From NCBI GenBank assembly GCA_029934515.1, contig JAOZMB010000004.1, forward strand, positions 1-60,249: a stretch of 60,249 nucleotides of DNA, in the 5' to 3' direction. The notes under the pieces are model-generated. The model searched no databases. It was not told the DNA's origin and saw nothing but the letters and a program-made list of their open reading frames with translations. Numbering within the stretch: the first letter of the stretch is position 1; each line of letters starts with the position of its first letter. Source of the stretch: Bacteroidales bacterium (GTDB lineage: Bacteria; Bacteroidota; Bacteroidia; Bacteroidales; JAADGE01). A program made the position numbers and the translations under genes. Below, piece by piece: positions 1 through 60,249 of this stretch.

Positions 1-2
1 AA

Positions 3-75
3 GCGGGAGTAGCTCAGTTGGTAGAGCGGCAGCCTTCCAAGCTGCAGGTCGCGGGTTCGAGCCTCGTCTCCCGCT
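3..75 (+). tRNA. tRNA-Gly (TCC anticodon)
   Basis: The 73-nt cloverleaf closes with acceptor arms GCGGGAG (3-9) and CTCCCGC (68-74). The anticodon stem GCAGC/GCTGC encloses the loop CTTCCAA, which gives anticodon TCC at 36-38. The T-loop GGTTCGAGCC is canonical. No CCA is encoded. It is the first of three tRNAs placed around tuf, an arrangement common in Bacteroidota. Confidence 0.96.
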
Positions 76-88
76 CTTTATTTTCTCT

Positions 89-161
89 GCCGATGTAGCT
101 CAGGGGGTAGAGCGTTTCCTTGGTAAGGAAGAGGTCATGAGTTCAATTCTCATCATCGGCT
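89..161 (+). tRNA. tRNA-Thr (GGT anticodon)
   Basis: The acceptor arms GCCGATG (89-95) and CATCGGC (154-160) pair, and the anticodon stem TTTCC/GGAAG (one G-U pair) encloses TTGGTAA, giving anticodon GGT at 122-124. It lies 13 nt after tRNA-Gly and about 50 nt before tuf, so the tRNAs and tuf are probably one transcript. Confidence 0.96.
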
Positions 162-212
162 CGTTATTAACGTAAAGAGTAAAAAATTAATAATTAAATA
201 ATTCAATAAATC

Positions 213-1400
213 ATGGCTAAAGAAAAATTTAAAAGAACCAAGCCTCACGTAAATATTGGAACTATTGGACATGTTGACCACGGTAAGACTACATTAACGG
301 CGGCAATTACCATGGTTTTGAATAAAAGTGGATTGGCTACCGTAACAGATTTTGATTCAATTGACAATGCTCCAGAAGAAAAAGAAAGGGGCATTACCAT
401 TAATACAGCACACGTTGAATACGAAACAGAAAATAGACATTATGCGCATGTTGATTGTCCTGGACACGCAGATTATGTAAAGAATATGGTCACAGGTGCA
501 GCTCAGATGGACGGAGCTATAATTGTTGTTGCTGGAACAGACGGTCCTATGCCACAAACGAGAGAACATATATTACTTGCACGTCAGGTGAATGTTCCTA
601 AATTGGTTGTTTTTATTAATAAAGTTGACATGGTCGATGACGAAGAGTTATTAGAGCTTGTTGATATGGAAATTCGTGAATTGCTTGATTTTTATGGATT
701 CGAAGGTGATGATGCTCCTGTTATTATGGGCTCAGCACTTGGTGCAATGCAAGGAGAACCAGAATGGGAAGAAAAAATAATAGAACTCATGGAAGCTGTT
801 GATACATGGATACCACTTCCAGTTCGTGATGTTGATAAAGACTTCTTAATGCCTGTAGAAGATATATTTTCAATAACAGGAAGAGGTACAGTTGCAACAG
901 GTAGAATTGAAACAGGTAAAATTCATACGGGAGACCCTGTACATATTATAGGACTCGGTTCAGAAAAAATAAAGTCTGTAGTAACAGGTGTTGAAATGTT
1001 TCGTAAAATCCTTGATGACGGACAGGCTGGTGATAATGTTGGTCTTTTGTTAAGAGGTGTTGATAAAGCCTCTATTAAAAGAGGAATGGTTATAGCAAAA
1101 CCTGGTTCTGTTACTCCTCATACTAAATTTAAAGCTGAAGTATATATTCTAAAAAAAGAAGAGGGTGGAAGACATACTCCTTTTCATAATAATTACCGAC
1201 CACAATTTTATTTGAGAACTCTTGATGTAACTGGTGAAATTCACTTAGAGAAAGGAAGAGAAATGATTATGCCTGGTGATAATGTTACTGTTCAGGTTAA
1301 TTTAATATATCCTGTTGCGATGACTACAGGTTTACGTTTTGCAATCAGAGAAGGCGGACGTACTGTTGGTGCAGGACAGGTAACAGAAATAGTTGAATAA
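213..1400 (+). CDS. tuf: Elongation factor Tu
   Basis: EF-Tu is the GTPase that delivers aminoacyl-tRNA to the ribosomal A site in the cytoplasm. The 395-residue product has the usual length. The G1 P-loop GHVDHGKT is at residues 19-26, G3 DCPGH at 81-85 and G4 NKVD near 136, followed by the two beta-barrel domains and the expected C-terminus with GGRTVGAG. The ATG at 213 gives the canonical start [12 protein letters not shown]. No Shine-Dalgarno sequence precedes it. The gene sits between tRNA-Thr and tRNA-Trp and is followed by secE-nusG, the standard Bacteroidota order. Confidence 0.99.
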
Positions 1401-1463
1401 AAAAAGATAAAATAAAAAGTTCGGCGGTAAAAATTGTTATTGCCGAATTTTTTGTATTGTAAT

Positions 1464-1536
1464 ACGGATGTAGCTCAATTGGCAGAGCGACGGTCTCCAA
1501 AACCGTAGGTTGCGAGTTCGATTCTCTCCATCCGTG
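1464..1536 (+). tRNA. tRNA-Trp (CCA anticodon)
   Basis: The acceptor arms ACGGATG (1464-1470) and CATCCGT (1529-1535) pair with discriminator G1536. The anticodon stem ACGGT/ACCGT encloses CTCCAAA, giving anticodon CCA at 1497-1499. It lies between tuf and secE, where tRNA-Trp is typical for bacteria with this gene order. Confidence 0.96.
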
Positions 1537-1550
1537 CAAAATTTGAATTG

Positions 1551-1742
1551 ATGAAAGTAAAAGCTTATATAAAAAAATCATATAACGAACTTGTAAATAA
1601 AGTTACGTGGCCCAGTTGGGCTGACTTGCAAAGTAGTGCAATTATTGTTATGATTGCATCATTTATTATAGCAATGATTGTTTATGTAATGGATGTATCA
1701 TTCAGTGCATTGATGACTTTTATTTATGAGCTTGCTGCTTAA
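1551..1742 (+). CDS. secE: Preprotein translocase subunit SecE
   Basis: SecE clamps SecY in the inner-membrane Sec translocon. The 63-residue product has the short single-span form: an amphipathic N-terminal helix containing the hallmark NELVNKVTWPSWADLQ region at about residues 11-26, then one membrane helix at about residues 30-52. The ATG at 1551 is preferred to an in-frame TTG directly before it at 1548, because it gives the usual MKVKAYIKKS start. It lies 14 nt after tRNA-Trp and 50 nt before nusG, a near-universal pairing. Confidence 0.95.
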   Translation: MKVKAYIKKSYNELVNKVTWPSWADLQSSAIIVMIASFIIAMIVYVMDVSFSALMTFIYELAA

Positions 1743-1792
1743 ATTTAAGAATCCAATCCTATTATCTTTAATCAAATATTTGTATTTGAGTT

Positions 1793-2365
1793 ATGAGCCA
1801 AATTAAAAAAAAAGAGCCCAAAAAACAGATAAGTAAATGGTATGTAGTTAGGGCTGTAGGTGGCAAAGAAAAAAGAGCTAAAGAATACCTTGAGAATGAG
1901 ATAATTAGATTAAAAGTTAAAGATTATATTTCACAAGTATTGATTCCAACCGAAAAAGTTTACATAGTCCGTAAAGGGAAAAAAATTAGTAAAGAACGAA
2001 ATTTCTTCCCAGGATATATTCTTGTAGATGCAATACTTGTTGGTGAAATCCCGCATATAATAAAAAATGTACCTAATGTTATTGGTTTCCTTGGGGAAAC
2101 CAAAGGAGGTGTACCACTTCCTTTACGCAAAAGTGAAGTGAACAGAATATTAGGGCGCGTCGATGAGCTTGCCGAGAGCGAAGAATTTATTTCTATACCA
2201 TTCCATGTCGGAGAAAACATTAAAGTAAATGATGGACCTTTTAATGGATTTAATGGAGTCATAGAGGAAGTTAATGAAGAAAAGAAAAAATTAAAAGTTA
2301 TGGTTAAAATTTTTGGTAGAAAAACTCCTCTCGAATTAAGTTTTATGCAGGTAGAAAAAGAATAA
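1793..2365 (+). CDS. nusG: Transcription termination/antitermination factor NusG
   Basis: NusG binds RNA polymerase across the clamp and links it to Rho or the ribosome. The N-terminal NGN domain starts with WYVVRAVGGKEKRAKEYLE (from about residue 16) and includes RNFFPGYILVDA. A C-terminal KOW domain lies at about residues 135-190 with VNDGPFNGFNGVIEEV. The 190-residue length is normal. It sits between secE and rplK as in most bacteria. Confidence 0.97.
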   Translation: MSQIKKKEPKKQISKWYVVRAVGGKEKRAKEYLENEIIRLKVKDYISQVLIPTEKVYIVRKGKKISKERNFFPGYILVDAILVGEIPHIIKNVPNVIGFLGETKGGVPLPLRKSEVNRILGRVDELAESEEFISIPFHVGENIKVNDGPFNGFNGVIEEVNEEKKKLKVMVKIFGRKTPLELSFMQVEKE

Positions 2366-2450
2366 TAGCTGTTACGAAAATATATTAAGTGCTTCCAACA
2401 CATCGAGTATCATCTCGTAAATGATTTGTTCAAAATTAAAATGAATTAAG

Positions 2451-2888
2451 ATGGCTAAAGAAATAACGAAAGTTGTTAAATTGCAGATTAAAGGTGGAGC
2501 AGCAAATCCGTCTCCACCAGTTGGTCCAGCTCTTGGTGCTGCTGGAGTTAATATTATGGAATTCTGTAAACAATTTAATTCCAGAACACAAGAAAAAGCA
2601 GGAAAAATAATTCCAGTTGAGATAAAAGTTTACAAAGACAAGTCATTTGATTTTGTAACTAAGACCTCACCTGCTGCTGTTCAACTGCTTGAAGTAGCCA
2701 AGTTAAAGTCTGGTTCTCAGGAACCGAACAGAAAGAAAGTGGCTACTATAACTTGGGAACAGGTGAAAGGTATTGCTGAAGACAAAATGTCTGATTTGAA
2801 TGCGTTCACTGTTGAATCAGCAATGAAAATGATAGCGGGAACAGCAAGAAGTATGGGTATTGTTGTGAAAGGAGAATTTCCGTCTTAA
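2451..2888 (+). CDS. rplK: 50S ribosomal protein L11
   Basis: L11 forms part of the GTPase-associated centre with 23S rRNA. The 145-residue product has the signature [20 protein letters not shown] in the N-terminal domain and the C-terminal RNA-binding domain ending in [10 protein letters not shown]. Length and context (nusG upstream, rplA 21 nt downstream) are standard. Confidence 0.98.
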
Positions 2889-2909
2889 GAACTATTTAAT
2901 TCTATTAAA

Positions 2910-3605
2910 ATGGCAAGAATAAGTAAAAAAAGGAAAAAAATCCTTAATTTTATTGAAAAAGACAAACAGTATACCATAGAAGAAGCCGTAAATTTGGTTA
3001 AAAAAGTTACCACCACAAAATTTGATTCATCAGTGGATGTTGATATAAGACTTGGTGTTGACCCAAGGAAAGCAGACCAAATGGTAAGAGGTACAGTATC
3101 GTTACCAAACGGAACAGGAAAAGATATTAAAGTTTTGGTATTATGTACGCCAGATAAAATTGATGAGGCAAAAGAAGCTGGTGCTGATTATTTTGGACTC
3201 GAAGATTATGTCGAAAAAATTAAAGGAGGTTGGACTAACATTGATGTTGTTATTGCAACTCCTTCGGTTATGCGCTATGTAGGGCCTCTGGGAAGAATAC
3301 TCGGACCAAGAGGGTTGATGCCTAATCCAAAAGTAGGAACAGTTACGATGGATGTAGGTAAAACAGTTAAAGAAGTTAAACAGGGTAAAATAGATTTTAG
3401 AGTAGATAAATACGGAATTATTCACAGTTCTGTAGGAAAAGTATCTTTTGAACCCGACAAGATTATTGAAAATGCAACAGAATTTTTGCTGACAATAATT
3501 AAATTAAAACCAGCTTCAGCAAAAGGGACTTACCTAAAAAGTGTTTACATATCGAGTACGATGAGTCCAAGTGTCAAAATAGATGCAAAATCTATTTCAG
3601 TATAA
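2910..3605 (+). CDS. rplA: 50S ribosomal protein L1
   Basis: L1 builds the mobile L1 stalk at the E site and in many bacteria also represses its own operon. The 231-residue product includes the conserved block [20 protein letters not shown] and the C-terminal [19 protein letters not shown]. It is cotranscribed with rplK. I did not see an obvious L1 operator-like hairpin in the short upstream spacer. Confidence 0.98.
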
Positions 3606-3622
3606 TTTATTAAAAACTGATT

Positions 3623-4156
3623 ATGAAACGTGAAGAAAAAAATCAGGTAATTGATGGTTTGACAAAATATATAAATGACACAACACACTTATATATAACG
3701 GATACTTTGGGTTTAAATGCAGAAGATACAAGTTTACTAAGACGAATTTGTTTCAAAAAAAACGTTAAGTTGATTGTTGCTAAAAATACCTTTTTAAAGA
3801 AAGCAATAGAAAAATCAAATAAAGATTTATCACAACTTAATGATGCTCTTGCAGGACCGACTTCAATAATGTTGTCTGATGTTGGTAATATTCCAGCAAA
3901 ATTAATTAAAGATTTTAGAATAGGCGATAAGGAAAAACCTATTTTGAAAGCTGCTTTTGTTGAAAACGAATTCTATTTCGGAGATAATGAAATAGAAAAT
4001 TTAGTAGCTATAAAATCAAAAGAAGAACTTATTGCTGATGTTATTGGCTTGTTACAATCGCCTATTAACAATGTTGTTTCGGCGATACAGTCAGGTGGGT
4101 ATATACTGGCGGGTATCTTGGAAACTCTTGAAGAAAGAGATGGAGAAAATAATTAA
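3623..4156 (+). CDS. rplJ: 50S ribosomal protein L10
   Basis: L10 anchors the L7/L12 dimers to the ribosomal stalk. The 177-residue product starts [13 protein letters not shown] and has the expected N-terminal rRNA/L11-binding domain and a C-terminal helix ending in [12 protein letters not shown] that recruits L7/L12. The gene lies 17 nt after rplA, so the usual long L10 leader found in many other bacteria is missing here. Confidence 0.97.
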
Positions 4157-4188
4157 TTAAATTGAAATTATCAAAAAAAGATATTAAG

Positions 4189-4557
4189 ATGGCAAACTTA
4201 AAAGAATTTGCAAAACAATTGGTAAATCTAACCGTAAAAGAAGTTAAAGAATTAGCTGACATTTTAAAAGATGAATACGGTATAGAACCAGCTGCGGCTC
4301 CAGTTGCTGTTGTAGCAGCAGGAGGAAGTGAAGAGAAAGAAGAACAAACTGAATTTGATGTTATTTTAGTTGCGGCAGGTGCTAAAAAATTAAGAGTAGT
4401 TAAAAAAGTTAAGGAATTAACAAGTATGGGGCTAAAAGATGCCAAAGCACTTGTTGACAGTGCGCCAGCAACTATAAAAGAAGGAGTATCAAAAGAAGAA
4501 GCAAACGCATTGAAAACTCAACTAGAAGGAGAAGGTGCCGAAGTTGAACTAAAATAA
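4189..4557 (+). CDS. rplL: 50S ribosomal protein L7/L12
   Basis: L7/L12 is the multicopy stalk protein that recruits translational GTPases. The ATG at 4189 gives [19 protein letters not shown] and 122 residues, the family length. An in-frame TTG at 4162 would add nine residues and is rejected. An Ala-rich hinge ([11 protein letters not shown]) links the dimerisation domain to the C-terminal domain, which contains [18 protein letters not shown]. It closes the ribosomal protein block. A hairpin with a T-tract follows before rpoB. Confidence 0.97.
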
Positions 4558-4749
4558 ACATTTTTTTTATTATACTAAAAGTGAAATAAGATTTTCGAAT
4601 TTTTAATAAGAAAAAAGTATGATAATAAAGAATTTTATATTATGATTTTTTGATAATATAACAACAATATAAAATATTATTATACATTAAGTTTTTAAAT
4701 TATTACATAAAATCCGAAAAAACTATTTCTTTTTAGTATAAATCATCAT

Positions 4750-4787
4750 GGTTTAGAGTTAAATAATTAATTCTAAACCTTTTATTT
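4750..4787 (+). terminator. Attenuator-like hairpin between rplL and rpoB
   Basis: The arms GGTTTAGAGTTAA and TTAATTCTAAACC (4750-4762 and 4767-4779, one G-U pair) form a 13-bp stem with a 4-nt loop, followed by a T-rich tract. It lies about 190 nt after the rplL stop and 30 nt before the rpoB start. A partial terminator at this position would set the ribosomal protein to polymerase ratio, as is known in E. coli. Attenuation here is inferred. Confidence 0.6.
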
Positions 4788-4816
4788 TAATTGATAAAAA
4801 CCTTAATCTATACCGG

Positions 4817-7800
4817 ATGTTATCAGAGAATAAAAAAATTAATTTCACCTCAACAAAAATAAAATTTGACTACCCAGACTTCTTGGGAATACAATTAGAA
4901 ACTTTCAAAGAATTTTTTCAAGCAAATACAACACCGGAAGAGAGAAAGAAAGAAAAACTATTCAAGGTTTTTAATGATAATTTTCCTATCACAGATACAC
5001 GTAATAATTTCGTATTAGAGTTTATTGATTACTTCTTCGACCCACCAAGGTATTCAATCGAAGAGTGTCTCGAAAGAGGTTTGTCGTTTAGTGTACCGTT
5101 CAGAGCAAAATTAAAATTATATTGTACAGACCCTGAACACGAAGATTTTGATACAGTTATTCAGGACGTTTATCTTGGAACAGTGCCTTACATGACACCA
5201 AGAGGAACATTCGTAATAAATGGTGCCGAGAGAGTAATAGTTTCACAACTTCACCGCTCACCCGGTGTGTTTTTTGGACACAGTATTCATCAAAACGGAA
5301 CTAAATTATACTCCGCAAGAATAATACCATTCAAAGGGTCGTGGATTGAGTTTGCTACTGACATTCATAATGTTATGTACGCATATATAGATAGAAAGAA
5401 AAAATTACCTGTAACAACTTTGTTAAGAGCAATTGGATTTGAAAGTGATAAAGAAATACTTGAAATTTTTAATCTTGCAGATGAAACAGAAGTCTCAAAA
5501 GCAATACTTACAAAGGCTATTGGTAGAAAACTTGCAGCAAGAGTTCTAAAATCATGGATAGAAGATTTTGTTGACGAAGACACAGGAGAGGTCGTCTCAA
5601 TTGAAAGAAATGAAGTTATTATTGACCGTGAAACTGTTATTGAAGCACATCATGTAAGCGAAATAATTGATTCTGGAGCAAAAACTGTCCTATTGCATAA
5701 AGAAGAACAAAATTTGATTGATTATGCAATAATTTACAGTACGCTACAAAAAGACCCTTGTAATTCAGAAAAAGAAGCTGTACTTCATATATATAGACAA
5801 CTGCGAAACGCAGAACCACCAGACGAATCTACGGCAAGAGAAGTTATTGATAATCTTTTCTTTTCGGATAAAAGATATGACCTAGGAGATGTAGGCAGAT
5901 ATAAAATAAATAAAAAACTTGAACTTGATATTTCGCCAGATATAAAAATTCTGACAATCAAAGATATTATAGAAATTATTAAATATCTAATTGAATTAAT
6001 AAATTCTAAAATTGATGTCGATGATATAGACCATCTTAGTAACAGAAGAGTAAGGACAGTCGGCGAACAATTATCAAATCAATTTGGAGTAGGACTGGCA
6101 AGGATGTCTAGAACAATAAGAGAACGAATGAATGTAAGAGATAATGAAGTATTTACACCGGTTGACCTAATAAATGCTAAAACATTATCATCTGTAATAA
6201 ATTCATTTTACGGTACAAACCAGTTGTCTCAATTTATGGACAGAACGAACCCACTCGCTGAGATGACACATAAAAGAAGAATGTCGGCACTCGGACCAGG
6301 AGGTTTGTCAAGAGAAAGAGCTGGTTTTGAAGTTCGTGATGTTCATTATACACATTATGGAAGGCTTTGTCCTATTGAAACACCTGAAGGGCCTAATATC
6401 GGTTTGATTTCTTCGCTTTGTGTTTTTGCTAAAATTAATGAACTCGGTTTTATTGAAACGCCTTACAGAAAAGTTGACGATGGAAAAGTAGATATATCAA
6501 ATGATGGAGTTATTTATTTAAGTGCAGAGGAGGAAGATAGAAAAGTAATAGCTCAGGCTGATGCAGAAGTTGATAAAGAAGGTAATTATATTGATGAAAA
6601 AATAAAATCCCGTTCTCTTGGAGATTTTCCTTTCATAGAAAACAAGATGGTAGATTACATGGATGTAGCACCAAATCAAATCGCTTCTATTGCTGCTTCG
6701 CTGATTCCATTCCTAGAACATGATGACGCAAACAGAGCATTGATGGGTTCTAATATGATGAGACAAGCCGTACCGCTGATTAATCCAGAAGCTCCAATTG
6801 TAGGAACAGGAATCGAACCAGAGATTGTTAGAGACTCGCGAACAATGATTACAGCAGAAGGTGAAGGTGTTGTAGAATTTGTTGATGCTGACGAGATTGT
6901 TATTAAATATTTACGTTCAGATGATGATAAATATGTAAGTTTTGACCCAGATACAATAAGATATAAAATTCCTAAATTTAAAAAGACAAACCAAAATACA
7001 TGTCTTAATCTTAATCCGATAGTTTCAAAAGGTGATAAAGTTACAAAAGGTCAGATACTTACAGAAGGCTTTGCAACACAAAACGGTGAACTGGCGCTTG
7101 GTAGAAATTTAAAAGTTGCATTTATGCCTTGGAAAGGATATAACTTTGAAGATGCAATTGTTATCTCAGAAAAAATTGTACGCGATGATGTTTTTACTTC
7201 AATTCATATCGAAGAACATACTCTTGAAGTTAGAGATACAAAACGAGGAATGGAAGAACTAACCCCAGATATACCAAATGTTAGTGAAGACGCAACTCGA
7301 AACCTTGACGAAAACGGAATAATAAGAATCGGAGCTCACGTAAAACCAGGTGATATAATTATTGGTAAAATAACTCCAAAAGGAGAATCAGACCCATCAC
7401 CAGAAGAAAAATTGTTAAGAGCAATATTTGGAGATAAAGCAGGAGATGTAAAAGACGCATCACTAAAAGCATCACCATCATTAAGAGGAATTGTTATTGA
7501 TAAAAATTTATTCTCGCGTTCTACAAAGAACAGGAAAATGAAAAATGCAGATAAACCATTACTGGAAAAAATTGATGACGAATTTAATAGAGAAATATTA
7601 CTACTAACAGATAGATTAATTGATAAACTTAATTCACTCATCAATGGGAAAACATCACAAGGAGTAAAAGATTATCTGAACGCAATAGTTGTACCAAAAG
7701 GAATAAAATATACATTAGAAATGTTGCAGGAAATAGACTATCTTGCTGTTAGACCAAAAAAATGGACAACAGATAAGAAGAAAAACCTGCTTATAAAAAG

Positions 7801-8623
7801 ATTATTACACAACTACAATATTAAATACAAAAAAATTGAGAGTGTAATTAGGCGAAAAAAATATAATATATCTATTGGCGATGAATTACCAATAGGAATT
7901 ATTCAACTCGCAAAAGTATATATAGCAAAGAAAAGAAAAGTAAAAGTAGGAGATAAAATGGCAGGACGACATGGAAACAAAGGAATCGTTGCCAGGATTG
8001 TTAAAGAAGAAGACATGCCTTTCCTAAAAGACGGAACTCCAGTTGATATTGTATTAAATCCGCTTGGTGTACCATCGCGTATGAATCTCGGTCAAATATA
8101 CGAAACAGTACTCGGATGGGCTGGTAAAGAACTCGGTATAAGCTTCTTTACTCCAATTTTTGATGGAGCATCATTAGAAGATATTAATAAATATACTGAT
8201 AAAGCAAAAGTCCCTAGATACGGTAAAACATATTTATATGACGGCGGAACAGGTGTAAGATTTAATCAACCTGCAACTGTTGGAATAATTTATATGCTTA
8301 AACTCGGACACATGGTCGACGATAAAATGCACGCAAGATCAATAGGACCTTATTCATTGATAACACAACAACCACTCGGAGGAAAAGCACAATTCGGGGG
8401 ACAACGTTTTGGTGAAATGGAAGTATGGGCACTTGAAGCATTTGGTGCAGCAAATATATTACAAGAAATGCTGACAATAAAATCAGACGACGTAATAGGA
8501 AGAGCAAAAGCATATGAAACAATAGTTAAAGGTCAAAATTTGCCAAAACCAGGAGTCCCAGAATCATTTAATGTTCTTTTACATGAACTCAGAGGACTCG
8601 GACTAAGTATTAATCTTGATTAA
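4817..8623 (+). CDS. rpoB: DNA-directed RNA polymerase subunit beta
   Basis: Beta subunit of the core RNA polymerase. The product is 1268 residues, the normal Bacteroidota size. It shows the rifampicin-pocket block (SQFMD at about residues 470-474, then THKRR and SALGPGGL), the [17 protein letters not shown] block and the C-terminal [20 protein letters not shown] clamp region. The residue after SQFMD is Arg, matching E. coli position 517, where Gln is usual. The ATG at 4817 gives [10 protein letters not shown]. It is separated from rpoC by an unusually long 248-bp gap. Confidence 0.99.
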
Positions 8624-8871
8624 ATATATTAATTTGGAATTTAGAACTATTGATTAAGAATGACAGTGGAAATTACAATAAAAAATTATTATCTATATAT
8701 TTTATTTTTTTCAACTAAATGAAAATCAATAGTTTCAATGATTCTATAAATTTATTTATTTATTTATTTAAAAAAGTATAAGTAATTTTAGATATATAAA
8801 TAAATTTTAATTTTTGAATTATAATTTCTGAGTTCTAATTTTAAATTTCTAAATTTCTAACTTTAAATTAC
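8624..8871 (+). other. Long rpoB-rpoC intergenic spacer
   Basis: This 248-bp gap holds no open reading frame of note. It is almost pure A and T and includes a run of about five TTTA/TTAT repeats near 8750-8772, plus several imperfect copies of TTTCTAAATTTCTAA just before rpoC. No hairpin with a T-tract was recognised. Whether it carries a promoter or a processing site cannot be told by eye. Confidence 0.5.
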
Positions 8872-11800
8872 ATGGCATTCAGAAGACAAAATAAAACCAA
8901 CAGTAATTTTTCTAGTATTACTATTAGTTTGGTTTCGCCAGAAGAAATATTAGAGCGTTCTAGTGGAGAAGTACTTAAACCTGAAACTATTAACTATCGT
9001 ACATATAAACCAGAAAGGGATGGATTGTTTTGTGAAAGGATTTTTGGACCAGTGAAAGATTACGAATGCCACTGCGGCAAATACAAAAGAATTAGATACA
9101 AAGGTATTGTTTGTGATAGATGCGGTGTTGAAGTTACAGAAAAAAAAGTAAGACGTGAACGAATTGGGCATATAGCATTGGTCGTTCCAGTTGTTCATAT
9201 ATGGTATTTTCGCTCATTGCCAAACAAATTAGGATACTTAATTGGATTACCTTCAAAAAAATTAGACTCCATTATTTATTATGAAAAATATGTAGTTATA
9301 CAACCAGGAATCAAAGAAAAAGATGGAGTTAACAGATTAGATTTTTTAAGCGAAGATGAATATCTTGACATTCTTGAAACATTACCAAAAGAAAACAGAT
9401 TATTAGAAGACACAGACCCAAATAAGTTTATTGCTAAAATGGGAGCTGATGCTTTGTTTTTTTTACTAAAAGCAATTAAGCTCGATGAATTAGCTGATGA
9501 TTTGAGAGTCAAAGCAACAACTGAGACATCACAACAAAGAAAAAATGAAGCATTGAAAAGACTTAATGTTGTCAGCGCTTTACAAACATCAAGGGATATA
9601 AATTTTCCAGAAAATATGATTCTGAAAGTTATTCCAGTTATCCCGCCTGAATTACGTCCACTTGTACCTCTTGATGGAGGAAGATTTGCAACATCAGACC
9701 TCAACGACCTGTACAGAAGAGTTATTATCAGGAACAACAGATTAAAAAGACTTATTGAAATAAAAGCACCTGAAGTAATTTTGCGGAACGAAAAAAGAAT
9801 GTGCCAGGAGTCGGTGGATTCTCTATTTGACAATTCGCGTAAATCAAGTGCCGTAAAAACAGATGCAAACAGACCACTTAAATCGTTGAGTGACAGTCTT
9901 AAAGGAAAATCTGGACGTTTTAGACAAAATCTACTCGGTAAACGTGTTGATTATTCGGCGCGTTCGGTTATTGTTGTCGGACCAGAACTACACTTGCACG
10001 AATGCGGATTACCAAAAGAAATAGCAGCAGAACTTTATAAACCTTTCGTTATAAGAAAATTAATAGAAAGAGGTATAGTTAAAACAGTAAAATCTGCTAA
10101 AAAAATTATTGACAGACGAGACCATGTTGTTTGGGATATTCTCGAAAATGTACTAAGAGGACACCCGATATTGCTAAACCGTGCGCCTACACTACATAGA
10201 CTTGGAATTCAAGCATTCCAACCAAAACTAATTGAAGGCAAAGCTATTCAACTTCACCCATTAGTATGTACAGCTTTTAATGCTGATTTCGATGGTGACC
10301 AAATGGCTATACATTTACCGCTTGGGAATGCCGCAATTCTGGAAGCTCAGTTTCTGATGCTTGCGTCTCATAATATATTAAATCCTGCAAATGGAGCTCC
10401 GATAACTGTGCCTTCGCAAGATATGGTTCTTGGATTATATTATATAACAAAATCAAGAAAAAATACAGCAACCGAAATTGTAAAAGGCGAAGGAATGTCT
10501 TTTTATTCTCCAGAAGAGGTTACTATAGCTTATAATGAACAGGTTGCAGATTTACATGCAATGATTAAAGTTATTATTGACGACAAAACAATTGAAACAA
10601 CTGTTGGAAGAGTTATTTTTAATCAACATGTGCCAAAAGAGGTTGGTTTTATTAATCAACTGCTTACAAAAAAAGCATTGCGAGGTATTATTGGCGATAT
10701 CTTAAAGAAAACAAATACGCCTACAACTGCTAATTTTTTAGATTCAATAAAAAGTCTTGGCTATAAAATGGCTTTCGAAGGTGGTTTATCATTTAATATT
10801 GATGATGTTATAATTCCTAAACTAAAAACAAAAATGATAGACGAAGGATATGAGCTGGTGGAAGAAGTTATGGATAATTTTAACATGGGAATTATAGCAA
10901 ATAATGAAAGATATAATCAAATTATTGATATATGGGCGCATACAAATGCTAGATTAACACAACAAGTAATGAACGAATTAAGCAGTGATAAACAAGGCTT
11001 TAACTCTGTTTATATGATGTTGGATTCTGGGGCGAGGGGGTCAAGAGAACAAATTAGACAGCTATCCGGAATGAGAGGGCTAATGGCAAAACCACAAAAA
11101 TCAGGTGCCAGCACAGGACAGATTATTGAAAATCCTATACTTGCGAACTTTAAGGAAGGTTTATCTGTACTTGAATATTTTGTTTCTACTCACGGTGCAA
11201 GAAAAGGACTTGCCGATACAGCTTTAAAAACAGCAGACGCTGGATATCTTACAAGAAGACTTGTTGACGTGGCTCAAGATGTTATTGTTTATGACAGCGA
11301 TTGCAAAACATTAAGGGGTTTAATAGCAACAACATTGACAAAAAAAGATGAAGTCGTTGAAACTCTGTACGATAGAATTTTGGGACGTACATCTGTTCAC
11401 GATATTTCTCACCCAAATGATGGACACATTATTGTAAAATCTGGTGACGAGATAACAGAAAAAATTGCTGCAGAAATCGAGGAATCGCCTATAGAAGAAG
11501 TTGAAATACGTTCGGCTTTGACATGTGAAAATCAATACGGTATTTGTATTAAATGTTACGGTAGGAATCTGGCGACAGGTAGAATGGTACAAAAAGGTGA
11601 AGCCGTTGGAGTAATTGCAGCACAGTCAATAGGTGAACCAGGGACACAACTTACACTGAGAACTTTCCACGTTGGTGGTGTAGCAGGAGGTTCAGCCGCA
11701 GAGAACAGCATAGTTTCAAAATACAATGGTATTGCAAGTTTTGAGGAACTTAGAACAATCGAATCAGAAATCGACGATGATATTGTAAATGTGGTAGTTA

Positions 11801-13080
11801 GTAGGATGACAGAATTTAAAATTTTTGATAAAAATACAAATATTTTACTTACTTCTTATTCGGTGCCTTATGGTGCAAAATTATACAAAAAAGATAAAGA
11901 AATTTTAAATAAAGGTGATATCGTTTGTGAATGGGATCCTTACAATGCAGTAATAATATCTGAATTTAGTGGGAAAATTTTGTTTAAAAATCTATTGGAA
12001 GGTGTTACATACAAAATAGAAAAAGACGAACAAACAAATTATATAGAAAAAGTTATTATTGAAACAAAAGATAAAACAAGAAACCCAGAAATTGCTATAA
12101 TTGGAGAAGATGATATTGAAATAGCTTCTTATAATCTTCCATCAGGAGCACACCTATCTGTATCAGAAGATAATATAATATCAAAAGGTACAATTATTGC
12201 TAAGTCGCCAAGAACAGCTGGCAAAACAGGTGATATAACAGGGGGACTACCAAGAGTAACAGAACTTTTTGAAGCAAGAAATCCTTCAAACCCAGCTACT
12301 GTTGCTGAAATAGATGGAATTATATCGTTCGGAAGAATAAAAAGAGGAAAAAAAGAAGTATTTGTTAAAGCTAAATCAGGAGAAGAAAAAAAATATCTTA
12401 TATCATTGGCTAAACAAATTTTGGTGCAAGATGGAGATTATGTAAAATCGGGAACTCCACTATCAGACGGCGCAATTACACCAGCTGATATACTCGCAAT
12501 AAAAGGACCTACGAAAGTTCAAGAATATATTGTGAACGAAGTACAAGAAGTTTATAGAATGCAGGGAGTAAAAATTAATGATAAACACTATGAAGTTATA
12601 GTGCGACAAATGATGAAAAAAGTTTATATCGAAGAACCAGGAGATACTATATTCCGTGAAAAACAGGTAATTGATAAATGGGATTTTAGACAAGAAAACG
12701 ATAATATTTATGGTAAAAAAGTTGTAATCGAAAAAGGTGATTCTGGAAAAGTAAAAGTAGGACAAATTATTTCATCAAGAAAATTCCGTGATATTAATTC
12801 TATGTTGAAACGTAAAAATCTAAAACTAATTATTGTAAGAGATGCAATTACGTCAACGGCAAGTCCTGTTTTACAAGGTATTACGAAAGCCGCACTGCAA
12901 ACAAAAAGCTTTATTTCGGCTGCTTCATTTCAGGAAACAACAAAAGTTCTTAACATGGCTGCAATAAGTGGAAAAGTTGATAATCTTCGCGGATTAAAAG
13001 AAAATGTAATTGTGGGACATAAAATACCAGCTGGAACAGGACTAAGAGAATTTAACAAAATAATTGTTGCGCCAAAATAA
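8872..13080 (+). CDS. rpoC: DNA-directed RNA polymerase subunit beta'
   Basis: Beta' subunit, with the catalytic magnesium site. The N-terminal zinc ribbon uses Cys66, Cys68, Cys81 and Cys84. The catalytic loop NADFDGDQ is at residues 470-477. The second zinc site uses Cys811, Cys885, Cys892 and Cys895. The trigger-loop/bridge region ([19 protein letters not shown], then [11 protein letters not shown]) is present. The 1402-residue length is normal for Bacteroidota. It lies downstream of rpoB and is followed 28 nt later by the DUF3467 gene. Confidence 0.99.
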
Positions 13081-13108
13081 GAATATAAAAACTAAAATAA
13101 ATTAAATA

Positions 13109-13423
13109 ATGGAAAAAAATAAAGATAAAAATCGTCTAAATATTGAATTAACACAAGACGTGGCACAAGGAACATATTCAAACCTTGCTGTAATTTCGCA
13201 TTCAACATCTGAGTTCATTATTGACTTTGTTAGAGTGATGCCAGGAGTTCCAAAAGCATCAGTAAAATCAAGAATATTAATGACACCAGATAACGCTAAA
13301 AGATTATTAAAAGCTCTGAATGATAACATAAGAAAGTTTGAATCTAATTTTGGAGAAGTTAAAGGAAACTTAGACAGACCTATGATTCCTATGAACTTCG
13401 GAGGACCACCAGCACAAGCATAA
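13109..13423 (+). CDS. DUF3467 domain protein
   Basis: Small 104-residue protein of the DUF3467 family, which in Bacteroidota lies directly downstream of rpoC. Its function is not established. It contains the conserved core YSNLAVISHSTSEFIIDFV and the motif MTPDNAKRLLKALNDNI, with a Pro/Gly-rich tail. It is probably cotranscribed with rpoC (28-nt gap) and ends the transcription-unit block, since a strong terminator follows. A role linked to transcription is only suggested by position. Confidence 0.88.
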   Translation: MEKNKDKNRLNIELTQDVAQGTYSNLAVISHSTSEFIIDFVRVMPGVPKASVKSRILMTPDNAKRLLKALNDNIRKFESNFGEVKGNLDRPMIPMNFGGPPAQA

Positions 13424-13456
13424 AGAATTATATTAACAATTTTTTTTTAATTAATA

Positions 13457-13504
13457 CAATTGAAAAAATCTACTATCAACAGATAGTAGATTTTTTTTCA
13501 ATTG
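13457..13504 (+). terminator. Strong intrinsic terminator after rpoBC-DUF3467
   Basis: A long inverted repeat runs from CAATTGAAAAAATCTACTATC (13457-13477) to its complement at 13482-13504, with a 4-nt loop. The inner stem ATCTACTATC/GATAGTAGAT is followed by eight T residues, and the A/T flanks make it work in either direction. It lies 34 nt after the DUF3467 stop. Confidence 0.88.
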
Positions 13505-13701
13505 TAGGAATAGCGTACAACAACATTATTTTTTTGTGGTAATTTTTATTTTTAACTATATTTTGTTTCCTTTGTAAAAATAAAGTATTGTAACTTGATT
13601 GCATTTACATGATTATTTACAGTTTTTTTTATGTAAAGATTGATAATTATATTAGTTACATAAAAAAAACAATAAATTAAAAATCTACCAAATTTTTTAC
13701 C

Positions 13702-15429
13702 ATGTCAAAAGAACTTCTTAAATCTGAATTTATTTTGGGCAAAATAATTCCTAATATTGCTCAAATGTTAAGAAAAAATGTAAGAGAAAATAAAGATGTA
13801 TTTGTTTTTAAAGAACGAAAAAATGGAAAATATATAGGAATAAGACAATTGGATTTTTATAGGAACATTAGGCGTATAGCTTATAATCTTACAAAAAAAG
13901 GATTTGAAAAGGGTGATAAAATAGTTATATTATCAAGAAATAGACGTGAAATGCTTGAATTCGAACTTGCCGTTCAAGCATCAGGAGGAATAACTGTTCC
14001 ACTTTTTTTTAATTTAAAAAAAGAAGTTATTGAAAGACTTACAGAACATTCTGATGCAAATTTTATAATTGTGGGAGGACAGAAACAACTTGACAAAATA
14101 AGACAAGATTTTCCAGTGAAAAAAATCTTTGTTTTTGATAATATAATTGACAAATCTTTCCCTGATTTAGTTTGTTTTGATGAATTAATTCAAAACGAAT
14201 GTCCAAATGATTATAATTTGGATTTCGATGCAGACCAAAATGATATTTGCCTTAATATGTACACATCAGGTACAATGGGAGTTCAAAAGTGTGTTCAGCT
14301 ATCGCATAGGAATATTCTCTCGCAACAGACTGCTCTGGATATGCTTTGGAATATTGACAAAAAAGACCGATTTCTAAGCTATTTACCTTGGCACCACAGT
14401 TTCGGTGGTATATTTGAAAAATTCTCTGCTCTTTATAATTGTGCCGAAATGTATCTGGAATCTGGATACGGTGTAAATCCAAAAGTTATAATGGAAAATT
14501 GGAAAATTGTAAAGCCGACAATATTTTTTAGTGTTCCACTTGTATATCAGGCACTTTACTCGCTTGCAAAAGAAGATAAAGAAGCTGAAAAATTATTCTT
14601 CCATAAAGATTTGAAATTTGTTTTTACAGCAGCAGCACCTTTGCCAAAAAATATTTCAGATGAATTTGAAAAAAGAAACGTTAGAGTTATAGAAGGCTGG
14701 GGACTTACCGAAACAACTCCATGTTGCACAATAACATCTCCGAATGAAAAACGAGTAAATGGAGTCGTAGGAAAGCCTATTCCGGGTGTTACAATAAAAA
14801 TATCCAATGACAGTGAAATACTTGTTAAAGGTCCAAATGTAATGCGAGGATATTATAAAAATGACAAAGCAAACGACAAAGTTCTTTCTGATGACGGTTG
14901 GTTCTCTACGGGCGATATTGGCGAAATAACAAAAACTGGTTTGAAATTGATTGCCAGAAAAGATAGAATTTTTAAATTGTTGAATGCCGAAAAAATAGTA
15001 CCATCAGATATTGAAAAAAAAATACTTGGCAAATGTAGTTATTTATCTTATGTGCTTGTCGAAGGAAGTGGACGGAGGTTTCCAGTTGCTTTGCTTTTTC
15101 CTAACAAAGCGCTTATCGATGCAACAAAAATCGATGATAATGAAATTAATATCGAAAATTGCAGATGTCCTAAAAAAACGGAAGAGCTTTCGGATTGTTT
15201 GAAAAAATGTTTGAAAGAACTAAATAATAATGTTAAAGAAAAATTTGCAAGAATTAATTCGGCATTACTTATTAACAATAAATTAAGTATCGAAGACAAA
15301 ACATTAACAGCTTCATTAAAGATGAAACCAAACGGAGTAAAACATATTTACAAAGCTCATATAGAAAAATTGTATGATGAAAATGTCAAAATTCGGGAAA
15401 AAGTATATATTATTAATATAGAAAAATAA
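13702..15429 (+). CDS. Long-chain acyl-CoA synthetase, AMP-binding family
   Basis: Predicted to activate a fatty or aromatic acid to its acyl-adenylate and then the CoA thioester. The 575-residue protein has the adenylate-forming signatures in order: a P-loop YTSGTMGVQK at 187-196, WGLTETTP near residue 333, STGDIGE near 407, and a C-terminal LTASLKMKPNGV carrying the expected catalytic Lys. The P-loop is off consensus: Met and Gln replace the usual Thr and Pro, and Cys follows the conserved Lys where Gly is normal. It is one nucleotide from a sodium:solute symporter, suggesting coupled uptake and activation. Substrate unknown. Confidence 0.88.
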   Translation: MSKELLKSEFILGKIIPNIAQMLRKNVRENKDVFVFKERKNGKYIGIRQLDFYRNIRRIAYNLTKKGFEKGDKIVILSRNRREMLEFELAVQASGGITVPLFFNLKKEVIERLTEHSDANFIIVGGQKQLDKIRQDFPVKKIFVFDNIIDKSFPDLVCFDELIQNECPNDYNLDFDADQNDICLNMYTSGTMGVQKCVQLSHRNILSQQTALDMLWNIDKKDRFLSYLPWHHSFGGIFEKFSALYNCAEMYLESGYGVNPKVIMENWKIVKPTIFFSVPLVYQALYSLAKEDKEAEKLFFHKDLKFVFTAAAPLPKNISDEFEKRNVRVIEGWGLTETTPCCTITSPNEKRVNGVVGKPIPGVTIKISNDSEILVKGPNVMRGYYKNDKANDKVLSDDGWFSTGDIGEITKTGLKLIARKDRIFKLLNAEKIVPSDIEKKILGKCSYLSYVLVEGSGRRFPVALLFPNKALIDATKIDDNEINIENCRCPKKTEELSDCLKKCLKELNNNVKEKFARINSALLINNKLSIEDKTLTASLKMKPNGVKHIYKAHIEKLYDENVKIREKVYIINIEK

Positions 15430-15430
15430 T

Positions 15431-17230
15431 ATGAATATAACATTACTTGATTGGAGTATTATCGGAATTTATTTTGTGATAAGTCTTGGAATAGGTTTGT
15501 TTATGTCAAAACGAGCTGGAAAAGGAATGGACGATTTTTTTCTTAGTGGAAGAAAACTCCCTTGGTTTATCGCTGGAACAAGTATGGTCGCAACAACATT
15601 TGCAGCAGATACGCCTCTTGCAGTAACAGAGCTTGTTGCAGAACACGGAATCGCTGGAAATTGGCTATGGTGGAATATGTTATTTGGTGGTATGCTTACT
15701 GTATTTTTTTTCGCTCGTCTATGGAGACGAGCAGAAATACTTACAGATGCAGAGTTTGTATCTATAAGATATTCTGGAAAGTCGGCAAATTTTCTTCGCG
15801 GTTTTAGAGCTATTTATATAGGTATTTTTATGAATACGGTTGTAATAGCGTGGGTAAACTTGGCTATGGTGAAAATTCTAAACGTAATGTTTCCTGAATT
15901 TACAGTATTTGGTGCTTCTGAGTTTAATATTTTAGGAATAAAATTTAGTTCACATCTCGTTGCAGTAGCTGGATTGATGATTTTTACGATTATTTACTCG
16001 GCTTTATCAGGGCTTTGGGGAGTATCGCTGACAGATAGTTTTCAGTTTATTATTGCAATGACTGGAAGTGTTGTTCTTGCAGTTTTTGCGGTTAAGCATA
16101 TTGATGTGGGAGGAATTAATGGTTTGATAGAAAAATTGCCAAAAGGCGCATTAGATTTTTTTCCTACAATAGATAAAGATGACGGTAATAATATAAAAAC
16201 TTTCGGAATATTTAAGATGACAATTACTGCTTTTGTGGCTTATCTTGGCGTGCAATGGTGGTCGAGTTGGTATCCTGGCGCTGAACCTGGCGGTGGCGGA
16301 TATATAGCCCAGAGAATGATGTCAACAAAAGACGAACGCAATTCGCAACTTGCAACTCTATGGTTTCAGGTTGCGCATTTTGCGGTGAGACCATGGCCAT
16401 GGATATTGGCGGCTCTATCGGCTCTAATAATTTATCCAGATGTCGTAGATAAAGGACAAACTTATGTGATGCTTATTAGGGATTTATTACCTGCTGGTTT
16501 GTTGGGTTTGTTGCTTGCGGCATTTTTGGCAGCTTACATGTCCACAATTGCATCACAAACTGTTTGGGGAACATCTTATATTGTAAACGATTTATATAAA
16601 CCGTTCATAAACAAGACCGCCGATGGGAAAAAATATGTCAAAATATCAAGAATAACAACATTCCTTCTTATGATATTTTCGTTATTTATAACAACACAGT
16701 TCGAAAGAATAAGCGATGCTTGGAAGTTTGTGCTTGCCATGAGCGGAGGAATAGGTCTTGTTCTTTTATTGCGATGGTTCTGGTGGCGTGTAAATGCGTG
16801 GTCCGAAATATCGGCAATGATTGCACCTTATATAATCTTTCCTGTTCTAAAATATGGTCTCGATTTAGACCCAATAAAAGAGGATTTTGAATTATGTTTA
16901 ATAATTATTGTATTATGGTCTTCGTTAGTTTGGCTCTCAGTAACATTTTTAACTAAACCAGAAAAAGAAGAAAAATTAAAATCATTTTACAAAAGAGTTC
17001 ATCCAGGTGGTATAGGTTGGAGAAGAATTTCATCGAAAATGCCAAATACAAAAAGCGATACTGGATTTTTAAGACTCTTTGTTAATTGGTTTGTTGGCTG
17101 TTTATCTGTAATGTTTACTCTCTTTGGAACAGGCAAAATTATTTTTACTGAATATTTTACTGGAACGATATTTTTATTAATAGCATTATTAGGAGGAATT
17201 ATTATCTCTATAAATATGAAAAAATATTAA
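15431..17230 (+). CDS. Sodium:solute symporter (SSS family)
   Basis: Inner-membrane sodium-coupled transporter of 599 residues with about 13-14 hydrophobic segments. The start MNITLLDWSIIGIYFVISLGIG is typical, and the family features GKGMDDFFLSGRKLPW (from about residue 31) and the segment AAFLAAYMSTIASQTVWGTSY in the core are present. It begins one nucleotide after the acyl-CoA synthetase stop, so the two are translationally linked. The partner suggests an organic acid substrate, which remains an inference. Confidence 0.92.
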   Translation: MNITLLDWSIIGIYFVISLGIGLFMSKRAGKGMDDFFLSGRKLPWFIAGTSMVATTFAADTPLAVTELVAEHGIAGNWLWWNMLFGGMLTVFFFARLWRRAEILTDAEFVSIRYSGKSANFLRGFRAIYIGIFMNTVVIAWVNLAMVKILNVMFPEFTVFGASEFNILGIKFSSHLVAVAGLMIFTIIYSALSGLWGVSLTDSFQFIIAMTGSVVLAVFAVKHIDVGGINGLIEKLPKGALDFFPTIDKDDGNNIKTFGIFKMTITAFVAYLGVQWWSSWYPGAEPGGGGYIAQRMMSTKDERNSQLATLWFQVAHFAVRPWPWILAALSALIIYPDVVDKGQTYVMLIRDLLPAGLLGLLLAAFLAAYMSTIASQTVWGTSYIVNDLYKPFINKTADGKKYVKISRITTFLLMIFSLFITTQFERISDAWKFVLAMSGGIGLVLLLRWFWWRVNAWSEISAMIAPYIIFPVLKYGLDLDPIKEDFELCLIIIVLWSSLVWLSVTFLTKPEKEEKLKSFYKRVHPGGIGWRRISSKMPNTKSDTGFLRLFVNWFVGCLSVMFTLFGTGKIIFTEYFTGTIFLLIALLGGIIISINMKKY

Positions 17231-17288
17231 CTTGTACGTATCACAACCTTTCAAACTGAAATATATTTATAAGTTTTATAAACTTAAA

Positions 17289-17321
17289 TTTTGTAAATTA
17301 AATTAAAATATTATACTTTTG
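17289..17321 (+). promoter_or_regulatory. Bacteroidota-type promoter for the T9SS cargo gene
   Basis: A TTTTG element (17289-17293) and a TACTTTTG element (17314-17321) are 20 bp apart, fitting the Bacteroidota -33 TTG and -7 TAnnTTTG consensus. The ATG is 43 nt downstream. Confidence 0.65.
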
Positions 17322-17364
17322 TTTTCAAATAATTTTTATTTATTTATTTTTAAATTTTTATATT

Positions 17365-18255
17365 ATGGTAAAGAAGATTACATTTTTAATTATTGTTTTA
17401 TTGTTTATTTCTAATTTTGTATTTTCTCAAACAACTATTTACGAAATACAATATACTACAGAAGAAGGTGATGGAACGTATCCGTCATTGCATAGTGGCG
17501 AGACTGTTGAGACGACTGGTATTGTAACTGCTGTTGATGAATATCCTGGTTCTTATTACATTCAAGACGGTGAAGGAGCATGGAATGGAATCCTTGTATT
17601 TGACAGTGATAATATTCCACAAGTTGGTGATGAGGTAACTGTAACTGGTCTTGTTGAGGAGTATTTCGGATTAACAGAGTTAAAAGAGATTTCGGGTTAT
17701 TCTGTGAATTCTTCTGGAAATGATTTACCTGCTGTTACAGAAATACTTACATCGGCAAGTGTTAATGATGAGCAATGGGAAGGAGTACTTGTTAGTGTTT
17801 CAAATGTTGAGTGTACAGCTTTGCCTGATGGATATGGTCAGTGGTACGTAAATGGTGATTTGCAGATTGATGATGATGTATGCGGAAGTGGTGTTTTTAC
17901 TCCAATAATTAATCAGGCTTATAATATAACAGGAGTTGTTGATTATTCTTATGATGAGTATGCTTTACATCCTCGAACTGTTGATGATATTCAAGTTTAT
18001 GCAAGTGTTTATTCTTTATCAAAATCATTTAAATTGTATCCTAATCCTGTTTATAATATTTTGAATATCTCTTGTGATGAAATGATTTCAAATATTGAGA
18101 TTTTAAATATTGTAGGACAAAAGGTTATGAATATTGATAATGTAAACTCTAAAAATTATTTTTTGGATATTGAAAATTTAAATAGTGATATTTATATTGC
18201 CAATATTTTTAATAAAAATGGTACCTCAGTTACTGTTAAATTTATAAAAAAATAA
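17365..18255 (+). CDS. Secreted OB-fold-like protein with T9SS sorting domain
   Basis: A 296-residue protein. A signal peptide (about residues 1-21, ending VFSQ) leads to a beta-rich region (about 30-215) with two OB-fold-like units such as VETTGIVTAVDEYPGSYYIQD and VTVTGLVEEYFG, similar to the N-terminal OB module of secreted Bacteroidota nucleases. No nuclease domain follows. The last 75 residues form a type A T9SS sorting domain (SFKLYPNPVYNILNIS ... IYIANIFNKNGTS). It should cross the inner membrane by Sec and the outer membrane by T9SS. It has its own promoter. The ligand is unknown. Confidence 0.8.
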   Translation: MVKKITFLIIVLLFISNFVFSQTTIYEIQYTTEEGDGTYPSLHSGETVETTGIVTAVDEYPGSYYIQDGEGAWNGILVFDSDNIPQVGDEVTVTGLVEEYFGLTELKEISGYSVNSSGNDLPAVTEILTSASVNDEQWEGVLVSVSNVECTALPDGYGQWYVNGDLQIDDDVCGSGVFTPIINQAYNITGVVDYSYDEYALHPRTVDDIQVYASVYSLSKSFKLYPNPVYNILNISCDEMISNIEILNIVGQKVMNIDNVNSKNYFLDIENLNSDIYIANIFNKNGTSVTVKFIKK

Positions 18256-18451
18256 AAAAAAATTTCAGGATACAAGAAAAGATTATGGTGAAAAACGTTG
18301 GAAAGTTGTTGGCAAATTATTTGAATATATTATAGCGGTTGTATATACAATCAGAGGTTTTGCGATTCGTATAATTTCTGCAAGACCAGCAAATAGAAAA
18401 GAAAAAACTGAATATAATCAAAAACAACTAAAAAATAAAGATGAAAAATAA
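18248..18451 (+). pseudogene. BrnT-family toxin remnant, N-terminus lost
   Basis: An open frame without any ATG encodes a C-terminal BrnT-like stretch: DYGEKRWKVVGKLFEYIIA, VVYTIRGFAIRIISAR and then PANRKEKTEY, which is the RNase-toxin half of a BrnTA module. The family's N-terminal part (roughly 30 residues with the FxWDxxK motif) is missing, and a TAA at 18245 closes the frame upstream, inside the end of the T9SS cargo gene. The TAA at 18449-18451 overlaps the next gene's start, the usual toxin-antitoxin overlap. It is almost certainly inactive. Confidence 0.8.
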
Positions 18452-18866
18452 AATACATTGGAAAAAAGCTGTAGAATTTTTGAAAAATAATATATCTATT
18501 TCTGGGTATGAAGTTTATTTTGATGACGAAAAACCTGGAATCTCAAATGCAATTCTATTTTGTAAAAATAATATTGAAGTTCCACAATATTTAACTGAGT
18601 ACGATGATGATGAAATTGATTATTCTGATATTCCAGAAATAACAGAAGAAGAGTTCAGATTAGCTGAGCTTATTGGAAAAACAGGACCATTTCCGATAGA
18701 CCAAAAAGAAGCAATAAAAATGCTTAAAAATGAAGAAGATATTTCTGTTTATGATGTTTACTTTGCAGGGGAGAAAATTAATATTTACGATGCAGAGTTA
18801 CTCAGAAAAAATAAAATCGAAGTACCTGAAAATATAATTATTTACGATACGAAAATCGGTTTATAA
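18441..18866 (+). CDS. BrnA-like antitoxin with internal duplication
   Basis: A 141-residue protein that overlaps the BrnT remnant by 11 nt, the place of the antitoxin BrnA. The middle segment IDYSDIPEITEEEFRLAEL (about residues 60-78) resembles the BrnA core. It is flanked by two related units of about 50 residues: KKAVEFLKNNISISGYEVYF ... NNIEVPQYLTEYD and KEAIKMLKNEEDISVYDVYF ... NKIEVPENIIIYD. I do not recognise the flanking repeat. The antitoxin call rests on position and the short central match, so a stand-alone hypothetical protein is possible. Confidence 0.5.
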   Translation: MKNKIHWKKAVEFLKNNISISGYEVYFDDEKPGISNAILFCKNNIEVPQYLTEYDDDEIDYSDIPEITEEEFRLAELIGKTGPFPIDQKEAIKMLKNEEDISVYDVYFAGEKINIYDAELLRKNKIEVPENIIIYDTKIGL

Positions 18867-18983
18867 AACAGTTTTTTGTATATACGTAAAAACACTAAAC
18901 TTTGTAAGTTAAATAAAATAGAAGATTATACAAATTTTGAAAATTTATGCAAATACAACAAAATGAAAAAAAATGAAAAAAAA

Positions 18984-19014
18984 TTGATAAATTATTTTTT
19001 AATATATACATTTG
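18984..19014 (+). promoter_or_regulatory. Promoter for the DUF2795 gene
   Basis: TTG at 18984-18986 and TACATTTG at 19007-19014, 20 bp apart, match the Bacteroidota promoter consensus. The ATG lies 37 nt after the -7 element. This suggests that the DUF2795 gene is transcribed independently of the BrnA-like gene. Confidence 0.65.
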
Positions 19015-19051
19015 CATTTTTTATGAAAATTTTAAACAAAATATCATTAAT

Positions 19052-19273
19052 ATGTACTGGACGCTCGAATTAGCATCAAAATTAGAAGATGCCCCATGGC
19101 CTGCTACGAAAGAAGAACTTATTGATTATGCAATGCGCTCAGGGGCACCTTTGGAAGTAATTGAAAATTTACAAGAGGTAGAAGACGAAGGAGAAAGTTA
19201 TGACACTATTGAAGATATTTGGCCTGATTATCCAAGTAAAGATGATTTTTTCTTTAACGAGGATGAGTATTAA
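19052..19273 (+). CDS. DUF2795 domain protein
   Basis: A 73-residue acidic protein of the DUF2795 family, very conserved in Bacteroidota. It starts MYWTLELASKLEDAPWPATKEELIDYA and ends with an acidic, aromatic tail (DFFFNEDEY). The ATG at 19052 follows its own TACATTTG promoter. The function is unknown; the family is predicted to be a small helical, possibly nucleic-acid-associated, protein. Confidence 0.88.
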   Translation: MYWTLELASKLEDAPWPATKEELIDYAMRSGAPLEVIENLQEVEDEGESYDTIEDIWPDYPSKDDFFFNEDEY

Positions 19274-19362
19274 TGGTTCAATATTGAATATTGGATTCTT
19301 TAAAACCAAAAATCAAAAAATGTGTTTTGTGCCATTAAATAAAATTCGTTTTAAAACATAAA

Positions 19363-19397
19363 GTTTACTATTTATTTAAAAATAGTAAACCTTTTTG
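19363..19397. terminator. Bidirectional terminator between DUF2795 and TonB receptor genes
   Basis: GTTTACTATTT (19363-19373) and AAATAGTAAAC (19380-19390) form a perfect 11-bp stem with a 6-nt loop. A CTTTTTGTTTT tract follows on the plus strand. It lies between two convergent genes and can end both transcripts. Confidence 0.75.
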
Positions 19398-19439
19398 TTT
19401 TATTGATATGATGGTAAATATGAATTTTATAATTATATA

Positions 19440-21818
19440 TTAATTAAATCTTAAACTAATTCCACCTATAAAATTAATTCCCGCCTGTGGAAAATAACCA
19501 TCAAAAACAAAATGCTCATCTACATAAAAATACCTGTAAACCCAAGCATTGGTTTCGTATTCTGTATCTAAAAGATTATTTACATAAAAATGTAAAGTTA
19601 TTTTTTTAACATATTTCATTGAAAAAGAATATTTTAAACGTAAATTATTAACAAAATAATCATCAAGCGAACGCTCTATATTTGTCGTATTGTCAATATA
19701 TTGTCTGCCAACATATTTTGATATAATCCCAACGGACAGATTTTTTAATAATGTAAAATTCAAATCACTTCCAGCTGTTATATTAGGCGAAAACGAAATA
19801 TCTACATCGCCGAGTTCTTCTGATTTTTGACCTATCCAAACAAAATTTTCATCAAAATCATCAACATATTCAGTAAAATCCAAAATTTTATTTCGACTAA
19901 TCGTTGTATTAAAATTCCAATCAATAATATCAAATAAATTCAGACCGCCATCAAACTCAATACCAGCCCTGTAACTTTTCGGAACATTTACCATCACAGC
20001 AGCACCGACATTATTAATCTGACCAGTAAGAACAAGCTGGTCTTTATAGTCCATATAATATGCGTTTATGTTAAATGCCGAATTTTCCAAATTAAATTTA
20101 TATCCTAATTCGTAATCGTATAAAGTTTCGTTTTGAGGGATTTTTTCTTTATCTGCATCACGGAAATTACTCCTCGAAGGTTCACGATTGGCTACTGCAA
20201 ACGAAAAATATGAACTCTGATTTTTATTAATTGAATAATATATTCCAGCCTTAGGATTAAAAAAATTGTAAGAATGCTCTTGAGAAATATCATTCAAATC
20301 ATCATGAAACCCATCTATTGAATAATTTGTAAGACGATATTGTAAATCAGCACGGATATTAAAATTCTTAAAAGGACGATAATTTACAATCAAATATTCA
20401 TTAATATCAGTTTTAATTCCAGTATTTTTGTACCATTGATGACGTATATTATTATTGACAGCGTATTTATTCCAAATAATTTGTCCGAAATGGTCGCCAT
20501 CATATTTGCTCGCCGCACCGCCAAGAACAATATCAAACTTATTACTTTTGTAATTAATAGAATATACGATACCGTTCAGCTTATTATCAAGGAGTTTTCG
20601 GCGAATTAAATCAGTTTTTTCAATCAGCTCATCACCAATAATAATATTATCAAGACCATATTCTTCAAAACTTTCATCTTCCTTGAACTGCTCATAATAA
20701 CCAGCTCCTTTTGTGCGATACAGTGCAATATTAAGATTTAGTTTTTGATTAAATTCATGTGTATAAAACATTTGATAATGCAATTGCTCGTAGTTATCTA
20801 TTTCATTATCATAAGTATATGAATTATATGTTCGGTTTGTTTTAAGACTATCTTTTGGAATTCCATTCCATGCCTGATATGTTTCTTCCGCACCGCGCAT
20901 TATATTTAATCTTAAAATATTTTTTTTTTTTACAAAAGCCATTGAAACAAAATATGATTGTAAATCTGAACTTGCTCTATCTACAAAACCATCTGATGTA
21001 ATTTTCGATAGTCGCATATCAAAAGTAAAATGTTTATTTATCAGTCCTGTACCTGCTTTAAAAGTAGTTTTTTTTGTCTCGAACGAGCCAAGAGACAAAT
21101 CCAATTCTCCATAAGTTTTTTTTCTAAGTTTGTTTGTTTTGAAATTTATATTTGCACCGAAAGCTGCGGCACCGTTTGTTGAAGTACCTACTCCTCTTTG
21201 TATCTGAACATTATCGACAGAAGAAACAAGGTCTGGTAAATTTACCCACCATACGCCATGAGATTCAGAGTCGTTAAGAGGTATTCCGTCAAGTGTTACG
21301 TTTATGCGAGTCATATCGCTACCACGAATACGAATCGAAGTATAACCAACACCAGCACCAGCATCAGAACTAACAACAACAGAAGGAGTTAGTTCTAATA
21401 AATATGGAATATCACGACCAGAATTATTTTTTTCCAAATCAGATTTTTCAATGTTTGTATAAGCAATAGGAGTATTTACTCCAGCTCTGTTTGCCAAAAT
21501 TGTTATCTCGTCAGTTAGAATATCCATATTCACAAGCACAAATTCTATTTCAATATCCTTTCCTTCAAAATAAACGTCTCTTTTTTGTGTTTCATAACCA
21601 ACATAACTTACTATAACACTGTAATTTCCCAACTTATTCATGCTCACAACAAATTTTCCTTCTGCATCGCTTACTACTCCCACACTCTTATTTTCAATAT
21701 AAATATTAGCTCCGATAAGTGGTTCTTTATCTTCATTTAAAATTGTTCCTGATATTTTCTGCGAATAGGAGCAAAAAAATATCAATAACAAAATAAACAA
21801 TAAATAGATTTTTTTCAT
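19440..21818 (-). CDS. TonB-dependent receptor, probably for thiamine
   Basis: A 792-residue outer-membrane receptor. It has a signal peptide (about 1-19), a carboxypeptidase-regulatory-like beta domain (about 20-95: ISGTILNEDKEPLIGANIYI), a plug domain (about 115-225: SIRIRGSDMTRINVTLDGIPL) and a 22-strand-type barrel ending in an aromatic C-terminus. The substrate is suggested by the TPP riboswitch in its leader (21950-22032). TPP-controlled TonB receptors in Bacteroidota are predicted to import thiamine or its precursors. siaC lies directly upstream on the same strand. No thiamine synthesis gene is present in the window. Confidence 0.9.
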   Translation of the reverse strand: MKKIYLLFILLLIFFCSYSQKISGTILNEDKEPLIGANIYIENKSVGVVSDAEGKFVVSMNKLGNYSVIVSYVGYETQKRDVYFEGKDIEIEFVLVNMDILTDEITILANRAGVNTPIAYTNIEKSDLEKNNSGRDIPYLLELTPSVVVSSDAGAGVGYTSIRIRGSDMTRINVTLDGIPLNDSESHGVWWVNLPDLVSSVDNVQIQRGVGTSTNGAAAFGANINFKTNKLRKKTYGELDLSLGSFETKKTTFKAGTGLINKHFTFDMRLSKITSDGFVDRASSDLQSYFVSMAFVKKKNILRLNIMRGAEETYQAWNGIPKDSLKTNRTYNSYTYDNEIDNYEQLHYQMFYTHEFNQKLNLNIALYRTKGAGYYEQFKEDESFEEYGLDNIIIGDELIEKTDLIRRKLLDNKLNGIVYSINYKSNKFDIVLGGAASKYDGDHFGQIIWNKYAVNNNIRHQWYKNTGIKTDINEYLIVNYRPFKNFNIRADLQYRLTNYSIDGFHDDLNDISQEHSYNFFNPKAGIYYSINKNQSSYFSFAVANREPSRSNFRDADKEKIPQNETLYDYELGYKFNLENSAFNINAYYMDYKDQLVLTGQINNVGAAVMVNVPKSYRAGIEFDGGLNLFDIIDWNFNTTISRNKILDFTEYVDDFDENFVWIGQKSEELGDVDISFSPNITAGSDLNFTLLKNLSVGIISKYVGRQYIDNTTNIERSLDDYFVNNLRLKYSFSMKYVKKITLHFYVNNLLDTEYETNAWVYRYFYVDEHFVFDGYFPQAGINFIGGISLRFN

Positions 21819-21949
21819 TTTATTTTATTTTATTTTGTGATTAAAATTTGAAATTGCATAATTCAATAGGGCGACAGTAAGAGACCATCGCACTACAAAT
21901 TTCAAAAAAATTAATAATAAAATCAGGAAAGGTTTATCTAAAAGAAAAG

Positions 21950-22032
21950 ATAATACAAATCTTCCTTCATCGGTATTATCCGCATCAGGTTCAAAGGGTA
22001 TAATCTCAGCCGTAGTGGCACCCCTGATTTAT
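21950..22032 (-). promoter_or_regulatory. TPP riboswitch (THI element)
   Basis: Read on the minus strand, all conserved TPP aptamer blocks occur in order: GGGGTGCC, CTGAGA, ACCCTTTGAACCTGATG, CGGATAATACCG and GATGAAGGAA. The closing P1 stem is AAATC (22030-22026) with GATTT (21961-21957). The variable P3 arm is minimal. A second strand CCTGATTT at 21927-21920 is a perfect complement of the 5' strand AAATCAGG (22030-22023) and so could compete with P1. The regulated gene is the TonB receptor starting at 21818. Confidence 0.93.
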
Positions 22033-22060
22033 GAGGTAAATTTTTATCTGTATTTGTTAT

Positions 22061-22444
22061 TTAATCTTCTTTATAAGAAATCATTTCAAATTCTATATCA
22101 ACCATTTCTGAATAATCTTCGCCAGCCTCTTCCATATCTTCGTCATCTTCCAGAAAATACCATTTGATAAGAACATCATTACCTTCATCTGCTAATTCTT
22201 CAAGCCGTTGCATAATCATCATTATAATTTTTGATGAAGAAGTATTATAATATGACATTTTAAATTCGAAAACTGTTTTCTCATCTGGGTCTTTCATATA
22301 TTCATTCAACCAATCAAAAACTGGTTGATAAAATTCAACTGGATCCTCAGGACAAGCCCTTCCTGAAATTTCCATTTTTTTGATATCTCTATCTAATATT
22401 ATTCCTGGTAAATAACCAGATTCTTCATATTTAATTTTTTTCAT
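22061..22444 (-). CDS. siaC: SiaC-family regulatory phosphoprotein (DUF1987)
   Basis: A 127-residue cytoplasmic protein. In Pseudomonas, SiaC is phosphorylated at Thr68 by the kinase SiaB, dephosphorylated by the PP2C-type phosphatase SiaA, and in its unphosphorylated form stimulates a diguanylate cyclase. The motif YYNTSSSK here places its Thr at residue 68 too. SGRACPEDPVEFYQPVFDWL is the conserved N-terminal signature. It lies 5' of the thiamine receptor on the same strand; no SiaB or cyclase is adjacent. A SpoIIE-type phosphatase lies at 57007-59094. Confidence 0.87.
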   Translation of the reverse strand: MKKIKYEESGYLPGIILDRDIKKMEISGRACPEDPVEFYQPVFDWLNEYMKDPDEKTVFEFKMSYYNTSSSKIIMMIMQRLEELADEGNDVLIKWYFLEDDEDMEEAGEDYSEMVDIEFEMISYKED

Positions 22445-22811
22445 ATGTCTTTTTTGTTTAATGATTTAAAAGCTAAATCAGAAATAATTATTTTTTTATA
22501 AAATATTGCAGATGCAAAAGTAATATTTTTTATATTAAATATAAAAAATTCAATATATTTTTATAAAAAAATATTAATAATAAGATTTCTAAATATTTAT
22601 GAATTAATAAATTAACAACTTAAAAAAATATTGCAAATATAAATTTTTATAAAATTAATCAAATTCAAGTTGTCTGTTTTGTGAAAATATAACTTTAATA
22701 TTTATAAAACAAATTTTTATTTTAGTATTCTTAATTTTAATTTTGTGAAATATAATATTTATTATAATTTGATAATAAAATAGTAAATTAAATTTTTATA
22801 AACTTAAAATT
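22445..22811. other. AT-rich divergent intergenic region
   Basis: This 367-bp gap between siaC (minus) and the YgiQ gene (plus) is nearly all A and T. One minus-strand TACTTTTG -7-like element lies at 22515-22522 and could drive siaC. No hairpin with a T-tract, no RNA gene and no open frame of note was found. Confidence 0.5.
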
Positions 22812-24656
22812 TTGAATAAAAAAGAATTACATATAACTAATTGGTTACCAACAACCTTAAAAGAAGTGAAACAGAAAAAACATGATTATCTTGATGTGAT
22901 TCTTTTCACTGGCGATGCTTATGTAGATCATCCTTCTTTCGGAGCCGCTATTATTGGAAGAGTCCTTGAAAATGAAGGATTAAATGTTGCAATTATTCCT
23001 CAACCAAATTGGCAAGATGATTTACGTGATTTTAAAAAATTAGGTCGTCCAAGATTATTTTTTGCTGTAACATCAGGAAATATGGATTCTATGGTAAATC
23101 ATTATACGGCGAACAAACGCAAACGCTCAAATGATGCTTACACACCAGAAGGACGTGCTGGCTTTCGTCCTGATTATGCTACTATTGTTTATTCAAAAAT
23201 TCTAAAAAATATCTTTCCTGATGTTCCTGTTATTCTTGGCGGTATTGAGGCATCGCTACGTAGATTGGCACATTACGATTATTGGTCAAACAGCCTGAAA
23301 CCAAGCATACTTATAGATAGCAAAGCTGATATGCTTGTTTACGGAAATGGTGAAAAAGCTATTATTGAAATTGTAAATCTAATGAAAAAAGGAATAAAAA
23401 TTTCTAATATTAAAAATATAAATCAAACAGCTTTTCTAAGTTCAAAAAATAAAAAAACAGCGGACAAAAAAATGGAAAGTTGTCCGCTGAACAGTTATGA
23501 AGATTGTTTAGAAAATAAGAAAAAGTTAGCCATAAACTTTAAACTCACCGAAATAGAATCAAACAAAATTCACGCCAAACAATTGACTCAAAGATTTAAA
23601 AATAAAATAATTGTTGTAAATCCACCTTTTCCAAAGACAAGTGAAACCGAAATTGACAGTTTTTACAACTTGCCTTTTACATATTTACCACACCCCAAAT
23701 ATAAAAAAAGAGGAAAAATTCCAGCTTATGAAATGATAAAATTTTCTATAAATATTCATAGAGGTTGTTTTGGTGGTTGCAGTTTTTGTACTATTTCTGC
23801 TCATCAAGGAAAATTTATTGTAAGTAGGTCGGAGCGTTCTATTCTGAAAGAAGTTGATAAAATTAGTAATATGCCAGATTTTAAAGGTTATATTTCTGAT
23901 ATTGGAGGTCCATCGGCTAATATGTACAAAATGCAAGGAAATAATATTGAAATATGCAAAAAATGTATTCGTCCATCATGTATAAATCCGAATATATGTA
24001 AAAATCTTAATACAAATCACAAGCAATTAATAGATATTTATAAAAAAATAAGAAATAGACCATTAGTTAAAAAAGCAACAATCGGTAGCGGAATACGTCA
24101 TGATATGCTTTTCGATGCAAACGGAAATGTTACAAGAGATAAATATCAATATACAGAAGAGTTAATGAAATATCATATTTCAGGACGACTAAAAACAGCA
24201 CCAGAACATACCTCCGAAAAAGTTCTTAAAATTATGAGAAAACCTTCATTTAGAATATTTAACAAGTTCAAAAATCTGTTTGATAAAATAAATAGAAAAA
24301 ATAAACTAAATCTACAACTTATTCCATATTTTATATCGAGCCACCCAGATTGTACGGAAACAGATATGGCAGAACTTGCCGTAAAAACTAAGGAGTTAAA
24401 CTTCCGACTCGAACAAATACAAGACCTAACACCAACTCCAATGACACTTGCCGCTGTAATTTATTATTCTGGTTTTCATCCTTATACTATGAAAAAAATT
24501 TATACAGCACGTAATGCACAAGCAAAACTTGACCAAAGAATGTTTTTCTTTTGGTACAAAAAAGAATATAAAAATAAAATTAAACAAAAACTTATTAAAA
24601 TAAATCGTAAAGATTTAATTAATAAATTGTTTGATTATCGAAATTATAAAAAATGA
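22812..24656 (+). CDS. YgiQ-family radical SAM protein
   Basis: A 614-residue radical SAM protein of the YgiQ family, whose reaction is unknown. The N-terminal cobalamin-binding-like region starts NWLPTTLKEVKQK and includes GDAYVDHPSFGAAIIGRVLE. The [4Fe-4S] motif is C319-x3-C323-x2-C326 (RGCFGGCSFCTI). Later blocks such as SGIRHDMLF and LKTAPEHTS match the family. The start is a TTG at 22812; no ATG is available that keeps the family N-terminus. The C-terminus is Lys-rich. It is followed 32 nt later by a TonB receptor. Confidence 0.9.
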   Translation: MNKKELHITNWLPTTLKEVKQKKHDYLDVILFTGDAYVDHPSFGAAIIGRVLENEGLNVAIIPQPNWQDDLRDFKKLGRPRLFFAVTSGNMDSMVNHYTANKRKRSNDAYTPEGRAGFRPDYATIVYSKILKNIFPDVPVILGGIEASLRRLAHYDYWSNSLKPSILIDSKADMLVYGNGEKAIIEIVNLMKKGIKISNIKNINQTAFLSSKNKKTADKKMESCPLNSYEDCLENKKKLAINFKLTEIESNKIHAKQLTQRFKNKIIVVNPPFPKTSETEIDSFYNLPFTYLPHPKYKKRGKIPAYEMIKFSINIHRGCFGGCSFCTISAHQGKFIVSRSERSILKEVDKISNMPDFKGYISDIGGPSANMYKMQGNNIEICKKCIRPSCINPNICKNLNTNHKQLIDIYKKIRNRPLVKKATIGSGIRHDMLFDANGNVTRDKYQYTEELMKYHISGRLKTAPEHTSEKVLKIMRKPSFRIFNKFKNLFDKINRKNKLNLQLIPYFISSHPDCTETDMAELAVKTKELNFRLEQIQDLTPTPMTLAAVIYYSGFHPYTMKKIYTARNAQAKLDQRMFFFWYKKEYKNKIKQKLIKINRKDLINKLFDYRNYKK

Positions 24657-24688
24657 AACTTTGTAAAATTTAATAAATATTTTTAATT

Positions 24689-26800
24689 ATGAAAAGAAAA
24701 ATTATCAACAAGTGTGCTGTGAGTTTAATATTTAACAGATGGCGAAATACTTCGTGGGCTGTTTTTTATTCTATGGGAAAGATAATCAAAATTTCGTTAT
24801 TGTCTATATCATATTTTTTGATGTCGATTTTTTCGGTGTCGGCACAGTCAGATACAATAGATATTAATGAAATTTCAATAGAATCGACGAGGACTCCTTT
24901 ACTATTTAATGAGTCGGCAAGAGTAATTTTTATAATATCTAAGGAAGAGATTAAATCAATGCCAGTGCAAAGTGTTCAAGATTTGCTCGAAAATATAAGC
25001 AGTATTGACGTAAGACAAAGAGGTGCAGAAGGAGTACAAGCAGACATAGGAATAAGAGGAGGAACTTTCGAACAAACACTAATTTTGATTAATGGATTTA
25101 AAATTAATGACGTACAAACAGGACATCATAATATGAACTTGCCTATTGATATTGAAAATATTGATAAAATAGAAATTCTTGAAGGCCCTGGCGGAAGGGT
25201 TTTTGGAACAAATGCTTACAGCGGTGCAATAAATATTATAACAAATACAAAAAAAGAAGATAAAATAAAATTTTCTATTTTTGGCGGAGAGCATGATTAT
25301 TATGGTTTGAATGCTGGTTTGTCATATAATTACAAAAAATTGAATAATAATTTATCGCTTACATACAAAAAAAGTAACGGTTATTTAGAAGACGACAGTA
25401 TTAATAACACAGATTTTGATATTATAAATATTTTTTATCAAAGCAGATTAGATACTAAAATTGCAAATTTCTTTTACCAAGCAGGATATACAAACAAATC
25501 ATTTGGGGCAAATAGTTTCTACACGCCTGCATATCCGTGGCAATACGAACAAACAAAAACATTTTTTTCTTCGTTCAAAATAATAAGAAAGCAAGAGAAT
25601 TATAAGCTCGTGGCAAACATTTATATGCGAAGACAGCATGACAGATTTGAGCTTTTTAGAGAAGATAAATTTCATAGAAGTGGTAGTTATTTTGTTAGTG
25701 AAATTAATGATACGGCGAAATTTGTTCCCGGAATTTTTGAGGATTGGAATTATTACAAAGGACATAATTATCATCAGAGTAATGTAATTACTGGTGAAAT
25801 AAAATATGATTTGAGAACAAATGCTGGCAAGACAGCCGTTGGAGTAGAATATAGTAATGCTCATATTCTGAGTAATGTTTTGGGAGAAGAATTAGATAAT
25901 CCAGAAGATGTACCAAACGAAAGTTATGGCAAATTTACAAAATCAAAAAATAGATATAACATAAATTTATATGGTGAACATGTTTTTAGTTTTAATAAAT
26001 TTTTGGCTTCAGCTGGAATATCCGCAAATTATAATGAAGATTATTCTTGGAATTTCTCCAGCGGTGTTGATTTTAGTTATAAACTAACAAATAATATAAA
26101 AAGTTTTGCTTCAATAAATCAGGCTGTTCGGCTTCCATCATTTACAGATTTATATTATGCTGGACCTTCTGATATAGGTAATCCAGATTTGAAACCAGAA
26201 AAAGCAATAAGTTATGAAACAGGTGTAAAATTTATTAACAAAAATATAACTGGACAAGTTTCAATTTTTCAGCGAAATGGTAAAAATACTATAGACCGTG
26301 TTAAATTAAATGAAGACGATAAATGGCAATCGCAAAATATTACAGAACTAACAGTTTTGGGAGGCGAAATAAGTATAAAATATAATTTTGAACGTAATAT
26401 GTTTGTAAAAAATATTAGAATAGCGTATGCCTACACGGATATCACAAAACAAAGCAATGAATATATTTCTAATTATATGCTTGATTATCTGAAACATAAG
26501 GTTGTATCTTCTTTAAATCATCGTATCTTTGGTCGGTTCAGTGCGTCTTGGCAATATAGATACGAAAAACGAGAAGGTTCTTATTATGCTTACGATTTAA
26601 ATACACGAACATTCGATACAAATAAAAAAAAATATAAAAATATTTTTATTACAGATTTAAAAATATTTTGGCAGAATAATCGTTTTAATATTTTTACGGA
26701 AGCTTCTAACTTGTTTAATATCAATTACAAAGAGCTTGGGAATATTAAAATGTCAGGCAGGTGGATAAAAGCTGGAATTAAAATTAATTTAAATTTTTGA
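24689..26800 (+). CDS. TonB-dependent receptor with extended N-terminus
   Basis: A 703-residue outer-membrane receptor of the BtuB/CirA-like type, without a carboxypeptidase-regulatory domain. The plug domain (about 60-175) has SVQDLLENISSIDVRQRG, IRGGTFEQTLILINGFKI and NAYSGAINIIT. The barrel ends in a beta-strand with terminal aromatic Phe. Ahead of a normal signal peptide (about 30-52, ending SVSAQ) are 29 residues with many basic and aromatic residues (IFNRWRNTSWAVFYSMGK). The Met at residue 30 could be an alternative start. The substrate is unknown. It may be cotranscribed with the YgiQ gene. Confidence 0.88.
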   Translation: MKRKIINKCAVSLIFNRWRNTSWAVFYSMGKIIKISLLSISYFLMSIFSVSAQSDTIDINEISIESTRTPLLFNESARVIFIISKEEIKSMPVQSVQDLLENISSIDVRQRGAEGVQADIGIRGGTFEQTLILINGFKINDVQTGHHNMNLPIDIENIDKIEILEGPGGRVFGTNAYSGAINIITNTKKEDKIKFSIFGGEHDYYGLNAGLSYNYKKLNNNLSLTYKKSNGYLEDDSINNTDFDIINIFYQSRLDTKIANFFYQAGYTNKSFGANSFYTPAYPWQYEQTKTFFSSFKIIRKQENYKLVANIYMRRQHDRFELFREDKFHRSGSYFVSEINDTAKFVPGIFEDWNYYKGHNYHQSNVITGEIKYDLRTNAGKTAVGVEYSNAHILSNVLGEELDNPEDVPNESYGKFTKSKNRYNINLYGEHVFSFNKFLASAGISANYNEDYSWNFSSGVDFSYKLTNNIKSFASINQAVRLPSFTDLYYAGPSDIGNPDLKPEKAISYETGVKFINKNITGQVSIFQRNGKNTIDRVKLNEDDKWQSQNITELTVLGGEISIKYNFERNMFVKNIRIAYAYTDITKQSNEYISNYMLDYLKHKVVSSLNHRIFGRFSASWQYRYEKREGSYYAYDLNTRTFDTNKKKYKNIFITDLKIFWQNNRFNIFTEASNLFNINYKELGNIKMSGRWIKAGIKINLNF

Positions 26801-26841
26801 AAAATAAATTAAAAAAAATTTTTTAGATTAAAAAAAGTAAT

Positions 26842-26849
26842 TAACTTTG
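26842..26849 (+). promoter_or_regulatory. -7 element upstream of the cold-shock gene
   Basis: TAACTTTG matches the TAnnTTTG consensus and lies 31 nt before the ATG of the cold-shock gene. No clear -33 TTG partner is visible. Confidence 0.5.
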
Positions 26850-26879
26850 TGTTTTTAAAATATATTATAATTTTTAGTA

Positions 26880-27074
26880 ATGAAAAAAGGCACAGTAAAA
26901 TTTTTTAATGATTCAAAGGGATTTGGATTCATTCGTGAAGAAGGCTCAACAGAGGAATATTTTGTACATGTTTCTGGATTAATAGATGAAATTAGAGAAG
27001 ACGATGTTGTAGAATTTGAATTAAAACAAGGCAGAAAAGGTTTAAATGCAGTTGATGTAAAAATTGTTTCATAA
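26880..27074 (+). CDS. Cold-shock domain protein, CspA family
   Basis: A 64-residue single OB-fold RNA chaperone. RNP1 KGFGFI (about residues 14-19) and RNP2 YFVHVS (about 28-33) are intact, and the start MKKGTVKFFNDSKGFGFI is typical of the family. It is monocistronic, with a -7 element upstream and a terminator about 40 nt downstream. Several csp genes usually occur per genome, so no number is assigned. Confidence 0.95.
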   Translation: MKKGTVKFFNDSKGFGFIREEGSTEEYFVHVSGLIDEIREDDVVEFELKQGRKGLNAVDVKIVS

Positions 27075-27113
27075 AATAATTGTTTTTTAATTCTTTTTAA
27101 TTTTTGATGAAGA

Positions 27114-27139
27114 AACCTGTCGAAAGACAGGTTTTTTTA
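27114..27139 (+). terminator. Intrinsic terminator after csp
   Basis: AAACCTGTC (27114-27122), GAAA tetraloop and GACAGGTTT (27127-27135) form a perfect stem followed by a run of T. It can also serve the convergent minus-strand gene ending at 27161. Confidence 0.9.
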
Positions 27140-27160
27140 TTTATATACATATTGTAAATA

Positions 27161-28438
27161 TTACAATTTTTTTAATGAATTTATAATTTTTGTGCCAATA
27201 AGTTCATCGTACTGCGAACCAGATTTTCTATAATAAACATAAATTACATAATTATTTTCAGTCTCCGAATGACTGCCCTCAACAATAGTATTATCAATAT
27301 CTGCATTTTCGTTCTCTGCAAATACATATTCATAATTATAAAAACCCTGTTTTAGAAGCATTCTAAGTTCGTAACATTTAGAACCATAATTATAATTCAT
27401 TTTATTTTTTTTTGATATTTGCCAATCAGATATAGCACCGAAAACATAAAAATTTCCCTCCTCCAAAGGCGTAACATATCTAAGCGAAAAATCAACATAA
27501 ACATAATCGCATTCCAATCCGTAATCATCAACATTGTCGGCAGTTATAAAAAAATCTCCGTTAAGGTCATGAACAAAAGAATATGGAAACCGAGATTCGT
27601 CCTTGTCCTCCAATAACTTAAAGAAATAATATGGCTCTTGGTAACTTATCGCTACAATCTTGTCTGTCAGATACTTATGGTTCTTTACATTAAAATATCT
27701 ATATTCGTTTCCTCCTGTGAAATTCAATTTTCGAGGATTATAAAATTCTAAAACATTTCCTTTTATGAAATCTGGTTTTATGTTTTCGAGCATATTATCA
27801 CATCTGTTATTCTGAACTATTGTTACATACAAATTATCAAAAGGATTATCTATAATCGATTGTTTATCAATTATATTAAAACTTATCTCCTGCGATTGTT
27901 TTAATGTTGTAACTATTGTTGAGCGTTTTATTTTACCTTCTATTTCCACTTTTTCGTTTACAACTTTAAATCTGCGCGAAAGGACTTTGTTTTCAATATC
28001 ATAATCATTATATACAATAAGTATGTAATTTCCAGACAGACTTGGCGACATATTTTCATTAGGAAAAATTAATCTGTAATGATTATATTTAACAAGAGTA
28101 CTAAACGACATTTCATAATCATGTAGTTCGTCTTCTGCAAATCCAGAGATATATTCTAACTGATTAAGTTCTGATGCTGTCCAGTCTGCATTGCAATGTA
28201 TTATTGTATAAGAATAATCTTTTGTATCTTTGTATAAGTCATCAAATTCAAGAACAAGTTTTTCATTACCTAACAGATTTATAATTGGATAATTTGACTT
28301 ACTGTTTTGCAAATTAAATGTAACTGTTCTAATATTGTCATCATAAATTTTGTTTATATATAATTCGCTATTCTGTGCAGACACAAAAAAAATAAAATTA
28401 AAAAAAATAAAGATGAAGTTTATAATAAAAAGTCTCAT
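27161..28438 (-). CDS. T9SS plug protein (DUF5103)
   Basis: A 425-residue protein of the DUF5103 family, reported as the plug that blocks the SprA translocon channel of the type IX secretion system from the periplasmic side. A signal peptide (about 1-21, ending SAQ) is followed by the family blocks YTIIHCNADWTASELNQLEYISGF, split here as YTIIHCNADWTASELNQ and LEYISGF, plus SGNYILIVY and a late beta domain (VYVDFSLRYVTPLEEGNFYVFG region, about 315-360). It is transcribed alone on the minus strand, convergent with csp. It fits the T9SS cargo at 17365. Confidence 0.8.
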   Translation of the reverse strand: MRLFIINFIFIFFNFIFFVSAQNSELYINKIYDDNIRTVTFNLQNSKSNYPIINLLGNEKLVLEFDDLYKDTKDYSYTIIHCNADWTASELNQLEYISGFAEDELHDYEMSFSTLVKYNHYRLIFPNENMSPSLSGNYILIVYNDYDIENKVLSRRFKVVNEKVEIEGKIKRSTIVTTLKQSQEISFNIIDKQSIIDNPFDNLYVTIVQNNRCDNMLENIKPDFIKGNVLEFYNPRKLNFTGGNEYRYFNVKNHKYLTDKIVAISYQEPYYFFKLLEDKDESRFPYSFVHDLNGDFFITADNVDDYGLECDYVYVDFSLRYVTPLEEGNFYVFGAISDWQISKKNKMNYNYGSKCYELRMLLKQGFYNYEYVFAENENADIDNTIVEGSHSETENNYVIYVYYRKSGSQYDELIGTKIINSLKKL

Positions 28439-28647
28439 ATATATGTTTTTGTGAAAAAAAATTGTTTAATATTTAATTAAGCAAGCAATTTTAAGAGTTT
28501 TACAAATATTGAAAAAAAGTGTAACTACACAGGACTATACTATTTATTCGTATAAATATAAGGCAGGCGCAAAAAGATTATTTTCATAAATATATTTTTC
28601 AAACCTTGTCTGCATATTTTAATTTTTATTTATTACAACCTTATTTT

Positions 28648-29466
28648 TCATTCTACAAGCAAACCAACTTTTAATTTAATTTTTTCTTCTAATTTGTTTA
28701 AAAACTTATCTATGCTTGGTGTTTGTTGATGTGTAAAAGCTGTTATTAAATTTGCTACTGTTGTTGATTGTTTCCGCTTTAATATTAATTTGTCAATATC
28801 TTTATTTTTGTCTAAATCGTAAATATGATAATGTGTATTTAGTTTGTTATCTAATTGTAAATCTTTGAGCTTAAAACGGTTTACCATATTAGCAAAAACA
28901 AATTCTTGCATAACCCAATAAATATTTTTGTCCCATGCTTCCATTACTTGTCCTTTCACTAACATCTGCATATAAGATAATTTTATTGTATTGTAAGTAT
29001 TCATGCCAAAAGCATAAGATTTTTTTATTACATTGGCTCCGTTTATAAAATCTTTTAAAGCATGTACTAATTTACCTGTCCCTGTGGTTGAATCGGATTG
29101 AAATTCTACGACACAAAAATCTTCAATTTCATTGCTAATTGGTTTATGCTTGATTAATACAAAATCAAAAGTTCCTACTCCTGTTAATCTTACTTCTGAA
29201 AATAATAAAATATTATCTATTGTTCCAAATGCACTTTTACAGATATTTTTAAAAACAATATTATCTTCTAAAAATCTGTGAGGACAAATTATTGGTTTGC
29301 TATCTCCATAATTAACAGAACAAACTCCCATGGGGTAATTTATTAATCTGCTTTTTTTATCACATATTTTTTCTATAAATCTACAATAATGTCTTTTTCT
29401 TGCCTTTTTTACTGTTTTATTTCGATTATTTACAGAGTAAGCAAAAATTTCATTAGGATTTTTCAT
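28648..29466 (-). CDS. NotI-family restriction endonuclease
   Basis: A 272-residue type II restriction endonuclease similar to NotI, which cuts an 8-bp GC-only site. Four cysteines (28, 35, 49, 61) in HYCRFIEKICDKKSRLI, YPMGVCSV and IICPHRF match the Cys4 iron site of NotI. The catalytic set fits the NotI D-E-x-Q form: Asp101 (GTFDFVL), Glu121 and Gln123 (VVEFQSD). It is shorter than NotI. It begins 2 nt after the methyltransferase stop, so both are one operon, methyltransferase first. The recognition site cannot be read from sequence. Confidence 0.85.
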   Translation of the reverse strand: MKNPNEIFAYSVNNRNKTVKKARKRHYCRFIEKICDKKSRLINYPMGVCSVNYGDSKPIICPHRFLEDNIVFKNICKSAFGTIDNILLFSEVRLTGVGTFDFVLIKHKPISNEIEDFCVVEFQSDSTTGTGKLVHALKDFINGANVIKKSYAFGMNTYNTIKLSYMQMLVKGQVMEAWDKNIYWVMQEFVFANMVNRFKLKDLQLDNKLNTHYHIYDLDKNKDIDKLILKRKQSTTVANLITAFTHQQTPSIDKFLNKLEEKIKLKVGLLVE

Positions 29467-29468
29467 TT

Positions 29469-31067
29469 TTATTTTTTTAAAATTACAATTTCCTCTGGTA
29501 ATGCTATATTATGTCCTGTGCTTCTTCTCATTCTAAATAATTCTTTTGAAGCTTTAGAATAGCCTAATTTTAAAGCTATTTCAATCAAAATATCACAGAC
29601 TGGAATATAAACTCCTTTTATTGTTTGGTCTCCAACTACAAGCAAATAATGAGCATTTTTTTTCATTAATGGTAAAAATTCATTTAAACATAAATACATA
29701 TCTCCAAAAAATTCTTTTACCATTCTTGGATAATCAAAGCCCCAGTTTTTATCTTTTGTTTGTTTGTATATTTCATTTGATACTTTTTGAACACTCTGAA
29801 AAACAGATACATATCTTGCAGAATTACTTTCTTTATAAATTAATTTTGTGCTACCTTTTACCATTGTTTTTTTTATTTTTTGAACGTCGTCCATATTATT
29901 TACGAAATCCAACATATACATCTCCAAGCGTGTTTGTCGTGTATATTCCAAATCATTTGGGTATGGTGGCGAAGTTATTAAGAAATCAATAGAATTAAAT
30001 TTTATATATTTTTGGGCGTTTAAACAAGTATCATTTATTAATGTCGCTTCAACATAGGTATTTTTTTTACTCTGTACTTTTTCTAAATCATTATAAATAT
30101 CTATTACTTTATTCGTAAATAAATTCCAAAATTCTTCTTTCTCTCTAAATGGATAAAAAGTTGTTCCTGGACAAAACGATACGTAAGAAGCATCAAGAGC
30201 AGAACGAGACATTGCGAGCAAAAGTAAATCTTGTATTTTTTGATTTTCAATTTTTTTTATATAACTCTTTAATAAAATAACTTCTTTTTGAAGGGCAAAA
30301 CTTAACCATTGATTAAGTTCTTTTTTGGGCATACGTTCTAAAAAATCTTTATCAATATCAAGTTTATCAAAATTATGAATATTATTTAAAAAGTTTTCAG
30401 AAACATTTATTATCTCTTTTTTTAATAGTTTTAAATCTACATTCCAAGTTGTTTTTACTTTTGAAATAAAAGTCATTAAAGGATTTGCATCAAATCCTAT
30501 TGATTTGATATTAAACATTTTTGCTGTTATATTAGTTGTTCCACTCCCTGAAAAAGGTTCTACAATTAAAGAATTTTTTGTTATTTTATATTCATTTATT
30601 TTTTCTTCAATTAATTGGTAGGGGAAATCTTCAAGATAATCATACCATTTATGACAAATTCCTTCTTTGTTATAATCACTTATTGTTTTAATTCTACTAA
30701 ATAAAGTTCTATTTTTTCCATTTAATTTATTTACATAAGAAAATTTTAAGATATTTTTTGAATAATTTTTGTGTTTATAATCATTTTTTTTTACAACTTG
30801 CTTATAGAATTCTATTCTATAAGTAGGAACGGAAAAACCTTTTTTTAAATTGCCAACAATAAATCTTTTTATTATTAGCGCATTTATCGCGTCATTTAAA
30901 ATTTTACTTTCTTTTTTATAGTTTGTTAGTTTAACAATATCTTTTAAATAAGATTTCTTATTATTATGAATATCTAAAAATAATTTTTGCAATACCTGAG
31001 ATTGTAAAAAAGGTAATCTGTTTGGACTTATTAGTTCTTGGGTTTTTATTCTATCTCTCATTTGCAT
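29469..31067 (-). CDS. DNA methyltransferase of the NotI-like system
   Basis: A 532-residue SAM-dependent DNA methyltransferase. The SAM-binding motif VEPFSGSGTTN is at about residues 168-178. The catalytic motif TSPPYPNDLEYTRQTRLE is at about 365-382, giving the order I then IV with roughly 190 residues between them. The SPPY form favours N4-cytosine, but N6-adenine cannot be excluded. The N-terminal 100 residues look like a winged-helix or target-recognition region. It protects host DNA from the adjacent NotI-like nuclease. A minus-strand TACATTTG lies at 31131-31138, about 65 nt upstream. Confidence 0.88.
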   Translation of the reverse strand: MQMRDRIKTQELISPNRLPFLQSQVLQKLFLDIHNNKKSYLKDIVKLTNYKKESKILNDAINALIIKRFIVGNLKKGFSVPTYRIEFYKQVVKKNDYKHKNYSKNILKFSYVNKLNGKNRTLFSRIKTISDYNKEGICHKWYDYLEDFPYQLIEEKINEYKITKNSLIVEPFSGSGTTNITAKMFNIKSIGFDANPLMTFISKVKTTWNVDLKLLKKEIINVSENFLNNIHNFDKLDIDKDFLERMPKKELNQWLSFALQKEVILLKSYIKKIENQKIQDLLLLAMSRSALDASYVSFCPGTTFYPFREKEEFWNLFTNKVIDIYNDLEKVQSKKNTYVEATLINDTCLNAQKYIKFNSIDFLITSPPYPNDLEYTRQTRLEMYMLDFVNNMDDVQKIKKTMVKGSTKLIYKESNSARYVSVFQSVQKVSNEIYKQTKDKNWGFDYPRMVKEFFGDMYLCLNEFLPLMKKNAHYLLVVGDQTIKGVYIPVCDILIEIALKLGYSKASKELFRMRRSTGHNIALPEEIVILKK

Positions 31068-31204
31068 TTTATTAAATTTTTATTATTTTTTATATAAAGA
31101 AATTTGTATTCTTGTAAATATAATTTTGTGCAAATGTAATTAAATTTTTTTTCAAAAGAAATATTTTTATAATTATCTATTTTATCAATAAAAAAACAAA
31201 TCTA

Positions 31205-32140
31205 ATGATAGAATATAATATTGTTGATATACTTATAAGCTGTGTACTTTCATTAATAATGTTTAGTATTGGCTTATCACTATCTATTAAAAATTTTAAA
31301 AAAATATTGATTTTTCCAAAATCAGTAATATCTGGACTAACAGCTCAAATGATTGCTTTACCAATCATTGCATTTATATTTTGTGTGTGTTCAGACCTGA
31401 AACCAGAATTTAAAGTAGGTTTGATAATTCTTTCTGTTTGTCCAGGTGGAACGACTTCAAATTTTATTACTTATTTATTAAATGGTAATACAGAATTATC
31501 TGTTTCTATGACAACCATTAATAGTTTCTTGACTCTTTTTTCAATACCTTTTTTTGTCAATATTTCATTAATATTCTTCATAGGCGAAGGAACAGATTTT
31601 AATCTGCCTTATCTGGAAACTTTTTTACAAATATTCTTTATTACAATTATTCCTACAACAATCGGAATTATCATAAATATCAAATTACCAAAATTAGCAA
31701 ATAAATTAAACTCACAAATTAATATAAAGCTATTTATATTTAAAAAAATGAAATTTAATTTTATTAAATTATTTACTATTATTTTACTTGGTATTGTGTT
31801 TACAATTAAACTCTTTGCAAGTGAAAGTTCTGGTGGTGCTGGTTTGACTAAAAATAATTTTATTCAATTATTACCAATCGGATTATTGTTCAATATTACT
31901 GGTCTATTTTTTGGATATTTTTTATCTTTGTTACTAAAATTAAAAGACCAAACACCAATGACAATAGGAATCGAAGTCGGTTTGCAAAATACAACACTTG
32001 CATTTTTGATTGCAGGAACATTATTAAAAAACACAGAAATGCAAAAGCCAGCATTGGTTTATGCTTTTTTTTCTTTTTTGGTTGCAATTTTATTTGGATT
32101 ATTTACAAAATATTTAAAATCAAAAAAATATGTATTGTAA
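31205..32140 (+). CDS. Bile acid:sodium symporter (BASS) family transporter
   Basis: A 311-residue inner-membrane protein with about 9-10 hydrophobic segments. The family signature SVCPGGTTSNFITYLLNGN lies at about residues 79-97, and EVGLQNTTLAFLIAGTLL at about 257-274 is the second crossing region. BASS proteins move organic anions with sodium, and the substrate here is unknown. It diverges from the restriction-modification operon and precedes valS by about 100 nt on the same strand. Confidence 0.9.
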   Translation: MIEYNIVDILISCVLSLIMFSIGLSLSIKNFKKILIFPKSVISGLTAQMIALPIIAFIFCVCSDLKPEFKVGLIILSVCPGGTTSNFITYLLNGNTELSVSMTTINSFLTLFSIPFFVNISLIFFIGEGTDFNLPYLETFLQIFFITIIPTTIGIIINIKLPKLANKLNSQINIKLFIFKKMKFNFIKLFTIILLGIVFTIKLFASESSGGAGLTKNNFIQLLPIGLLFNITGLFFGYFLSLLLKLKDQTPMTIGIEVGLQNTTLAFLIAGTLLKNTEMQKPALVYAFFSFLVAILFGLFTKYLKSKKYVL

Positions 32141-32242
32141 ATACTTTGACAAAGTCAATTTTAATTACTTATTTTGTGAAATTTTTATTTCCAATTTTAT
32201 TAAAAAATTTAGGTTTTTAATCTTTAATTAGTATAAATATTT

Positions 32243-34879
32243 ATGAAAAATACATCATCAAAATACAATCCAGCAATAACAGAAGATAAATGGTATAAAT
32301 ACTGGCTTGATAATAAGCTGTTTAAATCTGTTCCCGATGATAGAGAACCATATACAATAGTTATTCCGCCTCCCAATGTAACTGGAGTTCTGCATATGGG
32401 ACATATTATGAACAATACAATTCAGGATATTTTGATTCGCAGAGCAAAAATGCAGGGAAAAAATACATGTTGGGTACCAGGAACAGACCATGCTTCTATC
32501 GCCACAGAAGCAAAAGTTGTGAAAAAACTTAAAGATGAAGGAATTGATAAGAAGTCTATTTCGAGAGAAAAATTTATTGAACATGCCCGTGAATGGACAC
32601 ATAAATACGGCGGAATTATTCTGGAACAACTAAAAAAAATAGGTGCTTCATGCGACTGGGATAGAACTAAATTTACACTCGACAAAGATTTATATGAAAG
32701 TGTTATTAAGGTATTTGTTGATTTACATAAAAAAGGATTTATATATAGAGGTGTAAGAATGATTAATTGGGATCCCTCCGCAAAAACAGCATTATCTACG
32801 GAAGAGGTTGATTATAAGGACGAAATGTCGAAATTATATTATGTTCGTTATAAAGTTCAAGATACAAAAGAATATATTACAATTGCAACAACACGTCCAG
32901 AAACGATATTGGGAGATACAGCTGTTTGTGTACATCCAGACGATGATAGATATAAACATCTACACGGCAAAAAAGTTATTATACCACTTGTAAAAAGAAA
33001 AGTTCCTATAATAATTGATGATTATATAGACCCAGAATTTGGAACAGGTGCTTTAAAAGTAACTCCAGCACATGACGAAAATGATTATATACTTGGACAA
33101 AAACATAATCTTGAAGTTATTGATATTTTTAACGATGATGGTACAATCAGCAAAGCGGCAGGTCTTTATTTTGGAAAGGACAGGTTTGAGCTTAGAAAAT
33201 TAATTGTCGAAGAATTAAAGAAAACCAATATTCTTGTAAAAACAGAAATACATCAGAATCGAGTAGGTTATTCTCAAAGGACGGGTGTGCCTATCGAACC
33301 ACGATTATCTATGCAATGGTTTTTAAAGATGAAGGAGCTTGTGAAACCAGCAATAGAAAATGTTAAGAATAATAATATTAAATTTACACCAGAACGTTTT
33401 AAAAATACATATTTTCGATGGATGGAGAATATTCGTGATTGGAATATTTCCCGACAATTATGGTGGGGGCATCGTATTCCAGCTTATTATCTTCCTAATA
33501 GTAATGATTTTGTTGTTGCCGAAACAAAAGAAGAAGCACTGCAAAAAGCAATAATAAAAACAGGAAATAATAATTTGGATATTAATGAACTACGACAAGA
33601 CGATGATGTTTTGGATACTTGGTTTTCATCATGGTTGTGGCCTATGTCTGTTTTCGATGGAATAAGAAATCCTGAAAATGAAGATATAAAATATTATTAT
33701 CCTACCGATGTGTTGGCAACAGGACACGATATTATATTTTTTTGGGTTGCAAGAATGATTATTGCTGGATACGAATACAGAAACGAACAACCTTTTAAAG
33801 ACGTGTATTTTACAGGTATGGTGCGAGATAATACAGGCAAAAAAATGTCTAAATCGTTTGGAAATTCGCCAGAACCTTTGGTACTTATAAAAAAATACGG
33901 TGCTGATGCAGTTCGTGTAGGAATGATGTTGTGTTCGCCAGCAGGAGGTGATTTGTTATACAATGACAACCTACCAGAACAGGGCAGAAATTTTAGTAAT
34001 AAAATATGGAACGCTTTTAGACTTGTTAATAATTGGAATATTGACCGTGATATAGAACAACCAGAACATTCAAAAGTAGCAGTAATGTGGTTCGAACAAA
34101 AAATTAATGAACAAATTAAAATTATTGATAAACAATTTGAAAAATTTCGTCTATCGGAAGCTTTGATGAGTGTTTATCGTCTTTTTAAGGAAGACTTCTC
34201 TTCTTGGTTCTTGGAAACAGTGAAACCAGATTATCAAAAACCTATTGATATTATAACATACAAATCAATTGTTGATATTTTTGAAAAACTGCTGAAACTA
34301 TTACACCCTTTTATGCCTTTTATTACAGAAGAAATTTGGCATGAAATTGCAGAACGAAAAACAGGAGCAAGTATTATGAAAACAGATATGCCAAAATCAG
34401 AAAGTTTTGATACAGAACTACTTGATAAATTCGAACAAACAAAAGAAATTGTTACACAAATAAGAAATATCAGAAAAGAAAAAAACTTATCTTATAAAAT
34501 AAAACCAGAAATATTTGTTAAAGATGACAATAAACTCTACGACAATAAATTTGAAAGTGTAATAAGAAAACTCGGAGGTACAACGGAAGTAAAACAAATT
34601 TCGGAAAAATTGAAAGGTGCAGGTCATTTTATTGTAAAAAGTATTGAATATTTTATTCCGCTCGGAAAATTAATTGATAAAGATGTAGAAATTGAAAAAT
34701 TGAAAAAAGAACTTAAATACGCACAAGGCTTCTTGAACAATGTGATGAGAAAACTTAATAATAAAAGATTTGTAAATAATGCACCAGCAAAAGTTGTAGA
34801 AAAAGAAAATATTAAAAAAGATGATACAGAAGCAAAAATAAAAGCAATCGAAGAACAAATAAAGAATTTTAGTTGTTAG
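32243..34879 (+). CDS. valS: Valyl-tRNA synthetase
   Basis: A class I aminoacyl-tRNA synthetase that charges tRNA-Val, 878 residues, the usual length. HMGH (the HIGH motif) starts at residue 51 and KMSKS at about 533. The editing domain with TTRPETILGDTAV and the C-terminal coiled-coil arm (about 815-875) are present. PPPNVTGVLHMGH is the family start block. It is followed by a short AT-rich gap and the PD-(D/E)XK paralogue cluster. Confidence 0.98.
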   Translation: MKNTSSKYNPAITEDKWYKYWLDNKLFKSVPDDREPYTIVIPPPNVTGVLHMGHIMNNTIQDILIRRAKMQGKNTCWVPGTDHASIATEAKVVKKLKDEGIDKKSISREKFIEHAREWTHKYGGIILEQLKKIGASCDWDRTKFTLDKDLYESVIKVFVDLHKKGFIYRGVRMINWDPSAKTALSTEEVDYKDEMSKLYYVRYKVQDTKEYITIATTRPETILGDTAVCVHPDDDRYKHLHGKKVIIPLVKRKVPIIIDDYIDPEFGTGALKVTPAHDENDYILGQKHNLEVIDIFNDDGTISKAAGLYFGKDRFELRKLIVEELKKTNILVKTEIHQNRVGYSQRTGVPIEPRLSMQWFLKMKELVKPAIENVKNNNIKFTPERFKNTYFRWMENIRDWNISRQLWWGHRIPAYYLPNSNDFVVAETKEEALQKAIIKTGNNNLDINELRQDDDVLDTWFSSWLWPMSVFDGIRNPENEDIKYYYPTDVLATGHDIIFFWVARMIIAGYEYRNEQPFKDVYFTGMVRDNTGKKMSKSFGNSPEPLVLIKKYGADAVRVGMMLCSPAGGDLLYNDNLPEQGRNFSNKIWNAFRLVNNWNIDRDIEQPEHSKVAVMWFEQKINEQIKIIDKQFEKFRLSEALMSVYRLFKEDFSSWFLETVKPDYQKPIDIITYKSIVDIFEKLLKLLHPFMPFITEEIWHEIAERKTGASIMKTDMPKSESFDTELLDKFEQTKEIVTQIRNIRKEKNLSYKIKPEIFVKDDNKLYDNKFESVIRKLGGTTEVKQISEKLKGAGHFIVKSIEYFIPLGKLIDKDVEIEKLKKELKYAQGFLNNVMRKLNNKRFVNNAPAKVVEKENIKKDDTEAKIKAIEEQIKNFSC

Positions 34880-34937
34880 TTTTTAATTTTTAGTTTTTTA
34901 ATTTTGGTAATAAAATAATTTTTAATATTAAAGTTTG

Positions 34938-34945
34938 TATATTTG
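34938..34945 (+). promoter_or_regulatory. -7 element upstream of the first paralogue
   Basis: TATATTTG matches TAnnTTTG and lies 14 nt before the ATG at 34960, which would give a very short leader. No convincing -33 element is visible at the right distance. Confidence 0.4.
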
Positions 34946-34959
34946 TAAACAAAAATCTT

Positions 34960-35721
34960 ATGAAAAATAATATAATTTTTGATAATGCGGCAATAGATAG
35001 ATTAATGAAAATTGCTAATATCAAACAAGAAAAATATGATGAATGGCTAATAAATGAAACAAATCTATCGAAAGAAAAAGAAAAAATATTGTCTTTTGGA
35101 AGAGTAACTTTGTCCAGTTTAAAAAAAGTGGTAAATATTGAACTTCGATACAATAAAATTAAATTTGATAATTGGTTTAATTATAAATACAAATTAGAAG
35201 AGGAGGAGAATATTTTTTTGGAAAATTTAATAGAAAAAAATCGTTTATATCTAACTCTTTATAACGAACAAACTTTGACTATAAAATTTATAGGATTAGT
35301 TTTAAATAAAGTGAACTTTATAAAAAAAGATATAAAAGATTGGTACGGATATAAAATAAAATGTAAATTAAATAACTATATCTTGAACGGCGAACCAGAC
35401 TTCACTGTTGCTACAGGAATAGAAGAACCTGAGACTCCTTATTTTTTCCTTCAAGAATACAAACGCTCTGTAAATCCCACTGGCAATCCAGAGTTCCAAG
35501 TTCTTGCTGCTATGCTCACCGCAATGACTTTAAACAAAACAAATAAAATAATAGGTGGATACATAATCGGAAGATATTGGAACTTTATTATTCTCGAAAA
35601 ATTAGAAAACGAGAAATACGAATACTTTGTTTCTGATGGATTTGATTGTTTGAAATTTGACGATTTAAAACAAATTTATATAAATTTGCAGGCAGTGAAA
35701 TTTTTATATTGTAAATTATAA
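34960..35721 (+). CDS. PD-(D/E)XK-type family protein, paralogue 1
   Basis: A 253-residue protein of a family often found in several copies in Bacteroidota and of unknown function. The C-terminal half has the nuclease-like pattern PDF (Asp147) ... QEYK (Glu166, Lys168) within NGEPDFTVATGIEEPETP and FFLQEYKR, then EFQVLAAML and GGYIIGRYWNF. The N-terminus has a short helical repeat (DRLMKIANIKQEKYDEWL) also found in paralogues 2 and 3. The first 120 nt and last 170 nt are almost identical among copies, the middle is not. Nuclease activity is inferred. Confidence 0.7.
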   Translation: MKNNIIFDNAAIDRLMKIANIKQEKYDEWLINETNLSKEKEKILSFGRVTLSSLKKVVNIELRYNKIKFDNWFNYKYKLEEEENIFLENLIEKNRLYLTLYNEQTLTIKFIGLVLNKVNFIKKDIKDWYGYKIKCKLNNYILNGEPDFTVATGIEEPETPYFFLQEYKRSVNPTGNPEFQVLAAMLTAMTLNKTNKIIGGYIIGRYWNFIILEKLENEKYEYFVSDGFDCLKFDDLKQIYINLQAVKFLYCKL

Positions 35722-35793
35722 ACTTAAAATAAAAATATTATGAAAAAAACACTCAAAATTTGATGTGTTTGCTCTAAAAATTTAATTAAAAAA

Positions 35794-35825
35794 TTGTTTT
35801 TGTGAAAATAAAATTACTACATTTG
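35794..35825 (+). promoter_or_regulatory. Promoter of the vapBC remnant
   Basis: TTG at 35794-35796 and TACATTTG at 35818-35825, 21 bp apart, fit the Bacteroidota consensus and lie 39 nt before the antitoxin ATG. Confidence 0.55.
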
Positions 35826-35863
35826 TTTTTTTATTTCAATAACTATTTTTATTCGACTTAATA

Positions 35864-36115
35864 ATGGAAACAATAACAGAAAAAAAAGCAGGAATAATAA
35901 ACAAATTAGATTTATTGACAGAAGAAAAATTAAATAATGTAGAAATGTTTATTCAATTCCTTATTTACGAAAAACCGTTAGGAGAAAAACTAATTCATAG
36001 AAAAAAAAATAAAAAAAATGACAATGATTTTTTTGAAATATGTGGAATATGGCAAGATAGAAATATAGATGTAAATAGCTTACGAAAAAAAGCATGGAGG
36101 AATATCGAATGGTAA
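35864..36115 (+). CDS. Antitoxin of a VapBC-type module
   Basis: An 83-residue antitoxin-like protein. The N-terminal helical segment (IINKLDLLTEEKLNNVEMFIQFL) and the C-terminal tail (FFEICGIWQDRNIDVNSLRKKAW) match small antitoxins paired with PIN toxins in Bacteroidota. The stop codon overlaps the toxin start as ATGGTAA (36109-36115), a classic module arrangement. It has its own promoter-like element. The toxin partner is truncated, so this gene may survive as an orphan. Confidence 0.75.
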   Translation: METITEKKAGIINKLDLLTEEKLNNVEMFIQFLIYEKPLGEKLIHRKKNKKNDNDFFEICGIWQDRNIDVNSLRKKAWRNIEW

Positions 36116-36294
36116 TTTTAGATACAAATATTGTTATCGAGTTGTTTAAAAACAACCAAAATATCAAACAAAAAATTAAAGATATCGGAACTAAAAATCT
36201 TGCAATTTCAGTTGGTGAATTTTATTACGGTGCTTTAAATAAACGTGAAATGAAACTTATTAAGAAGCATTGCAATTATTACTATGTACTTTAA
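36109..36294 (+). pseudogene. VapC PIN-domain toxin, truncated
   Basis: The start MVILDTNIVIELFKNN carries the first catalytic Asp (residue 5) of PIN-domain RNases, and ISVGEFYYGALNKREMK follows. The frame stops after 61 residues, about half of a normal VapC of about 130 residues, so the later acidic residues are lost. The stop falls exactly where a 78-bp direct repeat begins (36294), which is the 3' end of a paralogue gene plus spacer. The toxin was therefore cut by recombination or insertion of the paralogue and is probably dead. Confidence 0.8.
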
Positions 36295-36371
36295 TAAATT
36301 TGCAAGCAGTGAAATTTTTATATTGTAAATTATAACCTTAAAACAAAAATATTATGAAAAATAATATAATT
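36294..36371 (+). repeat. 78-bp direct repeat, copy 1
   Basis: Identical to 37074-37151, exactly 780 bp away. It consists of the last 12 or so codons of a paralogue gene (encoding NLQAVKFLYCKL), the spacer TAACCTTAAAACAAAAATATT and the first six codons of the next paralogue; the spacer runs 36334-36353 approximately. A less exact third copy lies at the end of paralogue 1 near 35675-35745. Here it has no gene body upstream, so it marks a recombination junction. Confidence 0.9.
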
Positions 36372-37115
36372 TTTGATAATATGGCAATAGAAAGACTAAT
36401 AAAAATTGCTAATATCAAACAAGAAAAATATGAAGAATGGCTAATAAATGAAAATTATTTATCGCAAGCAAAAGAAAAAAAATTAAATTTCCGTGCAGCA
36501 ACAATAGAAAAATTAATAGAAATTGTAAACATAGAGCAGATAGTCGAAGAAGATAAATTCAACGAATGGTTTTCATATAAATACGAACTTAAAGAAGAAG
36601 AAAATCTTTTTTTAAAAGAACTTATAAAAGATAATATAATTTATTTATCTTCTTTTAACGAAAGAACTTTAACAGCAAAATTTATAGTGCCTATTTTAAA
36701 TAAGATAAAATTTAGAAATAAAAGAGTAAAAGATTGGTATGAATATTCAATAAGTTGCAGATTAAATGACTATATATTGAATGGATTTCCAGATTTCTTT
36801 GTTGCTTCTGGAATAGACGAACCAAAGGAGCCTTATTTCTTCTTACAGGAATACAAAAGAGAAATTAAATCATCTGGACATCCAAAATATCAGGTCATTG
36901 CTGCCATGCTTGCCGCCATGACTTTAAACAAAACAAATACAATAATAGGTGGATACATAATTGGCAGATATTGGAACTTTATTATTCTTGATAAATTAGA
37001 AAACGAGAAATACGAATATTTTATTTCTGATGGATTTGATTGTTTGAAATTTGACGATTTAAAACAAATTTATATAAATTTGCAAGCAGTGAAATTTTTA
37101 TATTGTAAATTATAA
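36354..37115 (+). CDS. PD-(D/E)XK-type family protein, paralogue 2
   Basis: A 253-residue paralogue with the same layout: an N-terminal helical unit (ERLIKIANIKQEKYEEWL), a variable middle, then FPDFFVASGIDEPKEPYFF and QEYKRE with the PD and ExK residues kept. The residue before PDF is Phe in place of Glu. The last 60 residues are nearly the same as in paralogue 1. The stretch upstream of its ATG is the repeat junction, so it may lack its own promoter and depend on read-through from the vapBC promoter. Confidence 0.7.
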   Translation: MKNNIIFDNMAIERLIKIANIKQEKYEEWLINENYLSQAKEKKLNFRAATIEKLIEIVNIEQIVEEDKFNEWFSYKYELKEEENLFLKELIKDNIIYLSSFNERTLTAKFIVPILNKIKFRNKRVKDWYEYSISCRLNDYILNGFPDFFVASGIDEPKEPYFFLQEYKREIKSSGHPKYQVIAAMLAAMTLNKTNTIIGGYIIGRYWNFIILDKLENEKYEYFISDGFDCLKFDDLKQIYINLQAVKFLYCKL

Positions 37116-37151
37116 CCTTAAAACAAAAATATTATGAAAAATAATATAATT
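37074..37151 (+). repeat. 78-bp direct repeat, copy 2
   Basis: Identical to 36294-36371. It spans the end of paralogue 2, the 18-nt spacer, and the first codons of paralogue 3. This is its natural context, whereas copy 1 lacks the gene body before it. Confidence 0.9.
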
Positions 37152-37901
37152 CTTGATGATGCAGCAATGGAAAGATTAATAAAAATTGCTAATATCAAAC
37201 AAGAAAAATATGATGAATGGCTAATAAATGAAAAAAATCTATCGAAAGAAAAAGAAAAAAATTTGTCTTTTGGAAACTCAACAATAGAAAAATTAATGGA
37301 AATTGTTGATATAGAGCGGGTTTCAAATAAAAATAAGTTTAATAAATGGTTTGATTACAAATACAAATTATCAGAAAATGAGAATAACTTTTTGGAGAAC
37401 CTAATTGAAGAGAACGAACTATTTTTGACATTTTACAACGAGCAAAATTTAACAACAAAATTTATAGCTCCTATTTTGAACAAAATAAAATTCCAGAATA
37501 AGTACATAAAAGATTGGTACGGATACAAAATAAAATGCAAATTGAACGGTTATTTTTTAAGCGGAGAACCAGATTTTTCTATTGCAACTGGAATTTCTGT
37601 TCCTAAAACACCTTACTTTTTCTTGCAGGAATACAAACGTTCTATAAATCCGAAAGGAAATCCAGAGTTCCAAGTTCTTGCAGCTATGCTTACAGCCACA
37701 ACATTGAATAATACAAACGAAATAAAAGGCGGTTATATTATCGGAGAACTTTGGAAGTTTATTGTCCTCAAAAAATTAGAAAACGAGAAATACGAATATT
37801 TTGTTTCTGATGGATTTGATTGTTTGAAACTTAACGATTTAAAACAAATTTACATAAATTTGCAAGCAGTGAAATTTTTATATTGTAAAGTAGAATATTA
37901 A
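37134..37901 (+). CDS. PD-(D/E)XK-type family protein, paralogue 3
   Basis: A 255-residue paralogue, 18 nt after paralogue 2. It keeps the helical N-terminus (ERLIKIANIKQEKYDEWL), the GEPDFSIATGISVPKTPYF and QEYKRS motifs and the C-terminal block FVSDGFDCLKLNDLKQIYIN. Its N-terminal 45 residues are closest to paralogue 1. The C-terminus ends KVEY in place of KL because of small changes at the stop. It is followed 15 nt later by kdsC, so the two may be cotranscribed. Confidence 0.7.
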   Translation: MKNNIILDDAAMERLIKIANIKQEKYDEWLINEKNLSKEKEKNLSFGNSTIEKLMEIVDIERVSNKNKFNKWFDYKYKLSENENNFLENLIEENELFLTFYNEQNLTTKFIAPILNKIKFQNKYIKDWYGYKIKCKLNGYFLSGEPDFSIATGISVPKTPYFFLQEYKRSINPKGNPEFQVLAAMLTATTLNNTNEIKGGYIIGELWKFIVLKKLENEKYEYFVSDGFDCLKLNDLKQIYINLQAVKFLYCKVEY

Positions 37902-37916
37902 AATAATAATAATATA

Positions 37917-38423
37917 ATGGATAATTTTAAGGAGCGATTAAAAGATATTCAAGCATTTGTATTTGATGTTGATGGAGTATTTTCGAAGAATATAATACTC
38001 CATTCAAATGGAGAATCAATGAGGCTTATTAATGTTAAAGATATATTTGCATTAAAAACAGCTATTAAGAAGGGTTTTATTATAGGAATTATAACTGGAG
38101 GGAGTTCAGAATCGGTTAAGAAAAAATTTAATATGCTTGGAATCACAGATGTTTATCTTTCTTCAATCAATAAGTTAGATGATTTTAAGGATTTTTATTT
38201 AAAATATAATTTGAAACCGGAAACGATATTATACATGGGTGATGATATTCCAGATTTTGAAGTACTCTCAAAGGCTGGGATTGCCACTTGTCCATCTGAT
38301 GCTGTCGAAGAGATTCAAAATATTTCTCATTATATTTCAGATAAATCAGCTGGTGCTGGATGTGTGCGCGACCTTATAGAACAAGTTATGAGGGCACAGA
38401 GCAAATGGTTTAAGACATCGTAA
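37917..38423 (+). CDS. kdsC: 3-deoxy-D-manno-octulosonate 8-phosphate phosphatase
   Basis: A C0-type HAD phosphatase without a cap domain, 168 residues. It removes phosphate from KDO-8-P in the lipopolysaccharide pathway. The catalytic block FDVDGVF is at about residues 16-22 (nucleophile Asp17), ITGG near 60-63, and GDDIPDFEVL with the metal-binding Asp near 109. The tail GAGCVRDLIEQVM is typical. The remaining KDO genes are not in the window. Confidence 0.87.
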   Translation: MDNFKERLKDIQAFVFDVDGVFSKNIILHSNGESMRLINVKDIFALKTAIKKGFIIGIITGGSSESVKKKFNMLGITDVYLSSINKLDDFKDFYLKYNLKPETILYMGDDIPDFEVLSKAGIATCPSDAVEEIQNISHYISDKSAGAGCVRDLIEQVMRAQSKWFKTS

Positions 38424-38551
38424 TTATGTTTGTGATGCGATTATTGTTACATTTTGCTTAAAATTATAAAGATTTTTCAAAAAAAAACTTGTATATTACA
38501 AACAAGATAGTAATTTTGACAAATTTTATTATAATAATTTTTCTTTGAACT

Positions 38552-39514
38552 ATGAATAAACTTTTAGATGTTTTAAACAAAAAATTTCAAAAAAAATATC
38601 AAGACCTTTTATATACAAATCCAGAAGGACTGAGAATAATTAATATTCAACTCTCGATTTATGACTCGCAAAATGTAATAAAATTCTTTTTTTGGTACAT
38701 GCGTAAAAAATTTATAAATTTTTTTGATATATATATATTTATAAATCCCACAAATTTATTAAGAACACGTATTATAAAAAATATATCAATACAATATTTA
38801 ATACTTATTATAATATTCCTACCTTCATTTATTTTGACAAAAAAAATAAATGAAAATCAAACAAAGCTTTCACTTGAAACATACAAAAATCCATACCTAA
38901 AACTTGACACATTACATACAGATTTTGAAAACGAATTCGATAGGAATAAAAAAATTAGTAAACAAAAAGAGAAAAAATATTCTGTCAATCCTGTCAAACC
39001 TATCAAAAAAAAGAAAAAAAGAAGGAAGAAAAGAAGAAAAAAAATAAAAAATCTGTCTAATCAGAACGATACAACAACATACAACGATACAACAGATATA
39101 TCAATAAGTGCTGATTTGAATACTAAGCTTAATCGTGTAATTAGATTTGCAAAAAAACATATTGGTATTAGATATAGAAGAGCAGGTATAAGTCCAAGAA
39201 CAGGTTTTGATTGTTCTGGTTTTGTAAAATATGTGCTAAATAATTTTGGTTACGAAGTACCACGCTCATCAAGGTCTTACAGAAATTTTGGCACACGTAT
39301 AAGTAAAAAAAATTGCCGTAAAGGAGATGTAATAATATTCGGAAGCTGGAATCGACGTCGTATAGGTCATGTAGGAATTGTTTTGTCTAACAATAACGGA
39401 AATATAAAATTTATACACTCAGCAACATCAAGAAGAAGAGGTATAACTATTTCTGACCTCAACCAGAGATACTACAAAAAAAGATTTTTTGGAATAAGAA
39501 GAATTATAAAATAA
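38552..39514 (+). CDS. NlpC/P60 cell-wall hydrolase, membrane-anchored
   Basis: A 320-residue protein. The N-terminal 80 residues include a hydrophobic segment (about 92-109, LILIIIFLPSFILT) that can act as a signal anchor, preceded by about 90 cytoplasmic residues. A basic, Lys/Arg-rich linker (about 145-170) leads to an NlpC/P60 peptidase domain (about 195-320) with the catalytic Cys in GFDCSGFVKY and His in RIGHVGIVLS, and a later His in FIHSAT. It should cut peptidoglycan stem peptides. The long N-terminal part is not recognised. A hairpin terminator follows. Confidence 0.82.
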   Translation: MNKLLDVLNKKFQKKYQDLLYTNPEGLRIINIQLSIYDSQNVIKFFFWYMRKKFINFFDIYIFINPTNLLRTRIIKNISIQYLILIIIFLPSFILTKKINENQTKLSLETYKNPYLKLDTLHTDFENEFDRNKKISKQKEKKYSVNPVKPIKKKKKRRKKRRKKIKNLSNQNDTTTYNDTTDISISADLNTKLNRVIRFAKKHIGIRYRRAGISPRTGFDCSGFVKYVLNNFGYEVPRSSRSYRNFGTRISKKNCRKGDVIIFGSWNRRRIGHVGIVLSNNNGNIKFIHSATSRRRGITISDLNQRYYKKRFFGIRRIIK

Positions 39515-39571
39515 TTATAAATTTTATTGTTGATATTTTGAATTTCATCAAACCATATTTTTTTACAAAAA

Positions 39572-39597
39572 AAAAACATGTTATACAACATGTTTTT
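39572..39597 (+). terminator. Intrinsic terminator after the NlpC/P60 gene
   Basis: AAAAACATGTT (39572-39582), a 4-nt loop and AACATGTTTTT (39587-39597) form an 11-bp stem ending in T. It lies 58 nt after the NlpC/P60 stop. A related weaker pair, CAATATGTT (39660-39668) and AACATATTG (39676-39684), follows. Confidence 0.7.
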
Positions 39598-39702
39598 AAT
39601 TGTGGAAAATTATCACTCTCCATAATAACTATATATTTTTCATAGATATTTTTATTTTACAATATGTTATTATTCAACATATTGTCATAATAAATTGCTG
39701 TC

Positions 39703-39740
39703 GATTCTTGAATGTAAAGTAAACTTTACATTCAAGAATC
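39703..39740. promoter_or_regulatory. 36-nt perfect palindrome upstream of caspase gene (site 1)
   Basis: GATTCTTGAATGTAAAGT (39703-39720) and its exact complement (39723-39740) are separated by two A residues. The core GTAAAGTAAACTTTAC shares the motif TGTAAAGTAA with site 2. No T-tract follows, so it is more likely a protein-binding site than a terminator. Confidence 0.6.
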
Positions 39741-39757
39741 AATAGTTGTTTGCCTTT

Positions 39758-39802
39758 AAATGTAAACCTTACTTTACATAATGTAAAGTAAGGTTTACAT
39801 TT
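39758..39802. promoter_or_regulatory. 45-nt perfect palindrome upstream of caspase gene (site 2)
   Basis: AAATGTAAACCTTACTTTACAT (39758-39779, split here as AAATGTAAACC then TTACTTTACAT) pairs exactly with 39781-39802 around a single A. It ends 15 nt before the TATATTTG -7 element at 39818-39825, so it would cover the -33 region. It shares ATGTAAAGTAA with site 1. This looks like an operator that controls the caspase-like gene. Confidence 0.6.
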
Positions 39803-39817
39803 GAGTTTATTTATTTA

Positions 39818-39825
39818 TATATTTG
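39818..39825 (+). promoter_or_regulatory. -7 element of the caspase-like gene
   Basis: TATATTTG matches TAnnTTTG. It lies 43 nt before the TTG start and just after palindrome site 2, whose right arm occupies the place of the -33 element. Confidence 0.55.
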
Positions 39826-39868
39826 CTAAATATTAACAGACTACTATTTCTAAAAAAAATAGGGATAA

Positions 39869-40756
39869 TTGGCAACGGCAAGCATTCATAAAGCAAAATC
39901 TGACAGACATTCTGTTAAAGCTTTACTGATAGGAATATCGAAATATAAAAACGATACTTCGCTCAGCTCAATTCCTAATGTCAAAAAAAATATAAAATTG
40001 TTAGAAAAAGCTTTGCTGTCGAATTATGCTTTACATATAAACAAAAAAGATATAACGATTTCACTTAATGAGAACAAAACAGATATTGAACGAAGGTTGA
40101 TGCAAGCCGCAACAGAAGCAAAAAATCACAACTATACTTTATTGGTTTATTATTCGGGACACGGAATTATAAGTACACAAAATTTTAATCTGTATTTATC
40201 TGCGGGGGATACAACTAATAATTATCTTGAAGCTGATGGTATTCATGTTGACCGTTTTTCAGAGATTATTGAAGGTTCAAGAGCTGGGAAAAAAATTGTT
40301 ATCGTAGATTCTTGTTACAGTGGGGCGGTTCACTATTCAATGCGAAAAGTTATATCAAAATCTAAACGGCAATTCAATTCAATTGAAAATACTTATGTTG
40401 TTAGTTCAACATCAAAAGACAATACGGCAAGATATCCAGTTGGAAATAAGGAACTGCCAACATGTTTTACAGCTAAACTAATTGATATTATTTATAACGG
40501 CATAAATAATAATAAAGCTACTCTGACAATTCATGATATTTGTCGGGAAATTAAGCGCGCACTAAGAAACAGCGAGGATATTCCTTCACCACAATATTCT
40601 TCATTTGACAATGCCAGGGGAATTATTTTTGCGAAAAATAATATTGACAACAAAAATATCCCACAAAGTTCATCTCAATGTCCATATAACGTCTTACACT
40701 CTAACAAAAAACAAAAATCTAATTTTTTTAATCGTGCTGTTTCTGCTTTAAAATAA
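39869..40756 (+). CDS. Caspase-like (C14) cysteine protease
   Basis: A 295-residue protein with a caspase/metacaspase p20-like domain (about residues 15-255). The catalytic dyad is His98 in YYSGHG and Cys149 in VDSCYSG. The N-terminal KALLIGISKYKN strand and SSTSKDNTARYP after the Cys are typical. It has no signal peptide, transmembrane segment or C-terminal effector domain, so it is a small soluble protease. The start is a TTG at 39869. Bacterial relatives act in defence and programmed death when coupled to a sensor. Here the nearest partner is a convergent AAA+ ATPase. Confidence 0.88.
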   Translation: MATASIHKAKSDRHSVKALLIGISKYKNDTSLSSIPNVKKNIKLLEKALLSNYALHINKKDITISLNENKTDIERRLMQAATEAKNHNYTLLVYYSGHGIISTQNFNLYLSAGDTTNNYLEADGIHVDRFSEIIEGSRAGKKIVIVDSCYSGAVHYSMRKVISKSKRQFNSIENTYVVSSTSKDNTARYPVGNKELPTCFTAKLIDIIYNGINNNKATLTIHDICREIKRALRNSEDIPSPQYSSFDNARGIIFAKNNIDNKNIPQSSSQCPYNVLHSNKKQKSNFFNRAVSALK

Positions 40757-40804
40757 TTATATTTTTACAAAAACAAAACTTTACATTTTCCTACTATTCT
40801 CTTG

Positions 40805-41035
40805 CAAATTTTGTGCCAAGTATAATATTATTAAGAAAAACAGCTCTTTTTTATAAAACAACGGCATTTTTCATAAAAAAGAACTTTAATATTTGTTTAC
40901 CAAATTAATACAAATTTTGTGCCAAATGTAATATTATTAAAAAAAACAGCTCTTTTCTATAAAATAACGGCATTTTTCATAAAAAAGAACTTTAATATTT
41001 ATTTACCAAATTAATACAAATTTTGTGCCAAGTAT
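40805..41035. repeat. 106-bp tandem direct repeat, about 2.2 copies
   Basis: Two full units (40805-40910 and 40911-41016) differ at about six positions, and a partial third unit covers 41017-41035. Each starts CAAATTTTGTGCCAA. Each contains a hairpin: TCTTTTTTAT (40845-40854) with ATAAAAAAGA (40873-40882), and the matching region in unit 2 at 40951-40988 with one mismatch. The repeat fills the gap between the convergent caspase and ATPase genes. It may be a duplicated bidirectional terminator. Confidence 0.92.
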
Positions 41036-41042
41036 TAATTTT

Positions 41043-42203
41043 TTAATTATGTTTTTTTAATTTTATTAATACTTTCATCAACGGATTTTTGAAACGATAT
41101 TTACGTTTTCGAGTACTTCCTGTTCTTTCAAGAATTTTGCCTCTCTCTGGACGACAGAGCATACCAATATTGTATCTAATTGCTTCTTCTTGTGTTTTTG
41201 TTTTTGTAATTGCATTATATTTGTCAAGTACTTTTTCAATTGTATAAGTATCTGATTCATCTGGTTCAACAATTGCACAGGCATAAACAATATCTTCGAA
41301 TTTGTTTTTGCTACCAGCAGATTTCACGGCAAGCGAATAAGACGTATTAAGACTGTGTTCGGAGTTTTTAATACTCATCTTAACAGCATAATCAAATTGT
41401 TTTTTTGTTATTTTGTTGAGGTTATTTACAACAGTATTGTATGCTGCAAATTTACACAACAAGTGTATATAATGAGGAAATCCAGACGAGTATTCAATAA
41501 TTTTTTCAACAATATTTTTGCTTATAGTTAGTCTCAGCGATTGTAAATTTCTGCTAATTAATAATTCAGCTTCATGTCGTGTCATAACTGGTAATTTTAT
41601 TTGTTTTATACATCGTTCTAGCGAAGGATGATATCCTATTAAATCAGCAATATTTCGAGCAATACCAATTATCAGCAATGTAACATTAGGAACATTATCA
41701 GAAAATGATTTTATTGTATCTGCCATCATTATTTTTGTTTCATTACTGCTCACACAATCAAATTCATCAAAAACAAGTAATATAGGACTCTGAATTTCAA
41801 TAAATAATTCTTCTACATCTGATGTATCTATAAAGTTTTTTTTAGGTAATATTAATTGAACAAGTTCGGATTTTTCTGATGTGTTAAATCCAATTTCATA
41901 TTTCGACCTATAATATTTCACTTTTCTTGTCATTTTATTCCAAAGCGACATATAGTTATCTGTTCTGTTACATGTTATTTTAGCAATAAAAACATTTGTA
42001 AATACTTGGTTTAGTATGTTTGCAAGTGATGTTTTTCCGGCTCCTCTTTTCCCGTACATTATAGCATGTTGTCCATTTTCTTCGATTGCTGTTTTTATAT
42101 TAAAAATTTGTTTATTCCTTCCAGCAAATAAATTTATATTTTTGATAGGTGCCGATGGACTGAATATCTGATATATAGCTGATATTTTTTCTTCTTTTGT
42201 CAT
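41043..42203 (-). CDS. AAA+ ATPase, ORC/STAND-like
   Basis: A 386-residue P-loop ATPase. Walker A GKRGAGKTS is at residues 52-59 region and Walker B LLVFDEFD at about 141-148. A sensor-like arginine follows (GIARNIADLIGYHPSLERC). The N-terminal NLFAGRNKQIFNIKTAI is typical of stand-alone ATPases of the ORC/AAA_16 type. The C-terminal part (about 245-386) is helical with a basic tail (TRKRKYRFKNPLMKVLIKLKK), probably winged-helix. It converges on the caspase-like gene. A role as its sensor or activator is an inference. Confidence 0.82.
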   Translation of the reverse strand: MTKEEKISAIYQIFSPSAPIKNINLFAGRNKQIFNIKTAIEENGQHAIMYGKRGAGKTSLANILNQVFTNVFIAKITCNRTDNYMSLWNKMTRKVKYYRSKYEIGFNTSEKSELVQLILPKKNFIDTSDVEELFIEIQSPILLVFDEFDCVSSNETKIMMADTIKSFSDNVPNVTLLIIGIARNIADLIGYHPSLERCIKQIKLPVMTRHEAELLISRNLQSLRLTISKNIVEKIIEYSSGFPHYIHLLCKFAAYNTVVNNLNKITKKQFDYAVKMSIKNSEHSLNTSYSLAVKSAGSKNKFEDIVYACAIVEPDESDTYTIEKVLDKYNAITKTKTQEEAIRYNIGMLCRPERGKILERTGSTRKRKYRFKNPLMKVLIKLKKHN

Positions 42204-42237
42204 TTTTTTATTTATTTATAAAATTTATATTTTTTTT

Positions 42238-42245
42238 CAAATATA
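42238..42245 (-). promoter_or_regulatory. -7 element of the AAA+ ATPase gene
   Basis: The minus strand reads TATATTTG, which fits TAnnTTTG, 35 nt before the ATPase start. It lies only 6 nt from the plus-strand -7 element of the citrate-lyase-like gene, so the two promoters overlap back to back. Confidence 0.5.
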
Positions 42246-42251
42246 AAATAA

Positions 42252-42259
42252 TACATTTG
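42252..42259 (+). promoter_or_regulatory. -7 element of the CitD-CitE gene
   Basis: TACATTTG matches TAnnTTTG and lies 25 nt before the ATG at 42285. Its -33 region would cover the divergent promoter of the ATPase. Confidence 0.55.
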
Positions 42260-42284
42260 TACTGAAACAAACAAAATTTTTTTT

Positions 42285-43499
42285 ATGAAAAATTTAAAAT
42301 TTACAGCAGGCAACAAGGGTGGACGTGTACGTTCTGATTGCTATGTAACTTTTGAGCCGAAAGAATCAGGCGGGATAAGTATAAATTTACAAAGTAAAGT
42401 TGGTGTGATGTATGGTGATGCAATAAAAGAACTTTGTAGAAAGGAATTGGATTTTTTTGGTATTAAAAATGCGTTAATTACTATTGAGGATTCAGGAGCG
42501 TTGGATTTCACAATTGCAGCTCGCATAGAATCTGTTGTGAGACAGGCTACTGGTACAGAGAAGGAGTTCTTGCTTGATATGCTTGATGCAAATAAATATC
42601 AAACGTTGAGAGATAGATTTAGGTTTTCGCGGCTTTATTTGCCTGGCAATACACCAAGTATGATGATAAATGCTGGTATTCATCAACCTAATGGAATTAT
42701 TCTTGACCTCGAAGATTCTGTGGCACATGTCAAAAAATCAGAAGCACAACTTCTGATAAGAAATGCTCTTAGAGCAGTGAATTTTTATAAAGCAGAAAGG
42801 ATGGTTCGTATTAATCAATTACCAAACGGACTCGATGATATTAAATTTGTTGTGAGACATTATGTTAATCTTTTGTTGATACCTAAATGCGAAAGTTCCA
42901 AACAAATTAAACAAGTTGATGATGCTGTTGAGGCTGAAAGAAAAAAACATGGTTTCAAATATCCAGTTTATTACATGCCTATAATAGAAAGCGCACTTGG
43001 AGTTGAGAAAGCTTTTGAGATAGCAACTGCTTCTGATAATGTTGTTGCAGTAGCAATTGGCTTAGAAGATTTTACGGCAGATTTAGGAGTCAGACGAACA
43101 AAAGAAGGCAAGGAATCGCTTTATGCACGTACTCGTTTGGTAAATGCTTGTAAGGCGGCTGGTGTTCAAGCCATAGATTCTGTGTTCTCTGATGTTGCCG
43201 ATGAAGAAGGTTTATGTTTAAATGTTCAAACGTCAAAAGCACTCGGTTTTGAAGGAATGGGCTGTATTCATCCACGACAAATAAATCCAATACACAAAAA
43301 TTTTGCACCAGAGAAAGACCAAATCGAAAGAGCAAAAAAGATTATTATAGCTTTTGAAGATGCAAAAGAAAAAGGACTTGGCGTTATTTCAATAGGTACA
43401 AAAATGATAGACCCACCAGTTGTAAAAAGAGCTGAAACAACAGTAAAACTTGCCGTAAAATTAGGATTATTAAACAGCAATTGGATAGAAGAAGAGTAG
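42285..43499 (+). CDS. CitD-CitE fusion (citrate lyase-like)
   Basis: A 404-residue fusion. Residues about 3-92 match the citrate lyase acyl-carrier subunit CitD (KFTAGNKGGRVRSDCYVTF with a Ser near 18, and ITIEDSGALDFTIAARIES). Residues about 108-390 match the CitE/HpcH aldolase beta subunit (RLYLPGNTPSMM, GIILDLEDSVAHVKKSEA, MPIIESALGVEKA, GFEGMGCIHPRQI). CitE cuts citryl-thioester to acetyl-thioester and oxaloacetate. The alpha subunit CitF and the prosthetic-group genes citC, citX and citG are absent nearby. The substrate may therefore be another acyl-thioester. Confidence 0.83.
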   Translation: MKNLKFTAGNKGGRVRSDCYVTFEPKESGGISINLQSKVGVMYGDAIKELCRKELDFFGIKNALITIEDSGALDFTIAARIESVVRQATGTEKEFLLDMLDANKYQTLRDRFRFSRLYLPGNTPSMMINAGIHQPNGIILDLEDSVAHVKKSEAQLLIRNALRAVNFYKAERMVRINQLPNGLDDIKFVVRHYVNLLLIPKCESSKQIKQVDDAVEAERKKHGFKYPVYYMPIIESALGVEKAFEIATASDNVVAVAIGLEDFTADLGVRRTKEGKESLYARTRLVNACKAAGVQAIDSVFSDVADEEGLCLNVQTSKALGFEGMGCIHPRQINPIHKNFAPEKDQIERAKKIIIAFEDAKEKGLGVISIGTKMIDPPVVKRAETTVKLAVKLGLLNSNWIEEE

Positions 43500-43563
43500 G
43501 AAGATTAATAAATCTTAATAAAACAGTAAAAATAATATTAATAATTATTTTAAAATTAACAAT

Positions 43564-43597
43564 AAAGTCGGTTCGGTGTTTGAACCTTGCCGACTTT
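43564..43597. terminator. Terminator between convergent citDE and fcl
   Basis: AAAGTCGG (43564-43571) pairs with CCGACTTT (43590-43597), and GGTTC/GAACC-like inner pairing extends the stem. It lies between the stop codons of two convergent genes and can serve both. Confidence 0.6.
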
Positions 43598-43615
43598 AAT
43601 ATTTACAAAAAGATA

Positions 43616-44707
43616 TTATAATTTGTAATTTTCGTATATTTTTTTTATTCCATTGTTAAGTGAAATTTTAGGATACCAACCAAGATTTTTTATTTTATTG
43701 ACATCTAATAATTTTCTAAAAGTTCCGTCTGGTTTAGAAATATCCCAAATTATTTTTCCTGAATAAGCAATAATATTTTTAATTTTTAATGCAAGTTCCT
43801 TAATACTAATATCTTCGCCACAGCCAATATTAATATGAGTATTTTTTATATCTTTTGATTTTCCTTTAATTTCATCAAAATTTATATTTTTCATAACAAA
43901 CACACAGGCATCAGCCATATCGTTTACATTAAGAAATTCTCTGTATGGATTTCCTGTTCCCCAAAGAGTAATTTCCGTTCTTGGTTTTTCTGATTTGTAT
44001 ATATGTTTGATTCCAAACTCAGATAGAACATTAATTATTTCTTTTTTGCTATTTTTTCCATTAATTCCTTTAATAGGATTTTTATTTAAATCAGATTTTA
44101 TTGCTTCCCAATTATTATCTTCAAGACATTTCCCAATATGTATTTTCCTCATAATTGCAGGCAAAACATGAGATTTTTCTAAATCATAATTATCATTCGA
44201 ACCATAAAGATTTGTTGGCATTACAGCAATAAAATTTGTTTTGTATTGAATATTATAAGATTCACACATTTTTATTCCAGCTATTTTTGCTATTGCATAA
44301 GGTTCATTTGTGTACTCTAATTCTGATGTTAATAAATATTCTTCTTTTAGTGGTTGTGTTGCATTTTTGGGATAAATACATGAGCTTCCAAGAAAAAGAA
44401 GTTTCTTTACTCCTGCTTTGTACGAGCTATGAATTACATTATTTTGTATCTGTAAATTATCGTATATAAATTCAGCTCTATAAACATTATTTGCCGCAAT
44501 ACCTCCGACTTTTGCAGCCGCAAGGAAGACGTATTCAGGTTTTTCTTTTTCAAAAAAATCAGTAACAGCTTGTTGATTTTTTAGATTAAGTTCCGAAAAA
44601 GTTCTGAATATAATATTGTTATATCCCTTATTTTTTAGATTTCGCAAAATAGCGGAGCCAACCATTCCTTTATGTCCAGCAATATATATTTTAGATTTTT
44701 TATTCAT
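43616..44707 (-). CDS. fcl: GDP-L-fucose synthase
   Basis: A short-chain dehydrogenase/reductase that epimerises and reduces GDP-4-keto-6-deoxymannose to GDP-L-fucose with NADPH. The nucleotide site is [11 protein letters not shown] (about 9-19), the catalytic Ser lies in LGSSCIYP, and Tyr/Lys are in PYAIAK. At 363 residues it is about 40 longer than the usual 310-320, with an insert around residues 195-240. It overlaps gmd by 8 nt and is the second gene of an operon with it. Confidence 0.92.
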
Positions 44708-45818
44708 AATAATTTAAAATTTCATATCCGTTTTCTTTTAGGAATTGTTCTTTTTTCATTAATTTAATATCAGAATAAATCATATCTTTTATTAAATCAT
44801 CTAAATCGTATTTAAGTTTCCAATTAAGTTTCTTTCGAGCTTTTGAAGCATCTCCAATCAATAAATCGACTTCTGTTGGTCTGAAATATTGTGGGTCAAC
44901 TTCAAGTATAATTTTACCTTTTGGTAGTTCGTATTCAGAGTTTTTACATGAAACAATAAAAGCTTTTTCGTCTTTTCCTTTTCCTTTAAATTCGATATCA
45001 ATATTTAATACCTTAAAGGCTTTTCTTACAAATTCTCTTATTTCTGTTGTTATTCCAGTTGCAATAACATAATCGTCTGGACTGTCCTGTTGTAGTATTA
45101 GGTACATTGCACGAACATAATCTTTTGCATGTCCCCAGTCTCTTTTTGCTGATAGATTGCCAAGATACAGTTTTTCTTGTAGTCTGAGTACGATTCTTGC
45201 GAGTGCTCTTGTTATTTTTCTTGTAACAAAAGTTTCGCCTCTAATAGGGCTTTCATGGTTAAATAAAATTCCATTGCTTGCATGTATTCCGTATGCTTCT
45301 CTGTAATTGACTGTTATCCAGTAGGCATACATTTTTGCTACTGCATAAGGTGAGCGAGGATAAAACGGTGTTTTTTCTGTTTGTGGTATTTCCATAACTT
45401 CACCGTATAATTCCGAAGTTGATGCTTGATATATCTTTGTTTTTTCAACAAGATTCAAAAGTCTCACTGCTTCTAATATACGTAATGTTCCTAGTCCGTC
45501 TGCATTTGCTGTATATTCTGGCGTATCAAAACTAACTTTAACATGCGACATTGCCGCCAAATTATATATTTCATCAGGCTGTACATCTTGGATTATTTTT
45601 GTTAAATTCAAAGAATCTGTTAGGTCTCCATAGTGCAGGATAAAATTTCTATTTTTGATATGTGGATCCTGATATAAATGGTCAATCCTATCTGTATTAA
45701 ATAATGAACTCCTTCTTTTTATACCATGAACTTCATAATTTTTTTTTAATAAGAACTCAGCCAAATAAGCACCGTCTTGTCCAGTAATTCCAGTAATTAA
45801 AGCTTTTTTATTTTTCAT
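44700..45818 (-). CDS. gmd: GDP-mannose 4,6-dehydratase
   Basis: First step of GDP-fucose synthesis: GDP-mannose to GDP-4-keto-6-deoxymannose, with bound NADP. The 372-residue protein has [16 protein letters not shown] (about 9-24), [20 protein letters not shown] and [10 protein letters not shown] (Tyr/Lys). [17 protein letters not shown] is the tetramer/NADP region. It is cotranscribed with fcl downstream and probably with the exporter gene 51 nt upstream. Confidence 0.95.
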
Positions 45819-45869
45819 AAATATTTTTAGAATTTTAAATTTGTGTTAGTCAATATATTACATTAATTT

Positions 45870-47687
45870 CTAAAAAAACTGTAATTCATAAAGTTTTTTG
45901 TAAGTTCCGTTTTTTGATATTAATTTTTCGTGTGTTCCTTGTTCGATAATTCTTCCTTCATCGAGTACGCAAATTACGTCTGCATTTTTTATTGTCGATA
46001 GTCTGTGTGCGATTACTATTGATGTTCTATTTTTCATTAGTTCGTTAAGAGACTGTTGTACAAGTTTTTCGGATTCTGTGTCCAATGCTGATGTTGCTTC
46101 GTCGAGTATCATTATTGGTGGGTTTTTAAGTATTGCTCTTGCGATGCTCAGTCTTTGGCGTTGTCCACCCGATAATTTTGTTCCTCCGTCTCCGATGTTT
46201 GTTTGATATTTTTTTTCTGATTTTGTAATAAATCCGTGTGCATTTGCTATCTTTGCGGCTTTAATTATTTCTTTTTCTGAAACGTTTTTTGCACCGAAAG
46301 CAATATTTTCGTAAAATGTATCATTAAACAAAATAGGTTCTTGGTTTACATTTCCCATTAAATTTCGTAGTTCTTTTATTCTAAGGTCTTTAATATTTAT
46401 ATTATCAATTAATATTTCTCCTTCTTGGATGTCATAAAATCTTGGTAATAAATCTACAAGCGTAGTTTTTCCTGAACCAGACTGCCCTACAAGTGCAATA
46501 GTTTGACCTTTTTCTAATGTTATATTAATATCTTTAAGAACATATTTTTCATCATATTTAAAATATATATTTCTAAATTCTATTTTAGAATTAAAAGATT
46601 TGATTGGAATTGCATCTTTTTTTTCAGGTATTTTTTCTTTTGCAATAAGTATTTTATTAACACGTTCAATTGATGCTAATCCTTTTCTTACTTCGTAATA
46701 TGCTGTTGAGAATGCTTTTGCTGGCGGAATTATTTGCGAAAAAACTGCTATAAAACCTATAAATTCTTGTGGAGTTAAACTGCTCTCTTTGTTAAGAACA
46801 AGCGAACCTCCGTAATACATTATAAACACCATGACTATAACTCCGAGCAGTTCACTAAGCGGAGAAGCAACATAGTTCTTTCGTGTTAATCTGTTCATTA
46901 CTTTTGTGTAAACATTATTTAATTTTTTAAATTTTTGCTCGGTTTTTTGCTCAGCTGTAAATGCTTTTATTACTCTTATTCCAGATAGTGTTTCTTCTAT
47001 ATTAGATAGTAATTCGCCGAGATGTGTCTGTGCTATTTTGGAATCTCTTTTCAGAGTACGTCCCACAAAGCCTATTATTACACCACTTAATGGCAATAAT
47101 AATAATAAGAAAATAGTTAACTCTGGACTCATCCAGATTAATGTACCAAGAAAAAATATTATTGTAAATGGCTCTCTGAATGATGCTTCTATTGATTTCA
47201 TTATTGACCATTCAATTTCTTTTACATCGTTGGATATTCGCGAAATAATATCTCCTTTCCGCTCTTCTGAATAATAAGATATTGGTAAATAAAGTATTTT
47301 TGTAAAAATATTATTTCTAATATCTTTTACAATTCCGTTTCTTATTGGAGCCATAAAGAAATTTGCAGTTACACGAAATATATTTTTTAATGCAACAACA
47401 ATAACTACAATAAAACTAACAAAAAGCAATGCTGATGGCTTACCTTCTTCAATAATTACCTGACTTATATAATAGTTAAAATTTTGGGTTAATGAATCAA
47501 TCGAAAACTCAAAATTCGGTTTTATTGTAATAAGTTCTTGTTGTTCGAATAATATGCTTAAAAAAGGAATCACAAGTACAAGCGCAGAGAGCGAAAAAAT
47601 AACCTGTATAATATTAAAAACAATATTTCCTACGGCGTACAATTTATACGGTGCAATATATTCGTATATTTTTTTTAGAACTTTCAT
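45870..47687 (-). CDS. ABC transporter, MsbA-like lipid/glycolipid exporter
   Basis: A 605-residue fused permease-ATPase of the MsbA/ABCB type. The six-helix membrane domain covers about 1-320. The ATPase domain has Walker A GQSGSGKTT near residue 400, the signature LSGGQRQRLSIARAI near 507 and Walker B MILDEATSALD near 530. It is the first gene of a minus-strand group with gmd and fcl. Export of lipid-linked polysaccharide or lipid A is likely, but the substrate is not proven. Confidence 0.9.
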   Translation of the reverse strand: MKVLKKIYEYIAPYKLYAVGNIVFNIIQVIFSLSALVLVIPFLSILFEQQELITIKPNFEFSIDSLTQNFNYYISQVIIEEGKPSALLFVSFIVVIVVALKNIFRVTANFFMAPIRNGIVKDIRNNIFTKILYLPISYYSEERKGDIISRISNDVKEIEWSIMKSIEASFREPFTIIFFLGTLIWMSPELTIFLLLLLPLSGVIIGFVGRTLKRDSKIAQTHLGELLSNIEETLSGIRVIKAFTAEQKTEQKFKKLNNVYTKVMNRLTRKNYVASPLSELLGVIVMVFIMYYGGSLVLNKESSLTPQEFIGFIAVFSQIIPPAKAFSTAYYEVRKGLASIERVNKILIAKEKIPEKKDAIPIKSFNSKIEFRNIYFKYDEKYVLKDINITLEKGQTIALVGQSGSGKTTLVDLLPRFYDIQEGEILIDNINIKDLRIKELRNLMGNVNQEPILFNDTFYENIAFGAKNVSEKEIIKAAKIANAHGFITKSEKKYQTNIGDGGTKLSGGQRQRLSIARAILKNPPIMILDEATSALDTESEKLVQQSLNELMKNRTSIVIAHRLSTIKNADVICVLDEGRIIEQGTHEKLISKNGTYKKLYELQFF

Positions 47688-47726
47688 TATTATTTATATT
47701 TTAAAATTCATAAAGTATGTTATGGC

Positions 47727-47834
47727 AAACGCATCAAAAAAAAATCAGTGTTTATCTGTGTTCCTATTACTCCGATAAATAGGAACGCAGAAGAACGCTG
47801 ATTATACGGATATTTCACGGATTTTGTTGCGTTT
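47727..47834. repeat. Hairpin element A with ACGCATCAAAA-type ends
   Basis: A 108-bp inverted-repeat element in the 333-bp gap between the exporter gene and a plus-strand gene. The outer arms AAACGCATCAAAA (47727-47739) and TTTTGTTGCGTTT (47822-47834) match with one mismatch. An inner imperfect stem of 26 bp is formed by 47743-47768 (AATCAGTGTTTATCTGTGTT ...) and 47778-47803. The rest of the gap, 47835-48020, is AT-rich and shows nothing clear. Confidence 0.75.
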
Positions 47835-48020
47835 TACACTAAAAGTATTTTAATTTTTAATTAAAAAATATTTTTTGCAAATGTAATTTAAGTTTTATAA
47901 AAATTACAATTTATTTTAAATAATTAAGTTAATCTTAACACAAGAAATTGATAACTGATTTTTATCATTAATTTGTTTTAAATTATTTCTAATTTTTGCA
48001 AACATTAAAATTAATAAAAT

Positions 48021-48455
48021 ATGAGTGTAAAAATTTCAAAAATAGGAATAAAAAGTATCGACAATCATCACAAAAAGATAAAAAAAACAATTAATTTGCT
48101 TTCAAATATAATTGAAAATGAGACGTATAATAGTAAAAATCTGTCTGATTTTTTTTATAAATTTATTTTTTGTATAGAAGATTATTTTACTGATGAAGAA
48201 CTATTGTATAAGAGTTATTCTTATCCATATTTATTAGAACTAAAAAAAGAACACTCTAATTTCATCAAAAAATTTAATAAAATAAAACATAATTATATCA
48301 ATGATTCAAAAGAAACATGTTATAAATTAGATTATTTTTTAAATAATTGGTACAACTCTTACATTATAAATTATAATGAAGATGCTACGAATTTTCTGTT
48401 ATTTTCATTAAATATATATAAAACAGAGGACTCAATAAATGCCAAATATCTTTAA
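48021..48455 (+). CDS. Hemerythrin-like protein, metal site degraded
   Basis: A 144-residue four-helix protein with bacteriohemerythrin spacing. Of the five iron-binding His, the first (His17 in DNHHK) and the one in EHSNF (His78) remain. The His of the HFxxEE motif is Tyr55, the first of HxxxH is Leu74, and that of WLxxHI is Tyr near 116. The carboxylates Glu59 and the final Asp are kept. It cannot form a normal diiron oxygen site. It may be a partner-binding or structural relative. It stands alone. Confidence 0.7.
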   Translation: MSVKISKIGIKSIDNHHKKIKKTINLLSNIIENETYNSKNLSDFFYKFIFCIEDYFTDEELLYKSYSYPYLLELKKEHSNFIKKFNKIKHNYINDSKETCYKLDYFLNNWYNSYIINYNEDATNFLLFSLNIYKTEDSINAKYL

Positions 48456-48479
48456 AAATTTATTTTTTTATTTCATTAT

Positions 48480-49010
48480 TTAGAATAGTGTTTTATTATT
48501 AAAACAATTATTCTCTAATCTTAATAATCGTTTTTTTAAAGGTAATCCTCCAGCATATCCAACAAGTGCACCATTATTGCCAATGATACGATGACATGGA
48601 ATAATTAAACCTATTGAATTTGCCGCATTTGCTCCAGCAACAGCTCTTACCGCTTTTTTATTACCTATTTTTTCTGCGATTCTTTTGTAGGAAGATGTTT
48701 CTCCGTAATGTACTTTTATAAGTTCCTTCCAAACACTTTTCTGAAAAATAGTTCCTACTGTTAACAATGGAATATCAAAATATTTTCTTTTACAATTAAA
48801 ATATTCATCAAGTTGTGTTCTTGTTTTTTGTAAAATATTATCGTCTTTTTCGACAAAATAAGCATCTAAACCTTTTTTGATTCTATTATTAACTGTATTT
48901 TTATTTTTCCTATATCTGAAATCAAGCAAACAAAGTTTTTTATCAAAAGACCCCAACATTAACTCATCGTATTTAGTTTTGTGATATTGTATGTTAATTT
49001 TATTTCTCAT
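48480..49010 (-). CDS. ogt: Methylated-DNA-[protein]-cysteine S-methyltransferase
   Basis: Suicide repair protein that moves a methyl or alkyl group from O6-methylguanine to its own Cys. The active-site IPCHRIIG is at about residues 137-144, followed by ALVGYAGGLPLKKRLL. The 176-residue length fits ogt-type proteins with an N-terminal ribonuclease-like domain of low conservation. The downstream end is convergent with the hemerythrin-like gene. Upstream is the hairpin element at 49042-49102. Confidence 0.93.
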   Translation of the reverse strand: MRNKINIQYHKTKYDELMLGSFDKKLCLLDFRYRKNKNTVNNRIKKGLDAYFVEKDDNILQKTRTQLDEYFNCKRKYFDIPLLTVGTIFQKSVWKELIKVHYGETSSYKRIAEKIGNKKAVRAVAGANAANSIGLIIPCHRIIGNNGALVGYAGGLPLKKRLLRLENNCFNNKTLF

Positions 49011-49041
49011 ATTATAATTTTGTTGGTATTAATAATGAGTA

Positions 49042-49102
49042 AAACGCATCAAAATATCTAAATACTGAAAAAATCAAGTATAGATTTATTTTTGATGCGT
49101 TT
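49042..49102. repeat. Hairpin element B with ACGCATCAAAA ends
   Basis: AAACGCATCAAAA (49042-49054) and TTTTGATGCGTTT (49090-49102) are perfect 13-bp arms. Inside, ATCTAAATACT and AGTATAGAT extend the stem. It lies between ogt and the mscS gene, both minus strand. Its left half matches the minus strand of element C. Confidence 0.8.
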
Positions 49103-49141
49103 GTCTTATATGTATAAAAAAAATTAAAATTTACATTTCTA

Positions 49142-49945
49142 TTATTTATTCAAATGAACATCCATTTGAGGAAATGGAATTTTGATATTATTTTCATCAA
49201 GTGCTTCTTTACAGGCTTGGTATATATCAAAATAAACATTCCAGTAATCATCTGGATCACAATATGGTTGTACGGCAAGGTCTACTGAGCTTCCACCAAG
49301 TCCAACGACACCAACAAAAGGCATTGGGTCTTTCAAAACTTTTGGGTTTTTTTTCATTGTTTCAGTCAAAACTTTTTTTGCAGTTCTTATATTTGCAGAG
49401 TAAGAAATACCAATTTTAAGGTCGACTCTAATTTTTCCTTCTGTTGTGTAATTTGTAATATTTCCGTTTGATATTGTACCATTAGGAATGATTACAGTTT
49501 TATTATCTGGTGTCAATAATGTTGTTACAAAAACTTGAATTTCTTTTACGTTACCGGTATATCCTTCAGCTTCGATTAAATCGCCAACTTTATATGGTTT
49601 AAAAATTAAAATAAGTACTCCACCAGCAAAATTAGCAAGTGTTCCCTGCAAAGCAAGACCAATAGCAAGACCTCCAGCTCCTATTATCGCCACAAATGAA
49701 GTCGTTGCTATTCCAACAATATCAGCAACACTTATAAGTATTAATACCTTTAGCAAAATATTTATTAGACCTTTAATAAACGGTATCAGTGATTTGTCTG
49801 TTGCTTTTTTCCTCATCAATTTATCACTCAGTTTTACAAGTTTATTAACAATTACAAAACCTATTATAAGAACCGCAACAGCTAATAGAACTTTGGGCCC
49901 GTACTCCATTATCATCTCAATAGCTTTCTGAATATAACTTTCCAT
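49142..49945 (-). CDS. Small-conductance mechanosensitive channel (MscS family)
   Basis: A 267-residue inner-membrane channel with three N-terminal helices (about 17-35, 58-82, 85-110). The pore helix has the Gly/Ala-rich AIIGAGGLAIGLALQGTLANFAGGV pattern (split as AIIGAGGLAIGLALQG and TLANFAGGV), and a cytoplasmic beta domain follows with VIIPNGTISNGNITNYT. It opens on hypo-osmotic shock. It is probably monocistronic. Confidence 0.93.
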   Translation of the reverse strand: MESYIQKAIEMIMEYGPKVLLAVAVLIIGFVIVNKLVKLSDKLMRKKATDKSLIPFIKGLINILLKVLILISVADIVGIATTSFVAIIGAGGLAIGLALQGTLANFAGGVLILIFKPYKVGDLIEAEGYTGNVKEIQVFVTTLLTPDNKTVIIPNGTISNGNITNYTTEGKIRVDLKIGISYSANIRTAKKVLTETMKKNPKVLKDPMPFVGVVGLGGSSVDLAVQPYCDPDDYWNVYFDIYQACKEALDENNIKIPFPQMDVHLNK

Positions 49946-50003
49946 AGTTTTATTTTATTTAAAAATTTAACAGTTAATTATTACAATAAATAATAAAAAA
50001 AAA

Positions 50004-50044
50004 CTTAAGTAATTTAGAATTGTCAATTACTTAAGCTTTTTTTT
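50004..50044 (-). terminator. Terminator after gdhA
   Basis: CTTAAGTAATT (50004-50014) and AATTACTTAAG (50025-50035) form a perfect 11-bp stem flanked by A on one side and T on the other, so it works in both directions. It is about 40 nt past the gdhA stop. Confidence 0.8.
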
Positions 50045-50080
50045 ATAAATTAAAATTAAATTAATTATTTTTTATTCAAC

Positions 50081-51421
50081 TTACACTAATCCTTGTGCTA
50101 GCATCGCTTCTGCTATTTTTACAAATCCAGCAATATTTGCACCTTTAACATAATCAATATAATCATCATTGATTTTTCCGTATTTCATACAAGATAAGTG
50201 AATATCAGACATTATTCTTTTTAATTTTTCGTCTACTTCTTCTCTTGTCCAGCTGAAACGCAGTGAGTTTTGACTCATTTCGAGTCCAGATACTGCAACT
50301 CCTCCTGCATTTGATGCTTTACCTGGAGCATAAAGGATTTTTGCTTTTTGAAAGATAGCAATTGCTTCTGGTGTACAAGGCATATTCGCACCTTCGGATA
50401 CACAAATCACTCCATTATCTACTAGGTTTTTAGCATCAGTTTCGTTTAGCTCGTTTTGAGTTGCACACGGGAACGCCATATCTACTTTTTGTTCCCAAGG
50501 CTTTTTACCTGGAAAGAATTCAACTCCAAATTTTTCTGCATAAGGTTGAATTATATCATTATTTGTTGCACGTAGTTCGAGCATATATTCAATTTTATCT
50601 CCAGTTATTCCTTCTGGCACATAAATGTATCCGTCTGGTCCTGATATAGCTACAACAATTCCACCGAGTTGGCTTACTTTTTGGACTGTTCCCCAAGCAA
50701 CATTTCCAAACCCTGATACAGCAACTTTTTTACCTTTAATAGTATCACCTTTTATTGCAAGCATTTCTTGTGCAAAATAAACAGTTCCGTACCCAGTTGC
50801 TTCTGGTCTGATAAGACTTCCTCCCCATTCGAGTCCTTTTCCGGTAAGTACTCCTGTGAATTCATTTCTAATGCGTTTATATTGTCCGTAAAGGAATCCT
50901 ATTTCACGTCCTCCGACTCCAAGGTCTCCCGCTGGGATATCAGTATTTGGTCCGATATGTCGTTGTAATTCTGTCATAAAACTTTGACAAAATCTCATAA
51001 CTTCTGCATCTGATTTTCCTTTTGGGTCGAAATCTGAACCTCCTTTACCACCACCCATTGGTAATGTTGTCAAACCATTTTTAAGAGTTTGTTCAAAAGC
51101 AAGGAATTTTAATAGACCAAGATAAACAGTAGGATGGAAACGAAGTCCACCTTTATATGGTCCTATTGCACTGTTCATTTCTATACGGTATCCTCTATTT
51201 ATTTGTATTTCACCATCATCTGAGACCCATGGAACTCTAAAAAGTATTACTCGTTCTGGTTCGACCATTCTTTCAAGAATTTTAGCTTCTCTGTATTTTG
51301 GGTTTTCATCAATAAAATCAATCACCGATTCTACCACTTCTTCTACTGCCTGATGAAATTCTTTTTCGCCTTTATTCTTTGCGATAACTTCATCCATGAA
51401 TATTTTTACTTTCGGGTTCAT
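50081..51421 (-). CDS. gdhA: Glutamate dehydrogenase (NADP-type)
   Basis: Reductive amination of 2-oxoglutarate to glutamate in nitrogen assimilation. The 446-residue length is that of the hexameric bacterial enzyme. The catalytic Lys block PMGGGKGGSDFDPKGK lies near residue 120, KNGLTTLP precedes it, and the NAD(P) fold has VAVSGFGNVAWG. SAGGVAVSGLEMSQNS near the end is conserved. It has its own promoter (51458-51487) and terminator. Confidence 0.97.
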   Translation of the reverse strand: MNPKVKIFMDEVIAKNKGEKEFHQAVEEVVESVIDFIDENPKYREAKILERMVEPERVILFRVPWVSDDGEIQINRGYRIEMNSAIGPYKGGLRFHPTVYLGLLKFLAFEQTLKNGLTTLPMGGGKGGSDFDPKGKSDAEVMRFCQSFMTELQRHIGPNTDIPAGDLGVGGREIGFLYGQYKRIRNEFTGVLTGKGLEWGGSLIRPEATGYGTVYFAQEMLAIKGDTIKGKKVAVSGFGNVAWGTVQKVSQLGGIVVAISGPDGYIYVPEGITGDKIEYMLELRATNNDIIQPYAEKFGVEFFPGKKPWEQKVDMAFPCATQNELNETDAKNLVDNGVICVSEGANMPCTPEAIAIFQKAKILYAPGKASNAGGVAVSGLEMSQNSLRFSWTREEVDEKLKRIMSDIHLSCMKYGKINDDYIDYVKGANIAGFVKIAEAMLAQGLV

Positions 51422-51457
51422 ATCTTATATTGTTTTATATATAGAAAAATAATTGTA

Positions 51458-51487
51458 CAAATATAAAATTATATTTTAAAAACAAAA
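51458..51487 (-). promoter_or_regulatory. Promoter of gdhA
   Basis: The minus strand reads TTTTG (51487-51483), 17 bp, then TATATTTG (51465-51458), a good fit to -33 TTG and -7 TAnnTTTG. It lies 36 nt before the ATG. Confidence 0.65.
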
Positions 51488-51590
51488 TATATTATAACAA
51501 CATTTTTATTATGATTTTAATCATGTTTTTCTCATCGTTAAATACAACAACAATTTATAATATAAATTGTATATTTTAAGGTTCAGATTT

Positions 51591-52046
51591 TTATTTTCCA
51601 GCAAAAAAACCTGCAACAAAAGCTACCGGTATTCCAACGGCAAGCAATCTTGTATAAATTGTTTTTCTTTTATTTCTTTTGAGAGTTTTTTTCAAATCTT
51701 TTTCGCATTCTTTCCAGTCTTTTTTGTAATAATCTCGGTCTTTTATCATTATAGAAATAAGACTATCCTTTTCTTTGCTAATATCTTTTAATATAACAAC
51801 TTTTTTTTTCAGTTCTTTATTCTGTAATTCTGATAGCTCTAATTTTTTTGCTTTTACGATAGCGTTTCGAAATTGACTGTTCTTTAATATCCAAAGAGTA
51901 TCATTTACTACGTGCATCATTTTCGGACTATAACTAGAAAATATTTTTAAAGAATCTCCCGAAAGTACAGGTAATGGGAATCGTTGTCCAAAAGAACAAT
52001 AAGTTGCAAAAAGCAGGCTAAAAATTATAATTATTTTTTTTATCAT
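51591..52046 (-). CDS. Secreted coiled-coil membrane protein (spanin-like?)
   Basis: A 151-residue protein not assigned to a family. It has a signal peptide (about 1-20, ending SFGQ), a short N-terminal segment, a charged coiled coil (about 65-125, with KAKKLELSELQNKELKKK and EKDSLISIMIKDRDYYKKDW) and a C-terminal hydrophobic helix (about 133-149) with terminal Lys. The layout is similar to, but not proof of, a phage Rz-type spanin. It follows the amidase and small membrane protein genes on the same strand, 109 nt after the latter with a terminator in between. Confidence 0.55.
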   Translation of the reverse strand: MIKKIIIIFSLLFATYCSFGQRFPLPVLSGDSLKIFSSYSPKMMHVVNDTLWILKNSQFRNAIVKAKKLELSELQNKELKKKVVILKDISKEKDSLISIMIKDRDYYKKDWKECEKDLKKTLKRNKRKTIYTRLLAVGIPVAFVAGFFAGK

Positions 52047-52122
52047 TTTAATAAAATTATATTTTGCTGTGTTTCTATATTATTTGCATACTTTTATATA
52101 AATTATTTCTAACGATAAAATA

Positions 52123-52155
52123 GTGTCCAAAAAAATAAATTTGGACACCGTTTTT
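52123..52155 (-). terminator. Hairpin terminator of the amidase operon
   Basis: GTGTCCAAA (52123-52131) and TTTGGACAC (52140-52148) form a 9-bp stem. On the minus strand it follows the stop codon of the 52156-52569 gene by a few nucleotides and is then followed by a T-poor run, so it is stronger on the plus strand (CGTTTTTTT follows). Confidence 0.55.
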
Positions 52156-52569
52156 TTAACTTCCAAAATAATTTACTGCCTCGTCCTGTAATTCTTCTAC
52201 TGTCATTTCTTTAACTTCCTTATCTACGTTCTTTTTTTTCATTTCTATAATTTCTATACGTTTTTCGGCAAGTTCGAGTTCTTTATTCAAGAGTTCTATT
52301 TTTTTTTGTTTTTCTTCAATAGCTTCGTCTGTTACACTACGATGCACAGCTTCATTTTCTATTCTGACCTCTTGTTTCTTTAATATCTCCATTGCTCTTT
52401 TATCCTTTATCAGTTTTCCTTTAATGAAGGCATAAGGACCTGCAAGCGCTGCGAATATCATTGTAAGCTCTTGCCATTCAAAATTAAGCAAACCTTTTTC
52501 GTATAGAACTCCTATAACTATTAATGCCAGGACGATTATTCCTATTGTAATTAACCAGCGTCTGTTCAT
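52156..52569 (-). CDS. Small membrane protein with coiled coil (holin-like?)
   Basis: A 137-residue protein with two hydrophobic segments (about 6-26 and about 35-50), then a long charged helix (about 55-125, with EEKQKKIELLNKELELAEKR). No family is recognised. It lies 6 nt after the amidase stop, suggesting translational coupling. Two membrane spans next to an amidase suggest a holin-like or anchor role, which is only inferred from position. Confidence 0.55.
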   Translation of the reverse strand: MNRRWLITIGIIVLALIVIGVLYEKGLLNFEWQELTMIFAALAGPYAFIKGKLIKDKRAMEILKKQEVRIENEAVHRSVTDEAIEEKQKKIELLNKELELAEKRIEIIEMKKKNVDKEVKEMTVEELQDEAVNYFGS

Positions 52570-52575
52570 GATATA

Positions 52576-53394
52576 TTATTTTTCATATTCAATATATTTT
52601 CCGGATACCCAACCTTCAATTTCTGTTGTAACTTTGTACCATCCGTTTGATTCGTCAAGGATTTTTACTTTCGAGCCTATTTTCAAAGGTCTTGCAACTT
52701 TTGCACCTGAATTTTTTGGTGCGCTTCTAATGTTAAGATTATTCACTGCAACTCTACCCAATTCGGGTATTTCTTCTTCGCCTTCTTCTGCTCTATTCGT
52801 TCCGAGTAGTTGTTCACGCATTCTGTCTAATGGAAAAGCTGGACCAGGGTCTGTTTTTCTTTTAGGTGCAATTTCTTCGTGTCCATATATATTTTCTATT
52901 TTATACTCTTCGATAAGAACTCTGCACAGATCAGTTACCGCCTGTATTTGTTCCTCTGTGTATATATGCCAATATTTAGAACGCGTTTGATTTCTGTGTA
53001 CAGCTTCAATAACATCAGACGGATTATAAGCACTTCCAAACCATGAGCGATAAACATTTCCACTTTTTTTAACTGGTCCTGAGTTCACTATTTCTATTCC
53101 AATAGAATATTTATTAAATCCCGACCTTCCTTTATAAGCACTTCTTCCAGCGTGCCATGCAATAACATTAAACGGTATTAATTGCGTTATCGAACCGTCA
53201 CGGTCTACGAGAATATGTGCTGACGCACTAACACGTGGATTTGTTAGAGTATTCAATGAAGCTCTATAAGGTCCTGCTGTGTAATGAACTATAACAGTAT
53301 CTGGCATACCTGCACTAAATTTACCACTATGATTTTTTGACCATACTGCTTTTCTTACATTTTCACCTTTAAGTTTGTGTTCTGAAATTTCCAT
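52576..53394 (-). CDS. N-acetylmuramoyl-L-alanine amidase with SH3 domain
   Basis: A 272-residue amidase_2 enzyme. The zinc-binding residues lie in VIVHYTAGP (His near 35), HAGRSAYKG and YGHEEIAPKRKTDPGP (His near 172, Asp near 181). An SH3b domain follows (about 213-270, NLNIRSAPKNSGAKV, GWYKVTTEIEGWVSG) that binds the cell wall. It has no signal peptide, as in phage endolysins that need a holin. It is the first gene of a three-gene minus-strand set. Host amidases usually carry a signal peptide. Confidence 0.87.
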   Translation of the reverse strand: MEISEHKLKGENVRKAVWSKNHSGKFSAGMPDTVIVHYTAGPYRASLNTLTNPRVSASAHILVDRDGSITQLIPFNVIAWHAGRSAYKGRSGFNKYSIGIEIVNSGPVKKSGNVYRSWFGSAYNPSDVIEAVHRNQTRSKYWHIYTEEQIQAVTDLCRVLIEEYKIENIYGHEEIAPKRKTDPGPAFPLDRMREQLLGTNRAEEGEEEIPELGRVAVNNLNIRSAPKNSGAKVARPLKIGSKVKILDESNGWYKVTTEIEGWVSGKYIEYEK

Positions 53395-53434
53395 AAAATA
53401 AGGTTTTTTTTAATTTCTTGTAAATATTTTTTGT

Positions 53435-54241
53435 TTAAAAATCAAGTGCAAATCCAACAATATCAAACATAACAACATGTGGCGGGCCTTCGTATCCGCA
53501 TATTTGTTTTGTAACTATTGTAGCTATTCTGTTTTCAAAAGGGCTTTTCAAATATGTATTCATTGCAACATTTAATATCATATCATCTGAATATTTCTTC
53601 TCAAAAACAGTCTTCATTTTTTTGCTTTTTGATTTTAATTTAAACTCAGCACTTCTAACTATATCAAAACCAAAATCATTTGTTGTTTTTCGGTATTTAA
53701 TACTTTCAACAAGATTGTATGTTTTTCCTTTATCAATAATAGGAAACTGTTTTAATTTAAAATCTTTGTTTTGCACAATTTTATTTTTGACTAATATTTT
53801 TCTAAATTCATCTTTATTTTTGTTCCAGATATCTTTTACAGAGCCTTCATATATTTCGTCTTTTTTTCCTATCTCCCAAGTCCAGATGACTTCATTATTT
53901 TTCATATCTTTAATCTCAAAAGTAAAAAAATAATATCCTGTTGCTTCATCAACTGGCTCATATATATATGCAAATTTACCGTCTTCAGACCAGCCTATCG
54001 GGAAAAAAATATCTAAAATAAAATCATTACTATTTTGCAAATAAGATGTTTCCTTAGGAATAGAATAAACTATCTCCGAGAACTTTTGATTATTATCTGA
54101 GCTGTCAATTATTTCAGTTATATCTGTGTCATTTGTTGTGTTATTTTCATTGTCATCGTCATTACATGAGGTTAAACTTATTGCTATTATAAAAAAAACA
54201 ATAATAAAAACAAATAATAATTTGGTAGTGTTTTTTAACAT
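53435..54241 (-). CDS. Putative lipoprotein, unknown function
   Basis: A 268-residue protein with a lipobox-like signal (about 1-27, ISLTSC with Cys26 or so), then a low-complexity Asp/Asn linker (NDDDNENNTTNDTD) and a beta-rich domain (from about residue 85: FFPIGWSEDGKFAYIYEP and YYFFTFEIKDMKNNEVIWTW). The family is not recognised. It is probably anchored to the outer or inner membrane, facing the periplasm or surface. It is transcribed on the minus strand, upstream of the amidase set. Confidence 0.65.
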   Translation of the reverse strand: MLKNTTKLLFVFIIVFFIIAISLTSCNDDDNENNTTNDTDITEIIDSSDNNQKFSEIVYSIPKETSYLQNSNDFILDIFFPIGWSEDGKFAYIYEPVDEATGYYFFTFEIKDMKNNEVIWTWEIGKKDEIYEGSVKDIWNKNKDEFRKILVKNKIVQNKDFKLKQFPIIDKGKTYNLVESIKYRKTTNDFGFDIVRSAEFKLKSKSKKMKTVFEKKYSDDMILNVAMNTYLKSPFENRIATIVTKQICGYEGPPHVVMFDIVGFALDF

Positions 54242-54352
54242 GTTGGTAAAAATTTAATAGAAATTTATAAAAAATAATAACAAAGATAAAAAAATATTAT
54301 TAAATTAATGAATTTATTTGTTCGAATCTCAAACCTGAAAGGTTGTTTTACG

Positions 54353-54898
54353 TTAATCTTTTTTGTTTTGAAATTCTTGGTACTGGAAACCTGGCGAATG
54401 TAACATATCAAAGTCATTAAGATATTTTAATAGTGGCGATTTTTTTTCCAATACGTCATAAGCAACAGATTTCATATCTATTACTTTGTAGTTCATTTCT
54501 TTAAGATAATCTTCAATATTGTAATAAATTTTTTCGTAATATTTATTTATCATAGCTTTTTTCACAAAATGTTTCATTACATTTCCGAATGTTGAAAAAA
54601 TAATCAATCCAAGTGAAACAAATGCAATAATTTCAGTAAAAATATCTCCTGCAAATAATGTGTGTATATATCTGCTAAATATAGTTAGTGCGAGTAGTGA
54701 TATTAACAAAAAACTTGATGTTGTAATTATTGATTTTTTTTTTGCTTTTTTAATTACTTGCTCTATGCTTTTTATGTAATTACTCAGATTTTTATAATCG
54801 CTTTTCGACAAATTACTTCTCTGTTGCAGTCGTGCATTACATGATTTACATCTTTTTCTTTTGTTATCATTTTCTGCATTGCAAAATTTGCATTTCAT
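54353..54898 (-). CDS. Zinc-ribbon membrane protein
   Basis: A 181-residue protein. A zinc ribbon CKFCNAENDNKRKRCKSCN (Cys3, Cys6, Cys17, Cys20) lies at the N-terminus, followed by a basic helix and two membrane segments (about 58-78 and 86-106). The C-terminal part is cytoplasmic or periplasmic. No function is recognised. It lies 4 nt after the def stop and is probably cotranscribed with def, ruvX and rlmN. Confidence 0.65.
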   Translation of the reverse strand: MKCKFCNAENDNKRKRCKSCNARLQQRSNLSKSDYKNLSNYIKSIEQVIKKAKKKSIITTSSFLLISLLALTIFSRYIHTLFAGDIFTEIIAFVSLGLIIFSTFGNVMKHFVKKAMINKYYEKIYYNIEDYLKEMNYKVIDMKSVAYDVLEKKSPLLKYLNDFDMLHSPGFQYQEFQNKKD

Positions 54899-54902
54899 AA
54901 TT

Positions 54903-55460
54903 TTATTTTTTTTTCAAAATATATTTATATCTCTTTTCGAATTTACCTTTTGAGATATTTATTAACTTTCTTTTTAAAAATTTTCTTCTCACAGGAGCTA
55001 CACGGTCTGTGAACATAATTCCGTCTATATGGTCATATTCGTGTTGCACTATTACTGCAATTATTCCTTCAAGTTTTTCTTTTTGCGGATTAAAATTTTC
55101 ATCAAGATATTCAACAGTTATTTTGGCACTTCTTTTTACATCTTCGGATATATCTGGAATACTCAAACAGCCTTCATTTACAGTTATCAATTCATCGCTT
55201 AGTTCTGTTATTTGAGCATTTATAAAAATTCTTTCGAAATTTGCAGAATCTGGATAATCTTTTTCAAGTAACAAGGTATTGACAATAAACAAACTAATTG
55301 AATGTCCCACCTGTGGTGCGGCGAGTCCGATTCCATCGGCTCTTAGCATTGTCTTTTTCATATCTTTAATCAACTTTTTCAAATAGTCGTTCTTTCTATC
55401 AACATTTTTTGCTTTCTTACGTAAAACAGGCGAACCTATTATATGAACAGGTAAAATCAT
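54903..55460 (-). CDS. def: Peptide deformylase
   Basis: Removes the formyl group from nascent N-formylmethionine. The three motifs are GIGLAAPQVG (near 44), EGCLSIPD (near 115, with the metal-binding Cys) and QHEYDHIDG (near 159, with both His and Glu). The 185-residue length is usual. It lies 12 nt after ruvX in a minus-strand operon rlmN-ruvX-def. Confidence 0.97.
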   Translation of the reverse strand: MILPVHIIGSPVLRKKAKNVDRKNDYLKKLIKDMKKTMLRADGIGLAAPQVGHSISLFIVNTLLLEKDYPDSANFERIFINAQITELSDELITVNEGCLSIPDISEDVKRSAKITVEYLDENFNPQKEKLEGIIAVIVQHEYDHIDGIMFTDRVAPVRRKFLKRKLINISKGKFEKRYKYILKKK

Positions 55461-55472
55461 TATTTTTTTATT

Positions 55473-55895
55473 TTATTTTTGCAATTTTAAATATTCTAAA
55501 TAAGATTGCAAAATAATTGTTGCACTTATTTTATCAACAAGTGCTTTATTTTGTCTTGCTTTTTTTCGTAACCCACCAGCAATCATTGCTTTAACAGCAA
55601 GTTTTGAAGTAAATCTTTCATCAAAAATATCAATTTTAATCTCCGAATATTTTTTTACAAGCTTCTTAATAAACGGATTTATATAAATTAATGCTTCACT
55701 TGCCTTGTTTCTTAAATTCACGGGATAGCCGACTACGATTTTTTCTACATCTTCTTTTAACAAATAATTGTCTAAAAATGTAAATATATCTTTTGAATGC
55801 ACTGTTGTCAGTCCGTTTGCGATTATTTGTAGTGGGTCTGTAACGGCAATTCCTACTCGTTTCCTTCCATAGTCAATTGATAAAATTCGAGACAT
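55473..55895 (-). CDS. ruvX: Holliday junction resolvase-like RuvX/YqgF
   Basis: An RNase H-fold protein acting in 16S rRNA 5' end processing and/or Holliday junction resolution. The 140-residue product uses the ATG at 55895, giving MSRILSIDYGRKRVGIAVTD. A longer in-frame start at 55937 would extend into the end of rlmN and adds 14 unconserved residues. The catalytic pattern DYG, VGYPVNL and DERFTS is present. It is translationally close to rlmN (ends 55930). Confidence 0.93.
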   Translation of the reverse strand: MSRILSIDYGRKRVGIAVTDPLQIIANGLTTVHSKDIFTFLDNYLLKEDVEKIVVGYPVNLRNKASEALIYINPFIKKLVKKYSEIKIDIFDERFTSKLAVKAMIAGGLRKKARQNKALVDKISATIILQSYLEYLKLQK

Positions 55896-55929
55896 AAAAT
55901 TAAAATAAATTATTAAATTTTCACTTTTA

Positions 55930-56964
55930 TTATTCAATATTTTTCTTCTTTTGAGAATTTAATTTTTTAAAATATAACAAACCACAGGCTGCATTAATAT
56001 CCATTCCTCTTGATTTTCTTATCGTTGTCAGCACTCCTTTACTGTTTAGTTTTGTTTTAAAAATTTCTATATTTTTATAATTTGTTCCTTTTAAATTAGT
56101 TCCTTTGATTTGGTGAAAAGGTATTAGATTTAATCTACATTTTATTCCGTGTAATAGTCTTGTTAGTTCGTTTATATGTTTTTGTGTGTCGTTAAAATCC
56201 TGAAACATAATATATTCAAAAGATATTCTCCTCTGTCCCGAAAAATCAATTTTTCTTATAATTCTCATTAATTCTCGCAGTTGGTTTGTCTTCTGAGCAG
56301 GCATAATTTTGCTTCGTTCATCTTCAAAAGGCGTGTGTAAACTTAGCGCAAGATTACAATTACTTTCGTTTAAGAATCGTTTCAATCCATCAATAATTCC
56401 TATTGTTGAAACAGTAATACGTCTCGGACTAATCGCAAAACCATAATCAGAAGTTAAAATTTCAATACTTTTTAACAACTCATCGATATTATCAAGTGGC
56501 TCGCCCATACCCATAAATACAATGTTTGTAAGTTTGTCCTTTTCGGGTAGTGATTTTATCTGATTAAGAATTTCGCAGGCTGAAAGATTACCGTTAAAAC
56601 CCATTTGTCCAGTCATACAAAAGCTACATGCAAATTTACATCCTGCCTGCGATGACACACATAAAGTTGCCCTTTTGTTGTCTGGAATGTATGCAGATTC
56701 AATATATTTTTCATTCTCTGTTTTGAAGAGATATTTTTTTGTTTCATCTGCTGATTCTTGAACATTTACATATTTTGATATTCCATATTCATAATTATTT
56801 TTTAGAATATTTCTCATTTTCTTCGACAAATTTGTCATCTCGTCAAACTCTTTAATATCTTTTTTGTAGAGCCAATCAGATATTTGTTTTGCTGTATATC
56901 TTGGAAATTTTAATTCTTTTACAATTTGTTGAAGTTCCGATAATGTTTTTCCGAATAAGTTCAT
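55930..56964 (-). CDS. rlmN: 23S rRNA (adenine2503-C2)-methyltransferase RlmN
   Basis: A radical SAM enzyme that methylates A2503 in 23S rRNA and A37 in some tRNAs. The [4Fe-4S] motif CKFACSFC is at about residues 109-116, GMGEPLDNID near 153, and the catalytic Cys lies in AACGLL near the C-terminus. The 344-residue length is standard. It is the first gene of the rlmN-ruvX-def group. Confidence 0.97.
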   Translation of the reverse strand: MNLFGKTLSELQQIVKELKFPRYTAKQISDWLYKKDIKEFDEMTNLSKKMRNILKNNYEYGISKYVNVQESADETKKYLFKTENEKYIESAYIPDNKRATLCVSSQAGCKFACSFCMTGQMGFNGNLSACEILNQIKSLPEKDKLTNIVFMGMGEPLDNIDELLKSIEILTSDYGFAISPRRITVSTIGIIDGLKRFLNESNCNLALSLHTPFEDERSKIMPAQKTNQLRELMRIIRKIDFSGQRRISFEYIMFQDFNDTQKHINELTRLLHGIKCRLNLIPFHQIKGTNLKGTNYKNIEIFKTKLNSKGVLTTIRKSRGMDINAACGLLYFKKLNSQKKKNIE

Positions 56965-57006
56965 TTTTAAATTTTTAAAGTTATGATTTTAAGATTAATA
57001 TTGAAT

Positions 57007-59094
57007 TTAGAATTTAAATTTCATTCCAAAGATAAGAATATCATCAGTTTGGTTATTTTTACCTTTCCATTTCATAAAAATATTATTAAGTTTATTTTCT
57101 TGTTCTTCAATAGGCAAATTATTAATATTAATTAATAATTCTTTAAATTTTCTTGAGCTGAATTTTTTATTTTCTTGTTCACCGAATTGGTCTTGAAATC
57201 CGTCCGAAAATATATAAATTAAATCATTATTTTGTAATTTAATAATATTGTTCTTAAATTTTCTTTCTTTTGGATAAAAACCTATTGGATTACGTGTTGC
57301 TTTGTATTCTATTAATTCATTGTTTCGTATAATTACAAGCGGATTGTAAGCTCCTGCATATTGCAAAATATTTGTTTCCGTATCAATGCTACACAATGCA
57401 ATATCAAGTCCGTTATTATTATTAGACCCGAATTCTTTAAATGTATTTTTGAAGCGTTCACGTAAGATATCCAGTGCTTTTCCGTTGTTATCTATTTTTT
57501 TATTTTTTACAATTTCATGTAAATATGTTATTCCAAGCATTGTAAGAAATCCTCCTGATATTCCATGCCCTGTGCAATCTGCAACTGCAAAAGTTATGTC
57601 TTTACCAATTTTGTTAACATAATAAAAATCTCCGCTTATTCTGTCTTTTGGTTTGTTAAATATAAAATAATCATTTAAATAATTATCAATTAATTTTTTG
57701 CTTATTAAAAGTGCCTGTTGTATTGTTTTTGCATAATTAATACTATTTGTTATGTCTTTATGTGCTTTCTTAATAATTTCATTACTTTGTTTTAATTTTT
57801 TTTCGTATAAAAATCGTTCTGTTATATCACGAACAATTCCTATTATACCGATTACATTTCCGTTATCATCAGTATATATTATTTTTGAAGTCGATGTATA
57901 ATATTCAATATTATTCAGGTTTGTATGTTTTTCAGTAATATCATATTTAGATTTTTTTGAGTTTATAATTTCTTTATCAATATCTTCATAAATTTTAGCA
58001 ATTTCTTGGTTCAGGAAATCACTGTCTCGTTTTCCAATGATTGTTTTTTCTTTATCTGCAAATAATTTTCTAAAAGACTTATTTGCAAGTATATACTCTA
58101 ATTTTGTATTTTTGAAAAAAATATGTGCTGGTAAATTATTCAACAATATTTCCAACTGTTTATTATTATTACTGATTATATTTTTTTGTATTATAATATC
58201 TTCATTTAATGTTCTCAGTTCTTCATTGTTTTGCTGTAATTCTTCTTTTGTTATTTGCAGTTCTTCATATTGTTGTTTTATTTTAAATTCATTTTCTTTT
58301 ATTTCAATATTTCTTTGGTCTATTTCCAAACTGTTTGCAAAAAGTTTTTGATTTAAGATATTTTGTTTTTTTGTTTTTTCTTTTAATTCTTTGATATTTT
58401 TATTAATTCTTTTTTTCATTATAAAAAAAGAAAAAAAAGTAAAAAATAAAGTTAAAACGATTGCAATTAATGTTATAAATATTAAATTAAAAGATTTTTC
58501 ATTAAATTTTTCAGTTGTTTCTTGTGTTCGTTTATTCAGCATTAAAATAAAATCATCAATAGGTTTCATTATTGTTTTTTTATCATCGTGATATTTTTTG
58601 TCGAACATTATTCTGCAAGCCATTTCTGCATCTGGTTTTCTGGATATTGTAAATTTTTTAACACTATCTGCAAAAATTCCTTTCATTGCATTAAAGGCTA
58701 TTTTTTCTGTCCAGACCAAACTATTTGAATTATCTTCTGCTTCTTTCAATTTATCAAATTCTATTTTCGTAAAACCGAGATTTTTCATAGTATCACGTAA
58801 TGAAATAGTATGTCCGTCTGGTCTTGGTTTTTTACCGTTTCTGATATCAATAACTTCCCAATATTTATTTTCCCAGATAGTATCTCCAGTAGAAACATAA
58901 GATCGACAGTATCGAGTAAGGTCGTCCGATGTTTTTCTTAATTCTTCTGCTATTATATACGATTTTTGTTGTGTTCGATTACTTTTTTGTAGTTCGAATT
59001 GATTTCGAATAATTAAAGTAATGAACACAACAAATATAATCAAAGCAATTATTATTACTGTAAACAATGTTCCTGAGAATGTGTTTAATTTCAT
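57007..59094 (-). CDS. Sensor protein with PAS and SpoIIE-type PP2C phosphatase
   Basis: A 695-residue membrane protein. An N-terminal helix (about 8-29) and a second (about 206-228) flank a periplasmic helical sensor region. A coiled coil (about 230-320) and a PAS domain (about 320-435, LPAHIFFKNTKLEYILANK ... VRDITER) follow, then a SpoIIE-type Ser/Thr phosphatase (about 480-695: SGDFYYV, VADCTGHGISGGFLTMLG, SDGFQDQFG). It may act on a partner-switching protein such as SiaC. It starts 3 nt after the hemerythrin stop, so the two are one operon. Confidence 0.88.
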   Translation of the reverse strand: MKLNTFSGTLFTVIIIALIIFVVFITLIIRNQFELQKSNRTQQKSYIIAEELRKTSDDLTRYCRSYVSTGDTIWENKYWEVIDIRNGKKPRPDGHTISLRDTMKNLGFTKIEFDKLKEAEDNSNSLVWTEKIAFNAMKGIFADSVKKFTISRKPDAEMACRIMFDKKYHDDKKTIMKPIDDFILMLNKRTQETTEKFNEKSFNLIFITLIAIVLTLFFTFFSFFIMKKRINKNIKELKEKTKKQNILNQKLFANSLEIDQRNIEIKENEFKIKQQYEELQITKEELQQNNEELRTLNEDIIIQKNIISNNNKQLEILLNNLPAHIFFKNTKLEYILANKSFRKLFADKEKTIIGKRDSDFLNQEIAKIYEDIDKEIINSKKSKYDITEKHTNLNNIEYYTSTSKIIYTDDNGNVIGIIGIVRDITERFLYEKKLKQSNEIIKKAHKDITNSINYAKTIQQALLISKKLIDNYLNDYFIFNKPKDRISGDFYYVNKIGKDITFAVADCTGHGISGGFLTMLGITYLHEIVKNKKIDNNGKALDILRERFKNTFKEFGSNNNNGLDIALCSIDTETNILQYAGAYNPLVIIRNNELIEYKATRNPIGFYPKERKFKNNIIKLQNNDLIYIFSDGFQDQFGEQENKKFSSRKFKELLININNLPIEEQENKLNNIFMKWKGKNNQTDDILIFGMKFKF

Positions 59095-59097
59095 TTA

Positions 59098-59517
59098 TTA
59101 TACAATATTTACATTTTTATTTTTAAATTCAGCAACATATTTTTTATCAGAACCTTGTATATGTGTCAAAAGCCATTCACGTAAAAAATTCATTATATCG
59201 TAAGTAATTGTTACACTTCCATTATTAAACTCTCTGTAAAAAGATGTTACTTTTACAATAAAATCATTATGTTGTTCTTTGTGTAATTTTGTATCCGAGT
59301 AATTGTATTTATCAAAATATTTTTCTTCCATCTTAAAATGATAATCTGTATATTTTATCATTTCTTTTAAAATATCTTCAACTATTTCATCCGCTTTCCC
59401 TTCTGTAAATGAGGCATATAAATTATTTATCATCCCTACGAGTTCTTTATGTTGGTTATCTATTACATCATAATCGACAGAATATTTATCTGTCCAATTG
59501 ATTAAAACTTTTGTCAT
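59098..59517 (-). CDS. Bacteriohemerythrin
   Basis: A 139-residue four-helix oxygen or nitric-oxide binding protein with a complete diiron site: His in DNQHKEL (near 23), His and Glu in YHFKMEE, two His in LHKEQHNDF, His in WLLTHIQGSD with the final Asp. It is directly upstream of the PAS-SpoIIE sensor (3-nt gap), so oxygen sensing or delivery to the sensor is suggested. Compare the degenerate relative at 48021-48455. Confidence 0.92.
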   Translation of the reverse strand: MTKVLINWTDKYSVDYDVIDNQHKELVGMINNLYASFTEGKADEIVEDILKEMIKYTDYHFKMEEKYFDKYNYSDTKLHKEQHNDFIVKVTSFYREFNNGSVTITYDIMNFLREWLLTHIQGSDKKYVAEFKNKNVNIV

Positions 59518-59706
59518 TTTTAGTATTTATTTGTGTTTAAATTTTATTACTAATGCAAATCAACAGTTAAAAAAATAACTGAAATATAAAAAAATTGTGA
59601 TTTTTGTCAATAAAGTCTTAACGAACAACAGCCTTTTCTGGTTGTTGTATCAGCGAAAATTTTACCAAATTTAAAATAATACTTTTATCAATAATATTGG
59701 CTCATA

Positions 59707-59790
59707 CGCATCGTTTTTAGAGCCATTAAAATTCAATATTTTGAAAATATTAATTCCTTGATTTTCAGCACTTAAATATTTTGATGCGTC
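59707..59790 (-). repeat. Hairpin element C with ACGCATCAAAA-type ends
   Basis: The ends ACGCATC (59707-59713) and GATGCGT (59784-59790) pair. The minus strand reads ACGCATCAAAATATTTAAGT, then GCTGAAAATCAAG, closely matching element B at 49044 onward (ACGCATCAAAATATCTAAAT, then ACTGAAAAAATCAAG). An inner palindrome AATATTTTGAAAATATT lies at about 59736-59752. Confidence 0.75.
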
Positions 59791-59837
59791 TACCCATAAT
59801 ATTAGTTAAAAAATCTGTTGTGTTTTTAATATTATAT

Positions 59838-59896
59838 ATTATTTTTGCAACTATTATTACTGTAAATAATTTTCATGAGAATATGTTTAATTTTAT
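59838..59896 (-). pseudogene. Decayed 5' end of a SpoIIE-sensor paralogue
   Basis: The minus strand from 59896 encodes IKLNIFS, a stop, then KLFTVIIVA, which matches the start MKLNTFSGTLFTVIIIA of the sensor gene at 59094. The DNA similarity to 59045-59103, about 802 bp away, reaches past the start codon. The ATG is now ATA and a stop replaces Gly8. Only the first 20 or so codons remain. Confidence 0.7.
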
Positions 59897-60185
59897 TTAT
59901 TTTATATAAATATTAAGTTGTTCAGTATAATTTTTTTAGACAATGCAAATGTAATTTATAATATTAATAATTACAAAAAAATTTTTTTTTTATCAATAAT
60001 ATATTTATTATTTTTGTATTAAATTTTATGAGCCTTATGTTTAAAGCCAATTACCAACATGATTTATTTACGTTTGAGACGAACTTGTATAAATAAAAAC
60101 ACAAATATATCTGAAAATATTTAATTTATAAGAACTTGAAAAGTTTTGGTTTTTTATACAGAACTTTTTAATAATTTAATAAAAA

Positions 60186-60249
60186 ATGAAAAAGATAAAA
60201 AAAATGCCTTACGGCGAGAGTGACTTCAAAAAAATTCAGAATGGTAATT
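60186..60249 (+). CDS. AAA-ATPase/PD-(D/E)XK family protein, 5' end only
   Basis: The window ends after 21 codons. MKKIKKMPYGESDFKKIQNGN is closely similar to the N-terminus of the widespread Bacteroidota AAA-ATPase-like/PD-(D/E)XK family, which begins with a (M/I)PYGxSDFxKI motif. These genes are accessory, often in many copies per genome, and of unknown role. The length and domains cannot be seen. Confidence 0.7.
   Translation, partial: MKKIKKMPYGESDFKKIQNGN

What the first reader, a model, noticed from the sequence alone, without database searches (positions are those of the whole stretch)
39703..39825. Two near-perfect palindromes sharing TGTAAAGTAA upstream of the caspase-like gene
An 18-bp-arm palindrome (39703-39740) and a 22-bp-arm palindrome (39758-39802) share the motif ATGTAAAGTAA. 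The second one ends 15 nt before the TATATTTG -7 element and so occupies the -33 region. No T-tract follows either one. Such length and perfection are unusual and fit an operator for a dimeric or multimeric regulator, or a cruciform or RNA hairpin with a regulatory role.
Basis: seen in the sequence. Interest (0 to 1): 0.6.

Follow-up and report, generated by a model that had tools for sequence, protein, structure and literature searches.

The report
Triple repressor operator before caspase gene
The two palindromes are three copies of a DNA-binding site that bacteria of many phyla carry next to a small repressor gene of the CylR2 type; here they sit on the promoter of a caspase-like (possible cell-death) gene, probably to keep it switched off until a signal arrives.

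Summary
Two perfect palindromes (39703-39740 and 39758-39802) lie between an NlpC/P60 gene and a caspase-like gene, far beyond chance. They contain three copies of one 20-mer, ATGTAAAGTAA-N2-TTTACAT. The genome has three exact copies, all here, so this is not a dispersed repeat. Intrinsic terminators fit poorly.

A scan of one genome per species found the 20-mer (followed by T) in 57 contigs from many phyla. In 32 of the 57, against 0 of 53 control loci, a gene for a small Cro/C1-type regulator resembling CylR2, the E. faecalis cytolysin repressor, lies nearby; in 31 within 550 bp. The window's genome has one strong member of that family, on another contig; its closest hit among these loci, in Prolixibacter, has an operator identical to a P2 arm over 23 nt.

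The second palindrome is a double operator with 21-bp spacing, seen also in a Balneolaceae genome, and it overlaps the caspase core promoter. Best reading: an operator array for a CylR2-like repressor of the caspase gene. The operator family is well supported; the exact regulator, the sign of control and the signal are inferred. The perfect outer arms are not explained by protein binding.

The parts
39703..39740 (.). Palindrome P1: operator site 1 with 9 further perfectly complementary bases on each side
39712..39731 (+). Operator site 1, ATGTAAAGTAAACTTTACAT
   Evidence: exact operator 20-mer; 'AC' is the commonest centre among 60 sites (34 of 60)
39758..39802 (.). Palindrome P2: two operators in inverted orientation, centres 21 bp apart (two helical turns)
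   Evidence: the same 21-bp pair in locus L151
39760..39779 (-). Operator site 2, ATGTAAAGTAAGGTTTACAT on the minus strand
39781..39800 (+). Operator site 3, ATGTAAAGTAAGGTTTACAT; with the following TTG identical over 23 nt to the Prolixibacter operator in L169
39796..39803 (+). Candidate -7 element TACATTTG, partly inside site 3; the same overlap in L138, L140, L155, L159 and L169
   Evidence: sequence
39794..39797 (+). Candidate -33 element TTTA inside site 3, 20 nt before TATATTTG; aligned with TTTG of three relatives
39818..39825 (+).
   Evidence: one search scores TTTACA(39794)-18-TATATT as one of the best promoter-like pairs
39869..40756 (+). Caspase-like gene, 295 aa, TTG start
   Evidence: Pfam PF00656 E 5e-15; NCBIfam NF047832 'caspase, EACC1-associated type' 155 bits, cut-off 140; homologues
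39572..39597 (+). Hairpin with T-run after the NlpC/P60 gene, probable terminator separating upstream transcription
   Evidence: core ATGTTATACAACAT also lies upstream of caspase homologues

Best explanation
The region is a promoter-overlapping array of three operators for a CylR2-type regulator (a roughly 66-residue Cro/C1-family HTH dimer). Site 3 overlaps the core promoter of the caspase-like gene, site 2 lies two helical turns upstream on the same face, and site 1 lies 48 bp further up. Dimers would bind cooperatively at sites 2 and 3 and perhaps loop to site 1, block RNA polymerase and keep the caspase gene off until a signal releases the repressor. The candidate regulator in this genome is the single strong CylR2-like protein, on contig C18 (4766-4957, minus strand). 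Shown: the sites, their uniqueness in the genome, the cross-phylum link between this exact 20-mer and CylR2-like genes, and the overlap with promoter-like elements. Inferred: binding by the C18 protein, repression rather than activation, cooperativity, the signal, and any cell-death outcome.
For: GTDB-wide exact scan: ATGTAAAGTAARSTTTACATT in 57 contigs of Bacillota, Bacteroidota, Planctomycetota, Marinimicrobia, Patescibacteria, Acinetobacter and others, many upstream of genes and beside TTGACA-like boxes. tblastn with the window genome's own C18 protein: hit in 32 of 57 loci, 31 of them within 550 bp of the site; 0 of 53 control loci (487 kb). HTH family aligned, Pfam HTH_3 in all 20, PDB relatives CylR2 1utx/2xiu and 9k3w. 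Own genome: one strong family member (C18, E 9e-27; next hits about 31 bits) and three exact sites, all here. Best hit of C18 among the loci is Prolixibacter (64%), whose operator plus flank ATGTAAAGTAAGGTTTACATTTG is identical to site 3. A 21-bp double site with the same TTTACATAATGTAAAGTAA junction is in L151; L137 shares the junction. An operator overlapping TACATTTG recurs in Bacteroidota.
Against: C18 has orthologues in nearly all family members searched whose caspase promoters, where a homologue exists, lack these sites, and near-matches in the family are scattered; C18's own promoter has no site. 25 of 57 operator loci had no CylR2-like hit (some loci are short). The membrane partner usual elsewhere was not found in this genome (no positive control). 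The perfect outer arms of P1 and the exact mirror copy in P2 exceed what binding requires. No expression or binding data.
Confidence: 0.72

Rival explanations
1. The sites are operators of the CylR2 family, but the regulator is not C18: it lies in the missing part of the draft genome or on a mobile element, or the array is an orphan left after loss of its regulator operon.
For: Draft of 201 contigs, 97.97% complete. C18 orthologues across the family have no conserved site of this kind nearby.
Against: C18 shares VSRQTIHAIE with the Prolixibacter regulator whose operator is identical. Three intact copies argue against an unused relic.
Confidence: 0.25
2. Same operators, but the regulator activates the caspase promoter: depending on the start site, site 3 would be near -41 and site 2 near -62, positions typical of activators.
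For: If TATATTTG is the -7 element and transcription starts near 39831, site centres fall near -41 and -62 (arithmetic).
Against: CylR2 is described as a repressor bound to its promoter (PMC3709268); in several Bacteroidota the operator overlaps TACATTTG itself.
Confidence: 0.2
3. RNA hairpins: P1 and P2 act in a transcript on the + strand, as terminators, stabilisers or a double-stranded RNA, shielding the caspase gene from read-through.
For: Both fold at about -29 kcal/mol, z about -10; pairs flanking the perfect arms are mostly G.U on the + strand, mismatched on the other strand. One search lists both as weak terminator-like on + only.
Against: No proper T-run; the deduced promoters lie at or after P2, so the caspase mRNA would not include the hairpins; a T-run hairpin at 39572-39597 precedes them; not conserved in relatives; no Rfam match; does not explain the cross-phylum operator link.
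Confidence: 0.12
4. TyrR-like boxes: TGTAAA-N6-TTTACA is the TyrR consensus, so a TyrR-type aromatic amino acid regulator would control the gene.
For: All three sites match the published consensus (PMC4374768).
Against: The only TyrR-HTH (PF18024) match is a generic sigma-54 activator at the cut-off (27.5 bits against 27), with the AAA domain almost directly at the N-terminus. The constant GTAA centre is not part of the TyrR consensus but fits the CylR2-associated operator.
Confidence: 0.02
5. Member of a dispersed palindromic repeat family (REP or MITE type).
For: Three related copies within 90 bp.
Against: No other exact copy in 3.34 Mb; only 7 of 393 genomes of the order have the 18-mer TGTAAAGTAANNTTTACA.
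Confidence: 0.01

Closest known systems
CylR2 operator at the PL promoter of the Enterococcus faecalis cytolysin operon (CylR1/CylR2 pair)
   Same: Regulator of the same HTH family (C18 protein hits CylR2 1utx at E 3.5e-12); CylR2 binds the promoter of the genes it represses; a small membrane-protein gene often accompanies the regulator in the loci found here, as CylR1 does CylR2 (PMC3709268).
   Different: Target here is a caspase-like gene, the regulator gene is unlinked, three sites are used, no membrane partner was found. The E. faecalis operator sequence could not be compared: the EMBO J. 2004 paper is not held.
Membrane-protein plus small Cro/C1 HTH operons with ATGTAAAGTAARSTTTACAT operators (e.g. 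Prolixibacter denitrificans L169, Dyadobacter L174, Acinetobacter L144)
   Same: Same 20-mer at a promoter; L169 identical over 23 nt to site 3; L151 (Balneolaceae) has the same 21-bp double site.
   Different: There the operator precedes the membrane-protein/regulator operon; here it precedes a caspase gene.
TyrR boxes of Enterobacteriaceae
   Same: TGTAAA-N6-TTTACA, paired boxes.
   Different: No TyrR found in this genome; different centre; different kind of target.

Membership tests
CylR2-type (Cro/C1 HTH) operator | Matches the operator 20-mer that co-occurs with this regulator family | tested here: met
   three exact copies; family link 32/57 against 0/53
CylR2-type (Cro/C1 HTH) operator | A regulator of the family encoded in the same genome | tested here: met
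   C18:4766-4957, E 8.6e-27; PDB CylR2 match
CylR2-type (Cro/C1 HTH) operator | Regulator gene next to the operator (usual, not obligatory) | tested here: not met
   no HTH gene among the tested neighbours at 34.9-44.7 kb; C18 is another contig. Distal targets are possible, but the usual linkage is absent
CylR2-type (Cro/C1 HTH) operator | Overlap with core promoter elements | tested here: met
   site 3 covers 39794-39797 and part of 39796-39803; start site not mapped
CylR2-type (Cro/C1 HTH) operator | CylR1-like membrane partner | tested here: inconclusive
   none found with alignment A2, but no positive control
CylR2-type (Cro/C1 HTH) operator | Direct binding by the regulator | not testable with these tools
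   needs gel shift or footprint
TyrR box | TGTAAA-N6-TTTACA | tested here: met
   for the consensus; for the sites
TyrR box | TyrR regulator present | tested here: not met
   only a generic sigma-54 activator at the cut-off
Intrinsic terminator | Stem followed by a T-run | tested here: not met
   tails AATAGTTGTT and GAGTTTATTT
Dispersed palindromic repeat | Many copies in the genome | tested here: not met

The most novel reading that the evidence does not exclude
A CylR2-like repressor, from a family known for quorum-controlled toxin expression, has been rewired in this lineage to hold a prokaryotic caspase under a triple, partly looped operator, giving a signal-released cell-death switch; the perfect mirror symmetry would add a cruciform or RNA-hairpin layer.
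Probability: 0.25. Interest if true: 0.65.

Novelty: new member of a known kind. Interest (0 to 1): 0.45.

Why it matters
What switches prokaryotic caspase-like genes on is rarely known. Here sequence alone names a testable regulator, operator and promoter for one. It also suggests an operator for a widespread family of small CylR2-like regulators, by linking one 20-mer to them across many phyla.

Tried and rejected
Repeat family: rejected. Terminators: poor fit. TyrR: consensus fits but no regulator. Conserved leader RNA: no Rfam match, not conserved. Neighbouring AAA ATPase (41043-42203) as the binder: its homologues in G004 and G005 lie away from the caspase gene, with no such palindromes beside them. 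Plasmid match: none. Protein search for close caspase homologues in genome contigs: none. Literature search for the operator sequence: none. Membrane partner in own genome: none found.

Full report
Observation. Both palindromes are present as described and far exceed chance: shuffles never gave a perfect arm above 14. In about 435 kb of the same genome perfect palindromes with arms of 15 or more occur about once per 35 kb, mostly between genes; P2 is the longest.

Anatomy. The palindromes hold three copies of ATGTAAAGTAA-N2-TTTACAT: 39712-39731, 39760-39779 (minus) and 39781-39800, centres 48 and 21 bp apart. P1 is one copy with nine extra complementary bases on each side; P2 is two copies in mirror orientation. 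In 3.34 Mb these are the only exact copies; with up to three mismatches two other places appear, no more than the reversed-pattern control. The region follows a T-run hairpin after the NlpC/P60 gene and precedes a caspase-like gene (PF00656; NF047832) that starts with TTG.

Promoter. Aligning upstream regions of caspase homologues from three relatives gives a shared -33/-7 promoter; in the window its -33 falls in site 3 and its -7 is TATATTTG. The -33/-7 consensus (TTTG, about 20 nt, TAnnTTTG) is general knowledge of Bacteroidota promoters. A second TAnnTTTG, TACATTTG, is made by the end of site 3. Either way site 3 covers the core promoter. The relatives have no such palindromes, so the array is particular to this lineage.

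What binds it. A scan of one genome per species for ATGTAAAGTAARSTTTACATT gave 57 contigs in many phyla, many upstream of genes. The neighbours are strikingly uniform: a gene for a small HTH protein of about 66 aa with the SRQT motif, either directly downstream or after a small membrane-protein gene. Searched with the window genome's own family member, 32 of 57 loci have it, 31 within 550 bp, against none in 53 control loci. The family is HTH_3 and its closest named solved relative is CylR2, the cytolysin repressor. CylR2 works with a membrane protein, CylR1 (PMC3709268; PMC12304293), which resembles the membrane-protein/HTH pairs seen here. The window's genome has one strong member, on contig C18. 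Its best match among the loci is Prolixibacter, 64% identical, whose operator with flank, ATGTAAAGTAAGGTTTACATTTG, equals site 3; GG at the centre is the rarest form (1 of 60 sites).

Double site. The 21-bp pair is not unique: L151 (Balneolaceae) has two sites 21 bp apart with the same junction, and L137 shares the junction. Acinetobacter loci have pairs 43 bp apart. This fits cooperative dimers on one face of the helix. In several Bacteroidota the operator overlaps TACATTTG, which favours repression.

What remains open. C18 is conserved in relatives that lack these sites, and its own promoter has none, so its link to this operator is inference from recognition-helix identity and from being the only candidate. 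The mirror symmetry beyond the operators (P1 outer arms: 9 bases, against at most 4 in 60 other sites) is not needed for binding; inverted duplication or template switching is the simplest origin, but an RNA or cruciform role is not excluded. G.U pairs beside the arms favour a + strand RNA slightly (small numbers). The number of the 57 matches expected by chance was not measured (no scans left for a reversed pattern); the case rests on the neighbouring genes, not on the count.

Verdict. The finding is real and the operator reading is supported; the system is a new target for a known kind of regulator.

Noticed in passing
window 39578-39591: ATGTTATACAACAT hairpin core also lies upstream of caspase homologues in G001 and G005 (and a variant in G006), although there the upstream gene is secA and not NlpC/P60; the 14-mer occurs once in the own genome.
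   Followed up: partly
window 40805-41035: A 106-bp unit repeated about twice, containing CAAATTTTGTGCCAA, between the convergent ends of the caspase and ATPase genes.
   Followed up: no
window 34960-37901: Three paralogous 253-255 aa genes close together; the two tested match a PD-D/EXK model in PADLOC.
   Followed up: partly
window 35864-36294: Small gene pair, the second a short VapC-like PIN fragment (66 aa, weak NCBIfam match), probably a decayed toxin-antitoxin pair.
   Followed up: no
window 41043-43499: AAA/nSTAND ATPase gene divergent from a citrate-lyase-like gene; the same pair occurs in G004 (L079), apart from the caspase gene.
   Followed up: partly
L118-L174: The 20-mer recurs in Marinimicrobia upstream of an outer-membrane efflux-like gene and in SAR86 loci without a CylR2-like gene within the fetched DNA; what binds there is unknown.
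   Followed up: no
L013 (G006), upstream of its caspase homologue: A 14-nt perfect inverted repeat GTAACTATTCAGCC / GGCTGAATAGTTAC lies just before the start codon, a different possible control of the same gene in a relative.
   Followed up: no
G000:C64:142-161 (L060): Weak operator-like site (3 mismatches) about 165 nt upstream of a cysteine-desulfurase-like gene.
   Followed up: no
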